In this document: positions 1-64,000 of the stretch, piece after piece
Layout of the letters: each line of letters begins with the position of its first letter
Numbering within the stretch: position 1 is the first letter of the stretch
Assembly (NCBI GenBank): GCA_021371995.1
Contig: JAJFVA010000023.1
Coordinates: forward strand, 1-64,000
Direction: 5' to 3'
From: Methanoregulaceae archaeon
GTDB lineage: Archaea; Halobacteriota; Methanomicrobia; Methanomicrobiales; Methanospirillaceae
DNA: 64,000 nt
The notes under the pieces: generated by a model
Seen by the model: the letters and a program-made list of their open reading frames with translations, nothing else
What the model was told of the DNA's origin: nothing
Databases searched by the model: none
Made by a program: the position numbers and the translations under genes

Positions 1-1
1 T

Positions 2-403
2 CTTCTTCTTGAGCTTTTTGCCGAGGCAGACGATATCCACTACTGCCTGCTCGGGATAGGCGTTGATGTCAACATCTCCCCCCAGGATCTCGAGGGGGTA
101 AAGAGCGCGGTAACATCGATTTCAGCCGAGATGGGTCATGACGTGGACCGGGCATCGTTCCTTGCACGCCTGCTCCGTGAATTGGAGAGCAGGTACCTCC
201 TCATCGAGTCAGGAGAGTATGAGGCGGTTACCCGGGAATGGAAGTCTCTCTCCTGCACCCTTGAACACCGGGTCAGGATCAATACGATGAAAGCGACGTT
301 TGAAGGAGAGGCAATCGACATCGATGAGTACGGGGCTCTCCTCATCAGGAAGGATAACGGTAAAATCGAGAGAGTTATTGGCGGGGACTGCATCCAGCGG
401 TAA
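2..403 (+). CDS. birA: Biotin--[carboxylase] protein ligase, C-terminal part (5' truncated)
   Basis: The reading frame is open from the window edge to TAA at 401-403, so only the last 133 residues are present. Visible are the end of the catalytic core (LGIGVDVN, the loop that follows the biotinyl-adenylate pocket) and the small SH3-like C-terminal domain with the CDEGAL-like segment DEYGALLI. The enzyme activates biotin with ATP and attaches it to the carrier lysine of carboxylases. The context is decisive: the next genes form an ECF biotin transporter and then pyruvate carboxylase, whose PycB subunit carries the biotinyl lysine. Whether an N-terminal DNA-binding domain exists cannot be seen. 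Confidence 0.85.
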   Translation, partial: LLLELFAEADDIHYCLLGIGVDVNISPQDLEGVKSAVTSISAEMGHDVDRASFLARLLRELESRYLLIESGEYEAVTREWKSLSCTLEHRVRINTMKATFEGEAIDIDEYGALLIRKDNGKIERVIGGDCIQR

Positions 404-441
404 TACTTTATTGTCAACCAGAAAAAATTATTGAGTTGACG

Positions 442-990
442 ATGTACAAGACCCCGGGGCGACCGCTCCTGCTTGCAGAGACCGCCGCATTCGCCGGCCT
501 GATTGCGCTTGGGTCATGGATATCTATCCCGTTCGTCCCTGTCCCCTTCACCTTGCAGACCCTGTTCGTGCTCCTCTCCGGCGCCGTAATGAGACGTTAT
601 GCTGTCCTTCCCACCGGATTGTATGTCCTTATGGGCATCCTTGGCATACCAGTTTTTCATAGCGGGAGCGCGGGGCTTGGGATCCTTCTTGGACCGACCG
701 GGGGCTATATCCTTGGCTTCATCCCAGGCGCATTCGTAACAGGGATTTTTTTTGAGCACCGGGAACGAGCTGCGAGGGTGCTCGGGATAGTGCTCGGGGA
801 TGGGGTCATCTTTCTCTGCGGGATGTCATGGCTCTCGCTCTCGACCGGGATCTCCCCATTTAACGCATTTCTGATCGGGGTGCTCCCATTCATACCAGGG
901 GATATCGTGAAGGGATATGCCGTCTGGCTGATTGGAGAGCGGCTGGAAAGGGTGAGTGATACAGGACAGGAAGGAGGATCCGGTGCATGA
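442..990 (+). CDS. bioY: BioY, substrate-binding membrane component of ECF biotin transporter
   Basis: A 182-residue very hydrophobic protein with about six membrane segments. It shows typical BioY features: an N-terminal segment ending VPFTLQTLFVLLSGAV, and the glycine-rich GPTGGYILGF loop. BioY binds biotin and works with the two ATPases and the T component encoded next, with overlapping ends (ATGA-type junction at 987-990). Start: ATG 442 is preferred; an in-frame TTG at 436 would add two residues. No strong Shine-Dalgarno is visible before either. The 38-nt gap from the ligase gene suggests co-transcription. Confidence 0.93.
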   Translation: MYKTPGRPLLLAETAAFAGLIALGSWISIPFVPVPFTLQTLFVLLSGAVMRRYAVLPTGLYVLMGILGIPVFHSGSAGLGILLGPTGGYILGFIPGAFVTGIFFEHRERAARVLGIVLGDGVIFLCGMSWLSLSTGISPFNAFLIGVLPFIPGDIVKGYAVWLIGERLERVSDTGQEGGSGA

Positions 991-1658
991 TTATTATCAG
1001 AAACCTTGCCTTCCGCATGCTCTGTATTCCGGAACTTATCATCCCCCCTGGTTCTGCCGCGCTGATAGGACCAAACGGCAGCGGGAAAACCACCTTACTC
1101 AGGATACTTGCAGGTATCCTGAAACCGGAAAACTGTTCAGTCAGGATAAACGGCAGGTATCCAGGGGAATGCCGTATTGGTTATGTAAACGAATATCCCG
1201 ACCGCAATATGCTCTTCCCACGGGTATTCGACGAGGTAGCAGCACCGTTACGATTCTCCCGTATTCCTTGTGGGGAGATCTCCCGAAAGGTGGAACTTGC
1301 ATCAGAGCGCGCAGGGCTGTCGCACCTCACTAGCCGGCGAATCCATACCCTGTCAGGTGGTGAAAAGGCACTGGTCGCCCTTCTTTCTGCAACCATCCAA
1401 ACTCCTGAAGTGCTTATCCTTGACGAGTTTGATTCCCATCTCGATGACCGGGCTCTTGATTCCGCAGAACAAATTATCAGTGCATCAGGAGCAGCATCAG
1501 TGATACGCTGCACCCAGAACATGGATGTCGCTTCCCGTTCAGGAACCCTGGTTGCTCTTTTTGGCGGGCGGATCCAGGCATCCGGCAGTCCCCATGAAGT
1601 ATTTTCCGGTCTTTCCGGAACCTGCTATGTACCGTTCGGCTGGAGGGCAGAGCGATGA
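987..1658 (+). CDS. ECF transporter ATPase, first (degenerate Q- and H-loop)
   Basis: An ABC ATPase of 223 residues. Walker A GPNGSGKTT is at 28-36, the signature LSGGE at 122-126 and Walker B LILDE at 143-147. Two switch residues are altered: the Q-loop glutamine is replaced (VNEYPD near residue 69, where family members have FQNPD) and the H-loop histidine is Gln177 (IRCTQNMD). Its partner encoded next keeps both. In a heterodimer the intact signature of this subunit would complete the site formed by the partner's Walker motifs, giving one canonical and one degenerate site. This is inference. It overlaps BioY and the second ATPase by 4 nt each, implying one transcript. Confidence 0.9.
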   Translation: MIIIRNLAFRMLCIPELIIPPGSAALIGPNGSGKTTLLRILAGILKPENCSVRINGRYPGECRIGYVNEYPDRNMLFPRVFDEVAAPLRFSRIPCGEISRKVELASERAGLSHLTSRRIHTLSGGEKALVALLSATIQTPEVLILDEFDSHLDDRALDSAEQIISASGAASVIRCTQNMDVASRSGTLVALFGGRIQASGSPHEVFSGLSGTCYVPFGWRAER

Positions 1659-2353
1659 AGCTGATCCTTGACGGGATTACGGTGGCCAGAGGTGAGTGGC
1701 GCTGTTCTGCAGATGGTACCTTTCTGCCCGGTATCCACCTGGTTACCGGGCGGGTTGGGTCAGGTAAAACAACGCTTGCAAGGATCATGGCAGGAGTGCT
1801 GAACCCCCTGTCCGGACAGATACTCCGCGAAGGGATATCCTCATGTATGCTCTGCCAGCAGTTTCCCGAATATCATGTTACCGGACCGACCCTGGCAAAA
1901 GAGGCTGAATCATATGGAATTGTTGCGGAAAAAGCTCTTGATATGGCAGGACTCACGGGCAGGGAGGAGGAAGATCCGTTCAGACTTTCCCGCGGGGAGC
2001 TCAGGCGGTTCCAAATAGCCTGCCTGTCGCTGCGGGACTGGGATCTGATCGTTTTCGATGAGCCGTTCAGCGCCCTTGACTGTAAGGAAAAACAAAAAGA
2101 GAGGCGGAGAATCTCCACCCTCTCTTCCAGGATAGTAATTGTGTTCACGCACGAGCAGCGGTACCTCCCAAAGACCGATTACCTCTGGGAGATGCGTGAC
2201 GGTGTTCTGAGTTACCTCGGAACGGTTCCTGAAGCACTCCCTTTCTGGGAGACCGCTCCTGTCCATGTCCGGATGCTCCTTGAAAAAGGTATCATCCCGG
2301 CCAACCTGACCGAGGAAGATCTTCTGGAGGGCCTGTGCAGGATGCAAGGCTGA
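1655..2353 (+). CDS. ECF transporter ATPase, second (canonical switch residues)
   Basis: An ABC ATPase of 232 residues. Walker A GRVGSGKTT is at 32-40, the Q-loop CQQFPEYHVTG around 67-77, the signature LSRGE at 111-115 (one substitution from LSGGE), Walker B VFDE at 133-136 and the H-loop histidine (FTHEQ) at 166. It should be the hydrolysing partner of the preceding ATPase in the ECF biotin transporter. The ATG overlaps the previous stop (ATGA) and its 3' end overlaps the T-component gene by 19 nt. Two different ATPases plus S and T subunits is the usual archaeal ECF arrangement; the neighbours BioY and biotin ligase point to biotin. Confidence 0.92.
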   Translation: MKLILDGITVARGEWRCSADGTFLPGIHLVTGRVGSGKTTLARIMAGVLNPLSGQILREGISSCMLCQQFPEYHVTGPTLAKEAESYGIVAEKALDMAGLTGREEEDPFRLSRGELRRFQIACLSLRDWDLIVFDEPFSALDCKEKQKERRRISTLSSRIVIVFTHEQRYLPKTDYLWEMRDGVLSYLGTVPEALPFWETAPVHVRMLLEKGIIPANLTEEDLLEGLCRMQG

Positions 2354-2988
2354 GGCTTTTCTCGGTTCTGCTCCTCTCCGTTGCCTGTTTTATCAGCATA
2401 GCGGGGGCTGTTCTCACGCTGCTCTGGCTCCTTCTCTACCCGGTATACCTGAAGGCTGCCGTGCGGTCGAAGGCCTATTATTTCCTTCTTCCCTTTACCG
2501 GGATTGTTGCAATCGTCATGCAACTCTCAGGAGAGGACGGCTTATCATACTTTATCAGGATGGGGATACTCCTGCTCCTCGGGTTCACGGTCTTCAGGGG
2601 ATGGGAGCCAGGAGAGTTCCTTGACCTGTCGGTCTGGCTCTTTGGCACAAAGACCGGGTTTGACCTCGGGCTTGCAATCGAGATGACCATCCAGGGTATC
2701 GATGAAGCCTCCCGTGACTGGTCCCGGGTGCTCACTGCAATGAAGCTGAAAGGAATTCACCCCGGTTTCCGGAACCTGACCTCCGTCGGTTTTCTCCTGA
2801 TTCACTTGCGCCTGTTGCGGGCACGCGACCAGGCAGACCTGCTCACCACACGAGGCTATCAGTCAGGGGGGAGCTGCTGCCCGGCATTCCATGCTTCAAA
2901 TCGCGAAATAATCGCTTCATTTTGTGCGATTCTTATTTTATTCATTGCTTTATTTCATGTTCGTGATATTTTTATACTTATGATGTAA
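2335..2988 (+). CDS. bioN: ECF transporter transmembrane (T) component, BioN-like
   Basis: A 217-residue membrane protein with N-terminal hydrophobic segments, a cytoplasmic coupling region carrying the two basic motifs of the family (RVLTAMKLKG near 134-143 and ADLLTTRGYQSG near 168-179) and a final C-terminal membrane segment. It couples BioY to the ATPase pair. The only usable start is GTG 2335, inside the end of the previous gene, so translation is probably coupled. The reading frame ends in an AT-rich stretch (2930-3000) before pycB, which could carry a separate promoter for the carboxylase genes. Confidence 0.88.
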   Translation: MQDARLRLFSVLLLSVACFISIAGAVLTLLWLLLYPVYLKAAVRSKAYYFLLPFTGIVAIVMQLSGEDGLSYFIRMGILLLLGFTVFRGWEPGEFLDLSVWLFGTKTGFDLGLAIEMTIQGIDEASRDWSRVLTAMKLKGIHPGFRNLTSVGFLLIHLRLLRARDQADLLTTRGYQSGGSCCPAFHASNREIIASFCAILILFIALFHVRDIFILMM

Positions 2989-3042
2989 AAGATCTAAAGG
3001 TTTGGAAAAATCCCTGCTTTATCACCGAGCCGGAGAAACCTG

Positions 3043-4770
3043 ATGTCCAAAAAACTGCTGATCACTGACACCACCCTGCGGGATGCCCACCAGTCCCTGA
3101 TCGCAACACGCCTGAAAACGGAGGACATGCTCCCTCTTGCCCGCGTCATTGATAAGGTTGGATTCTTTTCCGTTGAGGCATGGGGCGGGGCCACTTTCGA
3201 TTCAAGCATCCGCTTCCTTGCAGAGGACCCGTGGGACAGGTTACGACTGCTCAGTGATGAGCTGAAACATACCCCTATCCAGATGCTGCTGCGAGGCCAG
3301 AACCTTGTCGGCTACCGTCATTACCCTGACGATGTCGTCCAGCGGTTCGTGGAGCTTGCCCATAAAAACGGGGTTGATATATTCCGGGTCTTTGATGCGC
3401 TTAATGATATCAGGAACATGAAGGAATCGATGCGGATGACGAAGAAGGTCGGTGCACACCTTCAGGGAGCACTCTGCTATACCACGAGCCCGGTCAACAG
3501 CATTCCGGGATTCATCGATATGGCAAAGGAACTCTCTGCCCTTGACTGTGACTCCATCTGCATCAAGGATATGGCCGGACTGATCATGCCAGAGGCCGCC
3601 CGTGAGTTGATAACCGGCATCAAGGATGAGATTGACGTAAAAGTAGACCTTCATAGCCACTCGACAAGTGGTGTCGCCTCGATGAGCTACCAGGCAGCCA
3701 TCGAAGCCGGGGTTGATATCGTCGATACTGCAATGTCACCCTTTGCTCTCGGGACATCACAGCCACCGACCGAATCTGTCGTAGCTTCCCAGAAAAATAC
3801 ACCCCGGGATACCGGTATCGACCTGCTCGCGCTGCGGGACGTCCGGAACGTCTGCCTTAAACTTCGGGATAAGTATGGGGGTATCCTGAATCCAATTATC
3901 GAACGGGTGGACAGTGATGTGCTTATCTACCAGCTTCCAGGTGGCATGATCTCAAACCTGGTCTCCCAGCTCCAGGAACAGGATGCACTTGAGCGGATGA
4001 ACGAGGTGCTGGAAGAGGTTCCACGGGTGCGAAAGGATCTCGGATATCCTCCCCTGGTAACGCCTACTTCGCAGATCGTGGGGACTCAGGCGGTGTTTAA
4101 TGTTCTTCTTGGCAAAGAGCGTTACCGGAATGTTACCAATGAAGTGAGGGATTATGTCCGCGGGCTTTATGGAAAATCTCCGGCACCGATCAGCGATGAA
4201 ATCCGGAAACTGATTATCGGTGACGAACCGGTGATTACTGTCCGTCCTGCTGACCTACTTGAACCGGTGTATGAGAAGATGAAGGAGCAGGCTATTGCCG
4301 AAGGTCTCGTGAAGAAGGAGGAGGATGTCCTCACCTATATTCTCTATCCGGCTATCGCTCCTTCGTTCCTCAAGGGCGAAAGGAAGCCCGAGGAGATTAT
4401 TCCGGTGAGCAGGCAGGCTGCCGCATCATCAGATATTCCGCATTCGATGGAAGTGGAAGTGGACGGGGAAGTCTATAATGTCCGGATCCTCTCTGTGGCA
4501 GGGACGGCAGTTTCTGCAACCGCAGCCCCGGTCCAGAAGATCCCCCGCGGGGAGATCCAAGGCGGGATCAAGTCGAACATGCAAGGGATGGTCCTTGAAG
4601 TTGCGGTGAACCGGGGATCCGATGTGAAGAAAGGGGATCTGCTCGTGGTCCTCGAGGCAATGAAGATGGAGAACCCGATTCACTCCCCGGTAGATGGAAA
4701 GGTCTCGGAAATCTTCGTGAATGCAGGAGATGTAGTCCAGAGCGGTGACGTGCTCCTGGTGGTGGAATGA
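3043..4770 (+). CDS. pycB: Pyruvate carboxylase subunit B (carboxyltransferase plus biotin carrier)
   Basis: 575 residues. The N-terminal HMGL-like TIM barrel begins with [11 protein letters not shown] (about 8-17) and carries the metal-binding HSH at 204-206 (DLHSHSTSG) and CIKDMAGL. After a conserved middle domain comes a C-terminal biotinyl domain with EAMKMENP; the biotin-accepting lysine is Lys541. It transfers the carboxyl group from biotin to pyruvate, making oxaloacetate for the incomplete TCA route of methanogens. It overlaps PycA by 4 nt (ATGA). The same architecture occurs in oxaloacetate decarboxylase alpha; PycA next door and the absence of membrane beta/gamma subunits favour pyruvate carboxylase. 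Confidence 0.95.
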
Positions 4771-6248
4771 AATACTTCGAAAAGGTCCTCATCGCGAACC
4801 GGGGCGAGATCGCTATCAGGGTGATGCGGGCCTGCAGGGAGATGAACGTCGAAACGGTGGCCATTTATTCAACCGTCGATAAGGACGCGCTTCATGTCAA
4901 GTATGCAGACGAGGCATTTCTTGTCGGGGAAGCCCCGCCCTCCAAAAGTTACCTGAACATTGAACGGATTGTCGACATCGCGAAAAAATCGGGGAGCGAG
5001 GCAATCCATCCCGGATACGGATTTCTGGCCGAGAATTACCGTTTCGCAAAACGCTGCACTGAGGAAGGGATCACGTTCATCGGACCTTCCTGGAAGACGA
5101 TCAGGGCAATGGGATCAAAGATAGAGAGCAAGCAGATGATGCGGGATGCCGGTGTCCCGGTTGTGCCAGGCACCCCCGGGGGGGTAAAGGGTGCGGATGA
5201 GGCAAAGAAAGTCGGCGCAGAGATCGGGTACCCGGTAATCGTGAAGGCAAGCGCAGGAGGCGGTGGAATCGGGATGCAGATCGTCAACGATGAAGCCGGC
5301 CTCGAGGATGCCATCAGCGCGGGGATGCGGATGGCGGAGTCAGCTTTCGGTGATGCCACGGTTTTTATAGAGAAGTATCTCGTAAAACCCAGGCATATCG
5401 AGTTCCAGGTCCTTGCCGATGAGCATGGGAACGTGATCCACCTCTATGACAGGGAATGTTCCATCCAGCGCCGGCACCAGAAACTCATTGAGGAAGCTCC
5501 CTGCCCGATAATGACAACCGAGCTTCGCGACCGGATGTCTGCATCGGCAATCGCGGTGGCAAAAGCGTCAGACTACTGGAATGCAGGAACGGTTGAGTTC
5601 CTCTATGCCGACGGCAATTATTATTTCATGGAGATGAACACCCGGCTTCAGGTTGAGCACACGGTGACAGAACTCATTACCGGCATCGATATCGTTAAAG
5701 CACAGCTTGCAATTGCCGCCGGAGAGACCCTGCGTTATGACCAGAAGGACATCAGCATCCGGGGTCATGCCATCGAGTGCAGGATTAATGCGGAAGATCC
5801 GCTCAATAATTTTGCTGCTGACCCAGGAAAAATCCTTCGCTATCGGTCACCCGGCGGGCCGGGAATGCGGGTTGACTCCGGGATACATATGGGATACACC
5901 ATCCCTACGAATTACGATTCGATGATAGCCAAGCTCTGTGCATGGGGTATGAACCGGGCGGAGGCGATCGCAAGGATGCGGCGGGCTATCTATGAATATG
6001 TCATCATCGGGGTCAAGACAACCCTTCCTCTCCATCATGCGGTGATGCACAACCAGCATTTCATCAACGGGGATACCCATACTCATTTCCTTCAGGAAGA
6101 GCATATCCTGAAAACACTTCCCCGGTATGTACGGGAGGAGGAGAAGCGGATGCAGACGCTTGCAGCGTCACTCCGCCAGGGACAGGAGATCGCGGCAATT
6201 ACCGGTGCGGTCAACGTATATCTCCAGAGCCGGAAAAAGAGTGAATGA
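4767..6248 (+). CDS. pycA: Pyruvate carboxylase subunit A (biotin carboxylase)
   Basis: 493 residues, the usual length for the biotin carboxylase subunit. It starts with the family signature [14 protein letters not shown] and has [10 protein letters not shown] (about 81-90), the ATP-grasp glycine loop [11 protein letters not shown] (about 162-172) and the [14 protein letters not shown] segment with catalytic Arg and Glu. It carboxylates the biotin on PycB using ATP and bicarbonate. The start ATG overlaps the pycB stop, so the two subunits are translationally coupled. The gene order ligase, transporter, PycB, PycA gathers biotin supply and biotin use in one 6-kb segment. Confidence 0.95.
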
Positions 6249-6369
6249 CTTCCTGGTAATGCCATTTCATTTTTGTGACGCTTTTCCATATCTCCGGGTT
6301 GCCCTCAGTTCCAGGGATTTATGCCGTCCTGAATACGCGGTATAGCGGGGCAGAATGCACAAGAGAACC

Positions 6370-6377
6370 TTTAATAG
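6370..6377 (+). promoter_or_regulatory. Probable TATA box of tRNA-Met
   Basis: TTTAATAG lies 41 nt before the mature 5' end of tRNA-Met. The same octamer lies 38 nt before tRNA-Tyr (47113) and a near copy, TTTATTAG, 35 nt before tRNA-Phe (54123), which fits a shared archaeal tRNA promoter. Position and similarity only; no start site is known. Confidence 0.55.
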
Positions 6378-6410
6378 GATTTGTATCGTTTTTATTATGC
6401 ACTTTTGTGC

Positions 6411-6520
6411 GCTGCGGTGGCCTAGCTGGTTAGGGCGCCAGACTCATAGGGTAATGTGCAATTCGAGGCGCCGTCATCTGAGACATCTGGAGATCGTGGG
6501 TTCGGATCCCACCCGCAGCA
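6411..6520 (+). tRNA. tRNA-Met (anticodon CAU) with 36-nt intron
   Basis: The acceptor arms GCTGCGG (6411-6417) and CCGCAGC (6513-6519) pair fully, with discriminator A at 6520. The D stem is GCCT/GGGC, and the T arm is GTGGG-TTCGGAT-CCCAC. The anticodon stem CCAGA (6438-6442) pairs with TCTGG (6486-6490), and the mature loop reads CTCATAA with anticodon CAT at 6445-6447. The intron is 6449-6484, after position 37, the standard archaeal site cut by the splicing endonuclease. The A-type acceptor with fully paired first pair argues for elongator rather than initiator tRNA. No CCA is encoded. Confidence 0.93.
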
Positions 6521-6528
6521 TCACACGC

Positions 6529-6535
6529 TTTTTTT
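6529..6535 (+). terminator. Poly-T terminator of tRNA-Met
   Basis: A run of seven T residues begins nine bases after the tRNA 3' end. Archaeal RNA polymerase terminates on such U tracts without needing a hairpin. Confidence 0.5.
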
Positions 6536-6695
6536 CATGATTCCTGCGCTTTGATCCAGTTTTTCATAACCTATATTCTCTATACTTCTCCCATATATCC
6601 AGTGGCAAATTCTTTATGTCCCCTGCAGCTATGTTACGTTCGGGAGAAATTCGGCGATACTCGCATAATGAAATATCTCCGGGAAAAACTCCGCT

Positions 6696-8639
6696 ATGAT
6701 CGCAAAAAAAACAATGATCCAGGAGCTTGGGGAGGAAGAACTGATTCTCCCGACGCTCGTGAACAATGCCCTTGCGGCCAATGACCGGGTGAAGTACTAC
6801 TTCACCCTCCTGCAGGCAGCCCAGTCTCATGCCAGGCATCCGGGAAGTGAGTTTTCAAATCTCCGGGCTGAACGGGAAGCAGCCGGTGTGGACGATCCTG
6901 CATTCGACCGTGTGGTCGCCGAGACTGTAAACGCCGGAAAAGGTCTCTGCCAGATTCCTCATGCCGCACGGATTCTTTCAGGTATCCGGTCCTCCCTTGA
7001 TGAGATGACATCACCTCTTCTCACCCGTAATGATGAGATGAGTGAATCGTTCGAAAAAAGGTTAAAAACCCTTCTTGCCGAGATCCCGGCTGGCGAAAGT
7101 GATATCATTGAGGATGGAGTCATACAGCAGATTACTGCGGGCGATGCAGGAACAAAAGACAGCATCCACCTCCTGGTGATGGATCTCCATAAAGCCCTGA
7201 ATGCTCTCCAGGGAGATCTGGCAAGCGAAATTATTGAAGGGGCAATGACCTACCTCCTAGCCGATGAGGACAGGAACCTTGTAACCGCCTTCATGGCTGG
7301 CATCAAGAGAACCGCTCCCCTGAAGTTTGATCACCCGGGACTTGGGACCACTGCTACACGGAATGGGAAAAAACTGATTATCCAGAACGATATCGGCATG
7401 ACCGATGCCCATGTTCTCGTTGTAAATGTAGAGGGGCTTACAGTCTCGGTAATCTATACTGATATCCATATGCCCCGGCTCCAGTTCTTCCAGGGCCTGT
7501 TCGACGCACAGGGTATGGTATGGGAGGACACACTCTCGAAGAAAGCAGGCGACCAGTTCGAGGCGAAGATTTACCATCTTTCAGTTGGCAGGTATCAGGG
7601 AGGAAACCTGGAAGAACTCGAACGTTTTCTGACTTTTCTTGGTTCAAGGCTCGTCTTTCTCATCGATTGGAACCGTGCCAGGAAACGACTCCGGACTTTT
7701 CTTCAAAACAGGGACGCATCCGCAGTACTCAGATGGGCTGCGGACAATGAATACGGCCATATGGCATTTCTCATCCTGGGTGGAGAGAAGATTATTTACG
7801 AAGCGCTCGAGCTTGCCTCAAGGGTTCCCCTCCGTTACGGGGAACCCCTCCACCAGATACTCGGAAGGGAAAAGACGGTCGAATATTTTGAGTGGGTATT
7901 AAAGACTGCTTCGACGGGTCTGATTGCAGGGCATTCGCGACTCCTCCTCCAGGATGAGATAAAGGCTGAACTCCTTCGCTATTTCCGGACCGCACATGAG
8001 AACCTCATGGATATCTGCGAGGAACATGCCACCCTCACTATCGATGTGGCTACTGTCCTGCGGGACTCCCTCCTTGTGATTGAGAGGGGAGAGAACGGGG
8101 ACTACGTCGCCCGGAGTGCAATGCGGGCGAAACAGTGGGAGAGCGAGGCAGACGCTCTCGTGATCAAGGTCCGGGGCCTTTCCCGGCGTATTGAAGCAGC
8201 AAGATTCTATGCGGATCTGATCAATGTCGCTGATGATACCTTGGACTTTCTCGAGGAAGCCATGTTCTTGGCAACCCTCATTCCAAAGGTAACCTCATCA
8301 CGGAAGCTGACCGGGGAGATGGCAGGCCTGGCCGAGATAGCGGTAAAGAGCAGCCAGGAATTTTTAAAGGCTCTCATGGCTTCCCAGTATATTCACCGTG
8401 GTTATACCCGTGACGAGATGCAGGATTTTCTGCAGGCGGTTGACCGGGTCATCGGGTTTGAGCGGGAATGCGATGATGCGCTGCGCCGGTCCGAGAAGAC
8501 CATCCTGACGGAATCAACCGATTACAGGGAGATGATGATATTTTTTGAAATTGCACGGACGATTGAGGAATCCACTAACTCTCTCATGAAATCGGTCTAC
8601 ATAATTAGGGATCGCATTCTTGAGGGAATGAACCGTTAG
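6696..8639 (+). CDS. PhoU-like (DUF47-type) C-terminal domain protein of unknown role
   Basis: 647 residues. The last ~220 residues (from about 430) form a helical PhoU-like/DUF47 repeat with the typical metal-ligand style segments WESEADALVIKVRGL and FERECDDALRR. The first 430 residues do not match a family I can name; they contain a short beta-rich stretch (DAHVLVVNVEGLTVSVIYTDIH) and several helices. No signal peptide or membrane segment is seen. It is followed after 15 nt by a truncated pyruvate phosphate dikinase-like gene on the same strand, so the two probably act together, possibly in phosphate sensing or phosphoryl transfer. That is inference from adjacency. Confidence 0.7.
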   Translation: MIAKKTMIQELGEEELILPTLVNNALAANDRVKYYFTLLQAAQSHARHPGSEFSNLRAEREAAGVDDPAFDRVVAETVNAGKGLCQIPHAARILSGIRSSLDEMTSPLLTRNDEMSESFEKRLKTLLAEIPAGESDIIEDGVIQQITAGDAGTKDSIHLLVMDLHKALNALQGDLASEIIEGAMTYLLADEDRNLVTAFMAGIKRTAPLKFDHPGLGTTATRNGKKLIIQNDIGMTDAHVLVVNVEGLTVSVIYTDIHMPRLQFFQGLFDAQGMVWEDTLSKKAGDQFEAKIYHLSVGRYQGGNLEELERFLTFLGSRLVFLIDWNRARKRLRTFLQNRDASAVLRWAADNEYGHMAFLILGGEKIIYEALELASRVPLRYGEPLHQILGREKTVEYFEWVLKTASTGLIAGHSRLLLQDEIKAELLRYFRTAHENLMDICEEHATLTIDVATVLRDSLLVIERGENGDYVARSAMRAKQWESEADALVIKVRGLSRRIEAARFYADLINVADDTLDFLEEAMFLATLIPKVTSSRKLTGEMAGLAEIAVKSSQEFLKALMASQYIHRGYTRDEMQDFLQAVDRVIGFERECDDALRRSEKTILTESTDYREMMIFFEIARTIEESTNSLMKSVYIIRDRILEGMNR

Positions 8640-8654
8640 GTGGTGGCATAACTG

Positions 8655-10256
8655 GTGATGAAATCAGGGCAGCGGATGGTCAGGTTCGGAGCCGGTATGC
8701 GGGATGAGGTGCCACCATCCGAGTTCGGAAACAAAGCGGCCAGTCTTGCGACCATGGCACTCCTGGGTGTCCCGGTACCGCCCGGATTTTCGCTGTCGGT
8801 CTCGGTCTGTGAAGAATATTATAAAAATGAACGAAGTCTTCCCGATGATTTTTCCGCACTCCTGAAGGGCGGGATCGAGTTTCTTGAACAGGCAGGTGGT
8901 TCCGTGTTCGGGGGAATTCGCAGGCCCCTGCTCGTCTCGGTAAGATCAGGTGCCCCCGTATCGATGCCCGGGGTGATGGACACCGTGCTGAATGTCGGAC
9001 TGAACAGGGAGACCCTGCGAGGACTCATCTTTCTCTCCGGCAATCCCAGGTTTGCCTGGGATACTTACCGGAGATTCCTCCTCGAGTTTGCAAAAGTCAT
9101 TGTACGTCAGGATCTCCGGCCCTACCATATGGCACTCCAGACCCTGCTTGATGCGGAAGGGGTTGCCGACCCGATTGAACTCAATTCGCGGAGTCTAAAA
9201 GATCTTGCCTTCCAGTACGAGCGTATCTTCTTGGCCGGGACTGGCAGGCGATTTCCATCGGATGTTCAGGAGCAGCTGGCATGTGCTGCAGAGGGAGTGA
9301 TCCGATCATGGACCAATCCGCGTGCTGAAGCATTCCGCAGGATGAACCTGCTCAGGGAAGTAAGGGGCACGGCTGTGACCGTCCAGATGATGGTATTCGG
9401 GAACATGGGGGCCCGATCGGGTGCAGGGGTGGCTTTTACAAGGAATCCGTGGCTCGGCACGGGGGATCTTCTGATCGATTTCAAATTCGGGGCCCAGGGC
9501 GAGGATGTTGTGTCTGGAGAACAGTCAGCTGCCACGCAGGCGGAGTTCGCGAGGGCAATGCCTGAGGTCTTCGATACCCTTGCAGAGATCGGAAAGAAAC
9601 TTGAGTTACATTACCGGGATATGCAGGACCTCGAATTCACGGTAGAGGAAGGAAAACTCTCTGTTCTGCAGGCACGTTCCGGAAAGCGATCCCCGTATGC
9701 AGCGCTGAAGATCGCGGTCTCGATGTGCCAGGAAGGGATCATAACCCCGTCTGATGTATCCTGGATGCTCAGGGAGGTGGATCTCGATGCCATCAGGGTG
9801 CAGACAGTAAAACCGGGCGACTACCCGGTCGCAGTGGGGATCCCTGCTTCGGGGGGGGTAGCTACGGGCATGATCGCTTTTTCAGGGGAACGTGCTGATC
9901 GGGAGGCCACGGAAGGGAACCCTGTCATCCTGGTCAGGGAGACAGCTTCTCCTGACGATCTTCCCGGCATCTCTGCTGCACGCGGGCTTCTTACTGTGCG
10001 GGGGGCCCGGACTTCCCACGCAGCCGTTGTTGCAAGGCAGATGGGAAAGATCTGTATAGTCCAGTGCGAGGGTCTCGAGATTGATATCGTAAGGAAACGG
10101 TGCATCATCAGTGGCCACGAACTGAGAGAGGGATCTGTGATCAGTATTGATGGGAATTCGGGAAACGTCTATATTGGCGCTGTGGAATGGTCTGAGGAGC
10201 GCCCGGAGGAGCTCATCAGCATTGTGCGGGAATGGGAAAGGGAGCAGCAGATGTAG
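8655..10256 (+). CDS. Pyruvate phosphate dikinase-like protein lacking the PEP/pyruvate domain
   Basis: 533 residues. It has the PPDK nucleotide-binding region: GNKAASLATMALLGVPVPPG near 24-43, VSVRSGAPVSMPGVMDTVLN, MVFGNMGARSGAGVAFTRNP and HYRDMQDLEFTVE. It also has the swivelling phosphohistidine domain (RGARTSHAAVVARQMGK, catalytic His455). The protein stops about 70 residues after that motif, so the roughly 340-residue C-terminal TIM barrel that binds PEP and pyruvate in true PPDK (about 880 residues) is missing. The stop codon is clean and no continuation follows. It could phosphorylate itself from ATP and hand the phosphate to another protein. Start GTG 8655 or ATG 8658. Confidence 0.85.
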   Translation: MMKSGQRMVRFGAGMRDEVPPSEFGNKAASLATMALLGVPVPPGFSLSVSVCEEYYKNERSLPDDFSALLKGGIEFLEQAGGSVFGGIRRPLLVSVRSGAPVSMPGVMDTVLNVGLNRETLRGLIFLSGNPRFAWDTYRRFLLEFAKVIVRQDLRPYHMALQTLLDAEGVADPIELNSRSLKDLAFQYERIFLAGTGRRFPSDVQEQLACAAEGVIRSWTNPRAEAFRRMNLLREVRGTAVTVQMMVFGNMGARSGAGVAFTRNPWLGTGDLLIDFKFGAQGEDVVSGEQSAATQAEFARAMPEVFDTLAEIGKKLELHYRDMQDLEFTVEEGKLSVLQARSGKRSPYAALKIAVSMCQEGIITPSDVSWMLREVDLDAIRVQTVKPGDYPVAVGIPASGGVATGMIAFSGERADREATEGNPVILVRETASPDDLPGISAARGLLTVRGARTSHAAVVARQMGKICIVQCEGLEIDIVRKRCIISGHELREGSVISIDGNSGNVYIGAVEWSEERPEELISIVREWEREQQM

Positions 10257-10257
10257 A

Positions 10258-11598
10258 CTACTGAGAGGATGGTTTTCCCTGCTTCAGTTTCCCTGCAAGG
10301 AACTTCATGAGGGGATACACCCCATCGGTCATCGGGTGCACTTCCATAAACTTCTCAAACTCATGCACCCCGATTCCTTCCCGCATAAGAAAAGCCTGGT
10401 ATGCCGTAATGACTCCTGCCGCGGGTCCCACTGCCTCGACACCGCAGAGCTTCCCGGTTTCAGGATCAATACTCACCTTCGCAAACCCTGTCATCCCGGA
10501 TGGCACCGACCAGAATGTGCCTGGTCCGGCAGGACCCGGGAGTGACGCCGTGGCAGCGCAGGAAGTATCTGTTTCAACAAATGCATATTCATTGAAGAGG
10601 CTCATGGACTGGGGAATTGCGGTGTAGTCCATGACCTCATCCCTGCCGAGTATGTTTTCAGCAGCAACAATACCCTCGCGCCGTGCAACCGGTGTCAGGA
10701 GGGGTGAACCGGTCACATCGCCGCAGGCATAGACCCCTTCCACACTGGTCCTCATCCGCATATCCACAACGACCTCGCCATTTCCGCGCTTTTGGACCCC
10801 TGTAAGCATCTCTGACCGGGGTACAAGGCCGGCCGCAATAAAAACCGCATCACAGGGAATCTCGAATGAGCCGTCACACCCTCTCAGATGCACCAGTGAG
10901 ATCTCGTCCTCCCTATCGATCGAAAGGAGAGTGGTATTCTCATGGATGCAGGTATGTTCCAACTCCTTTCGTACGAGGGGCAGAAGTTTCGGGTCAAGAT
11001 TCTTTAACAGTGCACTCCTGCTCACAATGTGGATATGGCTTCCGAATTCCTGGAAGATGTAGGAGAACTCGGCGGCCATTATTCCCCCGCCAATGATAAC
11101 CATCTCCTCCGGCAGTTCAGGCATCAGGCTGATGGTGTGGGGGGTATAGATCCCCTCTGCTTTGATACCCGGCACATCCGGTATGGCGGGACGGGACCCT
11201 GTTGCGGCAACGATCGCATCTGCAGGAATGCTCTCCCCGTCAATAAAAACCGATTTTCCATCAATGCGTCCCTCCTTCCCGTAGAGGATGGTGACACCGG
11301 CACCGCGGGTCTCTGCATCGAGAATCCCAGCAATCTGATCCTGGACTGCCTTCATTTCAGAGAGAAGCCTGGGAAAGCGGATGCAGGGGACAGCATCGAC
11401 GATCCCCAGCTCGTGCAGGTGGCGTGCAGAGGTGACCGATCGTGCCGCCTCGTTGAGAGCACAGACCACCATGCACCCATAGTGGAGGCACTGGCCGCCA
11501 ATGCCATTTTTTTCCACGAGCGTGACTTCACGTCCGCCAAGGGCCAGAGTTATGGCAGCGGTTCTTCCGGCAGGTCCTCCCCCAAGAACAACAATCAT
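10258..11598 (-). CDS. FAD-dependent pyridine nucleotide-disulfide oxidoreductase, dihydrolipoamide dehydrogenase-like
   Basis: 446 residues. The N-terminal FAD-binding dinucleotide fold is GGGPAGRTAA, followed by a redox-active disulfide CLHYGC. The fixed C-x4-C spacing is that of class I reductases, but the usual GGTCLNxGCIPSK is changed to GGQCLHYGCMVV. The NAD(P) fold is IIGGGIMAAEFSYIF and the second FAD segment is YACGDVTGSPLLTPVA. The C-terminal interface domain ends with EVHPMTDG, resembling the HPT signature that supplies the catalytic histidine. No 2-oxoacid dehydrogenase genes are near. The substrate is unknown; a lipoamide, CoA-disulfide or other thiol reductase is possible. It ends 1 nt from the convergent PPDK-like gene. 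Confidence 0.85.
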   Translation of the reverse strand: MIVVLGGGPAGRTAAITLALGGREVTLVEKNGIGGQCLHYGCMVVCALNEAARSVTSARHLHELGIVDAVPCIRFPRLLSEMKAVQDQIAGILDAETRGAGVTILYGKEGRIDGKSVFIDGESIPADAIVAATGSRPAIPDVPGIKAEGIYTPHTISLMPELPEEMVIIGGGIMAAEFSYIFQEFGSHIHIVSRSALLKNLDPKLLPLVRKELEHTCIHENTTLLSIDREDEISLVHLRGCDGSFEIPCDAVFIAAGLVPRSEMLTGVQKRGNGEVVVDMRMRTSVEGVYACGDVTGSPLLTPVARREGIVAAENILGRDEVMDYTAIPQSMSLFNEYAFVETDTSCAATASLPGPAGPGTFWSVPSGMTGFAKVSIDPETGKLCGVEAVGPAAGVITAYQAFLMREGIGVHEFEKFMEVHPMTDGVYPLMKFLAGKLKQGKPSSQ

Positions 11599-11607
11599 GC
11601 CCCTTAC

Positions 11608-12558
11608 CTAGAGTATCTCCACGCCCTCGTCCATCGGGACAGCGAGGATGTCACCAGTAGTGGCATTCACTTCCACGATCTTTTTACCCCGTACCTGCCA
11701 GACCGGTACGAATACCTGAGCTAGATCAAGCTGGATATCCTTTTTGTCCGGCCTGATAACCTTCTCCTCGTAAAAGATGGCATCACCCTTTACCTGCTTG
11801 ATCCTCACCTGCTTTGTCAGCTGATCGATCAGGTCCTTGTACAGCTGTTCGGCGGCATCCTCCTTTGAGATCTTGGGCTTCACGACCTCGGAATCTGCGG
11901 GGATTTCCCTCTCGGCAACAGCACTCCCGTCAAGCTCTAACCTGATTCCATTGATGGCATTGATAGCCCCCGAACCGTCCCCATCGAACAGCACCCGGTG
12001 ATCTTTATACACCTGCTCCCCGGAACTGATATAGTGGAAGAACCAGTGGGGCATGAAACGGAGCGTTGTATTTCCCGATACCCCCGCAATCTTTTCGGCA
12101 GCCTGCCTGCCCACCTTGATCGGGAGGTGTGGTATTGTGATTCCTGAAGGGACCCCGGTCTGTTGCTGGCTCTCCTGTGCAGGCGAAGCCTCTTTTAGGG
12201 CAGAAGCAAAAGAGAGCGAAAGGGTTCGCGAAAGAACCCGTGCCAGGGCAGCTTCACCGGCATACCTGACAAACTCTTTCACACCCCAGACGATACAGTT
12301 CTCTGTCATTACCTTTTCTTCGAGTGAAAAAACAAGTTTCCTGCATTCCTGTTCCTTATCGTCAACTTTCAGGCTGAAGCGGGTCCGGTCGAACTCTTCG
12401 ATTTCTGAAATGTCATTTGAGCAGAGCACAAGGAGCACTTCTCCCTCGCGCATCGCTGAAAAGTCGACAGGAGCTTCCACCTCCTGTGTCTCAAAACCTG
12501 CAGTTTCAAGGATTGCCTTTACTGCATTTCCCGCGTTTTCCCGCAATTTTCCTTCCAT
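11608..12558 (-). CDS. Uncharacterised 316-residue protein with PepSY-like C-terminal end
   Basis: I do not recognise a named family. The protein is soluble, with no signal peptide or membrane segment. The middle part contains FMPHWFFHYIS, and the C-terminal ~100 residues end in VFVPVWQVRGKKIVEVNATTGDI, which resembles PepSY-type folds where a strand pair ends in 'vNA.TGei'. It lies 9 nt upstream of the flavoprotein reductase on the same strand, so the two are probably co-transcribed. Start: ATG 12558; a TTG one codon earlier is also possible. The promoter would face the divergent NrpR gene across only 63 nt. Confidence 0.6.
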   Translation of the reverse strand: MEGKLRENAGNAVKAILETAGFETQEVEAPVDFSAMREGEVLLVLCSNDISEIEEFDRTRFSLKVDDKEQECRKLVFSLEEKVMTENCIVWGVKEFVRYAGEAALARVLSRTLSLSFASALKEASPAQESQQQTGVPSGITIPHLPIKVGRQAAEKIAGVSGNTTLRFMPHWFFHYISSGEQVYKDHRVLFDGDGSGAINAINGIRLELDGSAVAEREIPADSEVVKPKISKEDAAEQLYKDLIDQLTKQVRIKQVKGDAIFYEEKVIRPDKKDIQLDLAQVFVPVWQVRGKKIVEVNATTGDILAVPMDEGVEIL

Positions 12559-12621
12559 CAACCATACATTTCCTCCATCTTATAGAACAATTTTTCTATT
12601 GCGATGATCGATGAATAATTG

Positions 12622-13368
12622 ATGAATCTTCCCCTGAAGTTTGTCAGCCATAAGATCGAAGAGTATGCGATGCAGGTTACCTATGATCCCAGGAATGGAA
12701 CCGGCCGGTTCGTGTACAATCTTTCATTGATCGACACAAAAGACCTTGAGAGGGCTATCGCTGTCTACAAGGACGCCTTCAAGGCAGGGGTGTGTGTAAG
12801 CGGGCTTGTCCGGTTCGTTTCCAGCGGCGGGGAAGTGGGCGATTTCCCAATCCCGGAAGGGAAGACCGGGATTGTTACCGTGTGCAGCACAACCCTGGAT
12901 GGTATCCTGATGCACCGGGGCGTGCCTTTGAACCCTATCGGGGGAGGTGTGGTTGAGATCGAGCAACGGATCCCGAGAAGGTTTACCCACTTGATCCTCT
13001 ACCAGCATACCACAATCGATCCCCTCCAGGTGCTGATCTCCCAGGAGATCACATCAATAACCGATGTTATGCGGAAGGGGAGCGGTAATATCCTTGCAAA
13101 CATCCGGGAATGCCACATGGAAGCCGAGCATCTCGTCGGGCAGGTGATGGATGATTTGATTGGATCTCCTTTCACCGGAATTCTTGATATCGGACCTCCG
13201 AACAGTCCGGCACTTGGAGTCCAGGTGAATCCACAATATATGGGTATTGTTGCGCTGGGTGGTACAAATCCGATGGCGGCCATCAGGGAAGCCGGGATCG
13301 AGATAACCATCCACGCAATAAAGGGGCTGCTTGATATCGGGATGATGTCTGAAATCCTGGATTACTGA
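12622..13368 (+). CDS. NrpR (DUF128) regulatory domain protein without HTH
   Basis: 248 residues that match a single NrpR regulatory domain (DUF128): segments PEGKTGIVTVCSTTLDGIL, GVPLNPIGGGVVEI, GSGNILANIRE and the C-terminal MAAIREAGI. Full NrpR repressors of nitrogen genes in methanogens have an N-terminal winged helix plus one or two of these domains, which sense 2-oxoglutarate. Here no DNA-binding part precedes the domain, so it resembles the NrpRII type that acts with a separate HTH-bearing partner. No nitrogen genes are adjacent. Start ATG 12622 (TTG 12619 is an alternative). Confidence 0.85.
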   Translation: MNLPLKFVSHKIEEYAMQVTYDPRNGTGRFVYNLSLIDTKDLERAIAVYKDAFKAGVCVSGLVRFVSSGGEVGDFPIPEGKTGIVTVCSTTLDGILMHRGVPLNPIGGGVVEIEQRIPRRFTHLILYQHTTIDPLQVLISQEITSITDVMRKGSGNILANIRECHMEAEHLVGQVMDDLIGSPFTGILDIGPPNSPALGVQVNPQYMGIVALGGTNPMAAIREAGIEITIHAIKGLLDIGMMSEILDY

Positions 13369-13378
13369 TCCCTCTCTG

Positions 13379-14152
13379 TTATTCCCAGTTTGAAAAGAAG
13401 TTCCAGTACATGGTGAAAAAACGTATAAATCCCACCGATTCTGAGTAGAGGGCGGTAAAACCTTCGTCCTTTGATCCCATCACGACTATGGCCATTTTCT
13501 TGTCAATAATAAAGACGCCTCCTGCCAGCCATTTCTGCCCTGTTTCCCTGGGCGTCTCTTTCGGAGGAGCCTTGATAACAACGTTGATATGATCCGGGAG
13601 GGGAGCGGTCCATCCGTCGGTAATGATCTCCACCCTCACTCCCTTTTTCAGAGAGAGCAGTTTTTCGATCAGTTCTGCCTTGAGGTGGTCCCAGTAAAAT
13701 ATGATCAGGATGCTCTCTTCTGCCCCCTGGAGTAGTTCCAGTAAGCGTGCCCGGATATGTTCATCGCCGTGTATGCTCCAGATCAATTCCTGGTCTTCCC
13801 GTTCGATCCGTGAAGACAGGGAATAAATCCTGTTCAGGACTTTTTTTGCCCTTGTTGCATCGTTCTCTACCGATTGAAGGAGACTTTCGATTGCCTCGTC
13901 AGGGCGCTTGGGATTGAAACGTTTTGGCGATGTATTCGACACCGATACCAGTTGTTTCTGGGAAAGACGCTCGAGTACAGGGTAGACCGATGCGCGGGGA
14001 ACCCCGGACAGCTCATGAATCTCGGTTGCGGTCGCTCCTGATGCCTGGAGCAGGGCGATGTATACAAGCGCTTCATACTTTGTAAGTCCCAGGGATTTGA
14101 GTAATTCAGCAATTGCCCCCGCTTGTGCTCCCGGTTCCGCCATTGAATACAT
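13379..14152 (-). CDS. TrmB-family transcriptional regulator
   Basis: 257 residues. An N-terminal winged helix spans about 13-70: LGLTKYEALVYIALLQASG, ATEIHELSGVPRASVY (recognition helix region) and VLERLSQKQLVSV, all typical of TrmB. It is followed by a short coiled segment and the phospholipase-D-like TrmB effector domain (residues ~110-255), which often senses sugars. It is divergent from a surface protein gene, and a perfect 9-bp inverted repeat sits between them (14175-14196), a likely binding site for this regulator. An alternative start is ATG 14143. It ends 10 nt from the convergent NrpR domain gene. Confidence 0.9.
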   Translation of the reverse strand: MYSMAEPGAQAGAIAELLKSLGLTKYEALVYIALLQASGATATEIHELSGVPRASVYPVLERLSQKQLVSVSNTSPKRFNPKRPDEAIESLLQSVENDATRAKKVLNRIYSLSSRIEREDQELIWSIHGDEHIRARLLELLQGAEESILIIFYWDHLKAELIEKLLSLKKGVRVEIITDGWTAPLPDHINVVIKAPPKETPRETGQKWLAGGVFIIDKKMAIVVMGSKDEGFTALYSESVGFIRFFTMYWNFFSNWE

Positions 14153-14174
14153 ATATATAGGGTCCGTTATTAAA

Positions 14175-14196
14175 TGTTGTTATCATAATAACAACA
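14175..14196. promoter_or_regulatory. Inverted repeat, probable operator between TrmB and S-layer-type gene
   Basis: Perfect arms TGTTGTTAT (14175-14183) and ATAACAACA (14188-14196) are separated by four bases. The site is 12 nt upstream of the surface protein start and 23 nt upstream of the regulator start, so a bound dimer would block both. TATA-like sequence TATATATA lies at 14151-14158 inside the same short gap. Confidence 0.65.
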
Positions 14197-14207
14197 AGTG
14201 AAATACT

Positions 14208-15482
14208 ATGAAAATCACTCGTTTGGCAATTTTGGTCATTTTAATTGGTCTAATAGTGTCACCTGTGCTGGCGGGGACAAAATATTTGTCTGGCGGACCT
14301 GACATCACGGCGGCTATCGCAGGAACGAATGAGTTCTCTCCGGGCCAGGATGCGGTATTCAAAGTGAATATTGAAAACAGGGGGCTTATTGATATCAAGT
14401 TTGTCCAGTCAGGGATTGTCGAGAGGGATGATCTTCCCAATACCGCCAAACTTGTAAGGGCTACCCTGCTGCCGGGTGATGCACCGATATCGGTTAAATC
14501 GGATCCCCAACTCGTGGGGGATATTGCCGGAGGAAAAAGTGTCCAGGTCCCGTTCGTTGCAAAAATCGATGAGAATGCACCGGCAGGAGAATATATTCTC
14601 CCCCTTGTTCTTCAGTATACCTATCTGAGGAACGCCGAGCAGTACGGGCAGGACAGTATCACTTATACCTACAAGGAGGTGAATGAGACTATCGACCTTC
14701 CCGTCCGGATAAAACCCGAGGCTTACGTGTCCGTTGAGTCCTTTAGTGCCGAGCACCTGAATGCCGGAAACGAGGGATACCTTGTGATGCAGCTGAAAAA
14801 TATCGGACATGTGAATGCGGCATCTGCCGTGGTCAAAATAGCACGGAATGGTAACAGTCCAGTCATCCCCACGGACAGTAGTATCTACATCGGCAATTTC
14901 CCAATCAATGGGTCATTGGATACAAGGTTCAAGGTCTCGATCTCACGCGAGGCAGGTGACCAGAGTTACCCGCTTGATGTTTTCCTTGTGTATGAAGATG
15001 AATCGGGGGAACAGACAACATCGAAAGTCACCACCATAGGAGTTCCGGTCAAGGGAAAGATCAGTTTTGTCGTCACAACAGATCCCGAGCCGGTCATGGC
15101 AGGGAATAAGCAGGTGATTGAGGTCGCTTACCAGAACACGGGTTTGGGCACGGCATACAGTGCCCAGTCCCGCATCAGTGCGGTGGATCCTTTCACCAGC
15201 AATGATGACACGGCATTCCTGGGAGATCTTGAACCGGGGGAGACTGCAGTCGCGCGATATGAGGTGAGCGTGGACAAATCAGCGACTGCAAAGGAGTACG
15301 GCCTCGATTCAGAGATACGGTACCGTGATGTGCTTGGAAACAGCCAGATCTCAGACACCATGAAGGTGAAAGTTGCTGTGGAAGAACCCTCGCAGGTTAT
15401 GACGGTCCTTGTCGTGGTGGTCCTTATCGGGGCAGTGGCAGCGGCAGGTTATTATTTCTTTGTAATAAAAAAGAAGAAGTGA
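14208..15482 (+). CDS. COG1361-type S-layer/CARDB-like surface protein, membrane anchored
   Basis: 424 residues: a signal peptide (about 1-22, ending SPVLAG), a long extracellular region of beta-sandwich repeats, and a C-terminal membrane helix (about 397-419) followed by KKKK. The ectodomain shows the CARDB-style phrases GQDAVFKVNIENRG, NEGYLVMQLKNIGH and GNKQVIEVAYQNTGLG, repeated roughly every 130 residues. Such proteins are exported and anchored with the body outside; ligand or adhesion functions are assumed but not shown. It is divergent from the TrmB gene with an operator-like repeat between. It overlaps the PGI gene by 4 nt, an odd pairing that may only mean shared transcription. Confidence 0.85.
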   Translation: MKITRLAILVILIGLIVSPVLAGTKYLSGGPDITAAIAGTNEFSPGQDAVFKVNIENRGLIDIKFVQSGIVERDDLPNTAKLVRATLLPGDAPISVKSDPQLVGDIAGGKSVQVPFVAKIDENAPAGEYILPLVLQYTYLRNAEQYGQDSITYTYKEVNETIDLPVRIKPEAYVSVESFSAEHLNAGNEGYLVMQLKNIGHVNAASAVVKIARNGNSPVIPTDSSIYIGNFPINGSLDTRFKVSISREAGDQSYPLDVFLVYEDESGEQTTSKVTTIGVPVKGKISFVVTTDPEPVMAGNKQVIEVAYQNTGLGTAYSAQSRISAVDPFTSNDDTAFLGDLEPGETAVARYEVSVDKSATAKEYGLDSEIRYRDVLGNSQISDTMKVKVAVEEPSQVMTVLVVVVLIGAVAAAGYYFFVIKKKK

Positions 15483-16183
15483 TGCAAGGCTGGTCGGGTC
15501 CCATGCCTGAACCCGAAATAAGGCAGGTCGGGGATATGCGGCAGGTGCTGGCCTCTCCTGACTGCCAGGAGACAGGGCCACTCTATTTTATGTACCGTGA
15601 CCTTGCTTTGACCCATTCCGACCGGCAATGGCTGAGGTCGCACCACCTGAGATATGACATCACTGCAATCATCTCCCGCGACATCTGCGGTGAGCGGGTG
15701 AAGACAAAAGGGCATTATCACCCCGCCTCACCCCACGGACCGGGATATCCAGAGATCTATGAGGTTCTTATCGGGCATGCTCATTATCTCCTTCAGGACA
15801 GGAGCCTTTCGGATGTGCTGCTCGTGGATGCCCACGAGAGGGATATCGTTATCATCCCGCCGGGATACGGGCATGTATCCATCAATGCCGGGGACTCCGA
15901 CCTTATCATGGCAAATATCGTCTCTACGGCTTTTGAAAGTGAATACGACGAATATGAAAAGAAGCGGGGTGCCGCATATTACGAGCTTGCCGATGGTTCT
16001 CTCATAAAAAATCCGGCGTATTCGAATGTTCCCGATCTTCGGATCAAAAAAGATGTGAAACTTCGTGGATCGCTGCATCTGCCTGCCGATAGCATCTATG
16101 AAATGGTGGGGACCGATCGTCTCAACTTCTTAAATCACCCGGAAAAAGCAGCAGGTCTCTTCAGGGAAGCCCTGAAAGATTAG
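15479..16183 (+). CDS. pgiA: Archaeal cupin-type glucose-6-phosphate isomerase
   Basis: 234 residues of the cupin PGI family, unrelated to the bacterial/eukaryal enzyme. The metal-binding set is visible: His79 and His81 in TKGHYHP, a glutamate in PEIYEV (about 92-95) and His132 in PPGYGHV. It interconverts glucose 6-phosphate and fructose 6-phosphate. Start: an ATG at 15479 overlaps the previous stop; two adjacent Met codons are not present in the genome, so 15479 or ATG 15482 are the choices. Its 3' end overlaps the convergent nadE by 23 nt. Confidence 0.93.
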   Translation: MMQGWSGPMPEPEIRQVGDMRQVLASPDCQETGPLYFMYRDLALTHSDRQWLRSHHLRYDITAIISRDICGERVKTKGHYHPASPHGPGYPEIYEVLIGHAHYLLQDRSLSDVLLVDAHERDIVIIPPGYGHVSINAGDSDLIMANIVSTAFESEYDEYEKKRGAAYYELADGSLIKNPAYSNVPDLRIKKDVKLRGSLHLPADSIYEMVGTDRLNFLNHPEKAAGLFREALKD

Positions 16184-16913
16184 GCGGGTTCATCCGCTTG
16201 TGACTGCTCTTTTTTACGAGAGCAAGAACTCTCTCCTCGGTCGGGTTCGTGCTGTTCCAGCCGTTCTTTTCAAGTGCTCTCAATGCCGTGTCAATTTCGT
16301 AGTAGGTTATTCCAAGCTCGGCTTCATCACTCTGGCCTGCCCAGAGTCCTGCCGAGGGAGTTTTTTTGATTATGCGTTCAGGTATCCCGATTTCACGGGC
16401 GTATTCGAAGATATCGGTCTTATAGAGATGGATTATTGGCTGAAGATCGGCTGCGTTGTCCCCGAATTTGGTACAGTAGCCGAGAAGGTATTCAGTCCGG
16501 TTCGATGTGCCACATACGAGCAGGCCGTCCCTGTTTGCATAATAATAGAGGATCACCATGCGGGTCCTAGCCATAAGATTCCCAAGAAGATGCGGCGTTT
16601 CTGAATATCCGGCCATATTGCGGTAGGCTGACAGAACCGGCTCGATGCTCATGACCTGGTGATGCATGCCAAGGGTCCTGCAGAGGTCCGATGCATCTGC
16701 AATATCCTCATGATGCGTCACCGATGTTGTGAGGGTGAGACCGTGCACCCTGTCACCGCCAACTGCCCGACAGCACATTACCGCCGAGACGGCCGAATCA
16801 ATCCCTCCGGAGACCCCGATCACGATACCCTTTGCCCCACTGCTCCAGACCGCATAGCGGATCATCTGCTCTATCTGTCCCAGTGCGCAGCCATGTTCAG
16901 TATCCAATTTCAT
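16161..16913 (-). CDS. nadE: NAD+ synthase (ammonia-dependent)
   Basis: 250 residues. The ATP pyrophosphatase P-loop is SGGIDS at 35-40. Downstream motifs include GTSNRTEYLLGYCTKFGDNAADLQPI, here in two parts (GTSNRTEYLLGY and KFGDNAADLQPI), and KTPSAGLWAGQSDE, all typical of NadE. It amidates deamido-NAD with ammonia; no N-terminal glutaminase domain is present. The gene lies 6 nt downstream of the potassium channel gene on the same strand and its 3' end runs 23 nt into the convergent pgiA. Confidence 0.95.
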   Translation of the reverse strand: MKLDTEHGCALGQIEQMIRYAVWSSGAKGIVIGVSGGIDSAVSAVMCCRAVGGDRVHGLTLTTSVTHHEDIADASDLCRTLGMHHQVMSIEPVLSAYRNMAGYSETPHLLGNLMARTRMVILYYYANRDGLLVCGTSNRTEYLLGYCTKFGDNAADLQPIIHLYKTDIFEYAREIGIPERIIKKTPSAGLWAGQSDEAELGITYYEIDTALRALEKNGWNSTNPTEERVLALVKKSSHKRMNPPNLSGLP

Positions 16914-16919
16914 TCACTC

Positions 16920-18629
16920 CTAAATGATTCGGATGAGTGTTTTGAGGTCGGCAGGAAGTCCTACAGCGATAATGGCATCTCCTTCCCGCAGAATTTCTGC
17001 CGGACCCGGTTTTACCACAGACCGTGATTTTCCCTCGATGCCCACAATACGAACCCCGGCTTTTCCCTCTACCCATCCGGTGGTTTTTCCTGCAATGCCC
17101 CTGACCTGTTTTCGTACCACTATCTGGCCGTTTGGAAGGTTCAGGATGACATGGACAATATCAGAAAGCACCACGCCGCCAATGATCTGCCCCCCGATTG
17201 TGGGAAGGAGCGCAACATAGTCGGCTCCTGCCCGGTAGAGTTTGTGAACCGATTCCGGTTCATTGGCACGGGCAAGGATCCTGATGTGAGGATTAAGGTC
17301 CCTTGCGATCAGGGTGGTAAAGATGTTGAGGTCATCGTCATTAAGGGCAACGATAAAAAATTTCGCATCCTCGATATGCGCCTCACGGAGTGTCGCCTCG
17401 TCCTCGGCATTTCCCACGACCTGGTTGACTCCGTGCTTCTTCCGATCAATGGCGATACATTCGATCCCAAGGCTTGAAAGTTCATGGTATGCGGAAAGGC
17501 CGACATCCCCGAATCCACCGATCAGGGCAATCTCCCGCTCCCAGACCTGTGGCATGAACTCCTTCCGTACCATCTCCTCAATCCTGTTCATATGGCCGAT
17601 AAGAAAGAGCATCGTGGTGGAATCGACCGTCTCTTCCCCGGTCGGATAGAGGCGGAAATTGCCGCCGCGGGAGATGAGTAGCGTGTAGAATCCGTACCGC
17701 TCGAAAAGAGCAAGTTCACGGAGTGTTTTTCCTTCAGCTTGTGAACCGGAGATTATTGGGAGATTGATGATGCGGAGGCGGATGCTTTTGTCAGGAAGTT
17801 GTCCCTCCGGTATCTGTTCATTGATCGTCTCTTCAATAATGGTGTCGACATGCGTTGTGAGTGCTGCATGCCGGGCAATGATCTGACCGGTGACATGTTT
17901 TGCGGAAACCACGTAATCTGCCCCCGCATATTTCAGATAGCGTTCGAGAACGAGTTTATCGATCACCGCGATTATTGTTCCTGACACCATCTCCCGGATC
18001 CCGAGGATAATCGCAGCGTTGGTCTTCTCGTCTTCGCACAGGATGACGGAATGGGCATTCTTCACCCAGGCATTTGACCATAGTTCAGGCTCGCTGTAAT
18101 CGCCCCATATGACGTAGGCTTTTGCCCCGGATTCTCTTCCTGCCGTATAGGCATCATCAGGGGTGCTGACCACAACAAGTACCTGAAGATCGGAAATCCG
18201 GAGGCTTTCGAGAAGTGCTTTTGTAAGTTCACCATATCCGACCATCACCACATGACCATGAAGTTCATGGGGGAGTTTCTTTGGCGGGGCACTCAAAAAG
18301 ATCGCACTCAGGTAGGGGACAAGAAGGAGGGGAATGATCATGAAAATCAGGAGGATCCCTGTGATCATGATAATGATTGCAAAAAGGATGGTCAGTTCAT
18401 TGCTGAACGGGAGAAGATCACCATATCCCACGGTAGTAACCGTCTCAAGGACAAAAAGAAGAGCACTTGGCCAGCCTATGGGCTTACCTTCGAGGACCGG
18501 GTAGGCATAATGAAAAATTGAGGTGAATGCGATAATCTGGACGGCGAAGAGGAAGAAGAAAAAGGCTATCTTTGCTCTCCGGGAAGCATGGAACAGTTTC
18601 CAGAGCATTCCTCTCCTGCTGTCAGACAT
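16920..18629 (-). CDS. Two-membrane-helix potassium channel with tandem RCK (TrkA-N/TrkA-C) domains
   Basis: 569 residues from ATG 18629, chosen because it gives a normal start of the first helix (the frame is open further upstream into the previous gene). Helix 1 is about 19-40, the pore with selectivity filter TVGYGD near 64-69, and helix 2 about 78-105. Then follow two RCK units: GHVVMVGYGELTKALL (about 121) with a TrkA-C segment, and IALIGGFGDVGLSAY (about 351) with NDDDLNIFTTLIARDLNP and a second TrkA-C. This is the Kch/MthK type gated by nucleotides or cations. It overlaps the preceding tRNA-thiolation gene by 8 nt. Confidence 0.9.
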   Translation of the reverse strand: MSDSRRGMLWKLFHASRRAKIAFFFFLFAVQIIAFTSIFHYAYPVLEGKPIGWPSALLFVLETVTTVGYGDLLPFSNELTILFAIIIMITGILLIFMIIPLLLVPYLSAIFLSAPPKKLPHELHGHVVMVGYGELTKALLESLRISDLQVLVVVSTPDDAYTAGRESGAKAYVIWGDYSEPELWSNAWVKNAHSVILCEDEKTNAAIILGIREMVSGTIIAVIDKLVLERYLKYAGADYVVSAKHVTGQIIARHAALTTHVDTIIEETINEQIPEGQLPDKSIRLRIINLPIISGSQAEGKTLRELALFERYGFYTLLISRGGNFRLYPTGEETVDSTTMLFLIGHMNRIEEMVRKEFMPQVWEREIALIGGFGDVGLSAYHELSSLGIECIAIDRKKHGVNQVVGNAEDEATLREAHIEDAKFFIVALNDDDLNIFTTLIARDLNPHIRILARANEPESVHKLYRAGADYVALLPTIGGQIIGGVVLSDIVHVILNLPNGQIVVRKQVRGIAGKTTGWVEGKAGVRIVGIEGKSRSVVKPGPAEILREGDAIIAVGLPADLKTLIRII

Positions 18630-19512
18630 GAAGCACCTCCTGCAGCATCCGGCATGACCTGCATTCCCCGATACAGGGCTCCCCGCACGCAGGGCAGGCA
18701 GAAAATCCGGTTTCCATAAGCCCTCCACAGGATGCAAGACGCTCCCCCAGATTTACAAGGGAGTACTTTGTAGACGGATGGCGCCAGTCATAGTCATTAA
18801 GAACTGAACGCACATCAGCCCTTAATGCATTATGTGAATAAGGGCATCGCCCGATTTCAAATCCTTCCACGTGAAGGAATGCGTATAAAGCAACCTCCCG
18901 TTCCGGGACATAGAGAAATGGGCGTATCCGCGGTACAAGCCCCTCCACAGGAGCAGCCGGCCTTAAAAGGCGGTCGGCATCCCCTCTGAACACGTTCATC
19001 AGTATACTCTGGGCTTCATCATCGAGATTGAAACCGAGCGCCAGCTTCGTTATTCCATGTTCTTTCGCAGTCCGGTTCAGGCACTGGCGTCGCAACACTC
19101 CACAATAGGAGCAGGAGAGGCGGTCCCCCTTATCCCGTACCACCGAATCGACCGTCACTCCAAACATGTCCTTAAAGGAAGCGACAATCAGCTCTGTCCC
19201 GATCGTTTCAGCAATACGCGCCGTAACACGATTGTCCCGGTATCCCTCGATCCCTTCATCAATGGTTATCGCAGAGAGTGTGACATCTCTTCTCCCTCCT
19301 ATCAGCTTTTTCAGGAAATACAGGAGGGCACTGCTGTCTTTCCCCCCGGAAAGTGCAACGGCTATCCGGTCTTTTGGCACAATCCATCGGTGATTTCTTA
19401 TTGCACGCTTTGCTTTTGACTCAAAATCGGCAATAAAATGGGTTTTACAGAGATGGAGGCCGGAATACCGCTGATAGAGGATCGCTTTCCGGCGGCATTT
19501 GCTGCAGAGCAT
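18622..19512 (-). CDS. TtuA/Ncs6-family tRNA thiolation PP-loop enzyme
   Basis: 296 residues. An N-terminal zinc site CSKC...CKTH is followed by the PP-loop SGGKDS at 55-60. The cysteines CSYCG (about 133-137) plus a later CPYSH, in family members, hold a catalytic iron-sulfur cluster. The C-terminal zinc knuckle is CPACGEPC...CRSC. The family adenylates and thiolates a tRNA uridine (position 54 or wobble 34) using a ubiquitin-like sulfur carrier; which position cannot be decided here. It is divergent from rio2 across 55 nt. Confidence 0.9.
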   Translation of the reverse strand: MLCSKCRRKAILYQRYSGLHLCKTHFIADFESKAKRAIRNHRWIVPKDRIAVALSGGKDSSALLYFLKKLIGGRRDVTLSAITIDEGIEGYRDNRVTARIAETIGTELIVASFKDMFGVTVDSVVRDKGDRLSCSYCGVLRRQCLNRTAKEHGITKLALGFNLDDEAQSILMNVFRGDADRLLRPAAPVEGLVPRIRPFLYVPEREVALYAFLHVEGFEIGRCPYSHNALRADVRSVLNDYDWRHPSTKYSLVNLGERLASCGGLMETGFSACPACGEPCIGECRSCRMLQEVLHV

Positions 19513-19567
19513 GGGAGGGTATCAGATCAACCTTTATCACCAGCATAGATAAAATTGTGTAGATTAT

Positions 19568-20425
19568 ATGGGAATTTCAGCCGACCAGATCCGGGGCCTC
19601 CATAAATATGAGATACGCATCCTTCTCATACTGGAACGGCTGATGCGCCGCTACCGGTGGGTCCCGCTCGATATCATAAAAAAGACGATCGGGCTTTCTG
19701 AATCAGAGGTGAGCTACCGTCTTGGCAGGCTGATGGAGGGGGGTTTTGTCCGGTTCGATACAGTCCCCTACGAAGGATACTCCCTGATCTTCCAGGGATA
19801 TGATGCACTAGCCCTGATCTCCCTCTCGAAGAAGGGGACGCTTCAGGCACTCGGGTGCATGATCGGTGAAGGGAAAGAAGCAGTTGTTTATGAAGGGCTC
19901 GGCCTGTCTTCGGTTGCACTCAAGTTCCACCATGTCGGCCAGCGATCCTTCCAGTCCGCCCGCGTCACCCGCGAATATATCCCGGATGAGGGTCATTGCC
20001 CCTGGCTTATTGCGTCACGCCTTTCCGCCGAGCGCGAGTACGAAGCGCTTCGGAAACTCCACCCGGATGTCAGTGTGCCGCTCCCGGTCGATATCAACCG
20101 GCATACGATCGTGATGGAGTTCATCCCCGGTGCAACGCTCAACCGGTGTTCGCTCGAAACCCCCAGGGATATCCTGCTTGAGATCATAGAAAACGTTAAA
20201 CTGGCATATCATGCCGGGGTCATCCATTCCGACCTCTCTGAATACAATGTAATGCATGACGGGTACCGGTGCTATCTCATCGACTGGCCCCAGTGGGTCG
20301 GAACTGATCATCTAAATGCAGAGGAACTGCTGTTGCGTGACCTTGGGAATATATCCCGGTATTTCAACCGCAGGTACCGTGTAGATCTGCCTCCCGCCGA
20401 GGCTTATGAGATGGTGACGAGATGA
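19568..20425 (+). CDS. rio2: Rio2-type serine/threonine kinase
   Basis: 285 residues. The N-terminal winged helix (1-~85) is characteristic of Rio2. The kinase domain follows: nucleotide loop IGEGKEAVVYEG (about 100), the lysine in VALKFHH, the catalytic loop HSDLSEYNVM (about 218-227) and the metal aspartate in LIDWPQW. It acts in maturation of the small ribosomal subunit. The stop overlaps the DUF460 start (ATGA), making a tight operon with DUF460 and thiL. The 55-nt gap upstream contains TATA-like sequences for both divergent genes. Confidence 0.94.
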   Translation: MGISADQIRGLHKYEIRILLILERLMRRYRWVPLDIIKKTIGLSESEVSYRLGRLMEGGFVRFDTVPYEGYSLIFQGYDALALISLSKKGTLQALGCMIGEGKEAVVYEGLGLSSVALKFHHVGQRSFQSARVTREYIPDEGHCPWLIASRLSAEREYEALRKLHPDVSVPLPVDINRHTIVMEFIPGATLNRCSLETPRDILLEIIENVKLAYHAGVIHSDLSEYNVMHDGYRCYLIDWPQWVGTDHLNAEELLLRDLGNISRYFNRRYRVDLPPAEAYEMVTR

Positions 20426-22374
20426 GGGTCTTTGGTATCGATATTATCAAGGGGTCGGTGCGTTCGAAGTCCCGTCGTCCGATGTATGCGCTTGTACGGA
20501 TGGATGAGGGGGAGATCATCGGCGAAGGTGAAGTCTCCGGGTTCCGGCTTTTCCGGATTCTCAACGAAGAGAAACCTGACATTCTGGCTGTTGACAGCCT
20601 GCAGGAGATATCCGTTGACCAGCATGACCTGTATGTGTTTCTCCAGGCCCTCCCCCCCTCTGTTCGTCTTGTCCAGGTGACCGGGGGAGAGAGGAAGGAG
20701 AGCCTCGGCAAGGTTGCAAGCCGGTTCAATATCAGCTTCAACCGGTTTGATCCCTTTGATGAAGCCCGGACGATTGCCAGGGTTGCAGGGCTCGGAGCAG
20801 GGGCAGAAGTGATCGCATTTGAGAACACCAGCGAGATTGTCGTGAGCAGGCACCGCTCGCCGGGTAAAGGGGGCTGGAGCCAGAACCGGTATGTCCGGAA
20901 GATCCACGGGGCGGTCCAGCAGAAAGCCAGGGAGATCGAGATGGCCCTTGTAGCAGCCGGTTTCCGTTACCGGAAAAAGGAGACACGGGCGTTCGGCGGG
21001 AACAGCAGGGTTGCATTCGATGTGTATGCCTCCCGCGGCCAGGTGCCTGCAACCACGTACCGGGGAGCTGATGTACAGGTCCGGATCAGCGGAAAGCGGC
21101 TCGAGAGGATTACATTCAGGCCGCTTTCAGGAAAACCCCGCTACCTGATCGTAGGCATTGATCCGGGCACCACAACGGCCATTGCTGCACTTGACCTTGA
21201 CGGGAACCTCCTGTATCTTGCCAGTTCACGCCAGATGGCCATGTCCGATGTGATTGAAGCGATTTACCGGGTGGGAAAACCTCTCGTGATTGCTTCAGAT
21301 GTCCACGAAATGCCGTTTTCTGTCGAGAAGATCAGGAGAGCATTCAACGGGATTGCCTATTCCCCAAGGCAGGACATGAGCGTTGAGACCAAGCATGAGC
21401 TGACTGCCCCGTTCGAGTACCAGAACGATCATGAACGGGATGCCCTTGCGGCGGCGATGGATGCATTCCGCAGTTACCGGAACAAGTTCCAGAATCTCCT
21501 CCGCAGGGTGCCACCAGGAAATGACCTCGATGAAGTAAGGGCAGGGATTGTGAGGGGACAGTCCCTTGAACAGGTTCTTTCCGAGATGAAGGGCAGGACA
21601 ATCCGGCCTGTTGTGGAGGCACCGAAGGTGGAGATCGATGCCAGAAGGGACGAACGCATCCGGATCCTGGATGGCACGGTTAAGCGTCTCAAAAGTGTGG
21701 TTAAGGACCTGCAGGAGGAGATCCAGAAGAGAGATCATGAGATCATCCGGCTCCAGGGCCGGGTGAAGAAAATCCGGTCGCAGCAGGACCAGGTGTTCCG
21801 GCGAGGTGCCGAAATTGTCAGGCGTGACGCGGTCATTGTGAGTCTTAAAAAAAGGCTCCGGCGTGAGGAACGGACAAGCGAAAAACTCCGGAAACGAATG
21901 GAAAAAATCCGGGCTCACGAAGATACCGGTCCTGACGAGCAGGAAGTCATGCTCAAACTCCTGCCCTCCCTTACCCGTGAGGGTATACGGGCACTTTCGG
22001 ACGAACTCGGGATAAGGCAGGGAGATCTCGTCTATGTGCCCCGGGTTGATGTCTGGGGGAAGAATGCTGCCCGGGATCTGGCAGGGTCAGGAATCGGCGG
22101 GCTCATTGTGAGGATGCCAGGCAAAGCCCGGTTCGACCCTCAGCTCGAAGCGATATTCAGGGAAGCTTCCGTACCACTTCTTTCAGCAGAGGCTGCAGGT
22201 GCCGTGATGAGAGGAGGAGCAGTTACCGCTGAGAGGGGCCGGCTGGATGCTGCCATCGGGGCGTGGGAAGATGAACAGAGAGAATATGTGCGGGAGAAGA
22301 AGGCACAACTTCTCGAGGAGATCTATCGCGAGTACCGTACTGAACGTGGAAAGGAGATGAAGAAAGTTGGATGA
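20422..22374 (+). CDS. DUF460 protein, predicted RuvC/RNase H-like nuclease with coiled coil
   Basis: 650 residues. The centre (about 240-355) has an RNase H-like core: VGIDPGTTTAIAALDLDGN, then IASDVHE, and a closing acidic helix NDHERDALAAAMDAF like the last catalytic aspartates of RuvC. A basic coiled coil runs from about 410 to 510, followed by a small C-terminal domain. The family occurs across archaea, including many methanogens, and lacks an assigned function. Coupling to rio2 (4-nt overlap) and thiL (8-nt overlap) suggests a housekeeping role, perhaps RNA processing. That role is inference. Confidence 0.85.
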   Translation: MRVFGIDIIKGSVRSKSRRPMYALVRMDEGEIIGEGEVSGFRLFRILNEEKPDILAVDSLQEISVDQHDLYVFLQALPPSVRLVQVTGGERKESLGKVASRFNISFNRFDPFDEARTIARVAGLGAGAEVIAFENTSEIVVSRHRSPGKGGWSQNRYVRKIHGAVQQKAREIEMALVAAGFRYRKKETRAFGGNSRVAFDVYASRGQVPATTYRGADVQVRISGKRLERITFRPLSGKPRYLIVGIDPGTTTAIAALDLDGNLLYLASSRQMAMSDVIEAIYRVGKPLVIASDVHEMPFSVEKIRRAFNGIAYSPRQDMSVETKHELTAPFEYQNDHERDALAAAMDAFRSYRNKFQNLLRRVPPGNDLDEVRAGIVRGQSLEQVLSEMKGRTIRPVVEAPKVEIDARRDERIRILDGTVKRLKSVVKDLQEEIQKRDHEIIRLQGRVKKIRSQQDQVFRRGAEIVRRDAVIVSLKKRLRREERTSEKLRKRMEKIRAHEDTGPDEQEVMLKLLPSLTREGIRALSDELGIRQGDLVYVPRVDVWGKNAARDLAGSGIGGLIVRMPGKARFDPQLEAIFREASVPLLSAEAAGAVMRGGAVTAERGRLDAAIGAWEDEQREYVREKKAQLLEEIYREYRTERGKEMKKVG

Positions 22375-23230
22375 AAGGGCCTTAAAGGAGATTGTCCGCG
22401 AGATTATCGGGACAGAGCAGACACTCGATGATTGTGCCGTTTTATCCTGCAATGACAGGCTTCTTGTTGCAACAACCGATATGCTGCATGAAACGACCGA
22501 TTTTCCCGAGGGCATGACTGACTGGCAGATCGGGTGGATGAGTGCGGCGGTTACCCTCAGTGATATTGCAGCAATGGGTGCCCGGCCCGCCCTTGTGCTC
22601 CTAGCGGTCGGGCTTGACAGGGGAGAACGGATCCGGGAGATTCTCCTCGGAGCCAAGGCTTGCTGTGACTCCTGCGGAGCAGTCCTTGCCGGGGGTGACC
22701 TTGATGCACACCAGGAACTCACCATTGTCAGTTCCGGCATCGGATTTGCAGTAGGAGGAAAAGTAATCAGGCGAAGGGGTGCAGTTCCCGGGGATCTCAT
22801 CTGCATCACGGGGCCTCTTGGCCGGGCACAGGCAGCGCTTGATGGATACTCCTGCTATGAACGATATCTTTTTGAGCCTGTCCCCCGAGTGAGCGAAGGG
22901 GAGCGACTCGCATCTGCAGGTACCTCTTCCATGATGGATATCAGTGACGGGCTTGTACTCTCACTCTATGACCTTCTGGATGCAAACGAGTGTGGTTATT
23001 CCATCGATTCTGCCCTGCTGCCGCTCCTTGAAAAGGTGCCTCCGGAAAAAAGCAGGGAATATGCCCTTTTTGGCGGCGGTGATTTTGAACTTCTCTTTAC
23101 GTGTCCACCGGAGCACTTGCCGGTTCCGGATCTTGACAGTTACATGGTCGGAAGAGTCATTCGTGACCATACCGTACTGGTGGATGGAAAAGTAGCAGAA
23201 TACAGGGGATACCTTCACCGGTGGACATGA
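22367..23230 (+). CDS. thiL: Thiamine-monophosphate kinase
   Basis: 287 residues of the PurM/ThiL fold. The N-terminal acidic motif is DDCAVL (usually GDDAAVL); then TTDMLHETTDFP, SDIAAMGARPALVLLAVGL, GGDLDAHQE and MDISDGL, with GGGDFELLF near the end. It phosphorylates thiamine monophosphate to the diphosphate cofactor. The start codon is TTG 22367, inside the end of DUF460; the frame gives a natural N-terminus MDERALKEIV there, and no ATG is available nearby. The usual glycine before the first Asp pair is replaced, a minor deviation. Confidence 0.92.
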   Translation: MDERALKEIVREIIGTEQTLDDCAVLSCNDRLLVATTDMLHETTDFPEGMTDWQIGWMSAAVTLSDIAAMGARPALVLLAVGLDRGERIREILLGAKACCDSCGAVLAGGDLDAHQELTIVSSGIGFAVGGKVIRRRGAVPGDLICITGPLGRAQAALDGYSCYERYLFEPVPRVSEGERLASAGTSSMMDISDGLVLSLYDLLDANECGYSIDSALLPLLEKVPPEKSREYALFGGGDFELLFTCPPEHLPVPDLDSYMVGRVIRDHTVLVDGKVAEYRGYLHRWT

Positions 23231-23323
23231 GATTTTGGATGTCCGGAGGCGATTCTTCTGCGAAACATGGGGGAAAGTATTTATTTTTCCAGATAAGACC
23301 GTATAACTATAAAGGAGGATAGC

Positions 23324-23680
23324 ATGAAGACACGACATCTTATTATTTTGATAGCGGTCGTGCTGGCAATGGTACTAGCCACTCCGGTATCAGCATATTC
23401 GATATCGGTATTTAGTGGACCGAGTGATCCGATCATCTCATCTGAATTCCAGTCGATGATTGGAGGGATCAAGGTAACACGGCCACAATCCAGCACGCTT
23501 GATATATTATCCCAGGCAGGAACCACTTCCGGGACATCCCAGGGTTCTGTAACTGCGTATAGCAATGGGGTGTTCCAGGACCAGAATTCTGTCATCCGGT
23601 TCAAGGAATCAGTATCCGTGAGTGGAATTATCAATCAGTTCCAGTACAGTGCACATTTTGATTCAGGAATTATCCGTTAA
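23324..23680 (+). CDS. Small secreted protein, short relative of the tandem paralogue family
   Basis: 118 residues with a signal peptide (about 1-24, cleavage after VSA). I do not know the family, but the last 45 residues align with the C-terminus of the array proteins at 27-35 kb: SQGSVTAYSNGVFQD matches SMGTASAYMEVLIQE, and FKESVSVSGII plus HFDSGIIR match the FEETTITGDI and HYESGMVR ends. It lacks the ~150-residue N-terminal part of those proteins. It has its own strong Shine-Dalgarno (GGAGG at 23313-23317) and the TATA-like AGTATTTATT at 23276-23285. It lacks the stem-loop leader of the array. Confidence 0.75.
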   Translation: MKTRHLIILIAVVLAMVLATPVSAYSISVFSGPSDPIISSEFQSMIGGIKVTRPQSSTLDILSQAGTTSGTSQGSVTAYSNGVFQDQNSVIRFKESVSVSGIINQFQYSAHFDSGIIR

Positions 23681-23881
23681 TTCATTATTTTCATTTTTTA
23701 CCTGCTCGGGGAATCTTTTAATCTGTTCATGTTTACTCCCTCCCTAATGTATCATTTTTTACCGGACTGGGTTATGGAATGGGCATAGAATGATTTTTTC
23801 TCGTTAAAATGGAGAAAAATGCACATAAACTATTTATACTATAAATTTTTAAAAACCATGTGTAATAATCAAGGTGGCGAA

Positions 23882-24697
23882 ATGAAGACCAGAACATTCA
23901 TTATTTTACTTGCTGTCACCGTATTTGTGATAGCACTGGCAGGTACGGGGAGTGCTGCAAACCCTGTTCCTCCGAGCAATGAAACTGCCAGCCTCTATGT
24001 TGAGATCTCTGCGACAAGCATTGGCAGTCTCACTTCCCACACCGATCTCACCGCGGCCCAGGGTAACGGGGACCTTAAGGATAACCCTCCCCTGGAGCCA
24101 AACGGGGAAGGGGTTGCAACATTCGGGTATTATGAGGATACCTATGCGACGAGCGGGTCGATCGAATATACCAAGAACATTTATGTTGACACATCAGGCC
24201 AGACCCAGCCCTCCAATAACCTCGAAACCGAGAGGAGCATTGATTATTCCAACGATGGAGATGGAGATGGCATCGGCAGGATGTACTCCACTGAAGCGGT
24301 CATGATCGATATCGCTGCAACTGCATCAACAGATCAGAGCGGCTGTTGCCCATGGGGAACCACCAGTGAAGATGTTCTTCCGGCAACCAATGTCAGGGTA
24401 ATCACCGGCAGCGAAGTTGACCTCAAGGAGGGTTCCGTTGACTCGGAAAGCTCTGCCCGCACAATCTCTGAAAATGTCGATGAAGGGGTACAGGTCTCCT
24501 ACAACGTGGATGTCGATGGCAGTGGTCAGACCGGAAATGATGCTGCAGAAGGTACTGCAACGGTATATGTCGATGCAGTCATCCAGGAAGGCTCAGGAGC
24601 TGAGATTAACCAGACGACCGATATGAGCTACGAGGAATCTGTCACCGTGGACGGACTTATTGAGATCTCGATGCGGACCGGATACTCATCCCCGTAA
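23882..24697 (+). CDS. Secreted protein, distant member of the tandem paralogue family
   Basis: 271 residues from ATG 23882, chosen because it starts a signal peptide (about 1-27, ending GTGSA) and follows GGTGG; the longer frame from 23819 adds 21 residues without function. The body is acidic and Thr/Ser/Asp-rich, with a DGDGDG stretch, and contains one adjacent Cys pair (GCCPWG). The end, AEGTATVYVDAVIQEG, then YEESVTVDGLI, parallels the array proteins (AYMEVLIQEG; EETTITGDI), but the SGMVR terminus is missing. It is probably an extracellular protein; role unknown. Confidence 0.7.
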   Translation: MKTRTFIILLAVTVFVIALAGTGSAANPVPPSNETASLYVEISATSIGSLTSHTDLTAAQGNGDLKDNPPLEPNGEGVATFGYYEDTYATSGSIEYTKNIYVDTSGQTQPSNNLETERSIDYSNDGDGDGIGRMYSTEAVMIDIAATASTDQSGCCPWGTTSEDVLPATNVRVITGSEVDLKEGSVDSESSARTISENVDEGVQVSYNVDVDGSGQTGNDAAEGTATVYVDAVIQEGSGAEINQTTDMSYEESVTVDGLIEISMRTGYSSP

Positions 24698-24772
24698 GGG
24701 GCTCTCATATTTTTTTCACTCATTTTCTCTTTTCAAAAACCGGTATCCGGATTTTTGATTTTATTAAGGGTA

Positions 24773-24792
24773 TAGTGGCATTTCAGCCACTA
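24773..24792. repeat. Hairpin at left end of the element
   Basis: TAGTGGC (24773-24779) pairs with GCCACTA (24786-24792) around a six-base loop. It overlaps the left terminal repeat, which is common in subterminal structures of small transposons. Confidence 0.5.
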
Positions 24793-24828
24793 AGTTTTTC
24801 ACCGGTTTTAGATCATTATCTCGATTAA

Positions 24829-24924
24829 GACGCTCCCGGGGGTTGCGCCTTTCTGCTTACCCCCGCCGCTGTGGCGTCCCCCATAACGCGATAGGTCGGT
24901 GTTATGCAACAGATTCTTTTTTTT
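24829..24924 (+). ncRNA. Candidate structured RNA followed by a U tract
   Basis: GACGC (24829-24833) pairs with GCGTC (24874-24878), enclosing GGGGGT (24838-24843) paired with ACCCCC (24859-24864). A second stem is CATAAC (24882-24887) with GTTATG (24901-24906), followed closely by eight T residues (24917-24924). The region is much richer in GC than its surroundings. It could be a small RNA, or structure belonging to the surrounding inverted-repeat element. I do not recognise a known class. Confidence 0.35.
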
Positions 24925-25275
24925 CATCCATACGAATGTTCAGTGATTTTTTTATGTCGATTTCAGAACTGGATACATAACACATTTTTCAGTCGTAATT
25001 TGATTTTGGATTTGGTGGTCAAATTAGTACTATACCCTTATTAGTTATGTCCAGGGTTTATGGCAGCCGCCTTATGGGAAGAACCGAGGATCAGGTACTA
25101 ATCCACACGAAAAGCTGAGTATCAATCCACCGGCACAAGACTCCTTTAATCATTCAAAAAAAGAATAGTAAAATACGATAGGCCGGTTTGATGGAGGAGG
25201 TTATAGGGAAGCACAGGATTCCTGAAGGCAATCTCCACCTCCTTTCCCCCCTGATACCATTGCCGATGTTTATAC

Positions 25276-27237
25276 TCATCCCCGGTACGAAGGCCATTTG
25301 ATACGTATTGCCTCCGTTCTGCCCATTTGGGCCTCCGCATTGCCTGGATCGAGTTCCAGTGCATGGTCAAATGCTTTTACTGCAAGGTCAACCTTACCGA
25401 TCTTTGTCAGGGCAAACCCCTTATTCGTCCAGGCCAGTGAGCTTTCAGGATTGAGAGCGATTGCCCTCTCGGTTATTGCAAGTGCTTCATCATAACGGTT
25501 GATCCGGTAGAGTGCGATTCCTTTGTAAATAAGTGCTTCAGTATTATCGGGTTCGAGTGACAGGACCCGGTCATAGCTCTGTATAGAACCCAGATAGTTG
25601 CCGACCGCGATCTGCTCATACCCCTTGTTCAGGAGGGCAGCAGTATTATCCGGCTCGATTGCAAGCACTTTGTCGAAGATGCGAATCGCTTCTTCGTACT
25701 GTTTCATCTGGTGAAGGGCATATCCCTTGTTCATCAATGCGACGGTATTATTGGGTTCTTCTGCAATCAGCCGGTCATAGTAATGGATTGCTTCTGTGCC
25801 ACGGCCGATACTGATCAGTGCCGAGACTTCGTACATCCACGCCATGGAATAATCCGGTGATATCTCGAGAGCCCTCTCGTACGCATTCACCGCTCCTTCG
25901 TAATCCTTTGTATTATGCAAGGCATAACCAAGGCTGAACCAGGTGGTTGATGAAGAGGGATTCAGTTTTACCGCTGCACGGTATACTACTGCTGCATCGG
26001 CATATCGCTTGAGACCGGAGAGGGCATCACCTTTGGCGACAAGGGCCTGCACGTTATCCGGGTTCATCTTCAATTCCTTATCAGCCGCGGTAACAGCCTC
26101 GTCAAAGCGTTTGAGCTGTACAAGGGCAGATGCCTTGTATCCCCATGTACCGGAAAGGTCAGGGTTCAGTTCCAGGGCTTTGTCATAGGATACAAGAGCC
26201 TCGTTCGTATTCCCAAGAAGTGCCAGAACGTACCCTTTATTACTCCATGCAACAGGATTGTCAGGGTTAATCCGCACGGTCTCGTTATATGCAGCAAGCG
26301 CCTCTTTGGTTTGCCCGAGTGCATTGAGAGCAGATCCCTTATTATTCCATGCGATTTCATTTTCAGGATCGATCTCCAATGCTTTTTCTGCCGAAGAGAG
26401 ACCCTCCTCATAGCGGCCCATGGCATTCAGGGCATAGGCACGGTATGCAAAGAATCTGGCTTCACCGGGCGAAGAATTGATGAGGGTATCATAGACCTCG
26501 ATTGCATCATCATATCTTCCCATCCCCGCGAGGGTATCTGCCTTTCCGATAAGTGCCTGCTGATCGTCCGGCAGCTTTGTCAGGATAAATTCGTAGGTTT
26601 CAAGAGCTTCCGGATATTTCTTCAGAGCTTTCGCCAGATCTGCTTTTGCCCGGGCTGCATCTATATAGTTCTGGTCTGCAGCAATTGCCATCCTGTACGA
26701 AGTGAGCGCTTCGTCATACCTGCCAAGGGCTTTCAACAGATCACCTTTATCTTTGGCAGTTATTGCACGTGACGGGTCAAGAGAAAGTGCCTGATCATAG
26801 GACCTCAGGGCTTCATCATACCTCGCGAGAGGAACGAGAGCCTGACCCCGATATGCCCAGAGGACCGGGTTGCGGGGATCAATTTTGATCCCAGTTTCGT
26901 ACAACCGGAGGGCTTCAGTAAAGTTGCCCTTGATGTGCTGAATATTCCCTTTATATGCCCAGACAATGGAAACATTCGGGTCAAGTTCCAGTGCGTGGTC
27001 ATAGGCATCATCGGCTTCTTCATATTCCTTTAGTCGCTGATGAATGGTGCCGATCTTCACCCATGCAGTCACGTTCGAGGGGTCTTTCGCGATGAGTGCA
27101 TTGTATTCCCTGAGTGATTCCCTTAGTGCTACATCAGAATCCGGTACTCCTCCCTGGCCTTTATTGTCGCTCATACAGCCACTCAGTACAATACCAGCGA
27201 AAAGGCAGAGTATGGCCATAAGGGGGAGTAATTTCAT
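25276..27237 (-). CDS. Lipoprotein composed of about 18 tetratricopeptide repeats
   Basis: 653 residues. The N-terminus is a signal peptide with lipobox LSGC, so the mature protein should be lipid-anchored outside the cell. The rest is an almost unbroken series of 34-residue TPR units with the consensus W-x-x-K/G-(x)-A-Y-x-L...Y-x-E-A...Y-D-x-A-L-x-L-x-P, for example AIRIFDKVLAIEPDNTAALL and SYDKALELNPDLSGTWGYKA. TPRs bind other proteins. It stands just upstream, same strand, of the array of secreted paralogues but has its own TATA-like box (TTTATAC, complement at 27261-27267). A partner role for the array proteins is conceivable but unproven. Confidence 0.9.
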   Translation of the reverse strand: MKLLPLMAILCLFAGIVLSGCMSDNKGQGGVPDSDVALRESLREYNALIAKDPSNVTAWVKIGTIHQRLKEYEEADDAYDHALELDPNVSIVWAYKGNIQHIKGNFTEALRLYETGIKIDPRNPVLWAYRGQALVPLARYDEALRSYDQALSLDPSRAITAKDKGDLLKALGRYDEALTSYRMAIAADQNYIDAARAKADLAKALKKYPEALETYEFILTKLPDDQQALIGKADTLAGMGRYDDAIEVYDTLINSSPGEARFFAYRAYALNAMGRYEEGLSSAEKALEIDPENEIAWNNKGSALNALGQTKEALAAYNETVRINPDNPVAWSNKGYVLALLGNTNEALVSYDKALELNPDLSGTWGYKASALVQLKRFDEAVTAADKELKMNPDNVQALVAKGDALSGLKRYADAAVVYRAAVKLNPSSSTTWFSLGYALHNTKDYEGAVNAYERALEISPDYSMAWMYEVSALISIGRGTEAIHYYDRLIAEEPNNTVALMNKGYALHQMKQYEEAIRIFDKVLAIEPDNTAALLNKGYEQIAVGNYLGSIQSYDRVLSLEPDNTEALIYKGIALYRINRYDEALAITERAIALNPESSLAWTNKGFALTKIGKVDLAVKAFDHALELDPGNAEAQMGRTEAIRIKWPSYRG

Positions 27238-27369
27238 AGGATTAAGGTTATTTCGGTTAGTATAAAGTCACTCTGATGAGTGTAACAATTCCAAATATCC
27301 TTCTGCAGGAGAAAATACGGTTTAATTGGGCTTATTTGTCGGTGCAAAAAAAATTGAGTGTGTGTAGGG

Positions 27370-28185
27370 TTATCTGACCATTCCGGATTCGTAGTGCATG
27401 AGTTTCGTGAAGTCGGTAATATCACCGGTAATAGTGGTTTCTTCATGGAACTCGATGCGCTCCATCAGGGATGCATTCGCATCTCCCGCACCGCCTTCCT
27501 GGATCAGCACGTCCATGTAGGCAGACGCCATACCCTGGGACGGGAGATCATCGATGAGCTCGGTTACGACGAGGTCATGGTTCAGCTCGACCGGGTGGTC
27601 TCCGGAAGGCATCACGAACCTGTCGGTTGAGGTGGTCCTGACGTTGGCCACGGTCATATCGATGGTGCTTCCGGCCTCAGCACGGTTGCAGTATGCCGGG
27701 AAGGTTTCAGTAACATCGGATGCGAACGGACAAATCACACTTTCGGAGGTAACCGTTGGGTTGGCTGCACCGTCAACGAAGATGTTATCGGATGACACGA
27801 CACGGGCGCCATCGATGCCAACGAAAGCGAGCTGCTTGTTTGCTTCAACATTCCACTGGCCGCTGATCTGGGCGCTGGTCTCTATGTCCATCTCCTTATC
27901 ATAGAGGATCAGACCAATGCCATTGGACATTGTGTCCTCAGTGTACGTCGACTCGTAGATTGCCGCGGTTCCATCAAGTGCAGGAACATCAGGCAGGCCA
28001 CCTACCTCAGTAGTGGTTCTCCACTGCATCTCAGTGCTTGAGGCAAAGTTGCCTACTGCATCGATGGTGGTGGATGTTACTATGCCCTGGGTTTCTGGAA
28101 CAGGGTCGATACCCCTGTCGGCCATGGCAAACCCGCAGACGATCATCGCGAGTGCAATGACCATGATACCGAATTTCTTCAACAA
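27370..28185 (-). CDS. Secreted tandem-array protein, copy A
   Basis: 271 residues, family unrecognised. It has a signal peptide (about 1-22), then the shared block ETQGIVTSTTIDAVGNF, a mid-region GLILYDKEMDIETSAQISG, a cysteine pair in ICPF and AYCNR, the block STIDMTVANVRTTSTDRF and the terminus LMHYESGMVR. The pattern suggests an all-beta extracellular protein with one possible disulfide. Unusually for the array it has no ATG: the start must be TTG 28185 or TTG 28182, with GGAGG just upstream. Its leader stem-loop (28204-28222) differs in sequence but keeps pairing, and its TATA-like box is further away than in other copies. Confidence 0.8.
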   Translation of the reverse strand: MLKKFGIMVIALAMIVCGFAMADRGIDPVPETQGIVTSTTIDAVGNFASSTEMQWRTTTEVGGLPDVPALDGTAAIYESTYTEDTMSNGIGLILYDKEMDIETSAQISGQWNVEANKQLAFVGIDGARVVSSDNIFVDGAANPTVTSESVICPFASDVTETFPAYCNRAEAGSTIDMTVANVRTTSTDRFVMPSGDHPVELNHDLVVTELIDDLPSQGMASAYMDVLIQEGGAGDANASLMERIEFHEETTITGDITDFTKLMHYESGMVR

Positions 28186-28203
28186 ATATTCCTCCTTGAT
28201 TCA

Positions 28204-28222
28204 ATGCTGTGCAGGACAGCAT
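28204..28222 (-). promoter_or_regulatory. Leader stem-loop of copy A
   Basis: On the coding strand ATGCTGT and ACAGCAT flank the loop CCTGC. Compared with other copies the closing pair is changed on both sides (A-T to T-A), keeping the stem. It ends 18 nt before the TTG start. The nearest TATA-like sequence (complement of GGCTTTAAAAG, 28268-28278) is about 47 nt upstream, further than in the other copies. Confidence 0.6.
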
Positions 28223-28431
28223 CACTCATCAGGTAGAGCCTGAAATGATAATAACCTTCTTTTTCAAGGCTTTAAAAGTCATATTTTTAACTTTTGGGTT
28301 CAATTATCCCATATTTGGGATGCCAATGTCAGAGAGGGGAAAACAAGAAAACCGGGCTGACAGACAAGCTGAACATAACCTGATGCTTCTTATCTGATGT
28401 CAGGAAATAAAAAAAAAGAATTTTTCAGGTT

Positions 28432-29241
28432 TTACCTGACCATTCCTGACTCGTAGTGCATGAGTTTCTCGAAGGTGGTGATATCACCGGTTATGGTGGT
28501 CTCTTCTGAGAATTCGATGCGCTCCATCAGGGATGCGTTATTGGCTCCTGCGCCGCCTTCCTGGATCAGGACTTCCATGTATGCGGAAGCGGTTCCCATG
28601 GACGGGAGATCATCAATGAGCTCGGTTACGACGAGGTCGTGGTTCAGCTCGACCGGGTGGTCAGCGGATGACATCACGAACCTGTCGGTCGAGGTGGTCC
28701 TGACATTTGCAACGGTCATATCGATGGTGCTTCCCGCCTCAGCCCTGTTGCAGTATGCCGGGAACATCTCGGTTACATCGGATGCAAACGGACAGATGAC
28801 TGCCTCGGTGGTTGTGATCGGGTTTGCTGCTCCGTCAACGAAGATATTGTCTGTCGAGGTAACACGGGCACCGTCAATGCCAACGAATGCGAGCTCCTTG
28901 GTGGCTTCTACGTTCCACTGGCCGCTGATCTGGCTGCTGGTCTCGACATCAAGTTCCTTGTCGTAGAGGATCAGGCCAACACCATTGCTTGCGGTGTCTT
29001 CAGTGTAGGTCGACTCATAGATGGCAGCTGTTCCATCAAGTGCGGGAACCTCAGGCAGGCCGCCTGCTTCTGTAGTGATCCTCCACTGGATTTCACTGGC
29101 GGTAGCAAAGTTACCCACTGCATCAATGGTGGTGGAAGTGACAATACCCTGGGTCTCCGGGACCTGCGGGATGCCACGGTCTGCCATGGAGAACCCTACG
29201 AGGAGGGCCATGGCAACAAATAGGATTGCAATCTTCTTCAT
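28432..29241 (-). CDS. Secreted tandem-array protein, copy B
   Basis: 269 residues from ATG 29241 (start MKKIAILFVAMALL, signal peptide about 1-20); the frame is open upstream but the Shine-Dalgarno GAGGAAC and the leader hairpin fix this start. It carries all family blocks: QVPETQGIVTSTTIDAVGNF, TEDTASNGVGLILYDKELDV, the ICPF/AYCNR cysteines, STIDMTVANVRTTSTDRF and MHYESGMVR. It differs from copy A mainly in the stretch between residues 45 and 60 and before the first cysteine, so divergence is concentrated in short loops. Role unknown; exported. Confidence 0.8.
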   Translation of the reverse strand: MKKIAILFVAMALLVGFSMADRGIPQVPETQGIVTSTTIDAVGNFATASEIQWRITTEAGGLPEVPALDGTAAIYESTYTEDTASNGVGLILYDKELDVETSSQISGQWNVEATKELAFVGIDGARVTSTDNIFVDGAANPITTTEAVICPFASDVTEMFPAYCNRAEAGSTIDMTVANVRTTSTDRFVMSSADHPVELNHDLVVTELIDDLPSMGTASAYMEVLIQEGGAGANNASLMERIEFSEETTITGDITTFEKLMHYESGMVR

Positions 29242-29260
29242 GATAGTTCCTCTTACATGC

Positions 29261-29279
29261 ATGCCGATACTCTCAGCAT
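29261..29279 (-). promoter_or_regulatory. Leader stem-loop of copy B
   Basis: Coding-strand ATGCTGA and TCGGCAT flank GAGTA; the one change from the commonest form leaves a U-G wobble. A TATA-like ATTTAAAG lies about 26-35 nt upstream (complement at 29304-29313), placing the stem at the predicted transcription start. Confidence 0.65.
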
Positions 29280-29298
29280 CAACAATAATTGGTGTCAT

Positions 29299-29488
29299 TA
29301 AAGGCTTTAAATCACCTTTTCCGGGAATTAAAAGTTATATCAATAACTTCCAGGTTCAACTATCCCGGATATGGGATGCAGAACAGGGTTGGAATCGGGT
29401 CTGATTCATCTTTAAAAAATTACAACCAGTTGGTTCTGATTCGTTGAGCTCAACTTTATACTCGTAACTGAGAGAGATGCCCACCCCG
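29299..29488. other. Intergenic stretch behind the copy B promoter
   Basis: Apart from the copy B TATA-like box at its left edge, this AT-rich stretch shows no frame, hairpin or family similarity that I can support. It runs into the ruined copy at 29489. Confidence 0.4.
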
Positions 29489-29631
29489 TCAGAATGTGTT
29501 CCTAGTAATGAGCTTCTCTAGGTTGGTGATGCCACCAGTAATGGGGGTCTCTCCGGTAAACTTGGTACGGGCAGTCAGCTCGGCATCCCGATACGAAAAA
29601 GCCCTGGAATGAGAACATCAATGTCGTTAAC
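29489..29631 (-). pseudogene. Ruined remnant of a tandem-array gene (C-terminal end)
   Basis: Read on the minus strand, this stretch gives IDVLIPG, then after a one-base frame shift TARTKFTGETPITGG and ITNLEKLI, ending in a TGA at 29489-29491. These line up with EVLIQEG, MERIEFTEETTITGD and ITTFEKLM in the intact copies, but the final HYESGMVR is lost and the frame is broken. No upstream two-thirds of the gene can be found before the next intact copy. It shows that the array has both gained and lost members. Confidence 0.7.
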
Positions 29632-29806
29632 ACAATGCCACAAATATATGTTGGTCAACTAATATGGCGATGTGGATATCTGGTAATATACTTGTTTACG
29701 CCCGAAGTGATTACGATTATCCGGTTTTTTCAAGACTTCAGCGGTTACGGGAAATACCAATCTTGTCCAAATAAAATAAAAAAAAATGATTGGAATCCGG
29801 GTGGTC

Positions 29807-30613
29807 TTACCTGACCATGCCGGATTCGTAGTGCATGAGTTTCGTGAAGTCGGTAATATCCCCGGTGATGGTGGTCTCTTCGGTAAACTCGATACGCTCC
29901 ATGAGTGTGGTCGGGTCAAACGGATCTCCACGGGCTTCCTGGATCAGGACTTCCATGTATGCGGAAGCGGTTCCCATGGACGGGAGGTCATCGATGAGCT
30001 CAGTTACAACGAGGTCGTGGTTCAGCTCGACCGGGTGGTCGGAGGACGGCATCACGAACCTGTCGGTTGAGGTGGTCCTGACATTGGCCACGGTCATGTC
30101 GATGGTGCTTCCAGCCTCGGCCCTGTTGCAGAATGCCGGGAATACGGTGGTAACATCTGCCGCAAACGGACAGATGACTGCGTCCACTGTCTCATCCGGC
30201 CAGCCGGCACCATCAACAAAGATAACATCGGATGACGTGACACGGGCACCGTCAATGCCGACAAATGCAAGTTCCTTGACTGCCTCGATGTTCCACTGCC
30301 CACTGATCTGACCGGAGGTCTCGACATCGAGCTCCTTGTCGTAAAGGATCAGGCCGATGCCATTTGATGCAGTATCCTCGGTATAGACCGATTCAAAGAT
30401 ACCTCCGTCATCAAGGGGAGGGATTTCGGTGAGTGGGTCGACAGCAGAGATCCTCCACTGGATCTCGGATGCAGACGCGAAATTGCCGACGGCATCGATT
30501 GTCGTTGAGGTGACAATCCCCTGTGTTTCAGGTACAGGGTCCATCGCATGGTCAGCCATTGCATAACCGGTAAGAAGGGCCAGTGCAATGACCATGATTG
30601 CGAGTTTCTTCAT
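29807..30613 (-). CDS. Secreted tandem-array protein, copy C
   Basis: 268 residues from ATG 30613, signal peptide about 1-20 (MKKLAIMVIALALLTGYAMA). Family blocks are all present: PVPETQGIVTSTTIDAVGNF, SGQISGQWNIEAVKELAF, ICPF and AFCNR cysteines, STIDMTVANVRTTSTDRF and LMHYESGMVR. The most variable stretches are AVDPLTEIPPLDDGG after residue 50, and a longer loop RGDPFDPTT before the last block. GGAGG lies 8 nt before the ATG. The separate promoter and leader hairpin show it is transcribed on its own, not in an operon. Confidence 0.8.
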   Translation of the reverse strand: MKKLAIMVIALALLTGYAMADHAMDPVPETQGIVTSTTIDAVGNFASASEIQWRISAVDPLTEIPPLDDGGIFESVYTEDTASNGIGLILYDKELDVETSGQISGQWNIEAVKELAFVGIDGARVTSSDVIFVDGAGWPDETVDAVICPFAADVTTVFPAFCNRAEAGSTIDMTVANVRTTSTDRFVMPSSDHPVELNHDLVVTELIDDLPSMGTASAYMEVLIQEARGDPFDPTTLMERIEFTEETTITGDITDFTKLMHYESGMVR

Positions 30614-30632
30614 TAAAATCCTCCTACATTTC

Positions 30633-30651
30633 ATGCCGATACTCTCAGCAT
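30633..30651 (-). promoter_or_regulatory. Leader stem-loop of copy C
   Basis: Coding-strand ATGCTGA and TCGGCAT flank GAGTA. The TATA-like AAATATAAAAG is 22-34 nt upstream (complement at 30674-30684). Confidence 0.65.
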
Positions 30652-30791
30652 CACAATTATTTCAGAGGGTGGCCTTTTATATTTATTGGTGATTCTTGAC
30701 GCGAATATCCCTGCATCTCATTTAAAATTCAGGGTATTGAAAATAGCAGGGTCACATTTCGTGTATTAAAAAAAAGGAAATCCAGGAGGTC

Positions 30792-31598
30792 TTACCTGAC
30801 CATGCCGGATTCGTAGTGCATGAGTTTCTCGAAGGTGGTGATGTCACCGGTGATGGTGGTCTCTTCGGTAAACTCGATGCGCTCCATCAGAACATCAGGC
30901 GAATCTCCGCTGGCTTCCTGGATCAGGACTTCCATGTATGCGGAAGCGGTTCCCATGGACGGGAGATCCTCGATAAGCTCGGTTACGAGGATGTCGTGGT
31001 TCAGCTCGACCGGGTGGTCTGCAGAGGACTCCACGAACCTGTCGGTTGAGGTGGTCCTTACGTTGGCCACAGTCATATCGATGGTGCTGCCTGCCTCGGC
31101 CCTGTTGCAGAATGCCGGGAAGGTCTCAGTAACGTCAGCTGCGAACGGACAGATAACAAAGTCAGTGGTCGTGTCAGGGTTCGCTGCACCGTCTACGAAG
31201 ATGACATCGGACGAAGTGACACGGGCACCGTCAATGCCGACGAATGCGAGTTCCTTGACTGCCTCGATGTTCCACTGGCCGGAAATCTGGGCAGAGGTCT
31301 CGACGTCAAGTTCCTTGTCGTAAAGGATCAGGCCAACACCATTGGATGCAGTATCCTCGGTATAGACCGACTCATAGATTGCTGCTTCAACGTCAAGGGG
31401 GGGGATAGTCGGAAGCCCGAAAGGATCATCAGTAATTCTCCACTGGAGCTCAGATGCTGATGCAAAGTTGCCGACAGCATCGATAGTGGTTGAGGTTACA
31501 ATGCCCTGAGTCTCGGGGACAGGGTCGATTGCCCTGTCAGCCATGGCAAACCCGACAAAAAGGGCCATTGCAATTAATACTACTGCTAATTTCTTCAT
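30792..31598 (-). CDS. Secreted tandem-array protein, copy D
   Basis: 268 residues from ATG 31598 (MKKLAVVLIAMALFVGFAMA signal peptide). It is very close to copies E and F, sharing SGQWNIEAVKELAFVGIDGA, ICPFAADVTETFPAFCNR, STIDMTVANVRTTSTDRF, DILVTELIEDLPSMGTASAY and FEKLMHYESGMVR. Copy-specific residues sit in the loop TDDPFGLPTIPPLDVEAA and in ASGDSPDV before the final block. The near-identity of copies C to F points to recent duplication or gene conversion. Function unknown; exported. Confidence 0.8.
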   Translation of the reverse strand: MKKLAVVLIAMALFVGFAMADRAIDPVPETQGIVTSTTIDAVGNFASASELQWRITDDPFGLPTIPPLDVEAAIYESVYTEDTASNGVGLILYDKELDVETSAQISGQWNIEAVKELAFVGIDGARVTSSDVIFVDGAANPDTTTDFVICPFAADVTETFPAFCNRAEAGSTIDMTVANVRTTSTDRFVESSADHPVELNHDILVTELIEDLPSMGTASAYMEVLIQEASGDSPDVLMERIEFTEETTITGDITTFEKLMHYESGMVR

Positions 31599-31617
31599 TA
31601 AAATCCTCCTACATGTC

Positions 31618-31636
31618 ATGCTGATACTCTCAGCAT
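31618..31636 (-). promoter_or_regulatory. Leader stem-loop of copy D
   Basis: Perfect seven-base arms ATGCTGA and TCAGCAT around GAGTA. The TATA-like AATTTAAATC is 24-34 nt upstream (complement at 31659-31669). Confidence 0.68.
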
Positions 31637-31792
31637 CAGAGTAATTTCTGATTACTCCCGATTTAAATTTTTCGGTTCATTAGTATCGGAATGATGTGCC
31701 AGGTGTCCCGCGTGCTGGACAATTTACTCATTTTGTGATTGCTCACGCTCTTATGAAACAATATGAAAAAAATGGAAATCCGGGAGGAGGTC

Positions 31793-32599
31793 TTACCTGA
31801 CCATGCCGGATTCGTAGTGCATGAGTTTCTCGAAGGTAGTGATGTCACCGGTGATGGTGGTCTCTTCGGTAAACTCGATGCGCTCCATCAGGGTATCAGG
31901 TGAAGCTCTGCTGCCTTCCTGGATCAGGACTTCCATGTACGCAGACGCGGTTCCCATGGACGGGAGATCGTCGATGAGCTCGGTTACGAGAATGTCGTGG
32001 TTCAACTCTACCGTGTGATCAGATGAGGTTGTAACGAACCTGTCGGTTGAGGTGGTCCTGACATTGGCCACGGTCATATCGATGGTGCTTCCAGCCTCGG
32101 CCCTGTTGCAGAATGTCGGGAAGATCTCGGTCACATCGGCTGCGAACGGACAGATCACGAAGTCTACGGTCTGACCTGGGGTTGCTGCTCCGTCAACGAA
32201 GATGACGTCGGACGAAGTGACACGGGCACCGTCAATGCCGACAAATGCAAGTTCCTTGACTGCTTCAATGTTCCACTGGCCGGTAAGCTGTCCGGAAGTT
32301 TCTACGTCAAGCTCTTTGTCGTAAAGGATCAGGCCAATACCATTGGATGCGGTATCCTCGGTGTAGACCGATTCATAAATTGCCCCATCGACAAGAGGCG
32401 GTACTCCGGGAAGACCGTCAATCTGGGATGTGATCCTCCACTGGATCTCAGACGTGGATGCAAAGTTGCCGACTGCATCAATAGTGGTTGACGTCACAAT
32501 GCCCTGGGTTTCAGGAACCTGATTTATGCCACGGTCGGCCATGGCAAAACCGGTAATAAGCAGGGCGGCTGCAATAATAACAATTGCGAGTTTCTTCAT
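31793..32599 (-). CDS. Secreted tandem-array protein, copy E
   Basis: 268 residues starting at ATG 32599 with a signal peptide (MKKLAIVIIAAALLITGFAMA, in part). It shares all family blocks and both cysteines (ICPF, TFCNR). Specific features are SQIDGLPGVPPLVDGA in the variable loop, the change ISGQ to LTGQ, and TTSSDHTVELNHD in place of the usual PVELNHD. A GGAGG precedes the start by 8 nt. Its leader hairpin is the weakest of the ATG-started copies (six pairs plus a mismatch). Confidence 0.8.
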   Translation of the reverse strand: MKKLAIVIIAAALLITGFAMADRGINQVPETQGIVTSTTIDAVGNFASTSEIQWRITSQIDGLPGVPPLVDGAIYESVYTEDTASNGIGLILYDKELDVETSGQLTGQWNIEAVKELAFVGIDGARVTSSDVIFVDGAATPGQTVDFVICPFAADVTEIFPTFCNRAEAGSTIDMTVANVRTTSTDRFVTTSSDHTVELNHDILVTELIDDLPSMGTASAYMEVLIQEGSRASPDTLMERIEFTEETTITGDITTFEKLMHYESGMVR

Positions 32600-32618
32600 A
32601 GAATCCTCCTACATTTCC

Positions 32619-32637
32619 ATGCTGGTACAATCAGCAT
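32619..32637 (-). promoter_or_regulatory. Leader stem-loop of copy E
   Basis: Coding-strand ATGCTGA and CCAGCAT flank TTGTA; the pair next to the loop is mismatched (A-C), leaving six pairs. The TATA-like ATATTTATAAG is 23-33 nt upstream (complement at 32660-32670). Confidence 0.6.
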
Positions 32638-32670
32638 TGTAAGATGGTATGGCAACGTCTTATAAATATT

Positions 32671-33042
32671 TTTCTTAATTCAGATAAAAGGGAAATAAAC
32701 CGGTAAAATGAGGAAAAATAATACAAATTGAACATATTGCCTCGTAGTGATAATTGTGCCAACCATGATGCCTGAATCAAAAACAACCAGGCCCTAGCCG
32801 ACCGAGCACCATGCCTCGCCTGTACTGTCAGAATAAAAAATGATTCAGGCTTGCCGGAGATCACGGCATCTCTTCCACCTTACCGTATCATGAACAAATG
32901 CATCAGGGACATGCTCCGCTTCCGGAATGGATTCCGCAAAAACAACAGGAAGAACCATCCGGTTATTTGATGGCAGACGGGGAATCCAGCCGGGCAAAAT
33001 TGTCAGGAAACGTGGTAAAAAAAAGTTGAAATCCGGGGGATC
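32671..33042. other. Intergenic stretch between copies E and F
   Basis: About 370 nt with no supported gene. The middle is more GC-rich than other spacers of the array. I found no match to the array family here, unlike the spacer at 29.5 kb. Confidence 0.4.
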
Positions 33043-33846
33043 TTACCTGACCATGCCGGATTCGTAGTGCATGAGTTTTTCGAAGGTGGTGATGTCACCG
33101 GTGATGGTGGTCTCTTCGGTAAACTCGATGCGCTCCATCAGGTTATCAGGCGAAGCTCCGCTGCCTTCCTGGATCAGGACTTCCATGTATGCGGAAGCGG
33201 TTCCCATGGACGGGAGGTCCTCGATGAGCTCGGTTACGAGGATGTCGTGGTTCAGCTCGACCGGGTGGTCTGCAGAGGACTCCACGAACCTGTCGGTTGA
33301 GGTGGTCCTGACGTTGGCAACGGTCATGTCGATGGTGCTGCCTGCCTCGGCCCTGTTGCAGAATGCCGGGAAGGTCTCGGTCACATCGGCTGCGAACGGA
33401 CAGATCACAAAGTCAGTGGTCGCGTCAGAGGTTGCTGCTCCGTCAACGAAGATGACATCGGACGAAGTGACACGGGCACCGTCAATGCCGACGAATGCGA
33501 GTTCCTTGACTGCCTCGATGTTCCACTGGCCGGAAATCTGGGCAGAGGTCTCGACGTCAAGTTCCTTGTCGTAAAGGATCAGGCCGATGCCATTGGATGC
33601 GGTGTCTTCGGTGTAGACCGACTCATAGATTGCTCCATCGTCAAGTGCGGGTACTCCGGGCAGACCGGCGGCTTCAGTCGTGATTCTCCACTGGATCTCA
33701 GATGTTGAGGCGAAGTTGCCGACAGCATCGATAGTGGTTGAGGTTACAATGCCCTGGGTCTCGGGGACAGGGTCGATTGCCCTGTCAGCCATGGCGAACC
33801 CGACAAAAAGGGCCATTGCGATGAATACTACTGCTAATTTCTTCAT
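33043..33846 (-). CDS. Secreted tandem-array protein, copy F
   Basis: 267 residues from ATG 33846, signal peptide MKKLAVVFIAMALFVGFAMA nearly identical to that of copy D. It has all family blocks and both cysteines. The frame extends 38 codons upstream through the leader hairpin, but the GGAGG at -8 and the conserved MKKLA fix the start. It differs from D mainly at TEAAGLPGVPALDDGA and ATSDATTDF before the first cysteine. D and F being almost the same while E lies between them suggests gene conversion or complex duplication. Confidence 0.8.
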   Translation of the reverse strand: MKKLAVVFIAMALFVGFAMADRAIDPVPETQGIVTSTTIDAVGNFASTSEIQWRITTEAAGLPGVPALDDGAIYESVYTEDTASNGIGLILYDKELDVETSAQISGQWNIEAVKELAFVGIDGARVTSSDVIFVDGAATSDATTDFVICPFAADVTETFPAFCNRAEAGSTIDMTVANVRTTSTDRFVESSADHPVELNHDILVTELIEDLPSMGTASAYMEVLIQEGSGASPDNLMERIEFTEETTITGDITTFEKLMHYESGMVR

Positions 33847-33865
33847 TAAATTCCTCCTACAATTC

Positions 33866-33884
33866 ATGCTGATACTCTCAGCAT
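33866..33884 (-). promoter_or_regulatory. Leader stem-loop of copy F
   Basis: Perfect arms ATGCTGA and TCAGCAT around GAGTA, preceded by a second GCTGAT. The TATA-like GTATTTAATA is 22-31 nt upstream (complement at 33906-33915). The rest of the spacer to 34163 is AT-rich with nothing recognisable. Confidence 0.68.
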
Positions 33885-34163
33885 CAGCATCAATTCGCGT
33901 TGTACTATTAAATACGTTTCTGTCGTGCTTTTTTAAAAAATAGATTATATTACCAGACAAATCACGATCAGGGTAACAATACGGCTTTTTTATTAATCAT
34001 ACTATAATATTCAAAGAATTATAATAAATTAGAAAAGCAGGCCGAAATTACCGGTCCCATGGGTTCCCTTTGAAGATGTCATGGGAACTCAGTTTCATTT
34101 TTTAGTGAGAACCCAAAAAAGGCCATAGGATGCAAAATCAGGTGAAAAGAATTGGTGAATGAA

Positions 34164-34565
34164 TCAGCTGAAGATATCTGACCGGAACTGCATCACTTTC
34201 TCAAACCTTGATATTGCCCCATCAACACGGGTATATTCACTGAATTCGATCCGTTCGCCTATGGAGGGATTCAGGGAATCACTGCTGCCTTCCTGGATCA
34301 GGCCATTCATATAGGCGGATACACTGCCCTGAGACGGAGTCTCAGGTGCGGTATCAAGGACGCGTATCGCGTATCGTATCTCGACCGGATCAAGACCAGA
34401 ACTATATTGTGCAATCCGGTCAGATGCCGATGTGGAGACACTTCCTGAACTGAGATCGATGGTGCTTCCCGACTCAATCCTGTTGCAGTATGCCGGAAGA
34501 ACAATAAGTGATGCCCAGATGAATGCAACGAGACAAACTGATGCCACGACATTTTCAATTTTCAT
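34164..34565 (-). CDS. Shortened, diverged member of the tandem-array family
   Basis: 133 residues. A hydrophobic N-terminal segment (about 5-24) runs straight into PAYCNRIESGSTIDL, which is the second-cysteine block of the full proteins; the first ~150 residues, including the ETQGIVTSTTIDAVGNF block and the first cysteine, are absent. The rest aligns (SQGSVSAYMNGLIQEGSSD, ERIEFSEYTRVDGAI, FEKVMQFRSD) but is strongly diverged and ends DIFS instead of SGMVR. It has no leader stem-loop. It may be a decaying gene or a new short form like the 118-residue protein at 23.3 kb. Confidence 0.65.
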   Translation of the reverse strand: MKIENVVASVCLVAFIWASLIVLPAYCNRIESGSTIDLSSGSVSTSASDRIAQYSSGLDPVEIRYAIRVLDTAPETPSQGSVSAYMNGLIQEGSSDSLNPSIGERIEFSEYTRVDGAISRFEKVMQFRSDIFS

Positions 34566-34740
34566 ATCCGATGCCCACTTCTCTAATATTCTGCGAGTTA
34601 TTTTCCTTATTGGATATTAAAGGTGATGAAGGCAGAGAGAAGTAAAGCCGGAAATAATCGGATATCAACTGCTTAGTTCCCGGAATGGAGAAAAAGGCTT
34701 TTCCCAAAAGGAAACTGAGCAAAATAAAAAAATCAGGGGG

Positions 34741-35556
34741 TTACCTGACCATCCCTGATTCGTAGTGCTGTACCTTTTCAAAGAGTGTGATATCACCAGA
34801 TATTGCAGTGGTCTCTTCGAACTCGATCCTCTCAGTCATATTGGCCGGGTCTCCGCTGCTTCCCTCCTGGATCAATACCCTGAGGAACGCGGATGCCGAA
34901 CCCTGGGATGGTATTCCATCGACGAGCTCGGTAACAAGAATATCATGGTTGAGCTCCACAGGGTGATCTCCCGAAGGCATCACGAACCTGTCGGTCGAGG
35001 TGGTCCTGACATTTGCGACAGTCATATCAATGGTGCTTCCTGCCGAGACCCTGTTGCAGTAGGCCGGGAACTGGCTGGATACATCAGCACCGAACGGACA
35101 GATCACGGCATTCCCGGTTGCAGTCGGATTCGCTGAACCTGAAACCATGATAAACTCATCAGAGTAGACCCTGGCGCCGTCAATGCCCACAAACGTGAGC
35201 TGCTTTGTTGCCTCAACGTTATACTGTCCCGAGATCTGGGCCCCGGTCTCGATGTCGAGCTCCTTGTCATAGAGGATAAGCCCGGTCCCGCTGGACTGGG
35301 TATCTTCCGTGTAGACTGTCTCATAGTATGCAGCCTCTTCACCGAGCGGCGGCACACCGGATAATCCACCTCCACTTGTGGTGGTTGTCCATGCAAGTTC
35401 GGTATGAGACTCGAAGTTGCCGACGGCATCGATTGTTGTTGAGGTTACGATACCCTGGGTCTCCGGGACGGGGTCAATTCCCCTGTCTGCCATGGCAAAT
35501 CCGGTCGCCATGAAAAGCAGCCCTATCGAGAGTGCCAGGATGATTGTCTTTTTCAT
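34741..35556 (-). CDS. Secreted tandem-array protein, copy H (most diverged full copy)
   Basis: 271 residues, start ATG 35556, signal peptide about 1-24 (MKKTIILALSIGLLFMATGF). It keeps ETQGIVTSTTIDAVGNF, LILYDKELDIETGAQISGQ, ICPF and AYCNR, STIDMTVANVRTTSTDRF and QHYESGMVR. Many other positions differ from copies A to F, for example LTFVGIDGARVYSDEFIMV and AFLRVLIQEG. It is the first gene of the array in transcription order and could be closest to the founder. It has its own TATA-like box and a leader hairpin with a compensated base-pair change. Confidence 0.8.
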   Translation of the reverse strand: MKKTIILALSIGLLFMATGFAMADRGIDPVPETQGIVTSTTIDAVGNFESHTELAWTTTTSGGGLSGVPPLGEEAAYYETVYTEDTQSSGTGLILYDKELDIETGAQISGQYNVEATKQLTFVGIDGARVYSDEFIMVSGSANPTATGNAVICPFGADVSSQFPAYCNRVSAGSTIDMTVANVRTTSTDRFVMPSGDHPVELNHDILVTELVDGIPSQGSASAFLRVLIQEGSSGDPANMTERIEFEETTAISGDITLFEKVQHYESGMVR

Positions 35557-35599
35557 GTCGTCACTCCTTCATCCGGGATACTTGTTGCACAGCAATGCA

Positions 35600-35617
35600 A
35601 TGCCAGTATCCCGGCAT
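35600..35617 (-). promoter_or_regulatory. Leader stem-loop of copy H
   Basis: Coding-strand ATGCC and GGCAT flank a longer loop; the fifth pair is C-G here where other copies have T-A, so pairing is retained with different bases. The TATA-like GCTTTATA is 24-31 nt upstream (complement at 35641-35648). The hairpin sits 44 nt before the ATG, further than in other copies. Confidence 0.6.
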
Positions 35618-35758
35618 CAGAATAGATTTTGGTTGAGGAGTATAAAGCATTTCTCAAAATTTACGTGAATTCATGCAATTTAAACAAATGAACCCCTCAT
35701 TTCTATTATTTAAACCGGAAGTTCAATGTATTCCAGAGAATCCGAAAAAAAAGGTATC

Positions 35759-36484
35759 CTACTTCCGGGCAATGGTGAGATAGCCCGTATGACCTACCCG
35801 CGTAGAAGGTCGTGTGCCCCGTTTTGTCCGGCTCATCTCCCGCTCGATACACTCGACCGCCTTCAGTTCTGAAAAGAGCGGTTCAGCCTCGTCCATAACC
35901 CCGAAGAGGTACTCGAGGAACGGGGTATAACAGGCAAGGTAGCCTCCCGGTTTGAGCACGGAATGTGCATGCCGGATGTGTTCCGGGGTTATTGTCATGT
36001 CAAAGTGGACGATGTCATACAATCCCTTTACATCCAGCACATCGGAGGCAAGCACTTCCACATTTGTGAGCCCCGCATCCCGGATATTCGCTTCTGCAAT
36101 CCGGGCGAAATCAGGTCTCAGTTCGCAGGTCGTTACCCTCTCTGCGATTCCACCGAAATAGATCGCGGCAATGCCTGTCCCGGTCCCTGAGTCGAGCACG
36201 GTATCGTTCCGGTTCATTCCGGTATAAGCGATCATGAGGCCGATATCTCTTGGAAGCATCGGGGCACCACTCCTTTTTGCATATTCGAAAAAGTCAGGTG
36301 CTTTCGGGAGGAGAATAGAAAATTCAGTCCCGTTATGTGACTGTATTATATCCCCTGGCTCTGCACCGACGATTTCATCCAGGTTGATTACACCCCGGTC
36401 GGTGGAGAAGGTGCCATTCCCAGCCCTGAGGAAATATTTCCTCTCCTCTCCAACAAGAAGAATCCGCTGCCCGGATCTTATCAT
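35759..36484 (-). CDS. trmI: tRNA (adenine-N1-) methyltransferase TrmI-like
   Basis: 241 residues. A small N-terminal beta domain is followed by the SAM-binding Rossmann domain: LDSGTGTGIAAIYFG (motif I, about 96-110), VTTCELRPDFARIAEANI, VEVLASDVLD and FDMTITPEHIRH. The family methylates A57/A58 in the T loop of tRNA, stabilising it. It overlaps the NAC gene by 4 nt. Five genes on this strand (37243-38652 back to here) run head to tail, forming a translation-linked operon. Confidence 0.92.
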   Translation of the reverse strand: MIRSGQRILLVGEERKYFLRAGNGTFSTDRGVINLDEIVGAEPGDIIQSHNGTEFSILLPKAPDFFEYAKRSGAPMLPRDIGLMIAYTGMNRNDTVLDSGTGTGIAAIYFGGIAERVTTCELRPDFARIAEANIRDAGLTNVEVLASDVLDVKGLYDIVHFDMTITPEHIRHAHSVLKPGGYLACYTPFLEYLFGVMDEAEPLFSELKAVECIEREMSRTKRGTRPSTRVGHTGYLTIARK

Positions 36485-36828
36485 TTCGAGACCTTCAGAA
36501 TTGCCTCGGCAATATCTCCCTTGCAGGTGATGAGGGCTTCCCTCGCTGTATCAGGGGATACACCTGCCTGATCGGCGACGAGTTTTACATCATCCTCGGG
36601 TATCTCGGGAGCTGCCGTTTCGAACCGTGCCTGGCCGGCGACCTGATAGGTCGTGATCCCCTGCATGGTCATCGCGGTCACTTCAGCGGAATCAAAGATG
36701 TAATTGCCCTTTGCCGTGTATATCACGAGTTTCCGGACATCCTCAATCGGCTCCATCTGCATCCCGATCTGTTTCATCATCTGCTTCATTTTTTTCGGGT
36801 TTATGTTTCCGGGCATCATGCCTCTCAC
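36481..36828 (-). CDS. nac: Nascent polypeptide-associated complex protein
   Basis: 115 residues. The N-terminus (MNPKKMKQMMKQMG-like) leads to the NAC domain (VRKLVIYTAKGNYIF and VTAMTMQGITTYQVAG, about 35-70) and a C-terminal UBA domain (LVADQAGVSPDTAREAL). It binds the ribosome near the exit tunnel and shields nascent chains. It is flanked in operon by trmI (4-nt overlap) and the PUA protein gene (4-nt overlap). Confidence 0.95.
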   Translation of the reverse strand: MRGMMPGNINPKKMKQMMKQIGMQMEPIEDVRKLVIYTAKGNYIFDSAEVTAMTMQGITTYQVAGQARFETAAPEIPEDDVKLVADQAGVSPDTAREALITCKGDIAEAILKVSK

Positions 36829-37298
36829 CTTCCTTGTCGTACTTTTACCGCTACACCGTAATTAAAGAGCAGCATCTCCCCACCTGACAGCACCGCAGAT
36901 CCGGTTGCAAGGAGGTCGTCCTTACTGTTTACTACCATCACTTCATCCCCGGCCCTGATCGCGGGGTCTGTAGCGATGACATGTTTTGCAAATGTGTTTT
37001 TGCCCTGCATGATGAACTCTGCCACCTCTTCGGTAACCACCACACGGTATGCCGGAGGAGGCAGGGCAGAGAGCAATCGTAAGGCGCCGTCTATCCCCAG
37101 TGTGAACCGCCCGTCCTGTGCACGGACCGTCGCAAGCCGTTTTCCGCCAAGAGAGATTTGCCTGACCCTGCCGGTCCTGGATAGGATAACCTCGCACCCT
37201 TCAGGGAAAAGAGCCTGTCCGGCCCCTTTCCCGAACTGGTAATCAGCGATGACCTGCACCCTGGTTCTTGCACTGTCCTGCAAGCAACTCGTTGACAT
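36825..37298 (-). CDS. PUA-domain RNA-binding protein
   Basis: 157 residues from ATG 37298, or about 144 from GTG 37259. The ATG version overlaps the upstream DHH gene by 56 nt, the GTG version by 17 nt; the conserved part starts at VIADYQFGKGAG, so both remain possible. The C-terminal ~75 residues form a PUA domain (TEEVAEFIMQGKNTFAKHVI, AGDEVMVVNSKD), as in archaeosine transglycosylase and pseudouridine synthases. There is no catalytic domain. It probably binds tRNA or rRNA. Confidence 0.85.
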   Translation of the reverse strand: MSTSCLQDSARTRVQVIADYQFGKGAGQALFPEGCEVILSRTGRVRQISLGGKRLATVRAQDGRFTLGIDGALRLLSALPPPAYRVVVTEEVAEFIMQGKNTFAKHVIATDPAIRAGDEVMVVNSKDDLLATGSAVLSGGEMLLFNYGVAVKVRQGR

Positions 37299-38652
37299 GT
37301 TGAATAAACTCCTGTTCGGATTCACGCGGGATAAATGCCCCTGCGGCAATGCGGTGTCCCCCGCCCGCACCCCCGAATTTTTCCGATGCTGTTGTAGCTA
37401 CCACCTGAAGATCACAACCCTTCATAAGCATTTGTTCCGTGGCTCTTAGGGACACCTTTGTAAGGGAAGGGTCTTCTGGCTGTTCCACCATGATGAGGAT
37501 TGGCTTTTCCCTGTTGAGCTTGGAAAGCGCCATCCCGGCACCGATTCCGACGATTGTATCAGGGTAGCGGTTCCCTACGTGGATATACTGGAGGTGGGAG
37601 AGCTCGGTCACCCCTGAATCAAGGATAAAATGGAGAAGCTCCCGGATGATTGCCCGGTGGTTGGTAAGCATATGTTCAGCCTCACGGTATGCAACCCCTC
37701 GATCCCCCCTGCAGATATTCCCCCCCACCCGTGGCCGCGCCCATCTCCCGCAGGCATTGAGGAGGGTGGCATACTCCTGTGCATTCCGGAGCGGTGTCCG
37801 TTCTCGCTCGCCCGGGAAGAGGTATGATTCACAGAAAAGCCTTGTAATATTACCTCCGTTTGCAAGCAGCTGCTGGGCCAGTGCGCTGGAGATTACCCGC
37901 CGGTCCTCGTAGGGAATCTCCTCCCAGACCAGCCAGCGCCGCAGATTATCATGGAGTGGTATTCCAAGCTTCTGAAGGAACCGCAGCGCCCCTCCTGAAT
38001 TATTACTGATACCGGGAATGAAGGGGTCATCGTTATAAGAAAGGCAGACATGGAGCGGCCTGGTGGAGATGCCGTAACAGTTCAGGTCACGCTTCCTGAT
38101 CTCCACCAGGCCATGTGCTGCACCCTCATACGCTATCTCCTGTGCAGGCCCGGTGAGCCCGCAGTCCTCCCGGGCCATCATATCTCCTACATTACCTATA
38201 ACTGCCAGTGGTGCAAGGTCAGTATTCCCGGAATCGATCTCTTTTGCAACCAGATAAGCGACACCTGCGGCACTTAGCTTGGTATAGCCGAATGGCAGGC
38301 AGTTCGCCTGCAGGTAGTCTCTGCCACATGGCTGGTTCACGTGGTGGTCGATGATGGCCACCTCATTTTCGCAGAGTCCATACTCATTGATCAGGTTCTG
38401 CTGCCCTGCACCAAGATCACAGAAGAGTTTGAAGGTGTCGTCCTTTGGTACCTGCCGCATGGTCAGGGGTTCCAGCTGGCGGACGAACACAGAGGTTACC
38501 CGAATCCCTGCCCGTGACAGCGCCTGTGAGAGGATTGATTCACCGGATATACCATCTGCATCGATATGGGAGATGATGGTCACGGACTCCTGTGCAAGGA
38601 GTTCCTGTGCAACTGCCCGGACGTCATCTGAGAGCCCCATCACTGTATTCAT
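37243..38652 (-). CDS. RecJ-like DHH-family single-strand exonuclease
   Basis: 469 residues. Phosphoesterase motifs are HIDADGISGES (about 30-40), FCDLGAG, AIIDHHVNQ (the DHH triad) and IGNVGDMM; the C-terminal DHHA1 domain ends in GAGGGHRIAAGAF. Archaeal RecJ-like proteins bind GINS or act in RNA turnover. The product is cytosolic. The first gene of a five-gene minus-strand operon, it starts at ATG 38652 (alternative ATG 38640). A second, different DHH protein is encoded at 53.1 kb. Confidence 0.88.
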   Translation of the reverse strand: MNTVMGLSDDVRAVAQELLAQESVTIISHIDADGISGESILSQALSRAGIRVTSVFVRQLEPLTMRQVPKDDTFKLFCDLGAGQQNLINEYGLCENEVAIIDHHVNQPCGRDYLQANCLPFGYTKLSAAGVAYLVAKEIDSGNTDLAPLAVIGNVGDMMAREDCGLTGPAQEIAYEGAAHGLVEIRKRDLNCYGISTRPLHVCLSYNDDPFIPGISNNSGGALRFLQKLGIPLHDNLRRWLVWEEIPYEDRRVISSALAQQLLANGGNITRLFCESYLFPGERERTPLRNAQEYATLLNACGRWARPRVGGNICRGDRGVAYREAEHMLTNHRAIIRELLHFILDSGVTELSHLQYIHVGNRYPDTIVGIGAGMALSKLNREKPILIMVEQPEDPSLTKVSLRATEQMLMKGCDLQVVATTASEKFGGAGGGHRIAAGAFIPRESEQEFIQHVNELLAGQCKNQGAGHR

Positions 38653-38790
38653 GAGCAGATCCAGGGAAAAAAGGTTGGTTCCCTGCAGGTTCCTCTGCGG
38701 GATTCAGCGTAAACCGCATCCCTGTATGAATCCTCCGGCATCATAATTCATAAGCCCTCACAACCTTACCTCAAAGGAGGAAAAGGCCTG

Positions 38791-40206
38791 TTGGAACAAA
38801 AATCAGGGTGCCTGCCTGCCGGAACCGGTGAGTTTGCCGAGACCGGGATCATCACCCACGAGCGGATGCGGAGCGTGGATGCCAATGCCAGGGCGCTCGG
38901 GCTCTCCTCCCTCCAGATGATGGAGAGCGCCGGAAGGGCACTTGCCGATGCGATACGGGCAAACGACCCTGCCCGGTTGCTTATTCTCTGCGGAAAGGGT
39001 AATAACGGAGGGGATGGGATGGTAGCAGCCCGTTACCTCCAGGATCTTGAGCCGTTTGTCTTCGTGGTTGCCGGACCAGGTCTCACTGCTGAAAGTGCAG
39101 AACAGTTGCAGCTTCTCGATCATTGCAGGGTCGAGGTGGTTCCTGTCCTCTGCAGGGATGATGTTATGGCTCTTGCAGAACACTTCTCCCACGCTGACCT
39201 GATAGTTGATGCACTGCTCGGAACCGGTCTCCGGGGGGCAGTAAAAGAGCCAGTCCGTACCTGTGTGGAGCTTGCGAACCGTTCTCCTGCAACAATCCTA
39301 TCTGCAGACGTCCCCACCCCGGGGATTAGAACCGATCATATCCTTGCCTTCCACCGTCCGAAAGTGGTTGGATCTTCTGTTGCGGATATCGGGATTCCTC
39401 TTGAAGCTGAGGTATTCACAGGACCAGGGGATCTCTTGAATCTCCGGAAAAAGCGGCACGATGCACACAAGGGAAGCGGGGGGGAGGTTCTTGTCATTGG
39501 CGGAGGGCCCTACCAGGGAGCTCCGTATCTTTGTGGCCTTGGGGCACTCAGGGCGGGGGCAGATATTGTCCGGATTGCATCCCCGGTTTTTGAACCTGTT
39601 CCGGAACTCATTTATGAGCGCCTCGAAGGGGAAACAATCGGTGCAGAGCATATTGATCGCCTCCTGCCCCTGATCGACCGTGCTGATGTCGTCGTAATGG
39701 GAAACGGGCTTGGTAGTAGGAGCCACCATGTAGTGAGGGCGCTTGCCCCTTCGTGCCGGAGAGTGGTTTTTGATGCGGATGCCATCCGGACCCCGCTGCC
39801 GGAAGCGGAGGATGCCATCTTCACCCCCCATGCAGGGGAGTTCGAGAGGATGACCGGCGCGAAAGCGGGGGATGATCTTGTCGGGCGGGCGCACGCTGTC
39901 AGGTCAGCTGCAAAAAGGTGCACAGTCCTTCTGAAAGGGCCGGTTGATATCATCTCTGATGGGAAAAGGGTAAGGTTCAACCGCACCGGCACCCCGGCAA
40001 TGACCACCGGGGGGACAGGGGATGTGCTTGCCGGGGTAACTGCAGGACTGTTCTGCCAGATGCCGGCATTCGAAGCTGCCTGCACAGGTGCCTATGTGAA
40101 TGGAAAAGCAGGGATGGCAATCGGAACGATCCATGAGGGGGGTATGCTTGCCAGCGACCTTCTCAATCACATCCCGAGGGAACTATTTGGAAAAGGAGGG
40201 CGATAG
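38791..40206 (+). CDS. nnr: Bifunctional NAD(P)HX epimerase / ADP-dependent dehydratase
   Basis: 471 residues. The N-terminal half is the YjeF-N epimerase (LILCGKGNNGGDGMVAARYL, VDALLGTGLRG). The C-terminal half is the ribokinase-like dehydratase, with GSGGEVLVIGGGPYQGAP and the nucleotide motif TTGGTGDVLAG. The enzyme repairs hydrated NADH and NADPH. The start codon is TTG 38791, supported by AAAGGAGG at 38773-38780 and by the natural N-terminus. It ends directly before moaC with no gap. Confidence 0.93.
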   Translation: MEQKSGCLPAGTGEFAETGIITHERMRSVDANARALGLSSLQMMESAGRALADAIRANDPARLLILCGKGNNGGDGMVAARYLQDLEPFVFVVAGPGLTAESAEQLQLLDHCRVEVVPVLCRDDVMALAEHFSHADLIVDALLGTGLRGAVKEPVRTCVELANRSPATILSADVPTPGIRTDHILAFHRPKVVGSSVADIGIPLEAEVFTGPGDLLNLRKKRHDAHKGSGGEVLVIGGGPYQGAPYLCGLGALRAGADIVRIASPVFEPVPELIYERLEGETIGAEHIDRLLPLIDRADVVVMGNGLGSRSHHVVRALAPSCRRVVFDADAIRTPLPEAEDAIFTPHAGEFERMTGAKAGDDLVGRAHAVRSAAKRCTVLLKGPVDIISDGKRVRFNRTGTPAMTTGGTGDVLAGVTAGLFCQMPAFEAACTGAYVNGKAGMAIGTIHEGGMLASDLLNHIPRELFGKGGR

Positions 40207-40671
40207 ATGGCTGAGTTTACTCATATCAGCGAGGACAGGATCCGCATGGTGGATGTCGGCGAAAAATCTGAAATGAAGCGTCTTGCGGTTGCAGCAGGGA
40301 AGATATATTTGAGACCGGAGACTCTTGCCGCCATCAGGACCGGGACGGTGATCAAGGGGAATGTGCTGGCAACAGCAAGGGTTGCGGCCACCCTTTCGGT
40401 AAAGGATACATTCCGCATCATCCCTATGTGCCATGCAATCCCTGTCACGGCGGTCGAAGTCGATTTCGATCAGAAGGAGGATCATATCGAAGCGACCGTT
40501 CTGGTGAGATCGGTCGGAAAGACCGGTGTCGAGATGGAAGCCCTCACAGGTGTAACTGTTGCCCTCCTAACCATCTGGGATATGGTGAAGTCAGCCGAGA
40601 AGGACGCGCAGGGGCAGTATCCCTCTACCCGGATCGAGGCAGTCAGAGTGATACAGAAACAGAAGGAATAA
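40207..40671 (+). CDS. moaC: Cyclic pyranopterin monophosphate synthase
   Basis: 154 residues. Signatures include PMCHAIPVTAVEVDF (about 74-88), the active-site region KTGVEMEALTGVTVAL and WDMVKSAEKDA. It forms cyclic pyranopterin monophosphate in molybdopterin (or tungstopterin) synthesis, needed for formylmethanofuran dehydrogenase in methanogens. The ATG starts on the base after the nnr stop, so the two are co-translated. Confidence 0.95.
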   Translation: MAEFTHISEDRIRMVDVGEKSEMKRLAVAAGKIYLRPETLAAIRTGTVIKGNVLATARVAATLSVKDTFRIIPMCHAIPVTAVEVDFDQKEDHIEATVLVRSVGKTGVEMEALTGVTVALLTIWDMVKSAEKDAQGQYPSTRIEAVRVIQKQKE

Positions 40672-40791
40672 CCGGGCCCGGTTCCTGGGGGAATGACTTT
40701 ATGAAGACATCAGCTGATATGATATGGTCTGCGGGATGCGTCCCGTAAAGGAATGTGGCGTGGTATCACGCTGAACCTGAGGTAACAGAAT

Positions 40792-41382
40792 ATGGCGAAA
40801 TCGATGTATGCCTACGTGCGTGAGGCATGGAAGAAACCGGCTGAAACAGGAGTAAAGGAACTCCAGTGGCAGAGGATGCAGGAATGGAGGCGCGAAGGAA
40901 GCGTTGTCCGCCTGGAACATCCAACCCGTATTGACAGGGCGAGAAACCTTGGTTACAAGGCGAAGCAGGGTATTGCTGTTGTTCGGGTGCGTATACGACG
41001 TGGAGGGCGCCGGAAACCGCGGTACGTGCGTGCGAGGAGATCTGCACGGATGGGGGTCAACCGTATCACCGCAGGAAAAAGTCTCCAGCGTATTGCTGAA
41101 GAACGTGCATCTGTCAAGTATCCCAACATGGAAGTGCTCAACTCCTACTGGGTTGGCCAGGACGGGAAGCAGAAGTGGTTTGAGGTAATCCTTGTGGACG
41201 GGCACCACCCGTCTGTCCAGGCCGACAGGAACCTTGCCTGGATGAAAGACCCAGCTCACCGCGGGCGTGCAGAGCGCGGGAAGACAAGTGCGGGAAGGAA
41301 AGGGCGCGGAATGATGAACCGCGGGAAAGGCACAGAAAAGACCCGCCCGAGCATCAGGTCGCATGGCAACCTGGGCAAATAA
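40792..41382 (+). CDS. rpl15e: Ribosomal protein L15e
   Basis: 196 residues, strongly basic. It has the archaeal/eukaryal L15e hallmarks: [46 protein letters not shown] and [18 protein letters not shown]. It is a structural protein of the large ribosomal subunit. The 120-nt gap to moaC likely holds its promoter. It is followed by a run of RNA-processing and proteostasis genes in the same direction. Confidence 0.97.
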
Positions 41383-41412
41383 CTTATCCCATTTTCTCTC
41401 ACTTGTGTTCTG

Positions 41413-42054
41413 ATGATGGACACGGATGCCTGTATCCATCCCTATCCGGCCGGGAATTCTTCAGCACGCAGAATGGTACTCGAAGCCGGGGAGATGGGAT
41501 TTCGCGCTATCGTAATACCTGGGGCAGCGCCTGGAGAATACCATGGTGTGCGAATCATTCCAGCTATAATTATCAGCGAAACTGATGTCAGGAAGGTCAC
41601 CGGCCAGATCAGGAAACGCGGAAACGGGGTAACTCTCGTCCTTGTTGATGCCGGGGACAATGGTTTCAATCGTGCCGTCCTAACCCAGAGGGGGGTGCAT
41701 TGTATCCGGAGAATCCATAGGGCCCCCAAAAATGCCTTCGATCATGTATCCGCGCGTCTTGCCGAGGAAAACGGAATAGCGGTTGATATCGATCTCTCCC
41801 CCCTTATTCAGGAAAAAGGAGTACTCCGGCAGAAGATATTGTACCGGTATCATGACCTTATGAAACTGCATTCACGGTACCGTTTTCCTTTAACCCTGTC
41901 AAGCAATGCATGCTCCGTTCTCGATCTCCGTTCTCCTGAAGAGATACGCCTGCTCTGCACGCTGTTTGGAATGGATAAGGAAGATACAAGTCTGGCGCTG
42001 CGGACTGTATGGACCCTGCTCTCTCCTACGGAACAGGTCATGGTGGTGTCATGA
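41413..42054 (+). CDS. rnp3: RNase P protein component 3 (Rpp30)
   Basis: 213 residues with a TIM-barrel-like PHP-type fold. Visible are the N-terminal TDACIHPYPAGN, EAGEMGFRAIVIP, HRAPKNAFDHVSARLAEENG and a C-terminal FPLTLSSNACSVLDLRSPEE. It assists tRNA 5' processing together with the RNA component and Pop5, which is encoded next with a 4-nt overlap. Start ATG 41413 or the following ATG. Confidence 0.93.
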   Translation: MMDTDACIHPYPAGNSSARRMVLEAGEMGFRAIVIPGAAPGEYHGVRIIPAIIISETDVRKVTGQIRKRGNGVTLVLVDAGDNGFNRAVLTQRGVHCIRRIHRAPKNAFDHVSARLAEENGIAVDIDLSPLIQEKGVLRQKILYRYHDLMKLHSRYRFPLTLSSNACSVLDLRSPEEIRLLCTLFGMDKEDTSLALRTVWTLLSPTEQVMVVS

Positions 42055-42539
42055 AAGCCCGACCTCCCACAATGAGAGAGAAAAAACGATATATCCTTGC
42101 CCGCATCAATCCCCCGGTCCCGGATCCTGACCCGAAAGAGCTGTATTTTGCCGTGCTGGAATCGGTCACCAGTCTTTTTGGCGATGCCCAAACTGCCCGG
42201 ATGATGCCAGTGGTGATATCCTGCGGGAAAGGCTATGCATTGATCCGGTGTACCAGGGGATATGAAGAACAGACAAGGATCGCGCTCATGACACTGACAT
42301 CTGTTGCAGAAAGGAAAATTGCGCTGCACCCGGTGGCGACATCAGGCACCCTGCTCGCGCTCAAGCGCAGGATTGCCCGCATGCCCCCTTTGGGCTGGGA
42401 ACTGGTCTCACCCCTGCAGTTCAAGGGCAGCGAGTATACAGCACGGCGGTATCCGGGTCAAAAGGTTGATTTGCTGGAAAAAGGAATTAAAAGTCAGGAA
42501 CTATTGTTTCTCACACAGGATGATCTTGAGGAATTATAA
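42051..42539 (+). CDS. rnp2: RNase P protein component 2 (Pop5)
   Basis: 162 residues from ATG 42051, which overlaps the rnp3 stop (ATGA); a longer frame from 42009 would run into rnp3 and is not needed. Typical segments are KKRYILARINPP, SCGKGYALIRCTRGYEEQTRIAL and HPVATSGTLLALKRR. Pop5 pairs with Rpp30 in RNase P. The last base of its stop codon is the first base of psmA, a tight coupling seen in many archaea. Confidence 0.94.
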   Translation: MKARPPTMREKKRYILARINPPVPDPDPKELYFAVLESVTSLFGDAQTARMMPVVISCGKGYALIRCTRGYEEQTRIALMTLTSVAERKIALHPVATSGTLLALKRRIARMPPLGWELVSPLQFKGSEYTARRYPGQKVDLLEKGIKSQELLFLTQDDLEEL

Positions 42540-43264
42540 TGCAGCCACAGGCATATCAGATGGGATACGACCGGGCGATCACGGTTTTCAGTCCGGATGG
42601 CCGCCTCTATCAGGTCGAGTACGCTCGTGAAGCGGTCAAGCGAGGCACGACCGCTGTCGGAATAAAATGCGAAGACGGGATTGTCCTTATCGTTGACAAG
42701 CGCGTGAGTTCAAGACTTCTTGAGGCTTCTTCGATCGAGAAGATCTTCATGATCGATGAGCATATCGGGGTTGCCTCATCCGGACTTGTCGGGGATGCCC
42801 GGGCGCTCGTTGACCGTGCACGGATTGAGTGCCAGATCAACCGGGTCACTTATGATGAGAAGATCGATGTCGAGGCCCTTGCAAAGAAACTCTGCGATCA
42901 CATGCAGACCTACACCCAGTTCGGCGGAGCCCGCCCGTATGGGACTGCCCTGCTGATTGCGGGAATCAGTGATGGACAATGTCGTCTTTTTGAGACCGAT
43001 CCGTCCGGAACGCTTCTTGAGTATAAGGCAACCGGGATCGGGATCGGGCGAAACGCCGTCATGAAGGTCTTTGAAGATGAATATTCCAATGAGGCCCCGC
43101 TGAAGGAGGTCATCCTCCTCGGCCTGAAAGCGCTCCACGATGCGACCGAGGGCAAATTCGATGTCAACACAGTTGAAATCGGGGTTATCGAGACCAAAAA
43201 CCCGCAATTCCGGAAGATGACTAAGGAAGAGGTTGCATCCTTCGTCGAACAATTTGAAAAGTAG
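42539..43264 (+). CDS. psmA: Proteasome alpha subunit
   Basis: 241 residues. The N-terminal signature is YDRAITVFSPDGRLYQVEYA, which closes the gate of the chamber; then GIVLIVDKR, GLVGDARALVDRAR and a C-terminal helix. Alpha subunits form the outer rings of the 20S proteasome. The beta subunit is not in the window. It starts one base into the rnp2 stop and lies 5 nt before the SBDS gene. Confidence 0.97.
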   Translation: MQPQAYQMGYDRAITVFSPDGRLYQVEYAREAVKRGTTAVGIKCEDGIVLIVDKRVSSRLLEASSIEKIFMIDEHIGVASSGLVGDARALVDRARIECQINRVTYDEKIDVEALAKKLCDHMQTYTQFGGARPYGTALLIAGISDGQCRLFETDPSGTLLEYKATGIGIGRNAVMKVFEDEYSNEAPLKEVILLGLKALHDATEGKFDVNTVEIGVIETKNPQFRKMTKEEVASFVEQFEK

Positions 43265-43269
43265 GTGGC

Positions 43270-43977
43270 ATGATGATACCCCTCGAGAGGGCAGTGGTAG
43301 CAAGACTCGAAAGCCACGGGGAAAAATTTGAGCTGCTGGTCGACCCCGATCTTGCCGTCCGGTACAGGCAGGGAGAACCGGTTGATCTCGAAGACATGGT
43401 GGCCGCCCTCTCGGTCTTTGAGAATTCCTCAAGGGGAACGAGGGCATCAGAAGAAGCGCTGACAAAAGTCTTTCATACTACCGAGTTCCCTGCAATTGCA
43501 ACAAGGATCATCCAAAAGGGAGAGATTCATCTCACCGCCGATCAACGCAGGCATTTGATCGCTGAGAAGCGCCGGCAGGTCATAACCTTTATCGCACGGA
43601 ATGCCGTGAATCCCCAGACCGGTCTCCCCCACCCTCCACAGAGAATCGAGATGGCCATGGATGAGGCGCGAGTGAACATTGACCTCTATAAGAGTGTGGA
43701 TGAACAGGTAAAAGAGACGGTGAAAGCCCTTCGCCCTCTTCTCCCGATACGATTTGAAGAAGTGAGGATCGCAGTGAAAATCCCCCCTGACTTTGCATCG
43801 AAAGCGTACGGAGAGATCCAGCCTGTTGCACAGATGGAGAAAGATGAGTGGCAGAAGGACGGTTCATGGATTTGCGTCGTCAGGATTCCTGCCGGTATCC
43901 AGGGAGATTTTTACGACCTGATCAACAGGATTACACGGGGACAGGGAGAGGTACGTGTCCTCAATCAAGTATATTAA
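43270..43977 (+). CDS. sdo1: SBDS/Sdo1 ribosome maturation protein
   Basis: 235 residues with the three-domain SBDS layout: N-terminal FYSH-like domain (ESHGEKFELLVDPDLAVRYR), central helical domain (IIQKGEIHLTADQRRHLIAEKR, in part) and the C-terminal ferredoxin-like domain (IRFEEVRIAVKIPP). It helps release the anti-association factor from the large subunit. In many archaea the exosome genes rrp4, rrp41 and rrp42 follow; here only 44 nt separate it from rpl37ae. Confidence 0.95.
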   Translation: MMIPLERAVVARLESHGEKFELLVDPDLAVRYRQGEPVDLEDMVAALSVFENSSRGTRASEEALTKVFHTTEFPAIATRIIQKGEIHLTADQRRHLIAEKRRQVITFIARNAVNPQTGLPHPPQRIEMAMDEARVNIDLYKSVDEQVKETVKALRPLLPIRFEEVRIAVKIPPDFASKAYGEIQPVAQMEKDEWQKDGSWICVVRIPAGIQGDFYDLINRITRGQGEVRVLNQVY

Positions 43978-44021
43978 CCGTGATAACATAGTATAAGAGA
44001 CATACAAGCGGGATGAGAATA

Positions 44022-44312
44022 ATGGCCAGCAGGACACAGAAGGCGAAAGGAAAGGTATCGGGAAGCTCCGGACGGTTTGGTCCACGCTATGGACGGTTTG
44101 TCCGGAAAAGGGTCTCCGATATGGAGAAGATCTCTCAGGCTGCCCACCGGTGCCCACGCTGCGACACAATAGCAGTCCGCCGTGAAGGGACTGGTATCTG
44201 GGGTTGCAGGAAGTGCGGTTTCAAGTTTGCCGGCGGAGCATACCAGCCACAGACCCCGCAGCTTCGAATCGCACTCCGGACGATCGACCGCTCCCTTGGA
44301 AAGGAGGTGTAA
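44022..44312 (+). CDS. rpl37ae: Ribosomal protein L37Ae
   Basis: 96 residues, basic, with a C-x2-C ... C-x2-C zinc ribbon (CPRC and CRKC). The N-terminus MASRTQKAKGK favours ATG 44022 over the ATG three codons earlier. Typical family phrases are GRFGPRYGRFVRKRV and IWGCRKCGFKFAGGAY. A TATA-like AGTATATTAA (43969-43978) could provide an extra promoter inside the operon. Confidence 0.96.
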   Translation: MASRTQKAKGKVSGSSGRFGPRYGRFVRKRVSDMEKISQAAHRCPRCDTIAVRREGTGIWGCRKCGFKFAGGAYQPQTPQLRIALRTIDRSLGKEV

Positions 44313-44318
44313 GCTGGC

Positions 44319-44453
44319 GTGGCTGGGTCTTACAAGTGCGCCCGTTGCAAGCACAAGGTCGAGATTGATGTCAATGTCCGCTGCCCGTACTGTGGTCACC
44401 GGATTCTCTTCAAGGAACGTGGCGCTGCGATCAAAGAGTTAAAAGCTCGATGA
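44319..44453 (+). CDS. rpoP: DNA-directed RNA polymerase subunit P (Rpb12-like)
   Basis: A 44-residue protein read from GTG 44319 to TGA 44451-44453. It has the zinc ribbon C-x2-C (KCARCK) and C-x2-C (RCPYCG) and the closing segment [17 protein letters not shown], which matches RpoP/Rpb12. It is a small structural subunit of archaeal RNA polymerase. Such short genes are easily missed. The context between rpl37ae (6-nt gap) and the Brix gene (4-nt overlap) is the usual one in archaea. A Shine-Dalgarno GGAGG is at 44303-44307. Confidence 0.95.
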
Positions 44454-44857
44454 CCATAGTCACAACCTCAAGAAAACCTGTCCCTGAACTCCGGTCGCTT
44501 GCGAAGGATTTTGCCTTTGCCGCCGGGTGCAGGTATGTAATCCGGGGTAAGATGGGTCTTGCAGACATCAACTCCCTCGATTCCGCACATTTTATTTTCT
44601 CTCTCCATAAAGGAAGAACCCTTTCACTCGAATTATTTTCTGGAGGGGGTCTGGATACATTATTTATTATTACCGGATTCAGGACTGCCGTTCGGGAGGG
44701 ACCAAGGATGGGAATACAGGTAAATGACCTATCCATTTATGAGCGGCTGAAACCATATATACCGGTGAAATTGTCAGAAGCGGGGGAGGATTCGTGTGTC
44801 TTTGACGGCACCCGGTCCCGCCGCTACCTGCTTTCACTGAAGATCCATGAGGCATGA
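44450..44857 (+). CDS. Brix-domain rRNA biogenesis protein (Imp4-like)
   Basis: 135 residues, a minimal Brix domain: [19 protein letters not shown] at the N-terminus, [12 protein letters not shown], then [11 protein letters not shown] and [12 protein letters not shown]. Archaeal single-domain Brix proteins are the counterparts of the U3 snoRNP protein Imp4 and related rRNA assembly factors. It overlaps rpoP by 4 nt and pcc1 by 11 nt, so it is embedded in the operon. Confidence 0.9.
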
Positions 44858-45104
44858 AGCACTCTTCCGGTTCAAATCAGCACATGCCGGCCACCTTTTC
44901 CGTGCCGTTTGCCCGGAAATGGAAGGGGAGTGCAACCCGCGTTCGAAGGCAGAGTGCCTTCTTGAGGCGCCCGACACCCTGGTGCTGAAGGTTCATGCAG
45001 CGGATATTGCCGCCCTTCGGGCCTCTCTCAATATGTGGCTCCGGCTGATCTCAGTGGCACAGGAGATGCAGGAACTGCTGAACAATCAGGAGACGATACC
45101 ATGA
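44847..45104 (+). CDS. pcc1: KEOPS complex subunit Pcc1
   Basis: 85 residues with the small alpha/beta fold of Pcc1: ALFRFKSAHAGHLFRAVCPE, LVLKVHAADIAALRASLNMW and a C-terminal helix ISVAQEMQELL. Pcc1 is the dimerisation subunit of KEOPS, which makes N6-threonylcarbamoyladenosine in tRNA. The 11-nt overlap upstream and 4-nt overlap with prefoldin beta downstream support co-translation. Confidence 0.92.
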   Translation: MRHEALFRFKSAHAGHLFRAVCPEMEGECNPRSKAECLLEAPDTLVLKVHAADIAALRASLNMWLRLISVAQEMQELLNNQETIP

Positions 45105-45460
45105 GTGCACTGTCACCAAAAGTCCAGAACCAGATCGCAATGCTGCAGCAGATGCAGCAGCAGATGCAGACAATCGGAGCCCAGAAAGCCCAGTACGAGA
45201 TGGCAGTCCGCGAGGCGAAGCGGGCAATCGAGGAGCTTAATGATGTTGCCGATGATGCTCCGGTATACATGAGCGTGGGCACGGTCATGATGGAAAAGAA
45301 GAAAGAAGATGTCCTGAAAAATCTCAATGACAAGATAGAGACCCTTGAACTCAGGATCAAATCACTTGAAAAGCAGGAGGGGATGCTCTCCGGCAAGTTC
45401 GAGCAGCTCCAGAACCAGATCAAGCAGGCGCTCGAGGGCAAGCCCCAGAGCGCCTCCTAA
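45101..45460 (+). CDS. pfdB: Prefoldin beta subunit
   Basis: 119 residues from ATG 45101, which overlaps the pcc1 stop; the frame extends upstream but the family N-terminus (MSALSPKVQNQIAMLQQMQQ) starts here. The two long coiled-coil helices with a central beta hairpin (APVYMSVGTVMMEKKKEDVL) are clear. Prefoldin captures unfolded proteins and passes them to the thermosome. It is the last gene of the block; the convergent LeuA-family gene ends 25 nt further on. Confidence 0.95.
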   Translation: MSALSPKVQNQIAMLQQMQQQMQTIGAQKAQYEMAVREAKRAIEELNDVADDAPVYMSVGTVMMEKKKEDVLKNLNDKIETLELRIKSLEKQEGMLSGKFEQLQNQIKQALEGKPQSAS

Positions 45461-45485
45461 TCCTCTGGATTATTCCGGTATACTC

Positions 45486-46976
45486 TTACTTCTCTTCAGC
45501 CTGCCTTATACGCTGCAGCAGGTTGATTGCATTCACCATCGCTTCGGTTGATGCAAGTACTATGTCGTCGCCGGATCCACTCGCCGAGAAGATATGTCCG
45601 AGTTCATCCTCGACAGCGATGTTCACATGCCCGACCGCATCGGAGCCCCCGGAGATCGCTTCGATATTAAACTCTTTTAACTGGACCTTTGCGGGCACGA
45701 TACCAAGGATCGCTTTTAATGCGGCATCCACAGGACCGTTTCCGGTGCTGCTGCATACCAACTCTTTCCCATTGACCAGTGCTTTTACACTTGCCGTGGG
45801 AATGACGTGGTTCCCGGTCATGATGGCGATATCCTGGAGTTCGATTGCCCTGCCCCCATTCCCTATCCCCATGATGGTCGTGGCAATCTCGTAGAGATCG
45901 GCATCGGTCACTTTCTTCCCTTTCACGGACATGAACTTGACCTTCTCCACGATCCGGTCAATCTCGCTCTCGCTGGGATTGATATGTGCATCTGCAAGCA
46001 TCTGCCGGACGGCATGCCGGCCAACGTGCTTCCCGAGCGTCAGTCTTCTCCGGTGACCCACCATCTCAGGGGTCATGATACCCGGCTCGAACGTTGCAGC
46101 ACAGGCAATGACGCCGTGGGAGTGAATCCCGCTCTCGTGCGAGAAGGCATTGTCACCCACCACCGGCTGAATCGGGGGTATTCCGATGCCCGAATACCGT
46201 GAGATAAGCCGTGAGGTCTCGAAGAGGTGGGTAGTTTTAATTCCGGTATTCACGCCGTAGATGGATTCAAGAATCATCACGGTCTGGGAAATGTCTGCAT
46301 TCCCTGCCCGCTCCCCGAGTCCATTGACGGTTACCTGGACCTGCGATGCTCCTGCCTCCACGGCCGTGATTGTATTTGCCACGGCAAGACCGAAGTCGTT
46401 GTGGCAGTGGACATCCACAGGGCAGTCGACTTCGCTGACAATCCGGCTAATGAGTTTTTTCATCGCGGTAGGGGTATAAACCCCAACCGTATCCGGAACG
46501 TTGATGATAGTTGCCCCCGCCTCGGCCGCAGCACGGAAGACCTTGATCAGATAATCGGGATCCGTCCTCGTAGCGTCCATAGCTGAGAACATGCAGAGCT
46601 CGCAATGGTCACGCACGTACGAAACAGTCTCCCGGGTGATATCAAGCACCTCTCCGGGAGTCTTTTTGATCGTGTGCACCCGCTGGACTTCAGAAGTGGG
46701 AATGAAGACATGCACCATGTCCACATCACAATCGATGCACACATCGACATCCTCTCTCCGTGATCGTGCAAGGCCGCAGATGACCGAATCAAGACCAAGA
46801 TCCGCAATAGCTTTTACAGTCTCCCGTTCACCTTCCGATGAGGCAGGAAAACCGGCTTCTATGGCGTACACCCCGATGGATGCAAGCTGGCGGGCGATCT
46901 CAAGTTTCTGTGCAAAGGTAAATGATATACCCGGCGTCTGTTCACCATCCCGGAGGGTGGTATCAAAAACAGTCAC
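45486..46976 (-). CDS. leuA: 2-isopropylmalate synthase / (R)-citramalate synthase family enzyme
   Basis: 496 residues. The HMGL-like barrel starts FDTTLRDGEQTPGISF, with the metal-binding HCHND (DVHCHNDFGLAVANT) and GERAGNADI. The C-terminal regulatory domain (from about 385) binds the feedback inhibitor. The length fits LeuA or CimA better than the shorter AksA homocitrate synthase. Which acceptor it uses (2-oxoisovalerate or pyruvate) I cannot decide. The start codon is GTG 46976; no ATG occurs in frame before the upstream stop. It is convergent with pfdB. Confidence 0.88.
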   Translation of the reverse strand: MTVFDTTLRDGEQTPGISFTFAQKLEIARQLASIGVYAIEAGFPASSEGERETVKAIADLGLDSVICGLARSRREDVDVCIDCDVDMVHVFIPTSEVQRVHTIKKTPGEVLDITRETVSYVRDHCELCMFSAMDATRTDPDYLIKVFRAAAEAGATIINVPDTVGVYTPTAMKKLISRIVSEVDCPVDVHCHNDFGLAVANTITAVEAGASQVQVTVNGLGERAGNADISQTVMILESIYGVNTGIKTTHLFETSRLISRYSGIGIPPIQPVVGDNAFSHESGIHSHGVIACAATFEPGIMTPEMVGHRRRLTLGKHVGRHAVRQMLADAHINPSESEIDRIVEKVKFMSVKGKKVTDADLYEIATTIMGIGNGGRAIELQDIAIMTGNHVIPTASVKALVNGKELVCSSTGNGPVDAALKAILGIVPAKVQLKEFNIEAISGGSDAVGHVNIAVEDELGHIFSASGSGDDIVLASTEAMVNAINLLQRIRQAEEK

Positions 46977-47112
46977 ATGTGTCTTCGCCCGGCTATCGGT
47001 GAAGAAAACAATTCCCCGCTTCAGTTGTTATGGGAACCATACATCAAATAAAACGCGCTCATATTATAAAACAGTGACCGAAAGCCCCATTTCAAGCGGC
47101 CATATCGATATG

Positions 47113-47120
47113 TTTAATAG
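47113..47120 (+). promoter_or_regulatory. Probable TATA box of the tRNA-Tyr/tRNA-Asp unit
   Basis: TTTAATAG, identical to the box before tRNA-Met, 38 nt upstream of the tRNA-Tyr 5' end. tRNA-Asp starts only 12 nt behind the tRNA-Tyr CCA, so both are probably made from this promoter. Confidence 0.55.
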
Positions 47121-47150
47121 CTTGATTTTCCCTATACTATGAGCGCAAAT

Positions 47151-47260
47151 CCCGCCTTAACTCAGCTTGGTAGAGTGCGCGGCTGTAGTATGATTTGCCG
47201 TATCCAGGCAATTGCGCAGCTACCGCGATGTCCCCGGTTCGAATCCGGGAGGCGGGACCA
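47151..47260 (+). tRNA. tRNA-Tyr (anticodon GUA) with 33-nt intron and encoded CCA
   Basis: Acceptor CCCGCCT (47151-47157) pairs with AGGCGGG (47250-47256); the discriminator A (47257) is followed by CCA (47258-47260). The D stem is ACTC/GAGT and the T arm CCCGG-TTCGAAT-CCGGG. The anticodon stem CGCGG (47178-47182) pairs with CCGCG (47223-47227), and the spliced loop is CTGTAGA with anticodon GTA at 47185-47187. The intron is 47189-47221, at the canonical 37/38 site. The C1-G72 first pair is the archaeal tyrosine identity element. Confidence 0.93.
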
Positions 47261-47272
47261 TTTGCAGCGAGT

Positions 47273-47345
47273 GCCCAGGTAGTGTAGTGGCCCATCATGT
47301 CGGCCTGTCACGCCGACGACTCGGATTCGAATTCCGACCTGGGCG
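47273..47345 (+). tRNA. tRNA-Asp (anticodon GUC)
   Basis: Acceptor GCCCAGG (47273-47279) pairs with CCTGGGC (47338-47344), with discriminator G at 47345. The anticodon arm is TCGGC-CTGTCAC-GCCGA with anticodon GTC, and the T arm TCGGA-TTCGAAT-TCCGA. No intron and no CCA. It follows tRNA-Tyr by 12 nt. Confidence 0.95.
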
Positions 47346-47706
47346 TATAGTTCCCTATATTTTTTAATAGGTCCATTGGGTAATGTGTTCCTGAAAATTA
47401 TCATCTGATACAAGTCCCGTATCTTTGAAAACGCCATGGGGCCTATGCATCATGCTTATCGCCATCGCTGTGGTTTCTCCATGCTGCGGCACTTCAGTAG
47501 CAGGCTATCAGTTTTTTTCTTCGTTCGGGTTGAAACTTCTAATATTCTGAATCGTAAATCGGGGATAAACCAGTGGCGAAAATAGTAATTAACTCATTTT
47601 TTTTTAAAAAACCGGGTGATTGTGACCGAGTCTTATGGAACGATAAAAACCTTGGAGATGGTCCAGGGAGTCGCCCTGATTCTCTTTAGAGGAAACAATG
47701 AACGAT
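47346..47706. other. Intergenic stretch behind tRNA-Asp
   Basis: A T6 tract at 47358-47363 is a plausible terminator for the tRNA pair. The remaining ~340 nt show no supported gene or structure. Confidence 0.4.
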
Positions 47707-48006
47707 TTATTTTCTCATCCTGCTCAATGCACCCTCTGCTGCGAGTGCCAAAGGCCCCCTGTCACCATCCGCAGATCGTGAAATCGGGGCAATAGCCCGC
47801 GAATCTCCAATCCTGCCCAGTGCCCAGATCGCAAGGATCCGGACATTCTCATCGTCATCAAATAGTTTCTTCAGGAGTGGATCTACTGCCCGGGAACCAG
47901 CCCGGCTCAGTGCAGCTGCTGCCCTCCACCGGGTATCGATATTGCTCTCTGACAAGAGAGCCAAGAGGTCGGGTATCGTATATTCTTTCTCCTCAATACA
48001 TTGCAT
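47707..48006 (-). CDS. Small HEAT-repeat protein
   Basis: 99 residues from ATG 48006; the frame is open for 30 more codons upstream, but these (rich in Cys, Phe and Ile) are unlike the rest. The protein holds about two and a half HEAT/PBS-lyase-type repeats (DTRWRAAAALSRAGSRAVDP, VRILAIWALGRIGDSRAIAP). Such helical scaffolds bind proteins. A second HEAT protein of similar style is encoded at 49.5 kb, on the other side of the PKD protein gene. Confidence 0.7.
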   Translation of the reverse strand: MQCIEEKEYTIPDLLALLSESNIDTRWRAAAALSRAGSRAVDPLLKKLFDDDENVRILAIWALGRIGDSRAIAPISRSADGDRGPLALAAEGALSRMRK

Positions 48007-48199
48007 ATGGCAGAACCCCTGTATGTTACATGTTAACAATGTGCAATCAGGAAGACCCACTATAAATATATTTTTATAGCGGTCACTGAATCCCAAGATG
48101 GTTTTTCAAGTTATTATGGTGGATCAAAAATTGTTCCCTTTCCGGGCTGGTCATTTTATTATAATGGAGAACTAAAGAACCTGCGATAAAGGTGTGCCC

Positions 48200-48898
48200 A
48201 TGAACCGAGTGTATCTCTCAATTGTCACGCTGGTTTGTTGCCTGGTGTGCAGTGTATTTCTCATCAGTACTGTATCGGCACAGTCCCCCAGTGAATGTCC
48301 CACCTGTAACTATCCCTCCTACCCTGTTTCATGTATCTGTCCCCTTATTCGACCGAATGTTACCTATCCTGTGTCGTGCATCTGCCCGTTCTCCAACTTA
48401 AATAATTCCTCATCGTTATGTTGCAGTTGTCCGTTCGGCCCATCCTGCACCCAGACATCACGATTCCAGACCCGGTACCTGACGGTTGATTTCAGTGCAA
48501 ATACCACTTCAGGGACTGCACCACTTAGCATTCAGTTCTCAGATAGATCTACAGGGAACCCAAACCGCTGGTTATGGGACTTTGGGGATGGGGGCACCTC
48601 AACCGTTCAGAATCCAGTGTATATATACAAGAATCCTGGCACGTATGCTGTGAGCCTGACCGTAACAAGGGTATATAGCGGTTCTACGGGTTCAGTTTCC
48701 GAGTCGCGATCAATAACAAAAACAGGGTTCATCGCTGTCAACGGAAACCAGGCTGGTGTGCAGGATAATCCGGGATTGGAACCAACATCAGATAATGGTA
48801 TCTCGCCACTCATTGAGAGCAGAAAAGATGAAATTACAAGATTGCTCACCACCTCCAATCCCCCTACCTCCTACCTTTCCAGCATACGATCCCGATAA
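48200..48898 (+). CDS. Secreted PKD-domain protein with cysteine-rich N-terminus
   Basis: 232 residues from ATG 48200. A signal peptide (about 1-28, ending TVSA) is followed by a cysteine-rich stretch (about 30-92) in which YPVSCICP occurs twice, with CPTCNYPS before and CCSCPFGPSC after. A single PKD domain lies at about 95-175 (ANTTSGTAPLSIQFSDRSTG, WLWDFGDGGTS, VYIYKNPGTYAVSLTV), ending in a Ser/Thr-rich tail. PKD domains occur in archaeal surface proteins and mediate contacts. The Cys-rich part could form a disulfide knot or bind metal. No membrane anchor is seen. Confidence 0.75.
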   Translation: MNRVYLSIVTLVCCLVCSVFLISTVSAQSPSECPTCNYPSYPVSCICPLIRPNVTYPVSCICPFSNLNNSSSLCCSCPFGPSCTQTSRFQTRYLTVDFSANTTSGTAPLSIQFSDRSTGNPNRWLWDFGDGGTSTVQNPVYIYKNPGTYAVSLTVTRVYSGSTGSVSESRSITKTGFIAVNGNQAGVQDNPGLEPTSDNGISPLIESRKDEITRLLTTSNPPTSYLSSIRSR

Positions 48899-49522
48899 AA
48901 ATACTATCCTTATATTCTTTTCTGGGTTTTTTGGCAACCTTCTGGTCTGTTCTGTGCGTAACCGGGACCCTGAAAGGAAAGGCAAATCCCTCCACAATGA
49001 GTCTCTGATGAGGTGAATGCTCGATACTAGTCCTCGACAAACAGTCTGATAAATGTCTGGACCCGGGCTTTCCTGAATGGAGTCTTTTAGAAATGCTCTG
49101 AAGGATCTGTTTTATTCTATAAGGCACCGTTCCAACGATTGAGTTAAAATTATACCTCAAAATTACATCAAGAGAGCAATTCAGGGAATTTGGAACTCAT
49201 ATACCATATATTGGTTTATGTTACGTGCAGATGACAGGATTATTGATGAGCAAGGATGAGGTTCAATTCCAGGGCAGGATACCAAGGATAACAAACGAGC
49301 ATGTCCGGTATTCGGAGTAGAGAGCGGGGTCCCCTGATTGGCCTTGGTGTCGTGCTGATCTATTCCCACCATTCTTCGTTATCCGGGTTCCATCACCTTT
49401 TCCTGCAGGTCTTTTTTAGAAGGATTCGGGGTGTTCCAAATGTAGGCAGGGATCACGAAATGAAAATCGATATGATCGAATCATCCGGTTTTATGGCGTT
49501 TCACCGGTAACAGAATATTTAC
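48899..49522. other. 624-nt stretch without supported genes
   Basis: Short frames exist (for example 49301-49510) but show neither a convincing start signal nor family similarity. I see no RNA gene or repeat here. Confidence 0.4.
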
Positions 49523-50065
49523 ATGCAGGATAATTGGGATAACCCTTCCACAGATTCTGAACGGACCAAAGATTTTATTGGCGAAACCATTGGAATTCTC
49601 TCGTTCCGGGCACTGCATGATAATGACCCCTTGACCCGGAAGCATGCAGTCTATATGCTTGGTCAGGCTAAGGAGCCGGAATCCATTGATACTTGTATCA
49701 AGGCTTTGAGAGACCCGGAAAAAGCGGTCCGTGGCCAGGCTGTCTGGGCTCTCGCAGAAATAGGAGAACCATCATCAGAACGACTGATTTCGCTGCTGAA
49801 GGATCCCGACTGGAAGGTTCGGTACCGGGCTGCGGAAACTCTCGGGATGATGAAAGAAAAGAGAGCAGTCGGCCCGCTGATTGGACTGGTGTCAGATGAG
49901 AATGATCATGTCCGTTATATGGCGGTGAAGAGCCTGGGTGGTATTGGATCTATGGAAGCACGGGAATCGATCACGGTATGTCAGCAGGATAAAAACCCTT
50001 ATGTTCGCAGGATGTCTGAAACAGCATTGTCGATAATTGGTAAAAAGGGCAACCCATTATTATAG
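49523..50065 (+). CDS. HEAT-repeat protein
   Basis: 180 residues with four to five HEAT/PBS-lyase-type repeats of about 31 residues: HAVYMLGQAKEPESIDTCIK, VRGQAVWALAEIGEPSSERL, VRYRAAETLGMMKEKRAVGP, VRYMAVKSLGGIGSMEARES and VRRMSETALSIIGKKGNP. It has no signal peptide. The repeats are regular and recently similar to the small HEAT protein at 47.7 kb. Function unknown beyond protein binding. The 200 nt following it contain no gene. Confidence 0.8.
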   Translation: MQDNWDNPSTDSERTKDFIGETIGILSFRALHDNDPLTRKHAVYMLGQAKEPESIDTCIKALRDPEKAVRGQAVWALAEIGEPSSERLISLLKDPDWKVRYRAAETLGMMKEKRAVGPLIGLVSDENDHVRYMAVKSLGGIGSMEARESITVCQQDKNPYVRRMSETALSIIGKKGNPLL

Positions 50066-50267
50066 ATCTCTTTTTCAGAAAAACGCATTTTTGACATATT
50101 TTTCGAATAACTATACTGGATATATTCCTTTGTCACAATCTGAAATTGGTGTAGACTATTCAGATATCCCTTCGATTATGATAGAGGGTTTCGCGAATGT
50201 AACTTCAAATCAGGATAAACCGGATGCTTTCCTTCCACCCCCGATTAGGCTGAAATATAAAATTGTA

Positions 50268-52262
50268 TTACCTGATTTTTGTCCCGGGCGGTACATCCTT
50301 TTCAGGCATCAGGAGTGATGCGGTGTTCCCGGCTGCAAGAATCATCCCGTTGCTCTCGATGCCAAAGATCTTTGCGGGCTCGAGGTTTACAACGACCACA
50401 ACGCTTTTGCCGGCCATCTCTTCAGGAGTGTAGAACTGGGCCATGCCGGCGACAACCTGTCGTATCTCTCCCCCGATATCTACTTTGAGCTTCAGGAGTT
50501 TGTTTGATTTCGGCACCCTCTCAGCAAACATTACTTTTCCCGTCCTGATATCAAGCTTGCAGAACTCTTCGAAAGGAATCATCTCCGTTTTCACCACTTT
50601 TTTTTCTGCCTCTGCGACTCGGCGTGCAAGGAGCTTGTCCATTTCGCCGATGAAATCATCCTCAAGCTTGGAAAAGACGGGAAGTGGTACCGGAAGTGGT
50701 CCCGTCACCACATCATCAAGTGCATCGCTGATAGGGTGGACCATGATACGGTCATGGTTCCCGAGCATCTCCCATAACTCCTGAGCTTTTACGGGTATAA
50801 CTGGTTCAAAGAGGAGAGCCAGTGCCTTTACAAGCACAATGCAGTCTTTTACCACACGAGCTGCAGCATTCCTGTCCGTCTTGATCAGTTTCCACGGAGC
50901 ATTGGTCTGGATATAATTGTTGCCATAGGCTGCAAGGGTCATCATTCCATCGATGGCGGTCTTGAACTCATAGTCCCGCATCGAGGTGTCGACCAGGGTC
51001 AGGGTCTTTCCTATCTCCTCAAGGATCTCTGGATGAACCGGGACATCCGGGACCCCGCCAAACTCCTTGTGGGAAAAAAACAATGTGCGATATGCAAAGT
51101 TTCCCAGTGTGTTGACCAGTTCGTTATTGATCCGCTCCTGGAACATTTTCCATGAGAAGTTCAGTTCCTTGGTATGGTTGGTATAAGCGAGGAGATAGTA
51201 CCGGAGGTAGTCAGCAGGGAGACCTTTATCAAGGTAGTCATCGTTCGTCCAGACCACGTAACCACGCGATTTCGAGAACTTGTGATCGTCCACCTTGAGC
51301 ATTCCCGATGCTACCACCGCATGCGGAACTCCATACCCCGCACCCTTGAGAAGCGCCGGCCAGAAGATGCAGTGATGATAAATGATATCCCCTCCGATAA
51401 AATGGGTGACCCGGGCGTTCTCTCCGCACCAGAAGTCCTTCCATGAACCCCCTCTCCTCTCCGCCCATTCCTCGGTAAACGAGATATAGCCGATGGGAGC
51501 GTCAACCCAGACATATACCACCAGGTCATCCCGGCCCGGGAATTTTACCCCCCAGTCAAGGGTCCTTGTGATACACCAGTCGTGCAGTTCATCTTTCACC
51601 CACCCAAGGGCATAATTCCGGGCATTGAGGGTCCCGGAAAGGGTGTCAAGGTGATTGAGCAGGAACTCCTTAAATCTGCTCAGTCTGAAGAAATAATGCT
51701 CCTGGTCCCTCGATTCAGCCCGTGTACCGCAGATCGTGCAGGTCGGCTCCCGTATCTCTCCTGGTTCGAGGTGTTTCCCGCACCCCTGGTCGCACTCATC
51801 TCCCCGTGCCGGGGTTCCGCAGTGCGGGCAGATCCCCTCAACATACCGGTCCGGGAGAAATCGCAGGCATTTTGTACAATAACTTTGCTGGATGACTTTT
51901 GAATAAACATACCCGTTTTTGATGAGACGTTCAACAATTGACCTGGTTCTTCGGTGATTGGTGAGATCATCCGTCATCCCGAAATGATCAAAAATCACAT
52001 CCATTTTCCGGAATGTCTGGTCAAAGTGATCATGGTAACGTTCCGATAGTGCCCTGGGGGATATCCCGGCATCTTCGGCACTCACAACGATGGGGGTACC
52101 GTGGTTGTCGGACCCGCAGATGAAAACAACCTCCTCACCGGTTCGCCGTAAATACCGGACATAGAAATCGGCCGGCACGTAGGTGCGGAGGTGGCCGAGA
52201 TGGCAGGGGCCATTGGTATAGGGAAGCCCGCAGGTCACGAGGACGGGTCTGGTACTCATCAT
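50268..52262 (-). CDS. metG: Methionyl-tRNA synthetase
   Basis: 664 residues. The class I motif HLGH is at 21-24. A zinc-binding insert has four C-x2-C-like pairs (CTKC, CPHC, CDQGC, CTIC) between about 128 and 182. The KMSKS loop is KFSKS (DHKFSKSRG). The anticodon-binding helical domain comes next, and a C-terminal tRNA-binding (Trbp111-like) domain begins near 560 ([19 protein letters not shown]). Start ATG 52262 or the next ATG. It is divergent from the unknown gene at 52.3 kb with only 41 nt between. Confidence 0.96.
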
Positions 52263-52303
52263 TATCTCGTTTTGACGATGATGCTATAAATAACGTGATT
52301 ACA

Positions 52304-53095
52304 ATGAGAAAGCGGGTCTCATTTCCAACCAGGTCGTTTGGCTCCGATGCACAGGCTCCTGATCCCGGCTCTCTTGCCGAATGGGTGGGATCACGGCGGG
52401 GACGAGCGGCAGATCTCATCACCTACCAGCTTGAGCAGGGCCTGATGCCCCAGCTTAATTCCGGGGTGACAAGCCCTTGCGCCGGAGGAAGATTTTACCA
52501 CAAACGCTGGCTCGGCTCTCTTATTGGAATCGAGGGAACAGAAATAACAGGAGAGATAGGATGTGACACCGGGCCACTCTTGAATGATGCTGATGACCTC
52601 GATATGGTACGGAAGAATCTATGGCTGGCCGTCCCTGCTCCCCGGGAACTCGGGCTTTCGGACCATTATTTTCATGATCCGGATGAGGCCGCTCACTCCC
52701 TGGTTTCTACGTATCAGGAAATGATGCGGGCGATGAGGGATGCCGGTACTGCTGGCCATGTTCTACTCTATGAAAAACCTCTAGGGGAAGAGCTTGAAGC
52801 GCTGGCAGACCGGAAAGTCTTTTTTTTCAGCCGTCATCAGACAAAAAAATCTCTCTCTCTCCTCCTTGAACACCAGTCTGTGGTTGCAATCAGGCCATCA
52901 AGGCTTGAACTCATCGGGGATCTTATGGGGGAATACGAAGTCCAGAAAATTATTCTGCTCGATGCGGGGGAGGAGGATCTCAGACAGGCTCTCGAGTACA
53001 AAGACCCGGACGGTTTGCTCTGCGGAGGATATTGCCAGGACTCATGCAGCCATTACTGGAAATCCATCGTGGAGAACGCCTCTATCCTCAGATAG
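52304..53095 (+). CDS. Uncharacterised methanogen protein with C-terminal cysteine cluster
   Basis: 263 residues from ATG 52304 (GTG 52295 would add three). I do not recognise a described family. It is soluble; the centre has the phrases CAGGRFYHKRWLGSLIGIEG and LNDADDLDMVRKNLWLAVPA, and the end has CGGYCQDSCSHYW, a C-x3-C-x3-C cluster that could bind metal or an iron-sulfur cluster. Its 3' end overlaps the convergent DHH gene by 8 nt. Base composition matches the chromosome, so it is not part of the island. Confidence 0.65.
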   Translation: MRKRVSFPTRSFGSDAQAPDPGSLAEWVGSRRGRAADLITYQLEQGLMPQLNSGVTSPCAGGRFYHKRWLGSLIGIEGTEITGEIGCDTGPLLNDADDLDMVRKNLWLAVPAPRELGLSDHYFHDPDEAAHSLVSTYQEMMRAMRDAGTAGHVLLYEKPLGEELEALADRKVFFFSRHQTKKSLSLLLEHQSVVAIRPSRLELIGDLMGEYEVQKIILLDAGEEDLRQALEYKDPDGLLCGGYCQDSCSHYWKSIVENASILR

Positions 53096-54107
53096 ATTCT
53101 GCAATATCTACAAAGTGCGGGAATTGCGAGCTGCTACCAAGCAGGAGGAATCGGATCCTGTCCCAGAATGAGAAATGAAATGATCCACCGGCAGCATTGG
53201 GGTGCCCCCCGCCACCGTATTCCCTTGCGATGATATGGCTAATCGGGGGAACCGACCGGAGTGAGAACCTCCCGTCCTTCGAAATCAGTACCTCAATATC
53301 GGTAGAAAGTTCCTTTCTCATACGGGCGGCCGTCTCGCTCGGGTATCCATAGAGCGGGGAGAAAGCAATGCGATATCTCTCCCCCATGATCGTGGCTTTT
53401 TGGATGCTTTTCACCATCTTTTCCTCCATCTCCCCAACAATCTCCTGGTATTCCCTCTCAATATAATCATCTGAAAGGATTCCTTCGGCAAGCCGGTCAC
53501 GGACATAATCCCTGTTCTTCTTCCTCTGCAGGACTATGCCTAATACCGCTGAGCGGGGATCTTCGTGTTTCCAGAGGTCATAGTCACAGACCACACGGGC
53601 TATCTCAGCCGCTGTTTTATCGCCAGGAAGGAGGTCCCGGGCGCAGATCCCGCAACCACAGGTCGAAGTGTCCAGCCTGAGCAGGTCACAATAATCCTGT
53701 ACAAGCCCGATCTCTTCAGGGGACCATCGGTGGTGATCACGCCATTCGATCCGCCAGCCAGCCTCGTTCACTCTCCTGATGCGTTGTTCGATTCCCCGCT
53801 GGTATCCAAGGTCGCTGATAGACAGGATTATTCCATTTCCCTCTAACGATGCCACTGCATCCAGGGCGGAAGGGAAACTGCCGACCGAACAAAAAATACT
53901 CGTAATTGTCCCGTATCGCATACGATGGACAGCATCACCGCCCACCGCGTCGAGGTCATTATGAGTCAGGTGCACAATGGCGGATTTTCTGGATTTCAGG
54001 AGATATATGAACCGCTCTTCGTATCCACCGTTAGCACCGCCAGTTCCTCCCAGACTCAGAGAATCCACCACCAAAGGTAAAAATCGGTGCATTTTTGGGA
54101 TATGCAC
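53088..54107 (-). CDS. DHH-family phosphoesterase
   Basis: 339 residues. Motif I is HNDLDAVGGDAV (about 47-58), a second motif is ISDLG, the DHH signature WRDHHRW (about 121-127), and the C-terminal DHHA1 domain ends YGGGGHPNAAGG. Between them lies CGCGIC, an unusual cysteine cluster. It resembles nanoRNase/cyclic dinucleotide phosphodiesterases rather than RecJ because it is short. The start may be ATG 54107 or ATG 54092. The promoter region is shared with tRNA-Phe on the other strand. Confidence 0.8.
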   Translation of the reverse strand: MHIPKMHRFLPLVVDSLSLGGTGGANGGYEERFIYLLKSRKSAIVHLTHNDLDAVGGDAVHRMRYGTITSIFCSVGSFPSALDAVASLEGNGIILSISDLGYQRGIEQRIRRVNEAGWRIEWRDHHRWSPEEIGLVQDYCDLLRLDTSTCGCGICARDLLPGDKTAAEIARVVCDYDLWKHEDPRSAVLGIVLQRKKNRDYVRDRLAEGILSDDYIEREYQEIVGEMEEKMVKSIQKATIMGERYRIAFSPLYGYPSETAARMRKELSTDIEVLISKDGRFSLRSVPPISHIIAREYGGGGHPNAAGGSFHFSFWDRIRFLLLGSSSQFPHFVDIAESI

Positions 54108-54122
54108 CCATAAACACGATAA

Positions 54123-54130
54123 TTTATTAG
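54123..54130 (+). promoter_or_regulatory. Probable TATA box of tRNA-Phe
   Basis: TTTATTAG, 35 nt upstream of the tRNA 5' end and one base different from the boxes before tRNA-Met and tRNA-Tyr. Confidence 0.5.
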
Positions 54131-54157
54131 GCTGAAAGCTGAATAATGTATTCCCTC

Positions 54158-54231
54158 GCCTCAGTAGCTCAGTTCGGGAGAGCGCCAGACTGAAGATCTG
54201 GTTGTCCCCGGTTCAAATCCGGGCTGAGGCA
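54158..54231 (+). tRNA. tRNA-Phe (anticodon GAA), integration site of the downstream element
   Basis: Acceptor GCCTCAG (54158-54164) pairs with CTGAGGC (54224-54230), discriminator A at 54231. D arm GCTC/GAGC; anticodon arm CCAGA-CTGAAGA-TCTGG with anticodon GAA; T arm CCCGG-TTCAAAT-CCGGG. The gene is intact. An integrase gene starts 62 nt behind it and the sequence composition changes from there, so the tRNA 3' half is the likely attachment site. Confidence 0.95.
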
Positions 54232-54232
54232 T

Positions 54233-54260
54233 CCGGACGCCAGGTTCAAATCCCGGACGC
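54233..54260 (+). repeat. T-arm-like fragment behind tRNA-Phe, possible attachment-site scar
   Basis: Directly after the tRNA the octamer CCGGACGC occurs twice (54233-54240, 54253-54260) around GGTTCAAATCC, a stretch also found in the T arm of tRNA-Phe. It looks like part of a second tRNA 3' end left by an integration event. The other end of the element is outside the window, so the exact attachment core cannot be defined. Confidence 0.45.
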
Positions 54261-54293
54261 AAAGTTTTTGTATATCCTTTCAGACCCGTTTCT

Positions 54294-55529
54294 ATGGTAT
54301 CTTCCACGATAGCCACTACCGTACGGGCTGAAGTAGCATCTTCACACCGTTTCTCATGTATCAAACCCGAGTATGGCATGCATTCGATCGATGCTGCATT
54401 GGCATCGAACCGGATCAACAAACGGGATGCCGATCTCATCAAGGAGTTCATAGCCGAGCGAAAGGTCGCTGCCAACATTGGAGCCAGCCGGGCAAACAAG
54501 TTCATCTATGTCCTGGTCGGATGGAGGCGGTTTATTGGGCCTTACCACGAGCTTTCGATCGCCGAGGTGTATACCAGCATCGACACGATGAAGAATAGCC
54601 TCACCCAGAAAGGTACTCCCTTCAAGCAGAATACCAAGCACGACTGGGTTCGGATCCTCCGGCAATTCCTTCTCTGGATGATCGAAAATGAGTATTCCGA
54701 TCTCCCGGAGCGGAAGATCCGTCGGATCCAGGTTCCAACCAAGGATACTATGACTCACAAGGCCGCGGACCTCCTCACACCAGAAGAGGTGAAGGCACTC
54801 CTGGCGGCCTGCCGCTGGAGTCGGGACCGGGCCCTTATTGGAATGCTCTATGAGGGAGGCTTCCGGATAGGTGAGCTGGCCCAAATGAAGTGGAGCGATC
54901 TCTCTTTTGATAGCACCGGTGTGGTCGCCAATGTGAACTTCAAGACCGGGATTCCCAGATATGTCCGGATCATCATGGCGAAGGGATATCTCTCCCAATG
55001 GCGGGCCGATTATCCCGGTAATCCAGAGGGAGATGCATTGGTCTTCCTGAATGAGTTGAGGCGACCGATAACGAATGGCGGGGTCATCAAACAACTCCGC
55101 AGAATATGCGAGCGCGCTGGAATTACGAAGCATGTCACCCCGCATCTCTTCCGACACTCCCGGATTACTCATCTCATCAACGAAGGGGTCTCGGAGAGTG
55201 TAATCAAGATGATTATGTGGGGATCGGTGCATACAACGATGTTCAAGGTCTATGCCCACTTAACGGGGAACGACATTGATGAAGAGCTGCGCCGGGTATA
55301 CGGTATCCAGAAGGAAACAGAGAAAAAACGTGTTCCTCGGCTCGAGCCCCGGGCCTGCCCTAATTGCCATTCGCTCATGCCACCGGTCGCTGATTATTGC
55401 GCACACTGTGGAGAATCTCTTCTGAAAAGCCGTACGGCAAGGGAGGAGGATATCCAAAAGTTTGTGAAGGAGCACAAAGCGGAGCTCATGGAATACCTGG
55501 ACAGAACACCGGCGACTGTGCAGGAATAA
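54294..55529 (+). CDS. Tyrosine recombinase (integrase) with C-terminal zinc ribbon
   Basis: 411 residues. An N-terminal core-binding SAM-like domain (about 25-140) precedes the catalytic domain. The first arginine is in YEGGFRIGELAQMKW, followed by TPHLFRHSRITHLI with the H-x-x-R pair, a histidine in WGSVHTTMFK (in place of the more usual GH) and the nucleophile Tyr in KVYAHLTGN. A C-terminal zinc ribbon ACPNC...CAHCG is followed by a helix. It catalyses insertion and excision of the element at tRNA-Phe. The position directly behind the tRNA fits a genomic-island integrase. Confidence 0.92.
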   Translation: MVSSTIATTVRAEVASSHRFSCIKPEYGMHSIDAALASNRINKRDADLIKEFIAERKVAANIGASRANKFIYVLVGWRRFIGPYHELSIAEVYTSIDTMKNSLTQKGTPFKQNTKHDWVRILRQFLLWMIENEYSDLPERKIRRIQVPTKDTMTHKAADLLTPEEVKALLAACRWSRDRALIGMLYEGGFRIGELAQMKWSDLSFDSTGVVANVNFKTGIPRYVRIIMAKGYLSQWRADYPGNPEGDALVFLNELRRPITNGGVIKQLRRICERAGITKHVTPHLFRHSRITHLINEGVSESVIKMIMWGSVHTTMFKVYAHLTGNDIDEELRRVYGIQKETEKKRVPRLEPRACPNCHSLMPPVADYCAHCGESLLKSRTAREEDIQKFVKEHKAELMEYLDRTPATVQE

Positions 55530-56127
55530 TTTTCCTTTTCTTCCGGACCGCCCCCCGCCCGGTGCCCGCCCCACCAAGCCGAAGGGGCGGGACCACCAGG
55601 TCCAGGAGAGAGATGACGGCCCATCGTGCTCGTCTCCATTTCGTTTCGTTCCGCTCCAGTCGGTGCTCACTTCACTCCATTTCGCTCACACCATGGGCCT
55701 GTTCTCTCACGGTTAATTGTGGTAAGATGACGCTCCCGGATTCGTCGTTTCACTCCTCACCGGCAGCTGCTTACCTCCCGCTCCTCGCACCATGCTCCGC
55801 TTCGTGCTCGTCGCTGAGTACCATACACATACTAACGCTCAGTGACTCGCGACCGCACGACGACCCGCTGATGCGTGTCGTAATCGGCGCTCGCTCGGGC
55901 CGCTGCGGCCGAAGGATACTCCTCTCGTTAAGGAATTTGACCATGGAGTTCTGAAGCCCCCAGCCGGGTTGTCAACGGAGCCCGTAAATCAATTATTTTT
56001 TCGCTCGCGTAGAAGTGCTGTTAAAAAAGTGTAAGGTGGTTTTCATAGGGAAATGACTCCCCGCATGTTTTGTGTAATTTTTTTTTGATGATAACGGATT
56101 TATAGTTAACAAAAGAATGGGTGTTGG
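55530..56127. other. GC-rich, repeat-laden non-coding spacer (first)
   Basis: About 400 nt of GC-rich sequence in which short units such as TTCGCTC, CGTGCTCGTCTCCA and CGCTCGC recur, followed by ~150 nt of AT-rich promoter-like DNA. A long frame crosses it on the plus strand but its codon use and protein (Ser/Arg-rich) look random. CGTGCTCGTCTCCA also occurs inverted near 57.98 kb. The region differs in composition from the genes on both sides. Confidence 0.45.
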
Positions 56128-56964
56128 ATGATTCTCCAAGGGGATTTAATCTCCAATCCATATTTGATCTCAATTTTATTGATTATTTTATTGGGAATTT
56201 TACCCTTTTATTTTCATAATCGACCTTTTTTAGGCAGTATTTGTTGGCTATTGGGATTTTTACTATCGTTTGTATATCTTTTGTTTCACTATAGCTTGCC
56301 AGATATATTTTTAATCTTTTTTGGCATATTAGCAGGAATTTTCATTATATTCTATAATTACGAATTGAGAATCCCCAAATTGGTTCATGATTTGGGTGTT
56401 ATTAACGTAATTCAAAGCGTATCCGATATTTTGAAATTTAAAATACCCAATAAAAAAATTATTGATGAAAATAAGAAATCGGATCTAAATTGCGTGCATG
56501 TTGGGATAATAATAGCAAAAAAAAGAGGATATTTCAGGGAGATGGATGAGAATGTGTATGCGGATGGAATTGATTTAATTACTGAGTTACTATTACGGAA
56601 GAATATCCAATTTAATATCTACGAATGTGATTCCCCCCAAAGTGCCAAGGATATCATCTCGAATCCAAATATAAATGGGCTCATAATTTTTGGTCATGGA
56701 AGTAAATGCTCGCTTTCCTTTGGTCTAAACGGATATTTAGATTATTGTGAGGTCAGAAATGCCCCCAAGAAAAAAATTATTGCGCAACTTCACTGTAACT
56801 CAAGTGAAAAATGCAAATGTTCCCTTGCAGATTATCTACTGGATCTTGATGGCAAAAAGCTAATCAGCGACGGTTATAGATGTGTTCATCAAAATCGCAT
56901 AGATTTAGAAAATTTTCTATTAGCTAATGGGAATGAATTGGAGATATTACTCCGCTCTTCATAA
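56128..56964 (+). CDS. Membrane protein with CHAT/caspase-like C-terminal domain (tentative)
   Basis: 278 residues, GC content far below the chromosome. Three hydrophobic segments occupy about 9-85. The cytosolic part (from about 120) has alternating strands and helices with LIIFGHGSKCSLSFG, where His190 follows a hydrophobic strand, and IIAQLHCNSS, where Cys223 follows the next strand. This His-Gly and Cys arrangement resembles caspase-like/CHAT peptidases, which often act as effectors in defence systems. I cannot confirm the family without a structure search. The next gene, also a membrane protein, follows after 54 nt. Confidence 0.55.
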   Translation: MILQGDLISNPYLISILLIILLGILPFYFHNRPFLGSICWLLGFLLSFVYLLFHYSLPDIFLIFFGILAGIFIIFYNYELRIPKLVHDLGVINVIQSVSDILKFKIPNKKIIDENKKSDLNCVHVGIIIAKKRGYFREMDENVYADGIDLITELLLRKNIQFNIYECDSPQSAKDIISNPNINGLIIFGHGSKCSLSFGLNGYLDYCEVRNAPKKKIIAQLHCNSSEKCKCSLADYLLDLDGKKLISDGYRCVHQNRIDLENFLLANGNELEILLRSS

Positions 56965-57018
56965 ATTACAATCACGTTGGCAAGATTTATTCCCCAAAAA
57001 TATACATTCTAATCGGCA

Positions 57019-57618
57019 ATGGAAAGAAAAATTGAAATTTTGTCAAATATTATTGGAATAATAACGAATATTGTAACATTAAGCCCACTCATTGTTTTTT
57101 TATTGGCAGGAATTTGGTCCTATATCTCAACGGGTAATTTTTTCGATGTCATCCTTGCAATACCATATTATATCTGGATAGTCCTTTTATCGATTTCAAT
57201 TTTCATTTTAATTATAAAAAGAAAAGAAAAAATTAAGCAGTCAAAATTGTTCATTCAAAGAAAAATCCTCTTCTCCCCGGATATTAATATCACCGACCAG
57301 TTGGATTTGCACGGTACGACTGAAGTTGCTGAAATCAATTATAATGAAGCAAAATGGAAAATCCATAAATTAAATGATTCTCTGTATCTGTACATTCGCC
57401 AAAGTGACCCAATTGAGAGCCTATTAATAGAAATTCCTCCGAAATGTTTGAATTGTAATACAGATTTGTTCCAAAGGTTGGGTTTTTGGGGGGGATATGT
57501 ATGGGAATGCAAACGGTGTAATAAATCTATTAAATCATCAGATTCTTTCCAAATTATTGGTTCACATGCATTAGCTGTGGCTAAATCAGAAATAAAAGAT
57601 AACAGGGATAAAAAATAA
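57019..57618 (+). CDS. Small membrane protein with C-terminal zinc ribbon
   Basis: 199 residues, AT-rich like its neighbour. Two membrane helices (about 17-37 and 48-68) are followed by a charged linker and a ~130-residue cytosolic part with a C-x2-C ... C-x2-C zinc ribbon (KCLNCNTDL and WECKRCNKS, about 147-180). No family recognised. Pairing with the preceding membrane protein suggests a two-gene unit. It ends at the start of a GC-rich spacer. Confidence 0.6.
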   Translation: MERKIEILSNIIGIITNIVTLSPLIVFLLAGIWSYISTGNFFDVILAIPYYIWIVLLSISIFILIIKRKEKIKQSKLFIQRKILFSPDINITDQLDLHGTTEVAEINYNEAKWKIHKLNDSLYLYIRQSDPIESLLIEIPPKCLNCNTDLFQRLGFWGGYVWECKRCNKSIKSSDSFQIIGSHALAVAKSEIKDNRDKK

Positions 57619-57728
57619 AAAATCGAAATACCTTTCTGAAAAACAATATTTTCCCACTCTCCCGGCCTCTCATCGCTTCCAGGGGGGCACTGCTACCCCC
57701 TTCGCTCCTCGCCCTAATGGGACGTCCT

Positions 57729-57753
57729 CCTCCTATCCCAAGGGAGAGGCAGT
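57729..57753. repeat. Left arm of a 25-nt inverted repeat
   Basis: The core CCCAAGGGAGAGGCAGT is part of a 25-nt sequence whose reverse complement lies at 60124-60148 with a single mismatch. The two arms bracket the small-gene operon at a distance of about 2.4 kb. Confidence 0.7.
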
Positions 57754-58270
57754 TATCATGAAGAGAGCCCTTCGGGCCATGACCCTCTCTGGGGCATTCT
57801 CTGAGTAACACAGTATCCCGTGCATCAGCGACGAGCGGTCCGTGGAACGGTTCGTGAGGAGCGGGATGGTGCAGCCGGTGATGAGGAGCCTGCGACGAAA
57901 TCACGGGCGTCCATGTACCACCACTCCTGGATGAAAGTCCAGGGAGACGGTGCGAGCGTAACGGACCGGAGGGAGTGGAGACGAGCACGGTCGACCGTCT
58001 GCAATCTCCAGAGGACCGACAAACCAGCGAGGAGCCCCCGGTTACTAAGGGCATCAGCCCGAAGTCGAGGGGCGACGAGCGGATAGAGATCCCGGAACAC
58101 CGAGTGGGTGGGAAGACGGCCCCGGTTACGGCTCGCTGGGGGGCGAGCTGTCGCGGGCCGGCAGGCGGGAGGCGGTGGCGGGACCTGCAGGAAGGATACC
58201 AGAACAGAGATATGAAGGGTCGGCTATGTACTATTCAGCCGGGGCCGCGGCCGGTCTGAATACTCTCATA

Positions 58271-58287
58271 GTAACGCATGGTGTTTC
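58271..58287. repeat. 17-nt direct repeat, left copy
   Basis: GTAACGCATGGTGTTTC is identical to 59712-59728. On the minus strand both copies contain an ATG; the right copy holds the first codons of the first gene of the small operon, the left copy would begin a 14-codon frame. Confidence 0.7.
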
Positions 58288-58309
58288 GGATCGGAGATCT
58301 CCCCGGCGT

Positions 58310-58483
58310 TCAGGTCTGGTAGTCTTCGATGAACTGGCGCAGGTGGTCGTCAGTGACCCGGTACTCGTTCCCGATCTTCACGGCACGGAGCCGTTTCTGG
58401 TTGATCATCGCCCGGACGGTCCGGACGTTCAGTTTCAACATCTCCGCAACTTCTTCAGTCGTGTAAAATTTTGGGGTGGTCAT
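58310..58483 (-). CDS. Excisionase-type helix-turn-helix DNA-binding protein
   Basis: 57 residues, read from ATG 58483 to TGA 58310-58312; short enough to be overlooked. It has the MerR/excisionase-like fold: FYTTEEVAEMLKLNVRTVRA (first helices and turn), then INQKRLRAVKIGNEYRV and a closing helix DDHLRQFIEDY. Proteins of this type direct excision or regulate genes of mobile elements. Its ATG overlaps the stop of the preceding small gene. With the integrase at 54.3 kb it could control excision of the island. Confidence 0.85.
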   Translation of the reverse strand: MTTPKFYTTEEVAEMLKLNVRTVRAMINQKRLRAVKIGNEYRVTDDHLRQFIEDYQT

Positions 58484-58671
58484 TGCCTCTCCATGAGGTC
58501 CACGGTCATCTTCCGCAGGCGGACCGCGTCCCGGATCCTCTTCTCGAACTCATCAGGCTGGCTGAAGTCTCCATAGACCTTGATCGCCCCACCTTTTCCC
58601 GGCGTCCCGATTTCGATGCTGTCCTGGAACGCTGGCCCTTCGATAATCTTCTTTACAATCACTTCTTCCAT
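58480..58671 (-). CDS. Small protein of the mobile-element operon, unknown family
   Basis: 63 residues: a beta-rich first half (EVIVKKIIEGPAFQDSIEIG, GGAIKVYGDF) and a helical end (DEFEKRIRDAVRLRKM). No family recognised. The layout resembles small accessory proteins of plasmids. It lies 4 nt behind the DUF6573-type gene and overlaps the excisionase gene by 4 nt, so it belongs to the same transcript. Confidence 0.65.
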   Translation of the reverse strand: MEEVIVKKIIEGPAFQDSIEIGTPGKGGAIKVYGDFSQPDEFEKRIRDAVRLRKMTVDLMERQ

Positions 58672-58675
58672 GGTT

Positions 58676-59092
58676 CTAGTCCTCCCAAGGGAGCATAATG
58701 GTAATCACCGGCTCACCCTCGTCACCGGGACCACAGACTGCCTTCAGCAGCACATCGTCGGTGACAATGGATCCTGACTCTTTCATGATCGCGAACAGAA
58801 CCCGGAACTGTATTGTGCTGGCATGCCGGCTCCGTCTTGCAGCACATCCAAACATCCAGAGCAGGTCCCAGGTCCTCCCTTCCAAACTCTGTCCGGGAAG
58901 CTCATCCAGATAGGACGGCATCAGGTAATCATCCCAGATCGTCCGGGTCACTGAGACCTTTACCTTAATCCCCGCCTCGCTAACCATCTGGTCCGACAGT
59001 TCGACTAGGACCCCATCGCTGATGGCATCGGCACGGGTATATGCGAAGATGATCTCATCATTCGAGAAGAGGGAAGTGAGGGTCATAATCAC
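58676..59092 (-). CDS. DUF6573-type protein of plasmids and mobile elements
   Basis: 138 residues from GTG 59092, or 136 from ATG 59086. Features I associate with the DUF6573 family are an N-terminal AYTRADAISDGVLVELS, a central TRTIWDDYL, EGRTWDLLWM and the C-terminal LKAVCGPGDEGEPVITIMLP. The family is common on plasmids and integrative elements of bacteria; its function is not known. The GTG overlaps the stop of the preceding gene (GTGA). Confidence 0.8.
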   Translation of the reverse strand: MIMTLTSLFSNDEIIFAYTRADAISDGVLVELSDQMVSEAGIKVKVSVTRTIWDDYLMPSYLDELPGQSLEGRTWDLLWMFGCAARRSRHASTIQFRVLFAIMKESGSIVTDDVLLKAVCGPGDEGEPVITIMLPWED

Positions 59093-59328
59093 AGGTCCCC
59101 TTCTATCCCGATCCTGAATGTCTGCTCCTCGTTCATGTACATCTCCCGGGAGAGCTTCCAGATCTCGTTGATGATCGCACCCTCGAGGATTTGCTCAAGG
59201 GTAAGGTCGTTGTCAAACCTCCGGTTGAACTCTTTACGCATGGCCTCCAGCCATTCAAGGTTGTGGGAGGTGAACGCCACCACGATGAGCTGGCGCTCCT
59301 GGCTCTGCACTACGACCTGAGTGCTCAT
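59089..59328 (-). CDS. Small protein of the mobile-element operon, unknown family
   Basis: 79 residues from ATG 59328, which overlaps the stop of the previous gene; the frame upstream (Ser/Gly/Cys-rich) is not coding in this phase. The protein has one beta-strand region (SQERQLIVVAFTSHN) and a helical part (LEAMRKEFNRRFDNDLTLEQ, then AIINEIWKLSREMYM). No family recognised. Part of the five-gene minus-strand cluster. Confidence 0.65.
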   Translation of the reverse strand: MSTQVVVQSQERQLIVVAFTSHNLEWLEAMRKEFNRRFDNDLTLEQILEGAIINEIWKLSREMYMNEEQTFRIGIEGDL

Positions 59329-59735
59329 GCCGAGACCCCCGCAACTCCCGCCGGAACTGCTGCACCTGCCGGGCATCCCGGCTCGGGCTGCTCGACCATC
59401 ATGGCGAGGTGGGCATATTTCTTCTCTCCGGATAGGATACCCTTCACCTGGGACAAGGGAGACACATACGAGAAGCCATTGATCCGGAACATAACCGCTT
59501 TGCCGGACCGGGAGATCCAGGATTGGCCGATTGCCTCCGGCTGCCCGCAGGTGCTGATGACCTCAGCAATGTCGTAGATGCTGACCGGCCACCGCTCGAT
59601 GAGGCGCTGCACGTCACCCTTTGCGATGACACACTGGCGGGTCTTGATGTCGATACGGAGCACACCCTCGGCATTCTTCACGCTGCCGATGTGCTCGAAG
59701 GTTGGATTGTTGTAACGCATGGTGTTTCTCACCAT
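59325..59735 (-). CDS. First protein of the mobile-element operon, unknown family
   Basis: 136 residues from GTG/ATG at 59735, or 131 from ATG 59720 (MRYNNPTFEHIG), the codon inside the 17-nt repeat. The body is alpha/beta: KNAEGVLRIDIKTRQCVIAK, VQRLIERWPVSIYDIAEVIS and AVMFRINGFSYVSPLS. The tail is Pro/Ala/Gly-rich. No family recognised. It overlaps the next gene by 4 nt. Its promoter region contains the small palindrome at 59766-59779. Confidence 0.6.
   Translation of the reverse strand: MVRNTMRYNNPTFEHIGSVKNAEGVLRIDIKTRQCVIAKGDVQRLIERWPVSIYDIAEVISTCGQPEAIGQSWISRSGKAVMFRINGFSYVSPLSQVKGILSGEKKYAHLAMMVEQPEPGCPAGAAVPAGVAGVSA
59712..59728. repeat. 17-nt direct repeat, right copy
   Basis: Identical to 58271-58287. 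It covers the ATG and ribosome-binding region of the first small-operon gene. Confidence 0.7.
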
Positions 59736-59765
59736 ATGATCATCGACGGGAGAGATGATATAGTG

Positions 59766-59779
59766 ACGCCAAGCGGCGT
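59766..59779. promoter_or_regulatory. Small palindrome upstream of the small-gene operon
   Basis: ACGCC and GGCGT flank AAGC, 31 nt upstream of the possible first start codon, between it and an AT-rich TATA-like stretch (59789-59822). It could be an operator, for instance for the excisionase-like protein encoded at the end of the operon. Confidence 0.4.
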
Positions 59780-60351
59780 GAAAGTAATATGAAAATACCT
59801 ATTATGTATATATGCTGTATATTTTGCGAAAGGATTTCGGCCCTCCGGGCATCGCCCACGACTCGCTCCCGCTCGTATCGAGGGCTCACCCTGCGGGAGG
59901 TTGACCGGGGCTTGTGATCGCTTCGCTCCGGCAACGCCCTCACTGCGTTTGGTGGCGGCCTCCGCTGCGCTGGTCCTGGTTGCCCTGATCATGCGACGAC
60001 CGCCAGGCTTGACTCTCCCGGCCGGCTGCTCCGCTCTCGCTTCGCTTTCCGTCCGGCAGGTCAAACGGTCGGTCTGTAAGATCCCCAGTCCGCCCCTTGC
60101 CCCGAAGGGGAGGTATCCTATGTACTGCCTCTCCCTTGGGAAAGGAGGAGCCCGGCCCGAAGGGTGCGAGAGAGGGGGATACTTGTCTATCCCCCGGCGC
60201 GATGCGAGGGCGGGGGAGTGGGGCAAGCAAATTTATGGAAATGAAGTTGGAATATAGTACTGAGAACTATATTTAGTTTATTCGGATGATCAATAAGGAC
60301 GATATTCTTTTTTCCAAATCCGATATTCATCAAATAACATTAAATTCACCC
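59780..60351. other. AT-rich promoter zone and GC-rich repeat-laden spacer (third)
   Basis: After ~45 nt of AT-rich promoter-like DNA there are ~400 nt of GC-rich sequence with recurring units (CGCTTCGCT, CCCGAAGGG) and the right arm of the 25-nt inverted repeat, then ~110 nt of AT-rich DNA. Long frames on both strands look non-coding. No gene supported. Confidence 0.45.
60124..60148. repeat. Right arm of the 25-nt inverted repeat
   Basis: Reverse complement of 57729-57753 with one mismatch. GGCCCGAAGGG follows at 60154, matching CCCTTCGGGCC near the left arm. Confidence 0.7.
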
Positions 60352-60792
60352 TTATTGGCCTTTTAAAATCAATTTATAATCCTCTTCCGGTATAACCCGC
60401 ATTGCCGTCCTGATCGATCCTGACCACATCGTTTTATTCTTGATGAATGTCATTTTCGGGACAAGAGGTTTGAAAGGAATCGGCTCTTCGAATATTTTCA
60501 CAGGTTTTACTTTCACTCGAAGGGGAAATATTTCATTTCCACGGGCTTTTGGAGTGAAGAATACTGGTGATTCATCCTCATATACTTCTGATATTGCTTC
60601 ATAGATTCCAGTGACTGCTGAAGGAAAAATTTCACGATCTACAATTACCTGCATGGTATACATGAGAAGGGTATCGCCTTTCTGCACCCGTGATATGATA
60701 TTGGCAAACCGCTTCGCCACCCCCCAGACAAGTATTTTTCTTGTGACCTCATCATTCGCACGGGTGGAGATACAGAGCCATCGTTGAATCAT
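60352..60792 (-). CDS. EVE-domain protein (YTH-like modified-base reader)
   Basis: 146 residues from ATG 60792; 30 further codons upstream are open but fit no domain. The EVE pattern is visible: MIQRWLCISTRANDEVTRK at the start, WGVAKRFANIISRVQKGDTL, a central AVTGIYEAISEVYED and the C-terminal IPEEDYKLIL. EVE domains flip out and recognise modified bases and are often fused to or near restriction and methylation genes. Here the neighbours are a base-excision glycosylase and two methyltransferases. AT-rich. Confidence 0.8.
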   Translation of the reverse strand: MIQRWLCISTRANDEVTRKILVWGVAKRFANIISRVQKGDTLLMYTMQVIVDREIFPSAVTGIYEAISEVYEDESPVFFTPKARGNEIFPLRVKVKPVKIFEEPIPFKPLVPKMTFIKNKTMWSGSIRTAMRVIPEEDYKLILKGQ

Positions 60793-60926
60793 ATTGAATG
60801 GATGGCATTGAAAAATAGTAAAAGTTGTCTTTATGAAGATATTATACCTTGAATATCTCCAGTATGAATAAGCATAACCCAATCACTCACACAAGAGGCC
60901 ATACTTCAACAACTCTATTGAGTGAC

Positions 60927-61673
60927 TTATGTTACACAATCTTCTCTTGATGCTCTTAGCTTTATAGTTGATGATTTTCCTTCAAAGGCATGATTTATCG
61001 AATAATATTGACATAAAATATTTTTTCCGACTTTCCTTATCGGACAATTTCCACATTCTGGATGTTTTTTACAGATCAAATTTCCTAGATGCACTATCTG
61101 AGCATGAAAATCATTGTAAAGAGCGATATCTTGAGGTAGATTTTTTGTAAAAAAAAATTGAAGGTCGCTATAATTGGCAATTTCTTCTACAAGACCATAT
61201 CTTGAAAAAATTCTTTTGGTATATGCATCCACAACAAAGATCGGCTTGTTGCAGGCATAAAGAAGAATTGAATCAACAGTTTCTTCTCCGAGGCCCTTGA
61301 TTTTTAATAATTTATTTCGAAGTAACAAAGTTTCCTCCTGGGACATTTTCTCGAGATTGCCATTGTAATCATTGTAAAAAAAGTCCATAAAATTTTTAAT
61401 TTTGATTGCCTTTTGATTATAAAATCTTGAAGACCGTATCAAAGGAGCAATTGAACCAACATCACTTCGATATAATTTTTCAGAGTTAAGCAATCCTTCC
61501 GTCTTTAGATTACCTATCGCAATTTCTACATTTTTCCACGCAACATTTTGCGCCAATATCGCCCCAATAATCACTTCAAGCCGAGAATCTGCAGGCCACC
61601 AGTATCGAGAGCCATATTCTGAAAAAAGTGATTGATAGATTTTTAAAAGTTTTTTATTTGACGGTTGATCCAT
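60927..61673 (-). CDS. Endonuclease III-like DNA glycosylase (HhH-GPD), lyase lysine absent
   Basis: 248 residues. The helix-hairpin-helix is LLKIKGLGEETVDSILLYA (about 122-140) and the catalytic aspartate Asp149 lies in FVVDAYTKR. The lysine that makes endonuclease III a bifunctional lyase (K in GVGRKTA) is replaced by Glu132, so a monofunctional or altered activity is expected. The iron-sulfur cysteines are C-x5-C-x2-C-x10-C instead of the usual C-x6-C-x2-C-x5-C. The mismatch glycosylase Mig of a methanogen plasmid is a precedent for such an enzyme beside a DNA methyltransferase. Confidence 0.85.
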   Translation of the reverse strand: MDQPSNKKLLKIYQSLFSEYGSRYWWPADSRLEVIIGAILAQNVAWKNVEIAIGNLKTEGLLNSEKLYRSDVGSIAPLIRSSRFYNQKAIKIKNFMDFFYNDYNGNLEKMSQEETLLLRNKLLKIKGLGEETVDSILLYACNKPIFVVDAYTKRIFSRYGLVEEIANYSDLQFFFTKNLPQDIALYNDFHAQIVHLGNLICKKHPECGNCPIRKVGKNILCQYYSINHAFEGKSSTIKLRASREDCVT

Positions 61674-61814
61674 TCTTATTCATTATTTTGTACTATATTT
61701 TCTTAAAACATCCCTAATGTATTAACTAAAATTTTCTTTGTGCGGAATAAAACAAAATCTTCTTATAAATGAGTTCACATATATTCATTTGAAAACAAAT
61801 GTAGAGGAGGATGG

Positions 61815-61970
61815 ATGGCAAATAGAAATGTCACACTCAGCATCGATGAAGAAATTTATGAAAAATATAAACAGCACTGTAAAGACAAGGCCATTGCTCT
61901 CTCTCGAAGTATTGAACTTTTTATGGAGGAACAATTGCAGCGATACACTGAGGGGGGCAAAAATAAGTGA
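61815..61970 (+). CDS. Ribbon-helix-helix (CopG/Arc-like) small protein
   Basis: 51 residues from ATG 61815 to TGA 61968-61970, preceded by GAGGAGG at 61804-61810. The pattern is RHH: strand NVTLSIDEEIYEKYKQHCKD, then helix ALSRSIELFMEEQLQRY. Such proteins are DNA-binding regulators or antitoxins. No toxin-like gene follows; instead the methyltransferase gene starts inside its stop codon (GTGA), so it may control the modification operon. Confidence 0.85.
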   Translation: MANRNVTLSIDEEIYEKYKQHCKDKAIALSRSIELFMEEQLQRYTEGGKNK

Positions 61971-63700
61971 TTAAACAAAAATTTAAAGGAATACCCTCAG
62001 AAATTGAATGGGAAAAATTCGAGACTCTCTCAGGGAAGGGATCAACAGTTTACAATGCACACCCCTACCATACAAAATTGAGTTTCAACATTTGTCAGAC
62101 TATCATCTCCAAACTAAGTGAAAAAGACGAAATAGTTCTCGACCCGTTCTGCGGTTCAGGCATTGTCGGTGTTGCAGCAATTCTTGAAGGTAGAGATGCA
62201 GTTGTCAATGATCTAAGTCCATACGCAATTCACGTTGCAAGGGGACTAACAACAAAAGCTCCTTTAATTGCGATTAAAAAGAATGCTAAAAGAATTATTG
62301 AAAAAGTCAAAAAAGAGGTCTCACCCCTCGTATTAACCAATATTCGAAATTCAGATCAAGATATAGAATTCAGTTATCTGATTTGGTCTGATTACGTTTA
62401 TTGTTCATCTTGTAATTCAAAATTTCTACTGTGGGATGTGGCTATCAGAAGTGACGGATCAATTAAGAAAGAATTTAACTGCCCCCATTGTTGGGAGTTG
62501 ATCCAAAAGAAGGCACTAAAAAGGTCCTCTGGTATTCCGGTTGAAATTGTTTATTGGAATGGTGGCAAGGCACAACATCGAGAGAAACCCAATAAAGATG
62601 ATTTAAAAAAAGCTCTTGAAGCACACATTGATAAGCAAATGCCTTGGTTTCCAAATGAATCAATGCTCAATGCAAAACCGGGAACCCGATGGGGGGAACA
62701 ATGGCGTAAAGGATATCATGAAGAAATTACCCATGTTCGTGATTTTTTCTCTAAACGTAATTGGATAATTCTAGCATTTCTATGGGATGAAATAAAGAAA
62801 GTAAAAGATGACAATATTAGAAATCTTCTTAAGCTGTGTTTCACCGGAACTCTTGTAAATGTCTCAAAAATGGTGAGATATATACCAAGTAGAGGGGGAC
62901 GGAGTAATACCCCTGGAACACTCTACTGCCCTTCTGTATGGCTAGAACAGAATCCTTTACTTGTATTCGAACGCCGTATCGAAAAGATTTGTAAGTTAGT
63001 TGAGAAGACAGGGAAAACTAAGAACAAAACAGTTGCGATAACAGGAAGTGCCAGTAATCTAAACATTATTGCAGATAATTCAATCGATTTAATAGTTACC
63101 GATCCACCATTTGGGGCAAATATTCAATATGCTGAACTGAACTTTTTACCAGAAGCGTGGTTACAAGAATTTACAGATATTAGAAATGAAGCTGTTGAAA
63201 ATCCTTTTAGGGAACAAGGACGGCAACACTACATTGGATTAATCGAGGGCAGTCTTCATGAAATGTATCGTGTATTAAAACCAGGAAGATATGCGGCATT
63301 TTTCTTCAATACAACCGATACCACTTTGTGGCGAGATCTAAAAGGGTCCTTTAAAAAATCCGGATTCAAAATTATTAAATCAATACCTGCACTCAAGGGT
63401 CACGCCGGGTGGAATCAAGTCAGGCATCAAGAAACTGTTGCAGGTTGGGATCCAGTGATTTTCCTCTGGAAGCCATATGGGCAAACAACATTATTACATC
63501 ATTCAGAATCGAAAAATCAAATTTGTAGTCGGAAATTCATCTCCGAAGAAGTTAAAAAAAGTAATGGCGATGAGACATATCCCTATCAACTCTGGTATAG
63601 TAGATACGTTTCGGAATGGTTTAAGGATGGAATAGAAGATGAATTGCTCAATATCACTGAATTTGTAAAAATTGCAAAAGAAGAAAAAGGCTTGAAATGA
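61967..63700 (+). CDS. DNA methyltransferase with DPPF motif and zinc-binding insert
   Basis: 577 residues from GTG 61967. The SAM motif LDPFCGSGIVG is at 58-68 and the catalytic DPPF (VTDPPFGANIQYAE) at 379-382, separated by a long insert with a zinc site CSSC...CPHC (about 146-176) that may be the target-recognition part. The C-terminal third has LHEMYRVLKPGRYAAFFF. The order SAM motif, insert, DPPF is the alpha class of amino-methyltransferases (N6-adenine or N4-cytosine); the modified base cannot be decided. It overlaps the next methylase gene by 4 nt. AT-rich compared with the chromosome. Confidence 0.88.
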   Translation: MIKQKFKGIPSEIEWEKFETLSGKGSTVYNAHPYHTKLSFNICQTIISKLSEKDEIVLDPFCGSGIVGVAAILEGRDAVVNDLSPYAIHVARGLTTKAPLIAIKKNAKRIIEKVKKEVSPLVLTNIRNSDQDIEFSYLIWSDYVYCSSCNSKFLLWDVAIRSDGSIKKEFNCPHCWELIQKKALKRSSGIPVEIVYWNGGKAQHREKPNKDDLKKALEAHIDKQMPWFPNESMLNAKPGTRWGEQWRKGYHEEITHVRDFFSKRNWIILAFLWDEIKKVKDDNIRNLLKLCFTGTLVNVSKMVRYIPSRGGRSNTPGTLYCPSVWLEQNPLLVFERRIEKICKLVEKTGKTKNKTVAITGSASNLNIIADNSIDLIVTDPPFGANIQYAELNFLPEAWLQEFTDIRNEAVENPFREQGRQHYIGLIEGSLHEMYRVLKPGRYAAFFFNTTDTTLWRDLKGSFKKSGFKIIKSIPALKGHAGWNQVRHQETVAGWDPVIFLWKPYGQTTLLHHSESKNQICSRKFISEEVKKSNGDETYPYQLWYSRYVSEWFKDGIEDELLNITEFVKIAKEEKGLK

Positions 63701-64000
63701 AAACTAAAAACTCAATAAAACTGAGCAGAGATTTCGAAAATCTACTCGATGACACAGAGGGGGGGAAAATTTCTACACGGAGAAGGGCTAATGGAACGAA
63801 ACGTCAGACTTCAGGAGCATTTTTTACACCGCCCGGATTGGTAGCCTATTCAGTGAAAATTTCTTTAGATGAATATTTTAAGAATCTCTTGTCAAAGGAT
63901 GACCCAGATATCCTAACAAAAATTGAAAATTTAAAAATCATCGATCCCGCCGTTGGATCAGGCTTATTCCTATTAGGTTGTAGACAATATCTACGTGAAG
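63697..64000 (+). CDS. N6-adenine DNA methyltransferase, N-terminal part (cut by window end)
   Basis: 101 codons are visible from ATG 63697. They show the N-terminal signature of type I/IIG-type methylases: TSGAFFTPPGLVAYSVK and the SAM motif IIDPAVGSGLFLLG. The rest is outside the window. It overlaps the previous methylase by 4 nt. If the missing part carries a nuclease or specificity domain this would be a restriction-modification enzyme; a pair of adjacent, different methylases also occurs in multi-gene phage-defence systems. Confidence 0.85.
   Translation, partial: MKTKNSIKLSRDFENLLDDTEGGKISTRRRANGTKRQTSGAFFTPPGLVAYSVKISLDEYFKNLLSKDDPDILTKIENLKIIDPAVGSGLFLLGCRQYLRE

What the first reader, a model, noticed from the sequence alone, without database searches (positions are those of the whole stretch)
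28204..35617. Covarying stem-loop at the predicted transcription start of each array gene
All seven full copies have, on the coding strand, a stem of the form ATGCTGA-(5 nt)-TCAGCAT just before the ribosome-binding site. Sequence differs between copies but pairing is kept: the fifth pair is C-G in copy H instead of T-A, and the loop-closing pair is T-A in copy A instead of A-T; copies B and C show a wobble. In six copies a TATA-like box lies about 22-35 nt upstream, so the mRNA would begin with, or next to, this hairpin. It could be an RNA element controlling stability or translation of the whole family, or a shared operator.
Basis: partly seen in the sequence, partly recalled or inferred. Interest (0 to 1): 0.82.

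Follow-up and report, generated by a model that had tools for sequence, protein, structure and literature searches.

The report
Hairpin capping archaeal sheath-gene mRNAs
The genes for the amyloid-like protein tube (sheath) around certain methane-making archaea share a small RNA hairpin, preserved in 13 genera by matching mutations, that is predicted to form the very 5' end of their messenger RNAs and probably protects or controls those messages.

Summary
All seven full array genes (27.4-35.6 kb) carry the hairpin, and so do all 15 full-length copies in this genome. The array encodes paralogues of archaeal sheath (SH/MspA) amyloid proteins. Methanospirillum hungatei JF-1 has the hairpin only before its main sheath gene.

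A covariance model finds the hairpin before SH homologues in 13 of 17 genera of the family, the same 13 that hold SH homologues, and nowhere else convincingly in 393 genomes of the phylum. Pairing is kept through compensatory changes. One-sided changes are mostly G-U (about 20 events) and rarely A-C (4), and loop length varies from 3 to 8, which favours RNA over a DNA operator. BRE, TATA, the -10 A and the Y/R start dinucleotide all place the start site at the G just 5' of the hairpin. In leaders about 24 nt longer the hairpin keeps its distance to TATA, not to the start codon.

I read it as a 5'-terminal mRNA hairpin that leaves the Shine-Dalgarno free, most likely stabilising abundant sheath mRNAs. 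A conserved GAGUA loop leaves a dedicated binding protein possible. Start sites and mRNA effects are inferred. Not in Rfam: a new archaeal variant of a known kind.

The parts
28204..28222 (-). 5'-terminal hairpin, copy A (ATGCTGT-CCTGC-ACAGCAT; loop-closing pair T-A)
   Evidence: model hit E 6.7e-5
29261..29279 (-). hairpin, copy B (ATGCTGA-GAGTA-TCGGCAT; T.G wobble at pair 5)
   Evidence: E 3.1e-9
30633..30651 (-). hairpin, copy C (same as B)
   Evidence: E 1.6e-12
31618..31636 (-). hairpin, copy D (ATGCTGA-GAGTA-TCAGCAT)
   Evidence: E 3.7e-12
32619..32637 (-). hairpin, copy E (ATGCTG-ATTGTAC-CAGCAT; closing A/C does not pair)
   Evidence: E 3.6e-8
33866..33884 (-). hairpin, copy F (ATGCTGA-GAGTA-TCAGCAT)
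   Evidence: E 1.1e-12
35600..35617 (-). hairpin, copy H (ATGCCG-GGATAC-TGGCAT; pair 5 is C-G), in a leader about 24 nt longer; 29 nt from TTTATA, 61 nt from ATG
   Evidence: not reported by model R1, which also models the SD spacing
28249..28254 (-). TATA-like box, copy A (TTATTA, -32 from hairpin)
29306..29311 (-). TATA-like box, copy B (TTTAAA, -32)
30676..30681 (-). TATA-like box, copy C (TATAAA, about -30)
   Evidence: read from the upstream sequence
31662..31667 (-). TATA-like box, copy D (TTTAAA, -31)
32661..32666 (-). TATA-like box, copy E (TTTATA, -29)
33906..33911 (-). TATA-like box, copy F (TTAATA, -27)
35641..35646 (-). TATA-like box, copy H (TTTATA, -29)
31605..31611 (-). Shine-Dalgarno TAGGAGG, copy D (equivalents: A 28191-28197, B 29249-29255, C 30620-30626, E 32605-32611, F 33853-33859, H 35564-35569), left outside the stem
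27370..28185 (-). sheath (SH) protein gene, copy A (TTG start)
28432..29241 (-). SH gene, copy B
29807..30613 (-). SH gene, copy C
30792..31598 (-). SH gene, copy D
31793..32599 (-). SH gene, copy E: 30% identical to M. hungatei SH over 193 aa (E 1e-19), both SH cysteines aligned; all-beta AlphaFold2 model
33043..33846 (-). SH gene, copy F
34741..35556 (-). SH gene, copy H (most divergent full copy of the array, 67% identical to E)
34164..34565 (-). truncated SH copy G, without the hairpin

Best explanation
Each sheath-protein (SH/MspA) gene is transcribed from its own BRE/TATA promoter, and RNA polymerase starts at the G directly 5' of the hairpin. The mRNA therefore begins pppG followed by a 7-bp stem with a 5-nt, GNR(N)A-like loop. 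The hairpin leaves almost no unpaired 5' nucleotides and ends about 19 nt before the start codon in most copies, so the Shine-Dalgarno stays open. I infer that it works as a structural cap. It hinders 5'-end-dependent decay (RNase J/aCPSF-type nucleases, and 5'-triphosphate removal if it occurs), so that abundant sheath mRNAs live long and are well translated. Shown here by sequence: homology to SH, conserved pairing, strand-specific wobble, fixed distance to promoter elements, restriction to SH genes. Inferred: the exact start site, mRNA stabilisation, and the nuclease involved.
For: Compensation: pair 5 shows TA->TG 7, TA->CG 5, TG->CG 2 and TA->CA 0 events on a tree of the proteins. G-U one-sided events 20 against A-C 4. 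Loop length 3-8, not 5 nt in 30 of 123. The alternative pairing register shows no excess. Hairpin-anchored leaders give BRE-like A at -36..-34, TATA at -32..-26, A at -11, T/C at -2 (93%), G/A at -1 (81%); with the start at -1 these sit where archaeal BRE, TATA, the -10 element and Y/R lie (PMC5316973). In three long leaders hairpin-ATG is 61-65 nt but TATA-hairpin stays 28-30 nt. Restricted to SH genes. In M. hungatei JF-1 only the main sheath gene has it, and that gene is by far the most transcribed SH gene (PMC11576556). RNase J-family and aCPSF1-family genes are in the genome. In bacteria 5'-terminal stem-loops stabilise mRNA (PMC3997798; vacA PMC4843948).
Against: No transcript data were available; the start site is inferred. 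The loop GAGTA is conserved over 11 genera (57 of 93 five-nt loops) and stem identity is conserved too, more than a passive cap needs, which hints at sequence-specific recognition. Same-branch changes of partner columns exceed expectation (11 against 3.5), but non-partner columns also do (33 against 13.5), so the strength of the phylogenetic test is moderate. Computed stability of single leaders is modest (z -0.6 to -2.1 for copies A-F), and copy F has a competing fold with the coding region. An A->G over T->C mutation bias on the coding strand could mimic part of the G-U excess. Hairpin and expression are linked in one genome only. RNase J activity on such ends was not tested.
Confidence: 0.5

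Rival explanations
1. The hairpin is a recognition site on the mRNA for a trans-acting factor (RNA-binding protein or small RNA) that controls the sheath regulon, for example autogenous or envelope-stress control of translation or decay.
For: Loop GAGTA and stem GCTGA/TCAGC are conserved in sequence across 11 genera while the TATA-to-start spacer is random; 61 of 93 five-nt loops fit GNR(N)A, a loop type known to bind peptides (lambda boxB, from own knowledge). One element for 14-15 genes per genome suits co-regulation.
Against: Several high-copy genomes carry many other loops and loop lengths before intact SH genes; no candidate factor or small RNA was sought or found.
Confidence: 0.3
2. A DNA operator: a palindrome at the transcription start bound by a dimeric regulator shared by all copies.
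For: Position at +1 and imperfect dyad symmetry are typical of repressor sites; strong sequence conservation of both half-sites.
Against: Half-site spacing changes freely in 30 of 123 leaders; compensatory double changes; one-sided changes are G-U on the coding strand about five times as often as A-C, whereas DNA symmetry predicts equality.
Confidence: 0.12
3. A leaderless short upstream ORF: the hairpin starts with ATG and in 34 leaders reads MLRVSA-stop, so conservation would be coding or start-codon driven.
For: ATG or GTG starts the hairpin in 108 of 123; 45 of 87 nineteen-nt hairpins have a stop at codon 7; leaderless translation exists in archaea.
Against: No in-frame stop before the SH start in 51 of 123; loop indels shift the frame; third codon positions 6 and 18 are nearly invariant (1-2% minor) while the second position of codon 2 varies 13%.
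Confidence: 0.04
4. No function: leaders are alike because the paralogues are recent copies.
For: SH genes duplicate often (PMC11576556); copies in the array are 67-89% identical to copy E.
Against: The hairpin persists over 13 genera with SH proteins down to about 30% identity while flanking sequence is random; pairing is kept by compensation.
Confidence: 0.02

Closest known systems
5'-terminal stabilising stem-loops of bacterial mRNAs (E. coli ompA/papA type, Helicobacter pylori vacA)
   Same: Short stem-loop at or near the mRNA 5' end, upstream of an open Shine-Dalgarno; ahead of abundant surface or secreted proteins
   Different: Archaeal; one covarying, sequence-conserved element shared by a whole paralogue family in 13 genera; start site and stabilisation not yet measured
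Archaeal sheath (SH/MspA) genes of Methanospirillum and Methanolinea (PMC6242892, PMC10593813, PMC11576556)
   Same: The window genes are members by homology; M. hungatei's main SH gene carries the same hairpin
   Different: In the papers' text that I searched no promoter, leader or regulatory element is described
aIF2-gamma binding to 5'-triphosphate mRNA ends in Sulfolobus (PMC3936769, PMC3792030)
   Same: 5'-end protection of archaeal mRNA against 5'-3' decay
   Different: Protein cap, general; here a cis RNA structure on one gene family
Rfam families
   Same: None
   Different: Nothing relevant in 4227 families; the only hit was E 2.7, far below its gathering score and on the other strand

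Membership tests
Archaeal sheath (SH/MspA) protein | Homology to the identified M. hungatei SH protein | tested here: met
Archaeal sheath (SH/MspA) protein | Conserved cysteine pair | tested here: met
   C150 and C164 of copy E align with C257 and C271 of SH; invariant in 23 sequences
Archaeal sheath (SH/MspA) protein | Signal peptide | tested here: inconclusive
   Hydrophobic N-terminal helix 2-16; no signal-peptide predictor was run
Archaeal sheath (SH/MspA) protein | Core of two six-stranded antiparallel beta-sheets | tested here: inconclusive
   All-beta model, 13 strands of 3 or more residues, pLDDT 81; no solved SH structure in PDB to compare
Archaeal sheath (SH/MspA) protein | Multicopy clustered genes | tested here: met
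   15 full-length copies, 7 of them in this array
Archaeal sheath (SH/MspA) protein | Present in a sheath | not testable with these tools
   Needs microscopy or mass spectrometry
5'-terminal stabilising mRNA stem-loop | Stem conserved as RNA | tested here: met
5'-terminal stabilising mRNA stem-loop | Lies at the mRNA 5' end | tested here: inconclusive
   Promoter elements place the start 1 nt 5' of the stem; no 5'-end data
5'-terminal stabilising mRNA stem-loop | Shine-Dalgarno left unpaired by the stem | tested here: met
   Stem ends 18-19 nt before the start codon in A-F, SD outside it
5'-terminal stabilising mRNA stem-loop | Prolongs mRNA half-life | not testable with these tools
   Needs mutants and decay assays
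Dyad DNA operator | Fixed half-site spacing | tested here: not met
   Loop 3-8 nt, not 5 in 30 of 123
Dyad DNA operator | No strand preference of one-sided changes | tested here: not met
   G-U 20 events, A-C 4
Dyad DNA operator | Cognate DNA-binding regulator | not tested
   No candidate regulator was sought
Any Rfam family | Match above gathering score | tested here: not met

The most novel reading that the evidence does not exclude
The hairpin is the target of a dedicated, still unknown archaeal RNA-binding factor that recognises a GNR(N)A-type pentaloop on a 5'-terminal stem and so coordinates a whole multicopy sheath regulon at the mRNA level, a gene-family-specific mRNA 'cap'.
Probability: 0.22. 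Interest if true: 0.82.

Novelty: new variant of a known kind. Interest (0 to 1): 0.62.

Why it matters
Cis-acting RNA structures at archaeal mRNA 5' ends with comparative support are few, and how sheathed methanogens produce very large amounts of one structural protein is open. A 20-nt element with a covariance model that picks out sheath genes in 13 genera, and only the main copy in M. hungatei, is testable at once. It also predicts which SH copies are expressed, and it offers a compact leader for stabilising transcripts in methanogens.

Tried and rejected
Alternative register TGATGCT/AGTATCA: paired cells 76.8% as in shuffles, no covariation excess. Viral copies: the SH protein gives none in viral contigs; the hairpin+SD pattern gives two phage sites, both weak with the model (E 0.014 and 0.039) and not before SH genes: coincidence. 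Three weak hits outside the family in the phylum (E 3.6e-4 to 8.4e-4) and those in genera without SH genes precede unrelated or no genes: chance. Structure search of the SH model in PDB and BFVD gave nothing meaningful (TM about 0.1-0.2), as no SH structure is held. RNAalifold on the MAFFT alignment kept only 4 pairs, so I counted the named stem instead. Same-branch co-change is a weak discriminator.
Full report
WHAT IS THERE. The array at 27.4-35.6 kb holds seven full and one truncated gene on the - strand, each full gene with its own leader. All seven leaders carry the hairpin at the coordinates given in the parts list.

WHAT THE GENES ARE. Pfam and NCBIfam give nothing above their cut-offs. 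Homologues occur 15 times full-length in this genome and in 53 of 108 genomes of the family, 13 of 17 genera. The nearest named relatives are Methanolinea. One relative genome is Methanospirillum hungatei JF-1: contig length 3,544,738, equal to the published size (PMC4704411). Its hairpin-bearing homologue encodes 377 aa, 40.5 kDa, with D43, K363 and C257 as published for the sheath protein SH (PMC10593813; 40.6 kDa in PMC6242892). Copy E is 30% identical to it (E 1e-19), and both cysteines align invariantly. The AlphaFold2 model is all-beta (pLDDT 81). So the array is a sheath (SH/MspA) cluster, a published gene family said to reach 31 copies per genome in Methanomicrobiales (PMC11576556).

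IS THE HAIRPIN REAL. I aligned 90 leaders by sequence alone. The 7-bp stem has 93.7% paired cells and 31 doubly changed cells against 7.2 in shuffles (0/500); sliding the partner drops pairing to 20-53%. Pair types include A-U, G-U, G-C and U-A at pair 1, U-A, C-G and U-G at pair 5, A-U, G-C and U-A at pair 7. Widely diverged leaders keep a stem with other sequence, for example ATGCCGGGACACCCGGCAT and CGGTGCTGAAAGAATCAGCACCG, and CATACTGATTTATTCAGTATG and ATGTTGAGGTACTCAACAT.

RNA OR DNA. Three tests separate an RNA helix from a dyad operator. First, loop length ranges from 3 to 8 nt (93 of 123 are 5 nt). Second, on a tree of the proteins, one-sided changes that give G-U are 20 events and those that give A-C are 4; at pair 5 TA->TG occurs 7 times, TA->CG 5, TG->CG 2, TA->CA never. 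DNA symmetry would make the two equal; an RNA helix on the coding strand predicts the excess. A coding-strand mutation bias could add to it. Third, the alternative register shows no signal. Simultaneous changes on one branch are a weaker test: partners 11 against 3.5 expected, non-partners 33 against 13.5.

WHERE THE mRNA STARTS. With leaders anchored at the first stem base (position 0), A-rich BRE lies at -36..-34, TATA at -32..-26, an A at -11, T/C at -2 (93%) and G/A at -1 (81%), while the rest of the spacer is near random. In archaea TATA centres about 27 and BRE about 33 nt upstream, an A/T element lies near -10, and initiation is pyrimidine at -1, purine at +1 (Thermococcus, PMC5316973). 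All fit a start at the G just before the stem. Three leaders of the copy-H type are about 24 nt longer; there the hairpin-ATG distance is 61-65 nt but TATA-hairpin is still 28-30 nt. So the hairpin follows the start site, not the ribosome-binding site. This is inference: no 5'-end data were available.

WHO HAS IT. A covariance model finds 14 sites in this genome at E <= 1e-4, all directly before SH genes; copy H is the fifteenth, found by eye. Next come sites at E >= 0.2, mostly reverse shadows of the same sites. In the family it hits the same 13 genera that have SH homologues; the hits I opened at E below about 5e-5 that had enough downstream sequence precede SH homologues. In genera without SH, weak hits precede other genes. 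In 393 genomes of the phylum only three weak hits fall outside the family, all chance. In JF-1 only the main SH gene has it; the published transcript ratio is 100:13 for Mhun_2271 and Mhun_1947, with the others very low (PMC11576556). I take the gene at 2,536,903-2,538,033 to be Mhun_2271 from its residues, size and place. One genome is not a correlation, but the prediction is clear: the hairpin marks expressed copies.

HOW IT MOST LIKELY WORKS. The mRNA would begin pppG-AUGCUGA-GAGUA-UCAGCAU. The stem leaves at most about one unpaired 5' base; its 3' end lies 18-19 nt before the start codon in copies A-F, and the Shine-Dalgarno is outside it. Bacterial 5'-terminal stem-loops block enzymes that need a single-stranded 5' end and lengthen half-life (PMC3997798; vacA, PMC4843948). 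Archaea have 5'-3' exonucleases of the RNase J/aCPSF type (PMC3792030), and this genome has RNase J-family and aCPSF1-family genes. A stabilising 5' cap is thus the most economical reading (0.5). The conserved GAGUA loop over 11 genera, a GNR(N)A-type sequence, is more than a passive cap needs and keeps a specific binding factor open (0.3). An operator (0.12) and a leaderless upstream ORF (0.04) fit worse; the ORF frame lacks a stop before the SH start in 51 of 123 leaders and does not vary like a coding frame.

NOVELTY. Not in Rfam. The sheath papers I searched do not discuss leaders, promoters or regulation. The kind, a 5'-terminal mRNA stem-loop, is known in bacteria; a family-wide, covarying archaeal one is a new variant.

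Noticed in passing
35570-35620 (-), L076 (leader of gene 597), L101 (leader of gene 681): Copy H and two relatives in other genomes have leaders about 24 nt longer; in H a 10-bp alternative stem with an inner hairpin (-25.8 kcal/mol) competes with the conserved hairpin.
   Followed up: partly
hairpins D and F; many related loci: The consensus hairpin with its 3' flank reads ATG CTG AGA GTA TCA GCA TGA/TAA, a possible leaderless 6-codon ORF (MLRVSA) in 34 of 123 leaders.
   Followed up: partly
about 29490-29610 (-): The spacer between copies B and C contains a decayed stretch resembling the 3' end of an SH gene, a likely pseudogene remnant.
   Followed up: no
23881-24697 (+) and 34164-34565 (-): A distant SH homologue (about 25% identity) on the other strand and a truncated copy, both without the hairpin.
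   Followed up: partly
L103, L114, L115: One copy in each of these clusters has an altered hairpin in which the other register (GATGCT...AGTATC) pairs as well or better.
   Followed up: no
L184 (M. hungatei JF-1), L183 (another Methanospirillum): The main sheath gene starts with GTG after the hairpin and SD in these genomes, a non-ATG start for a very abundant protein.
   Followed up: no
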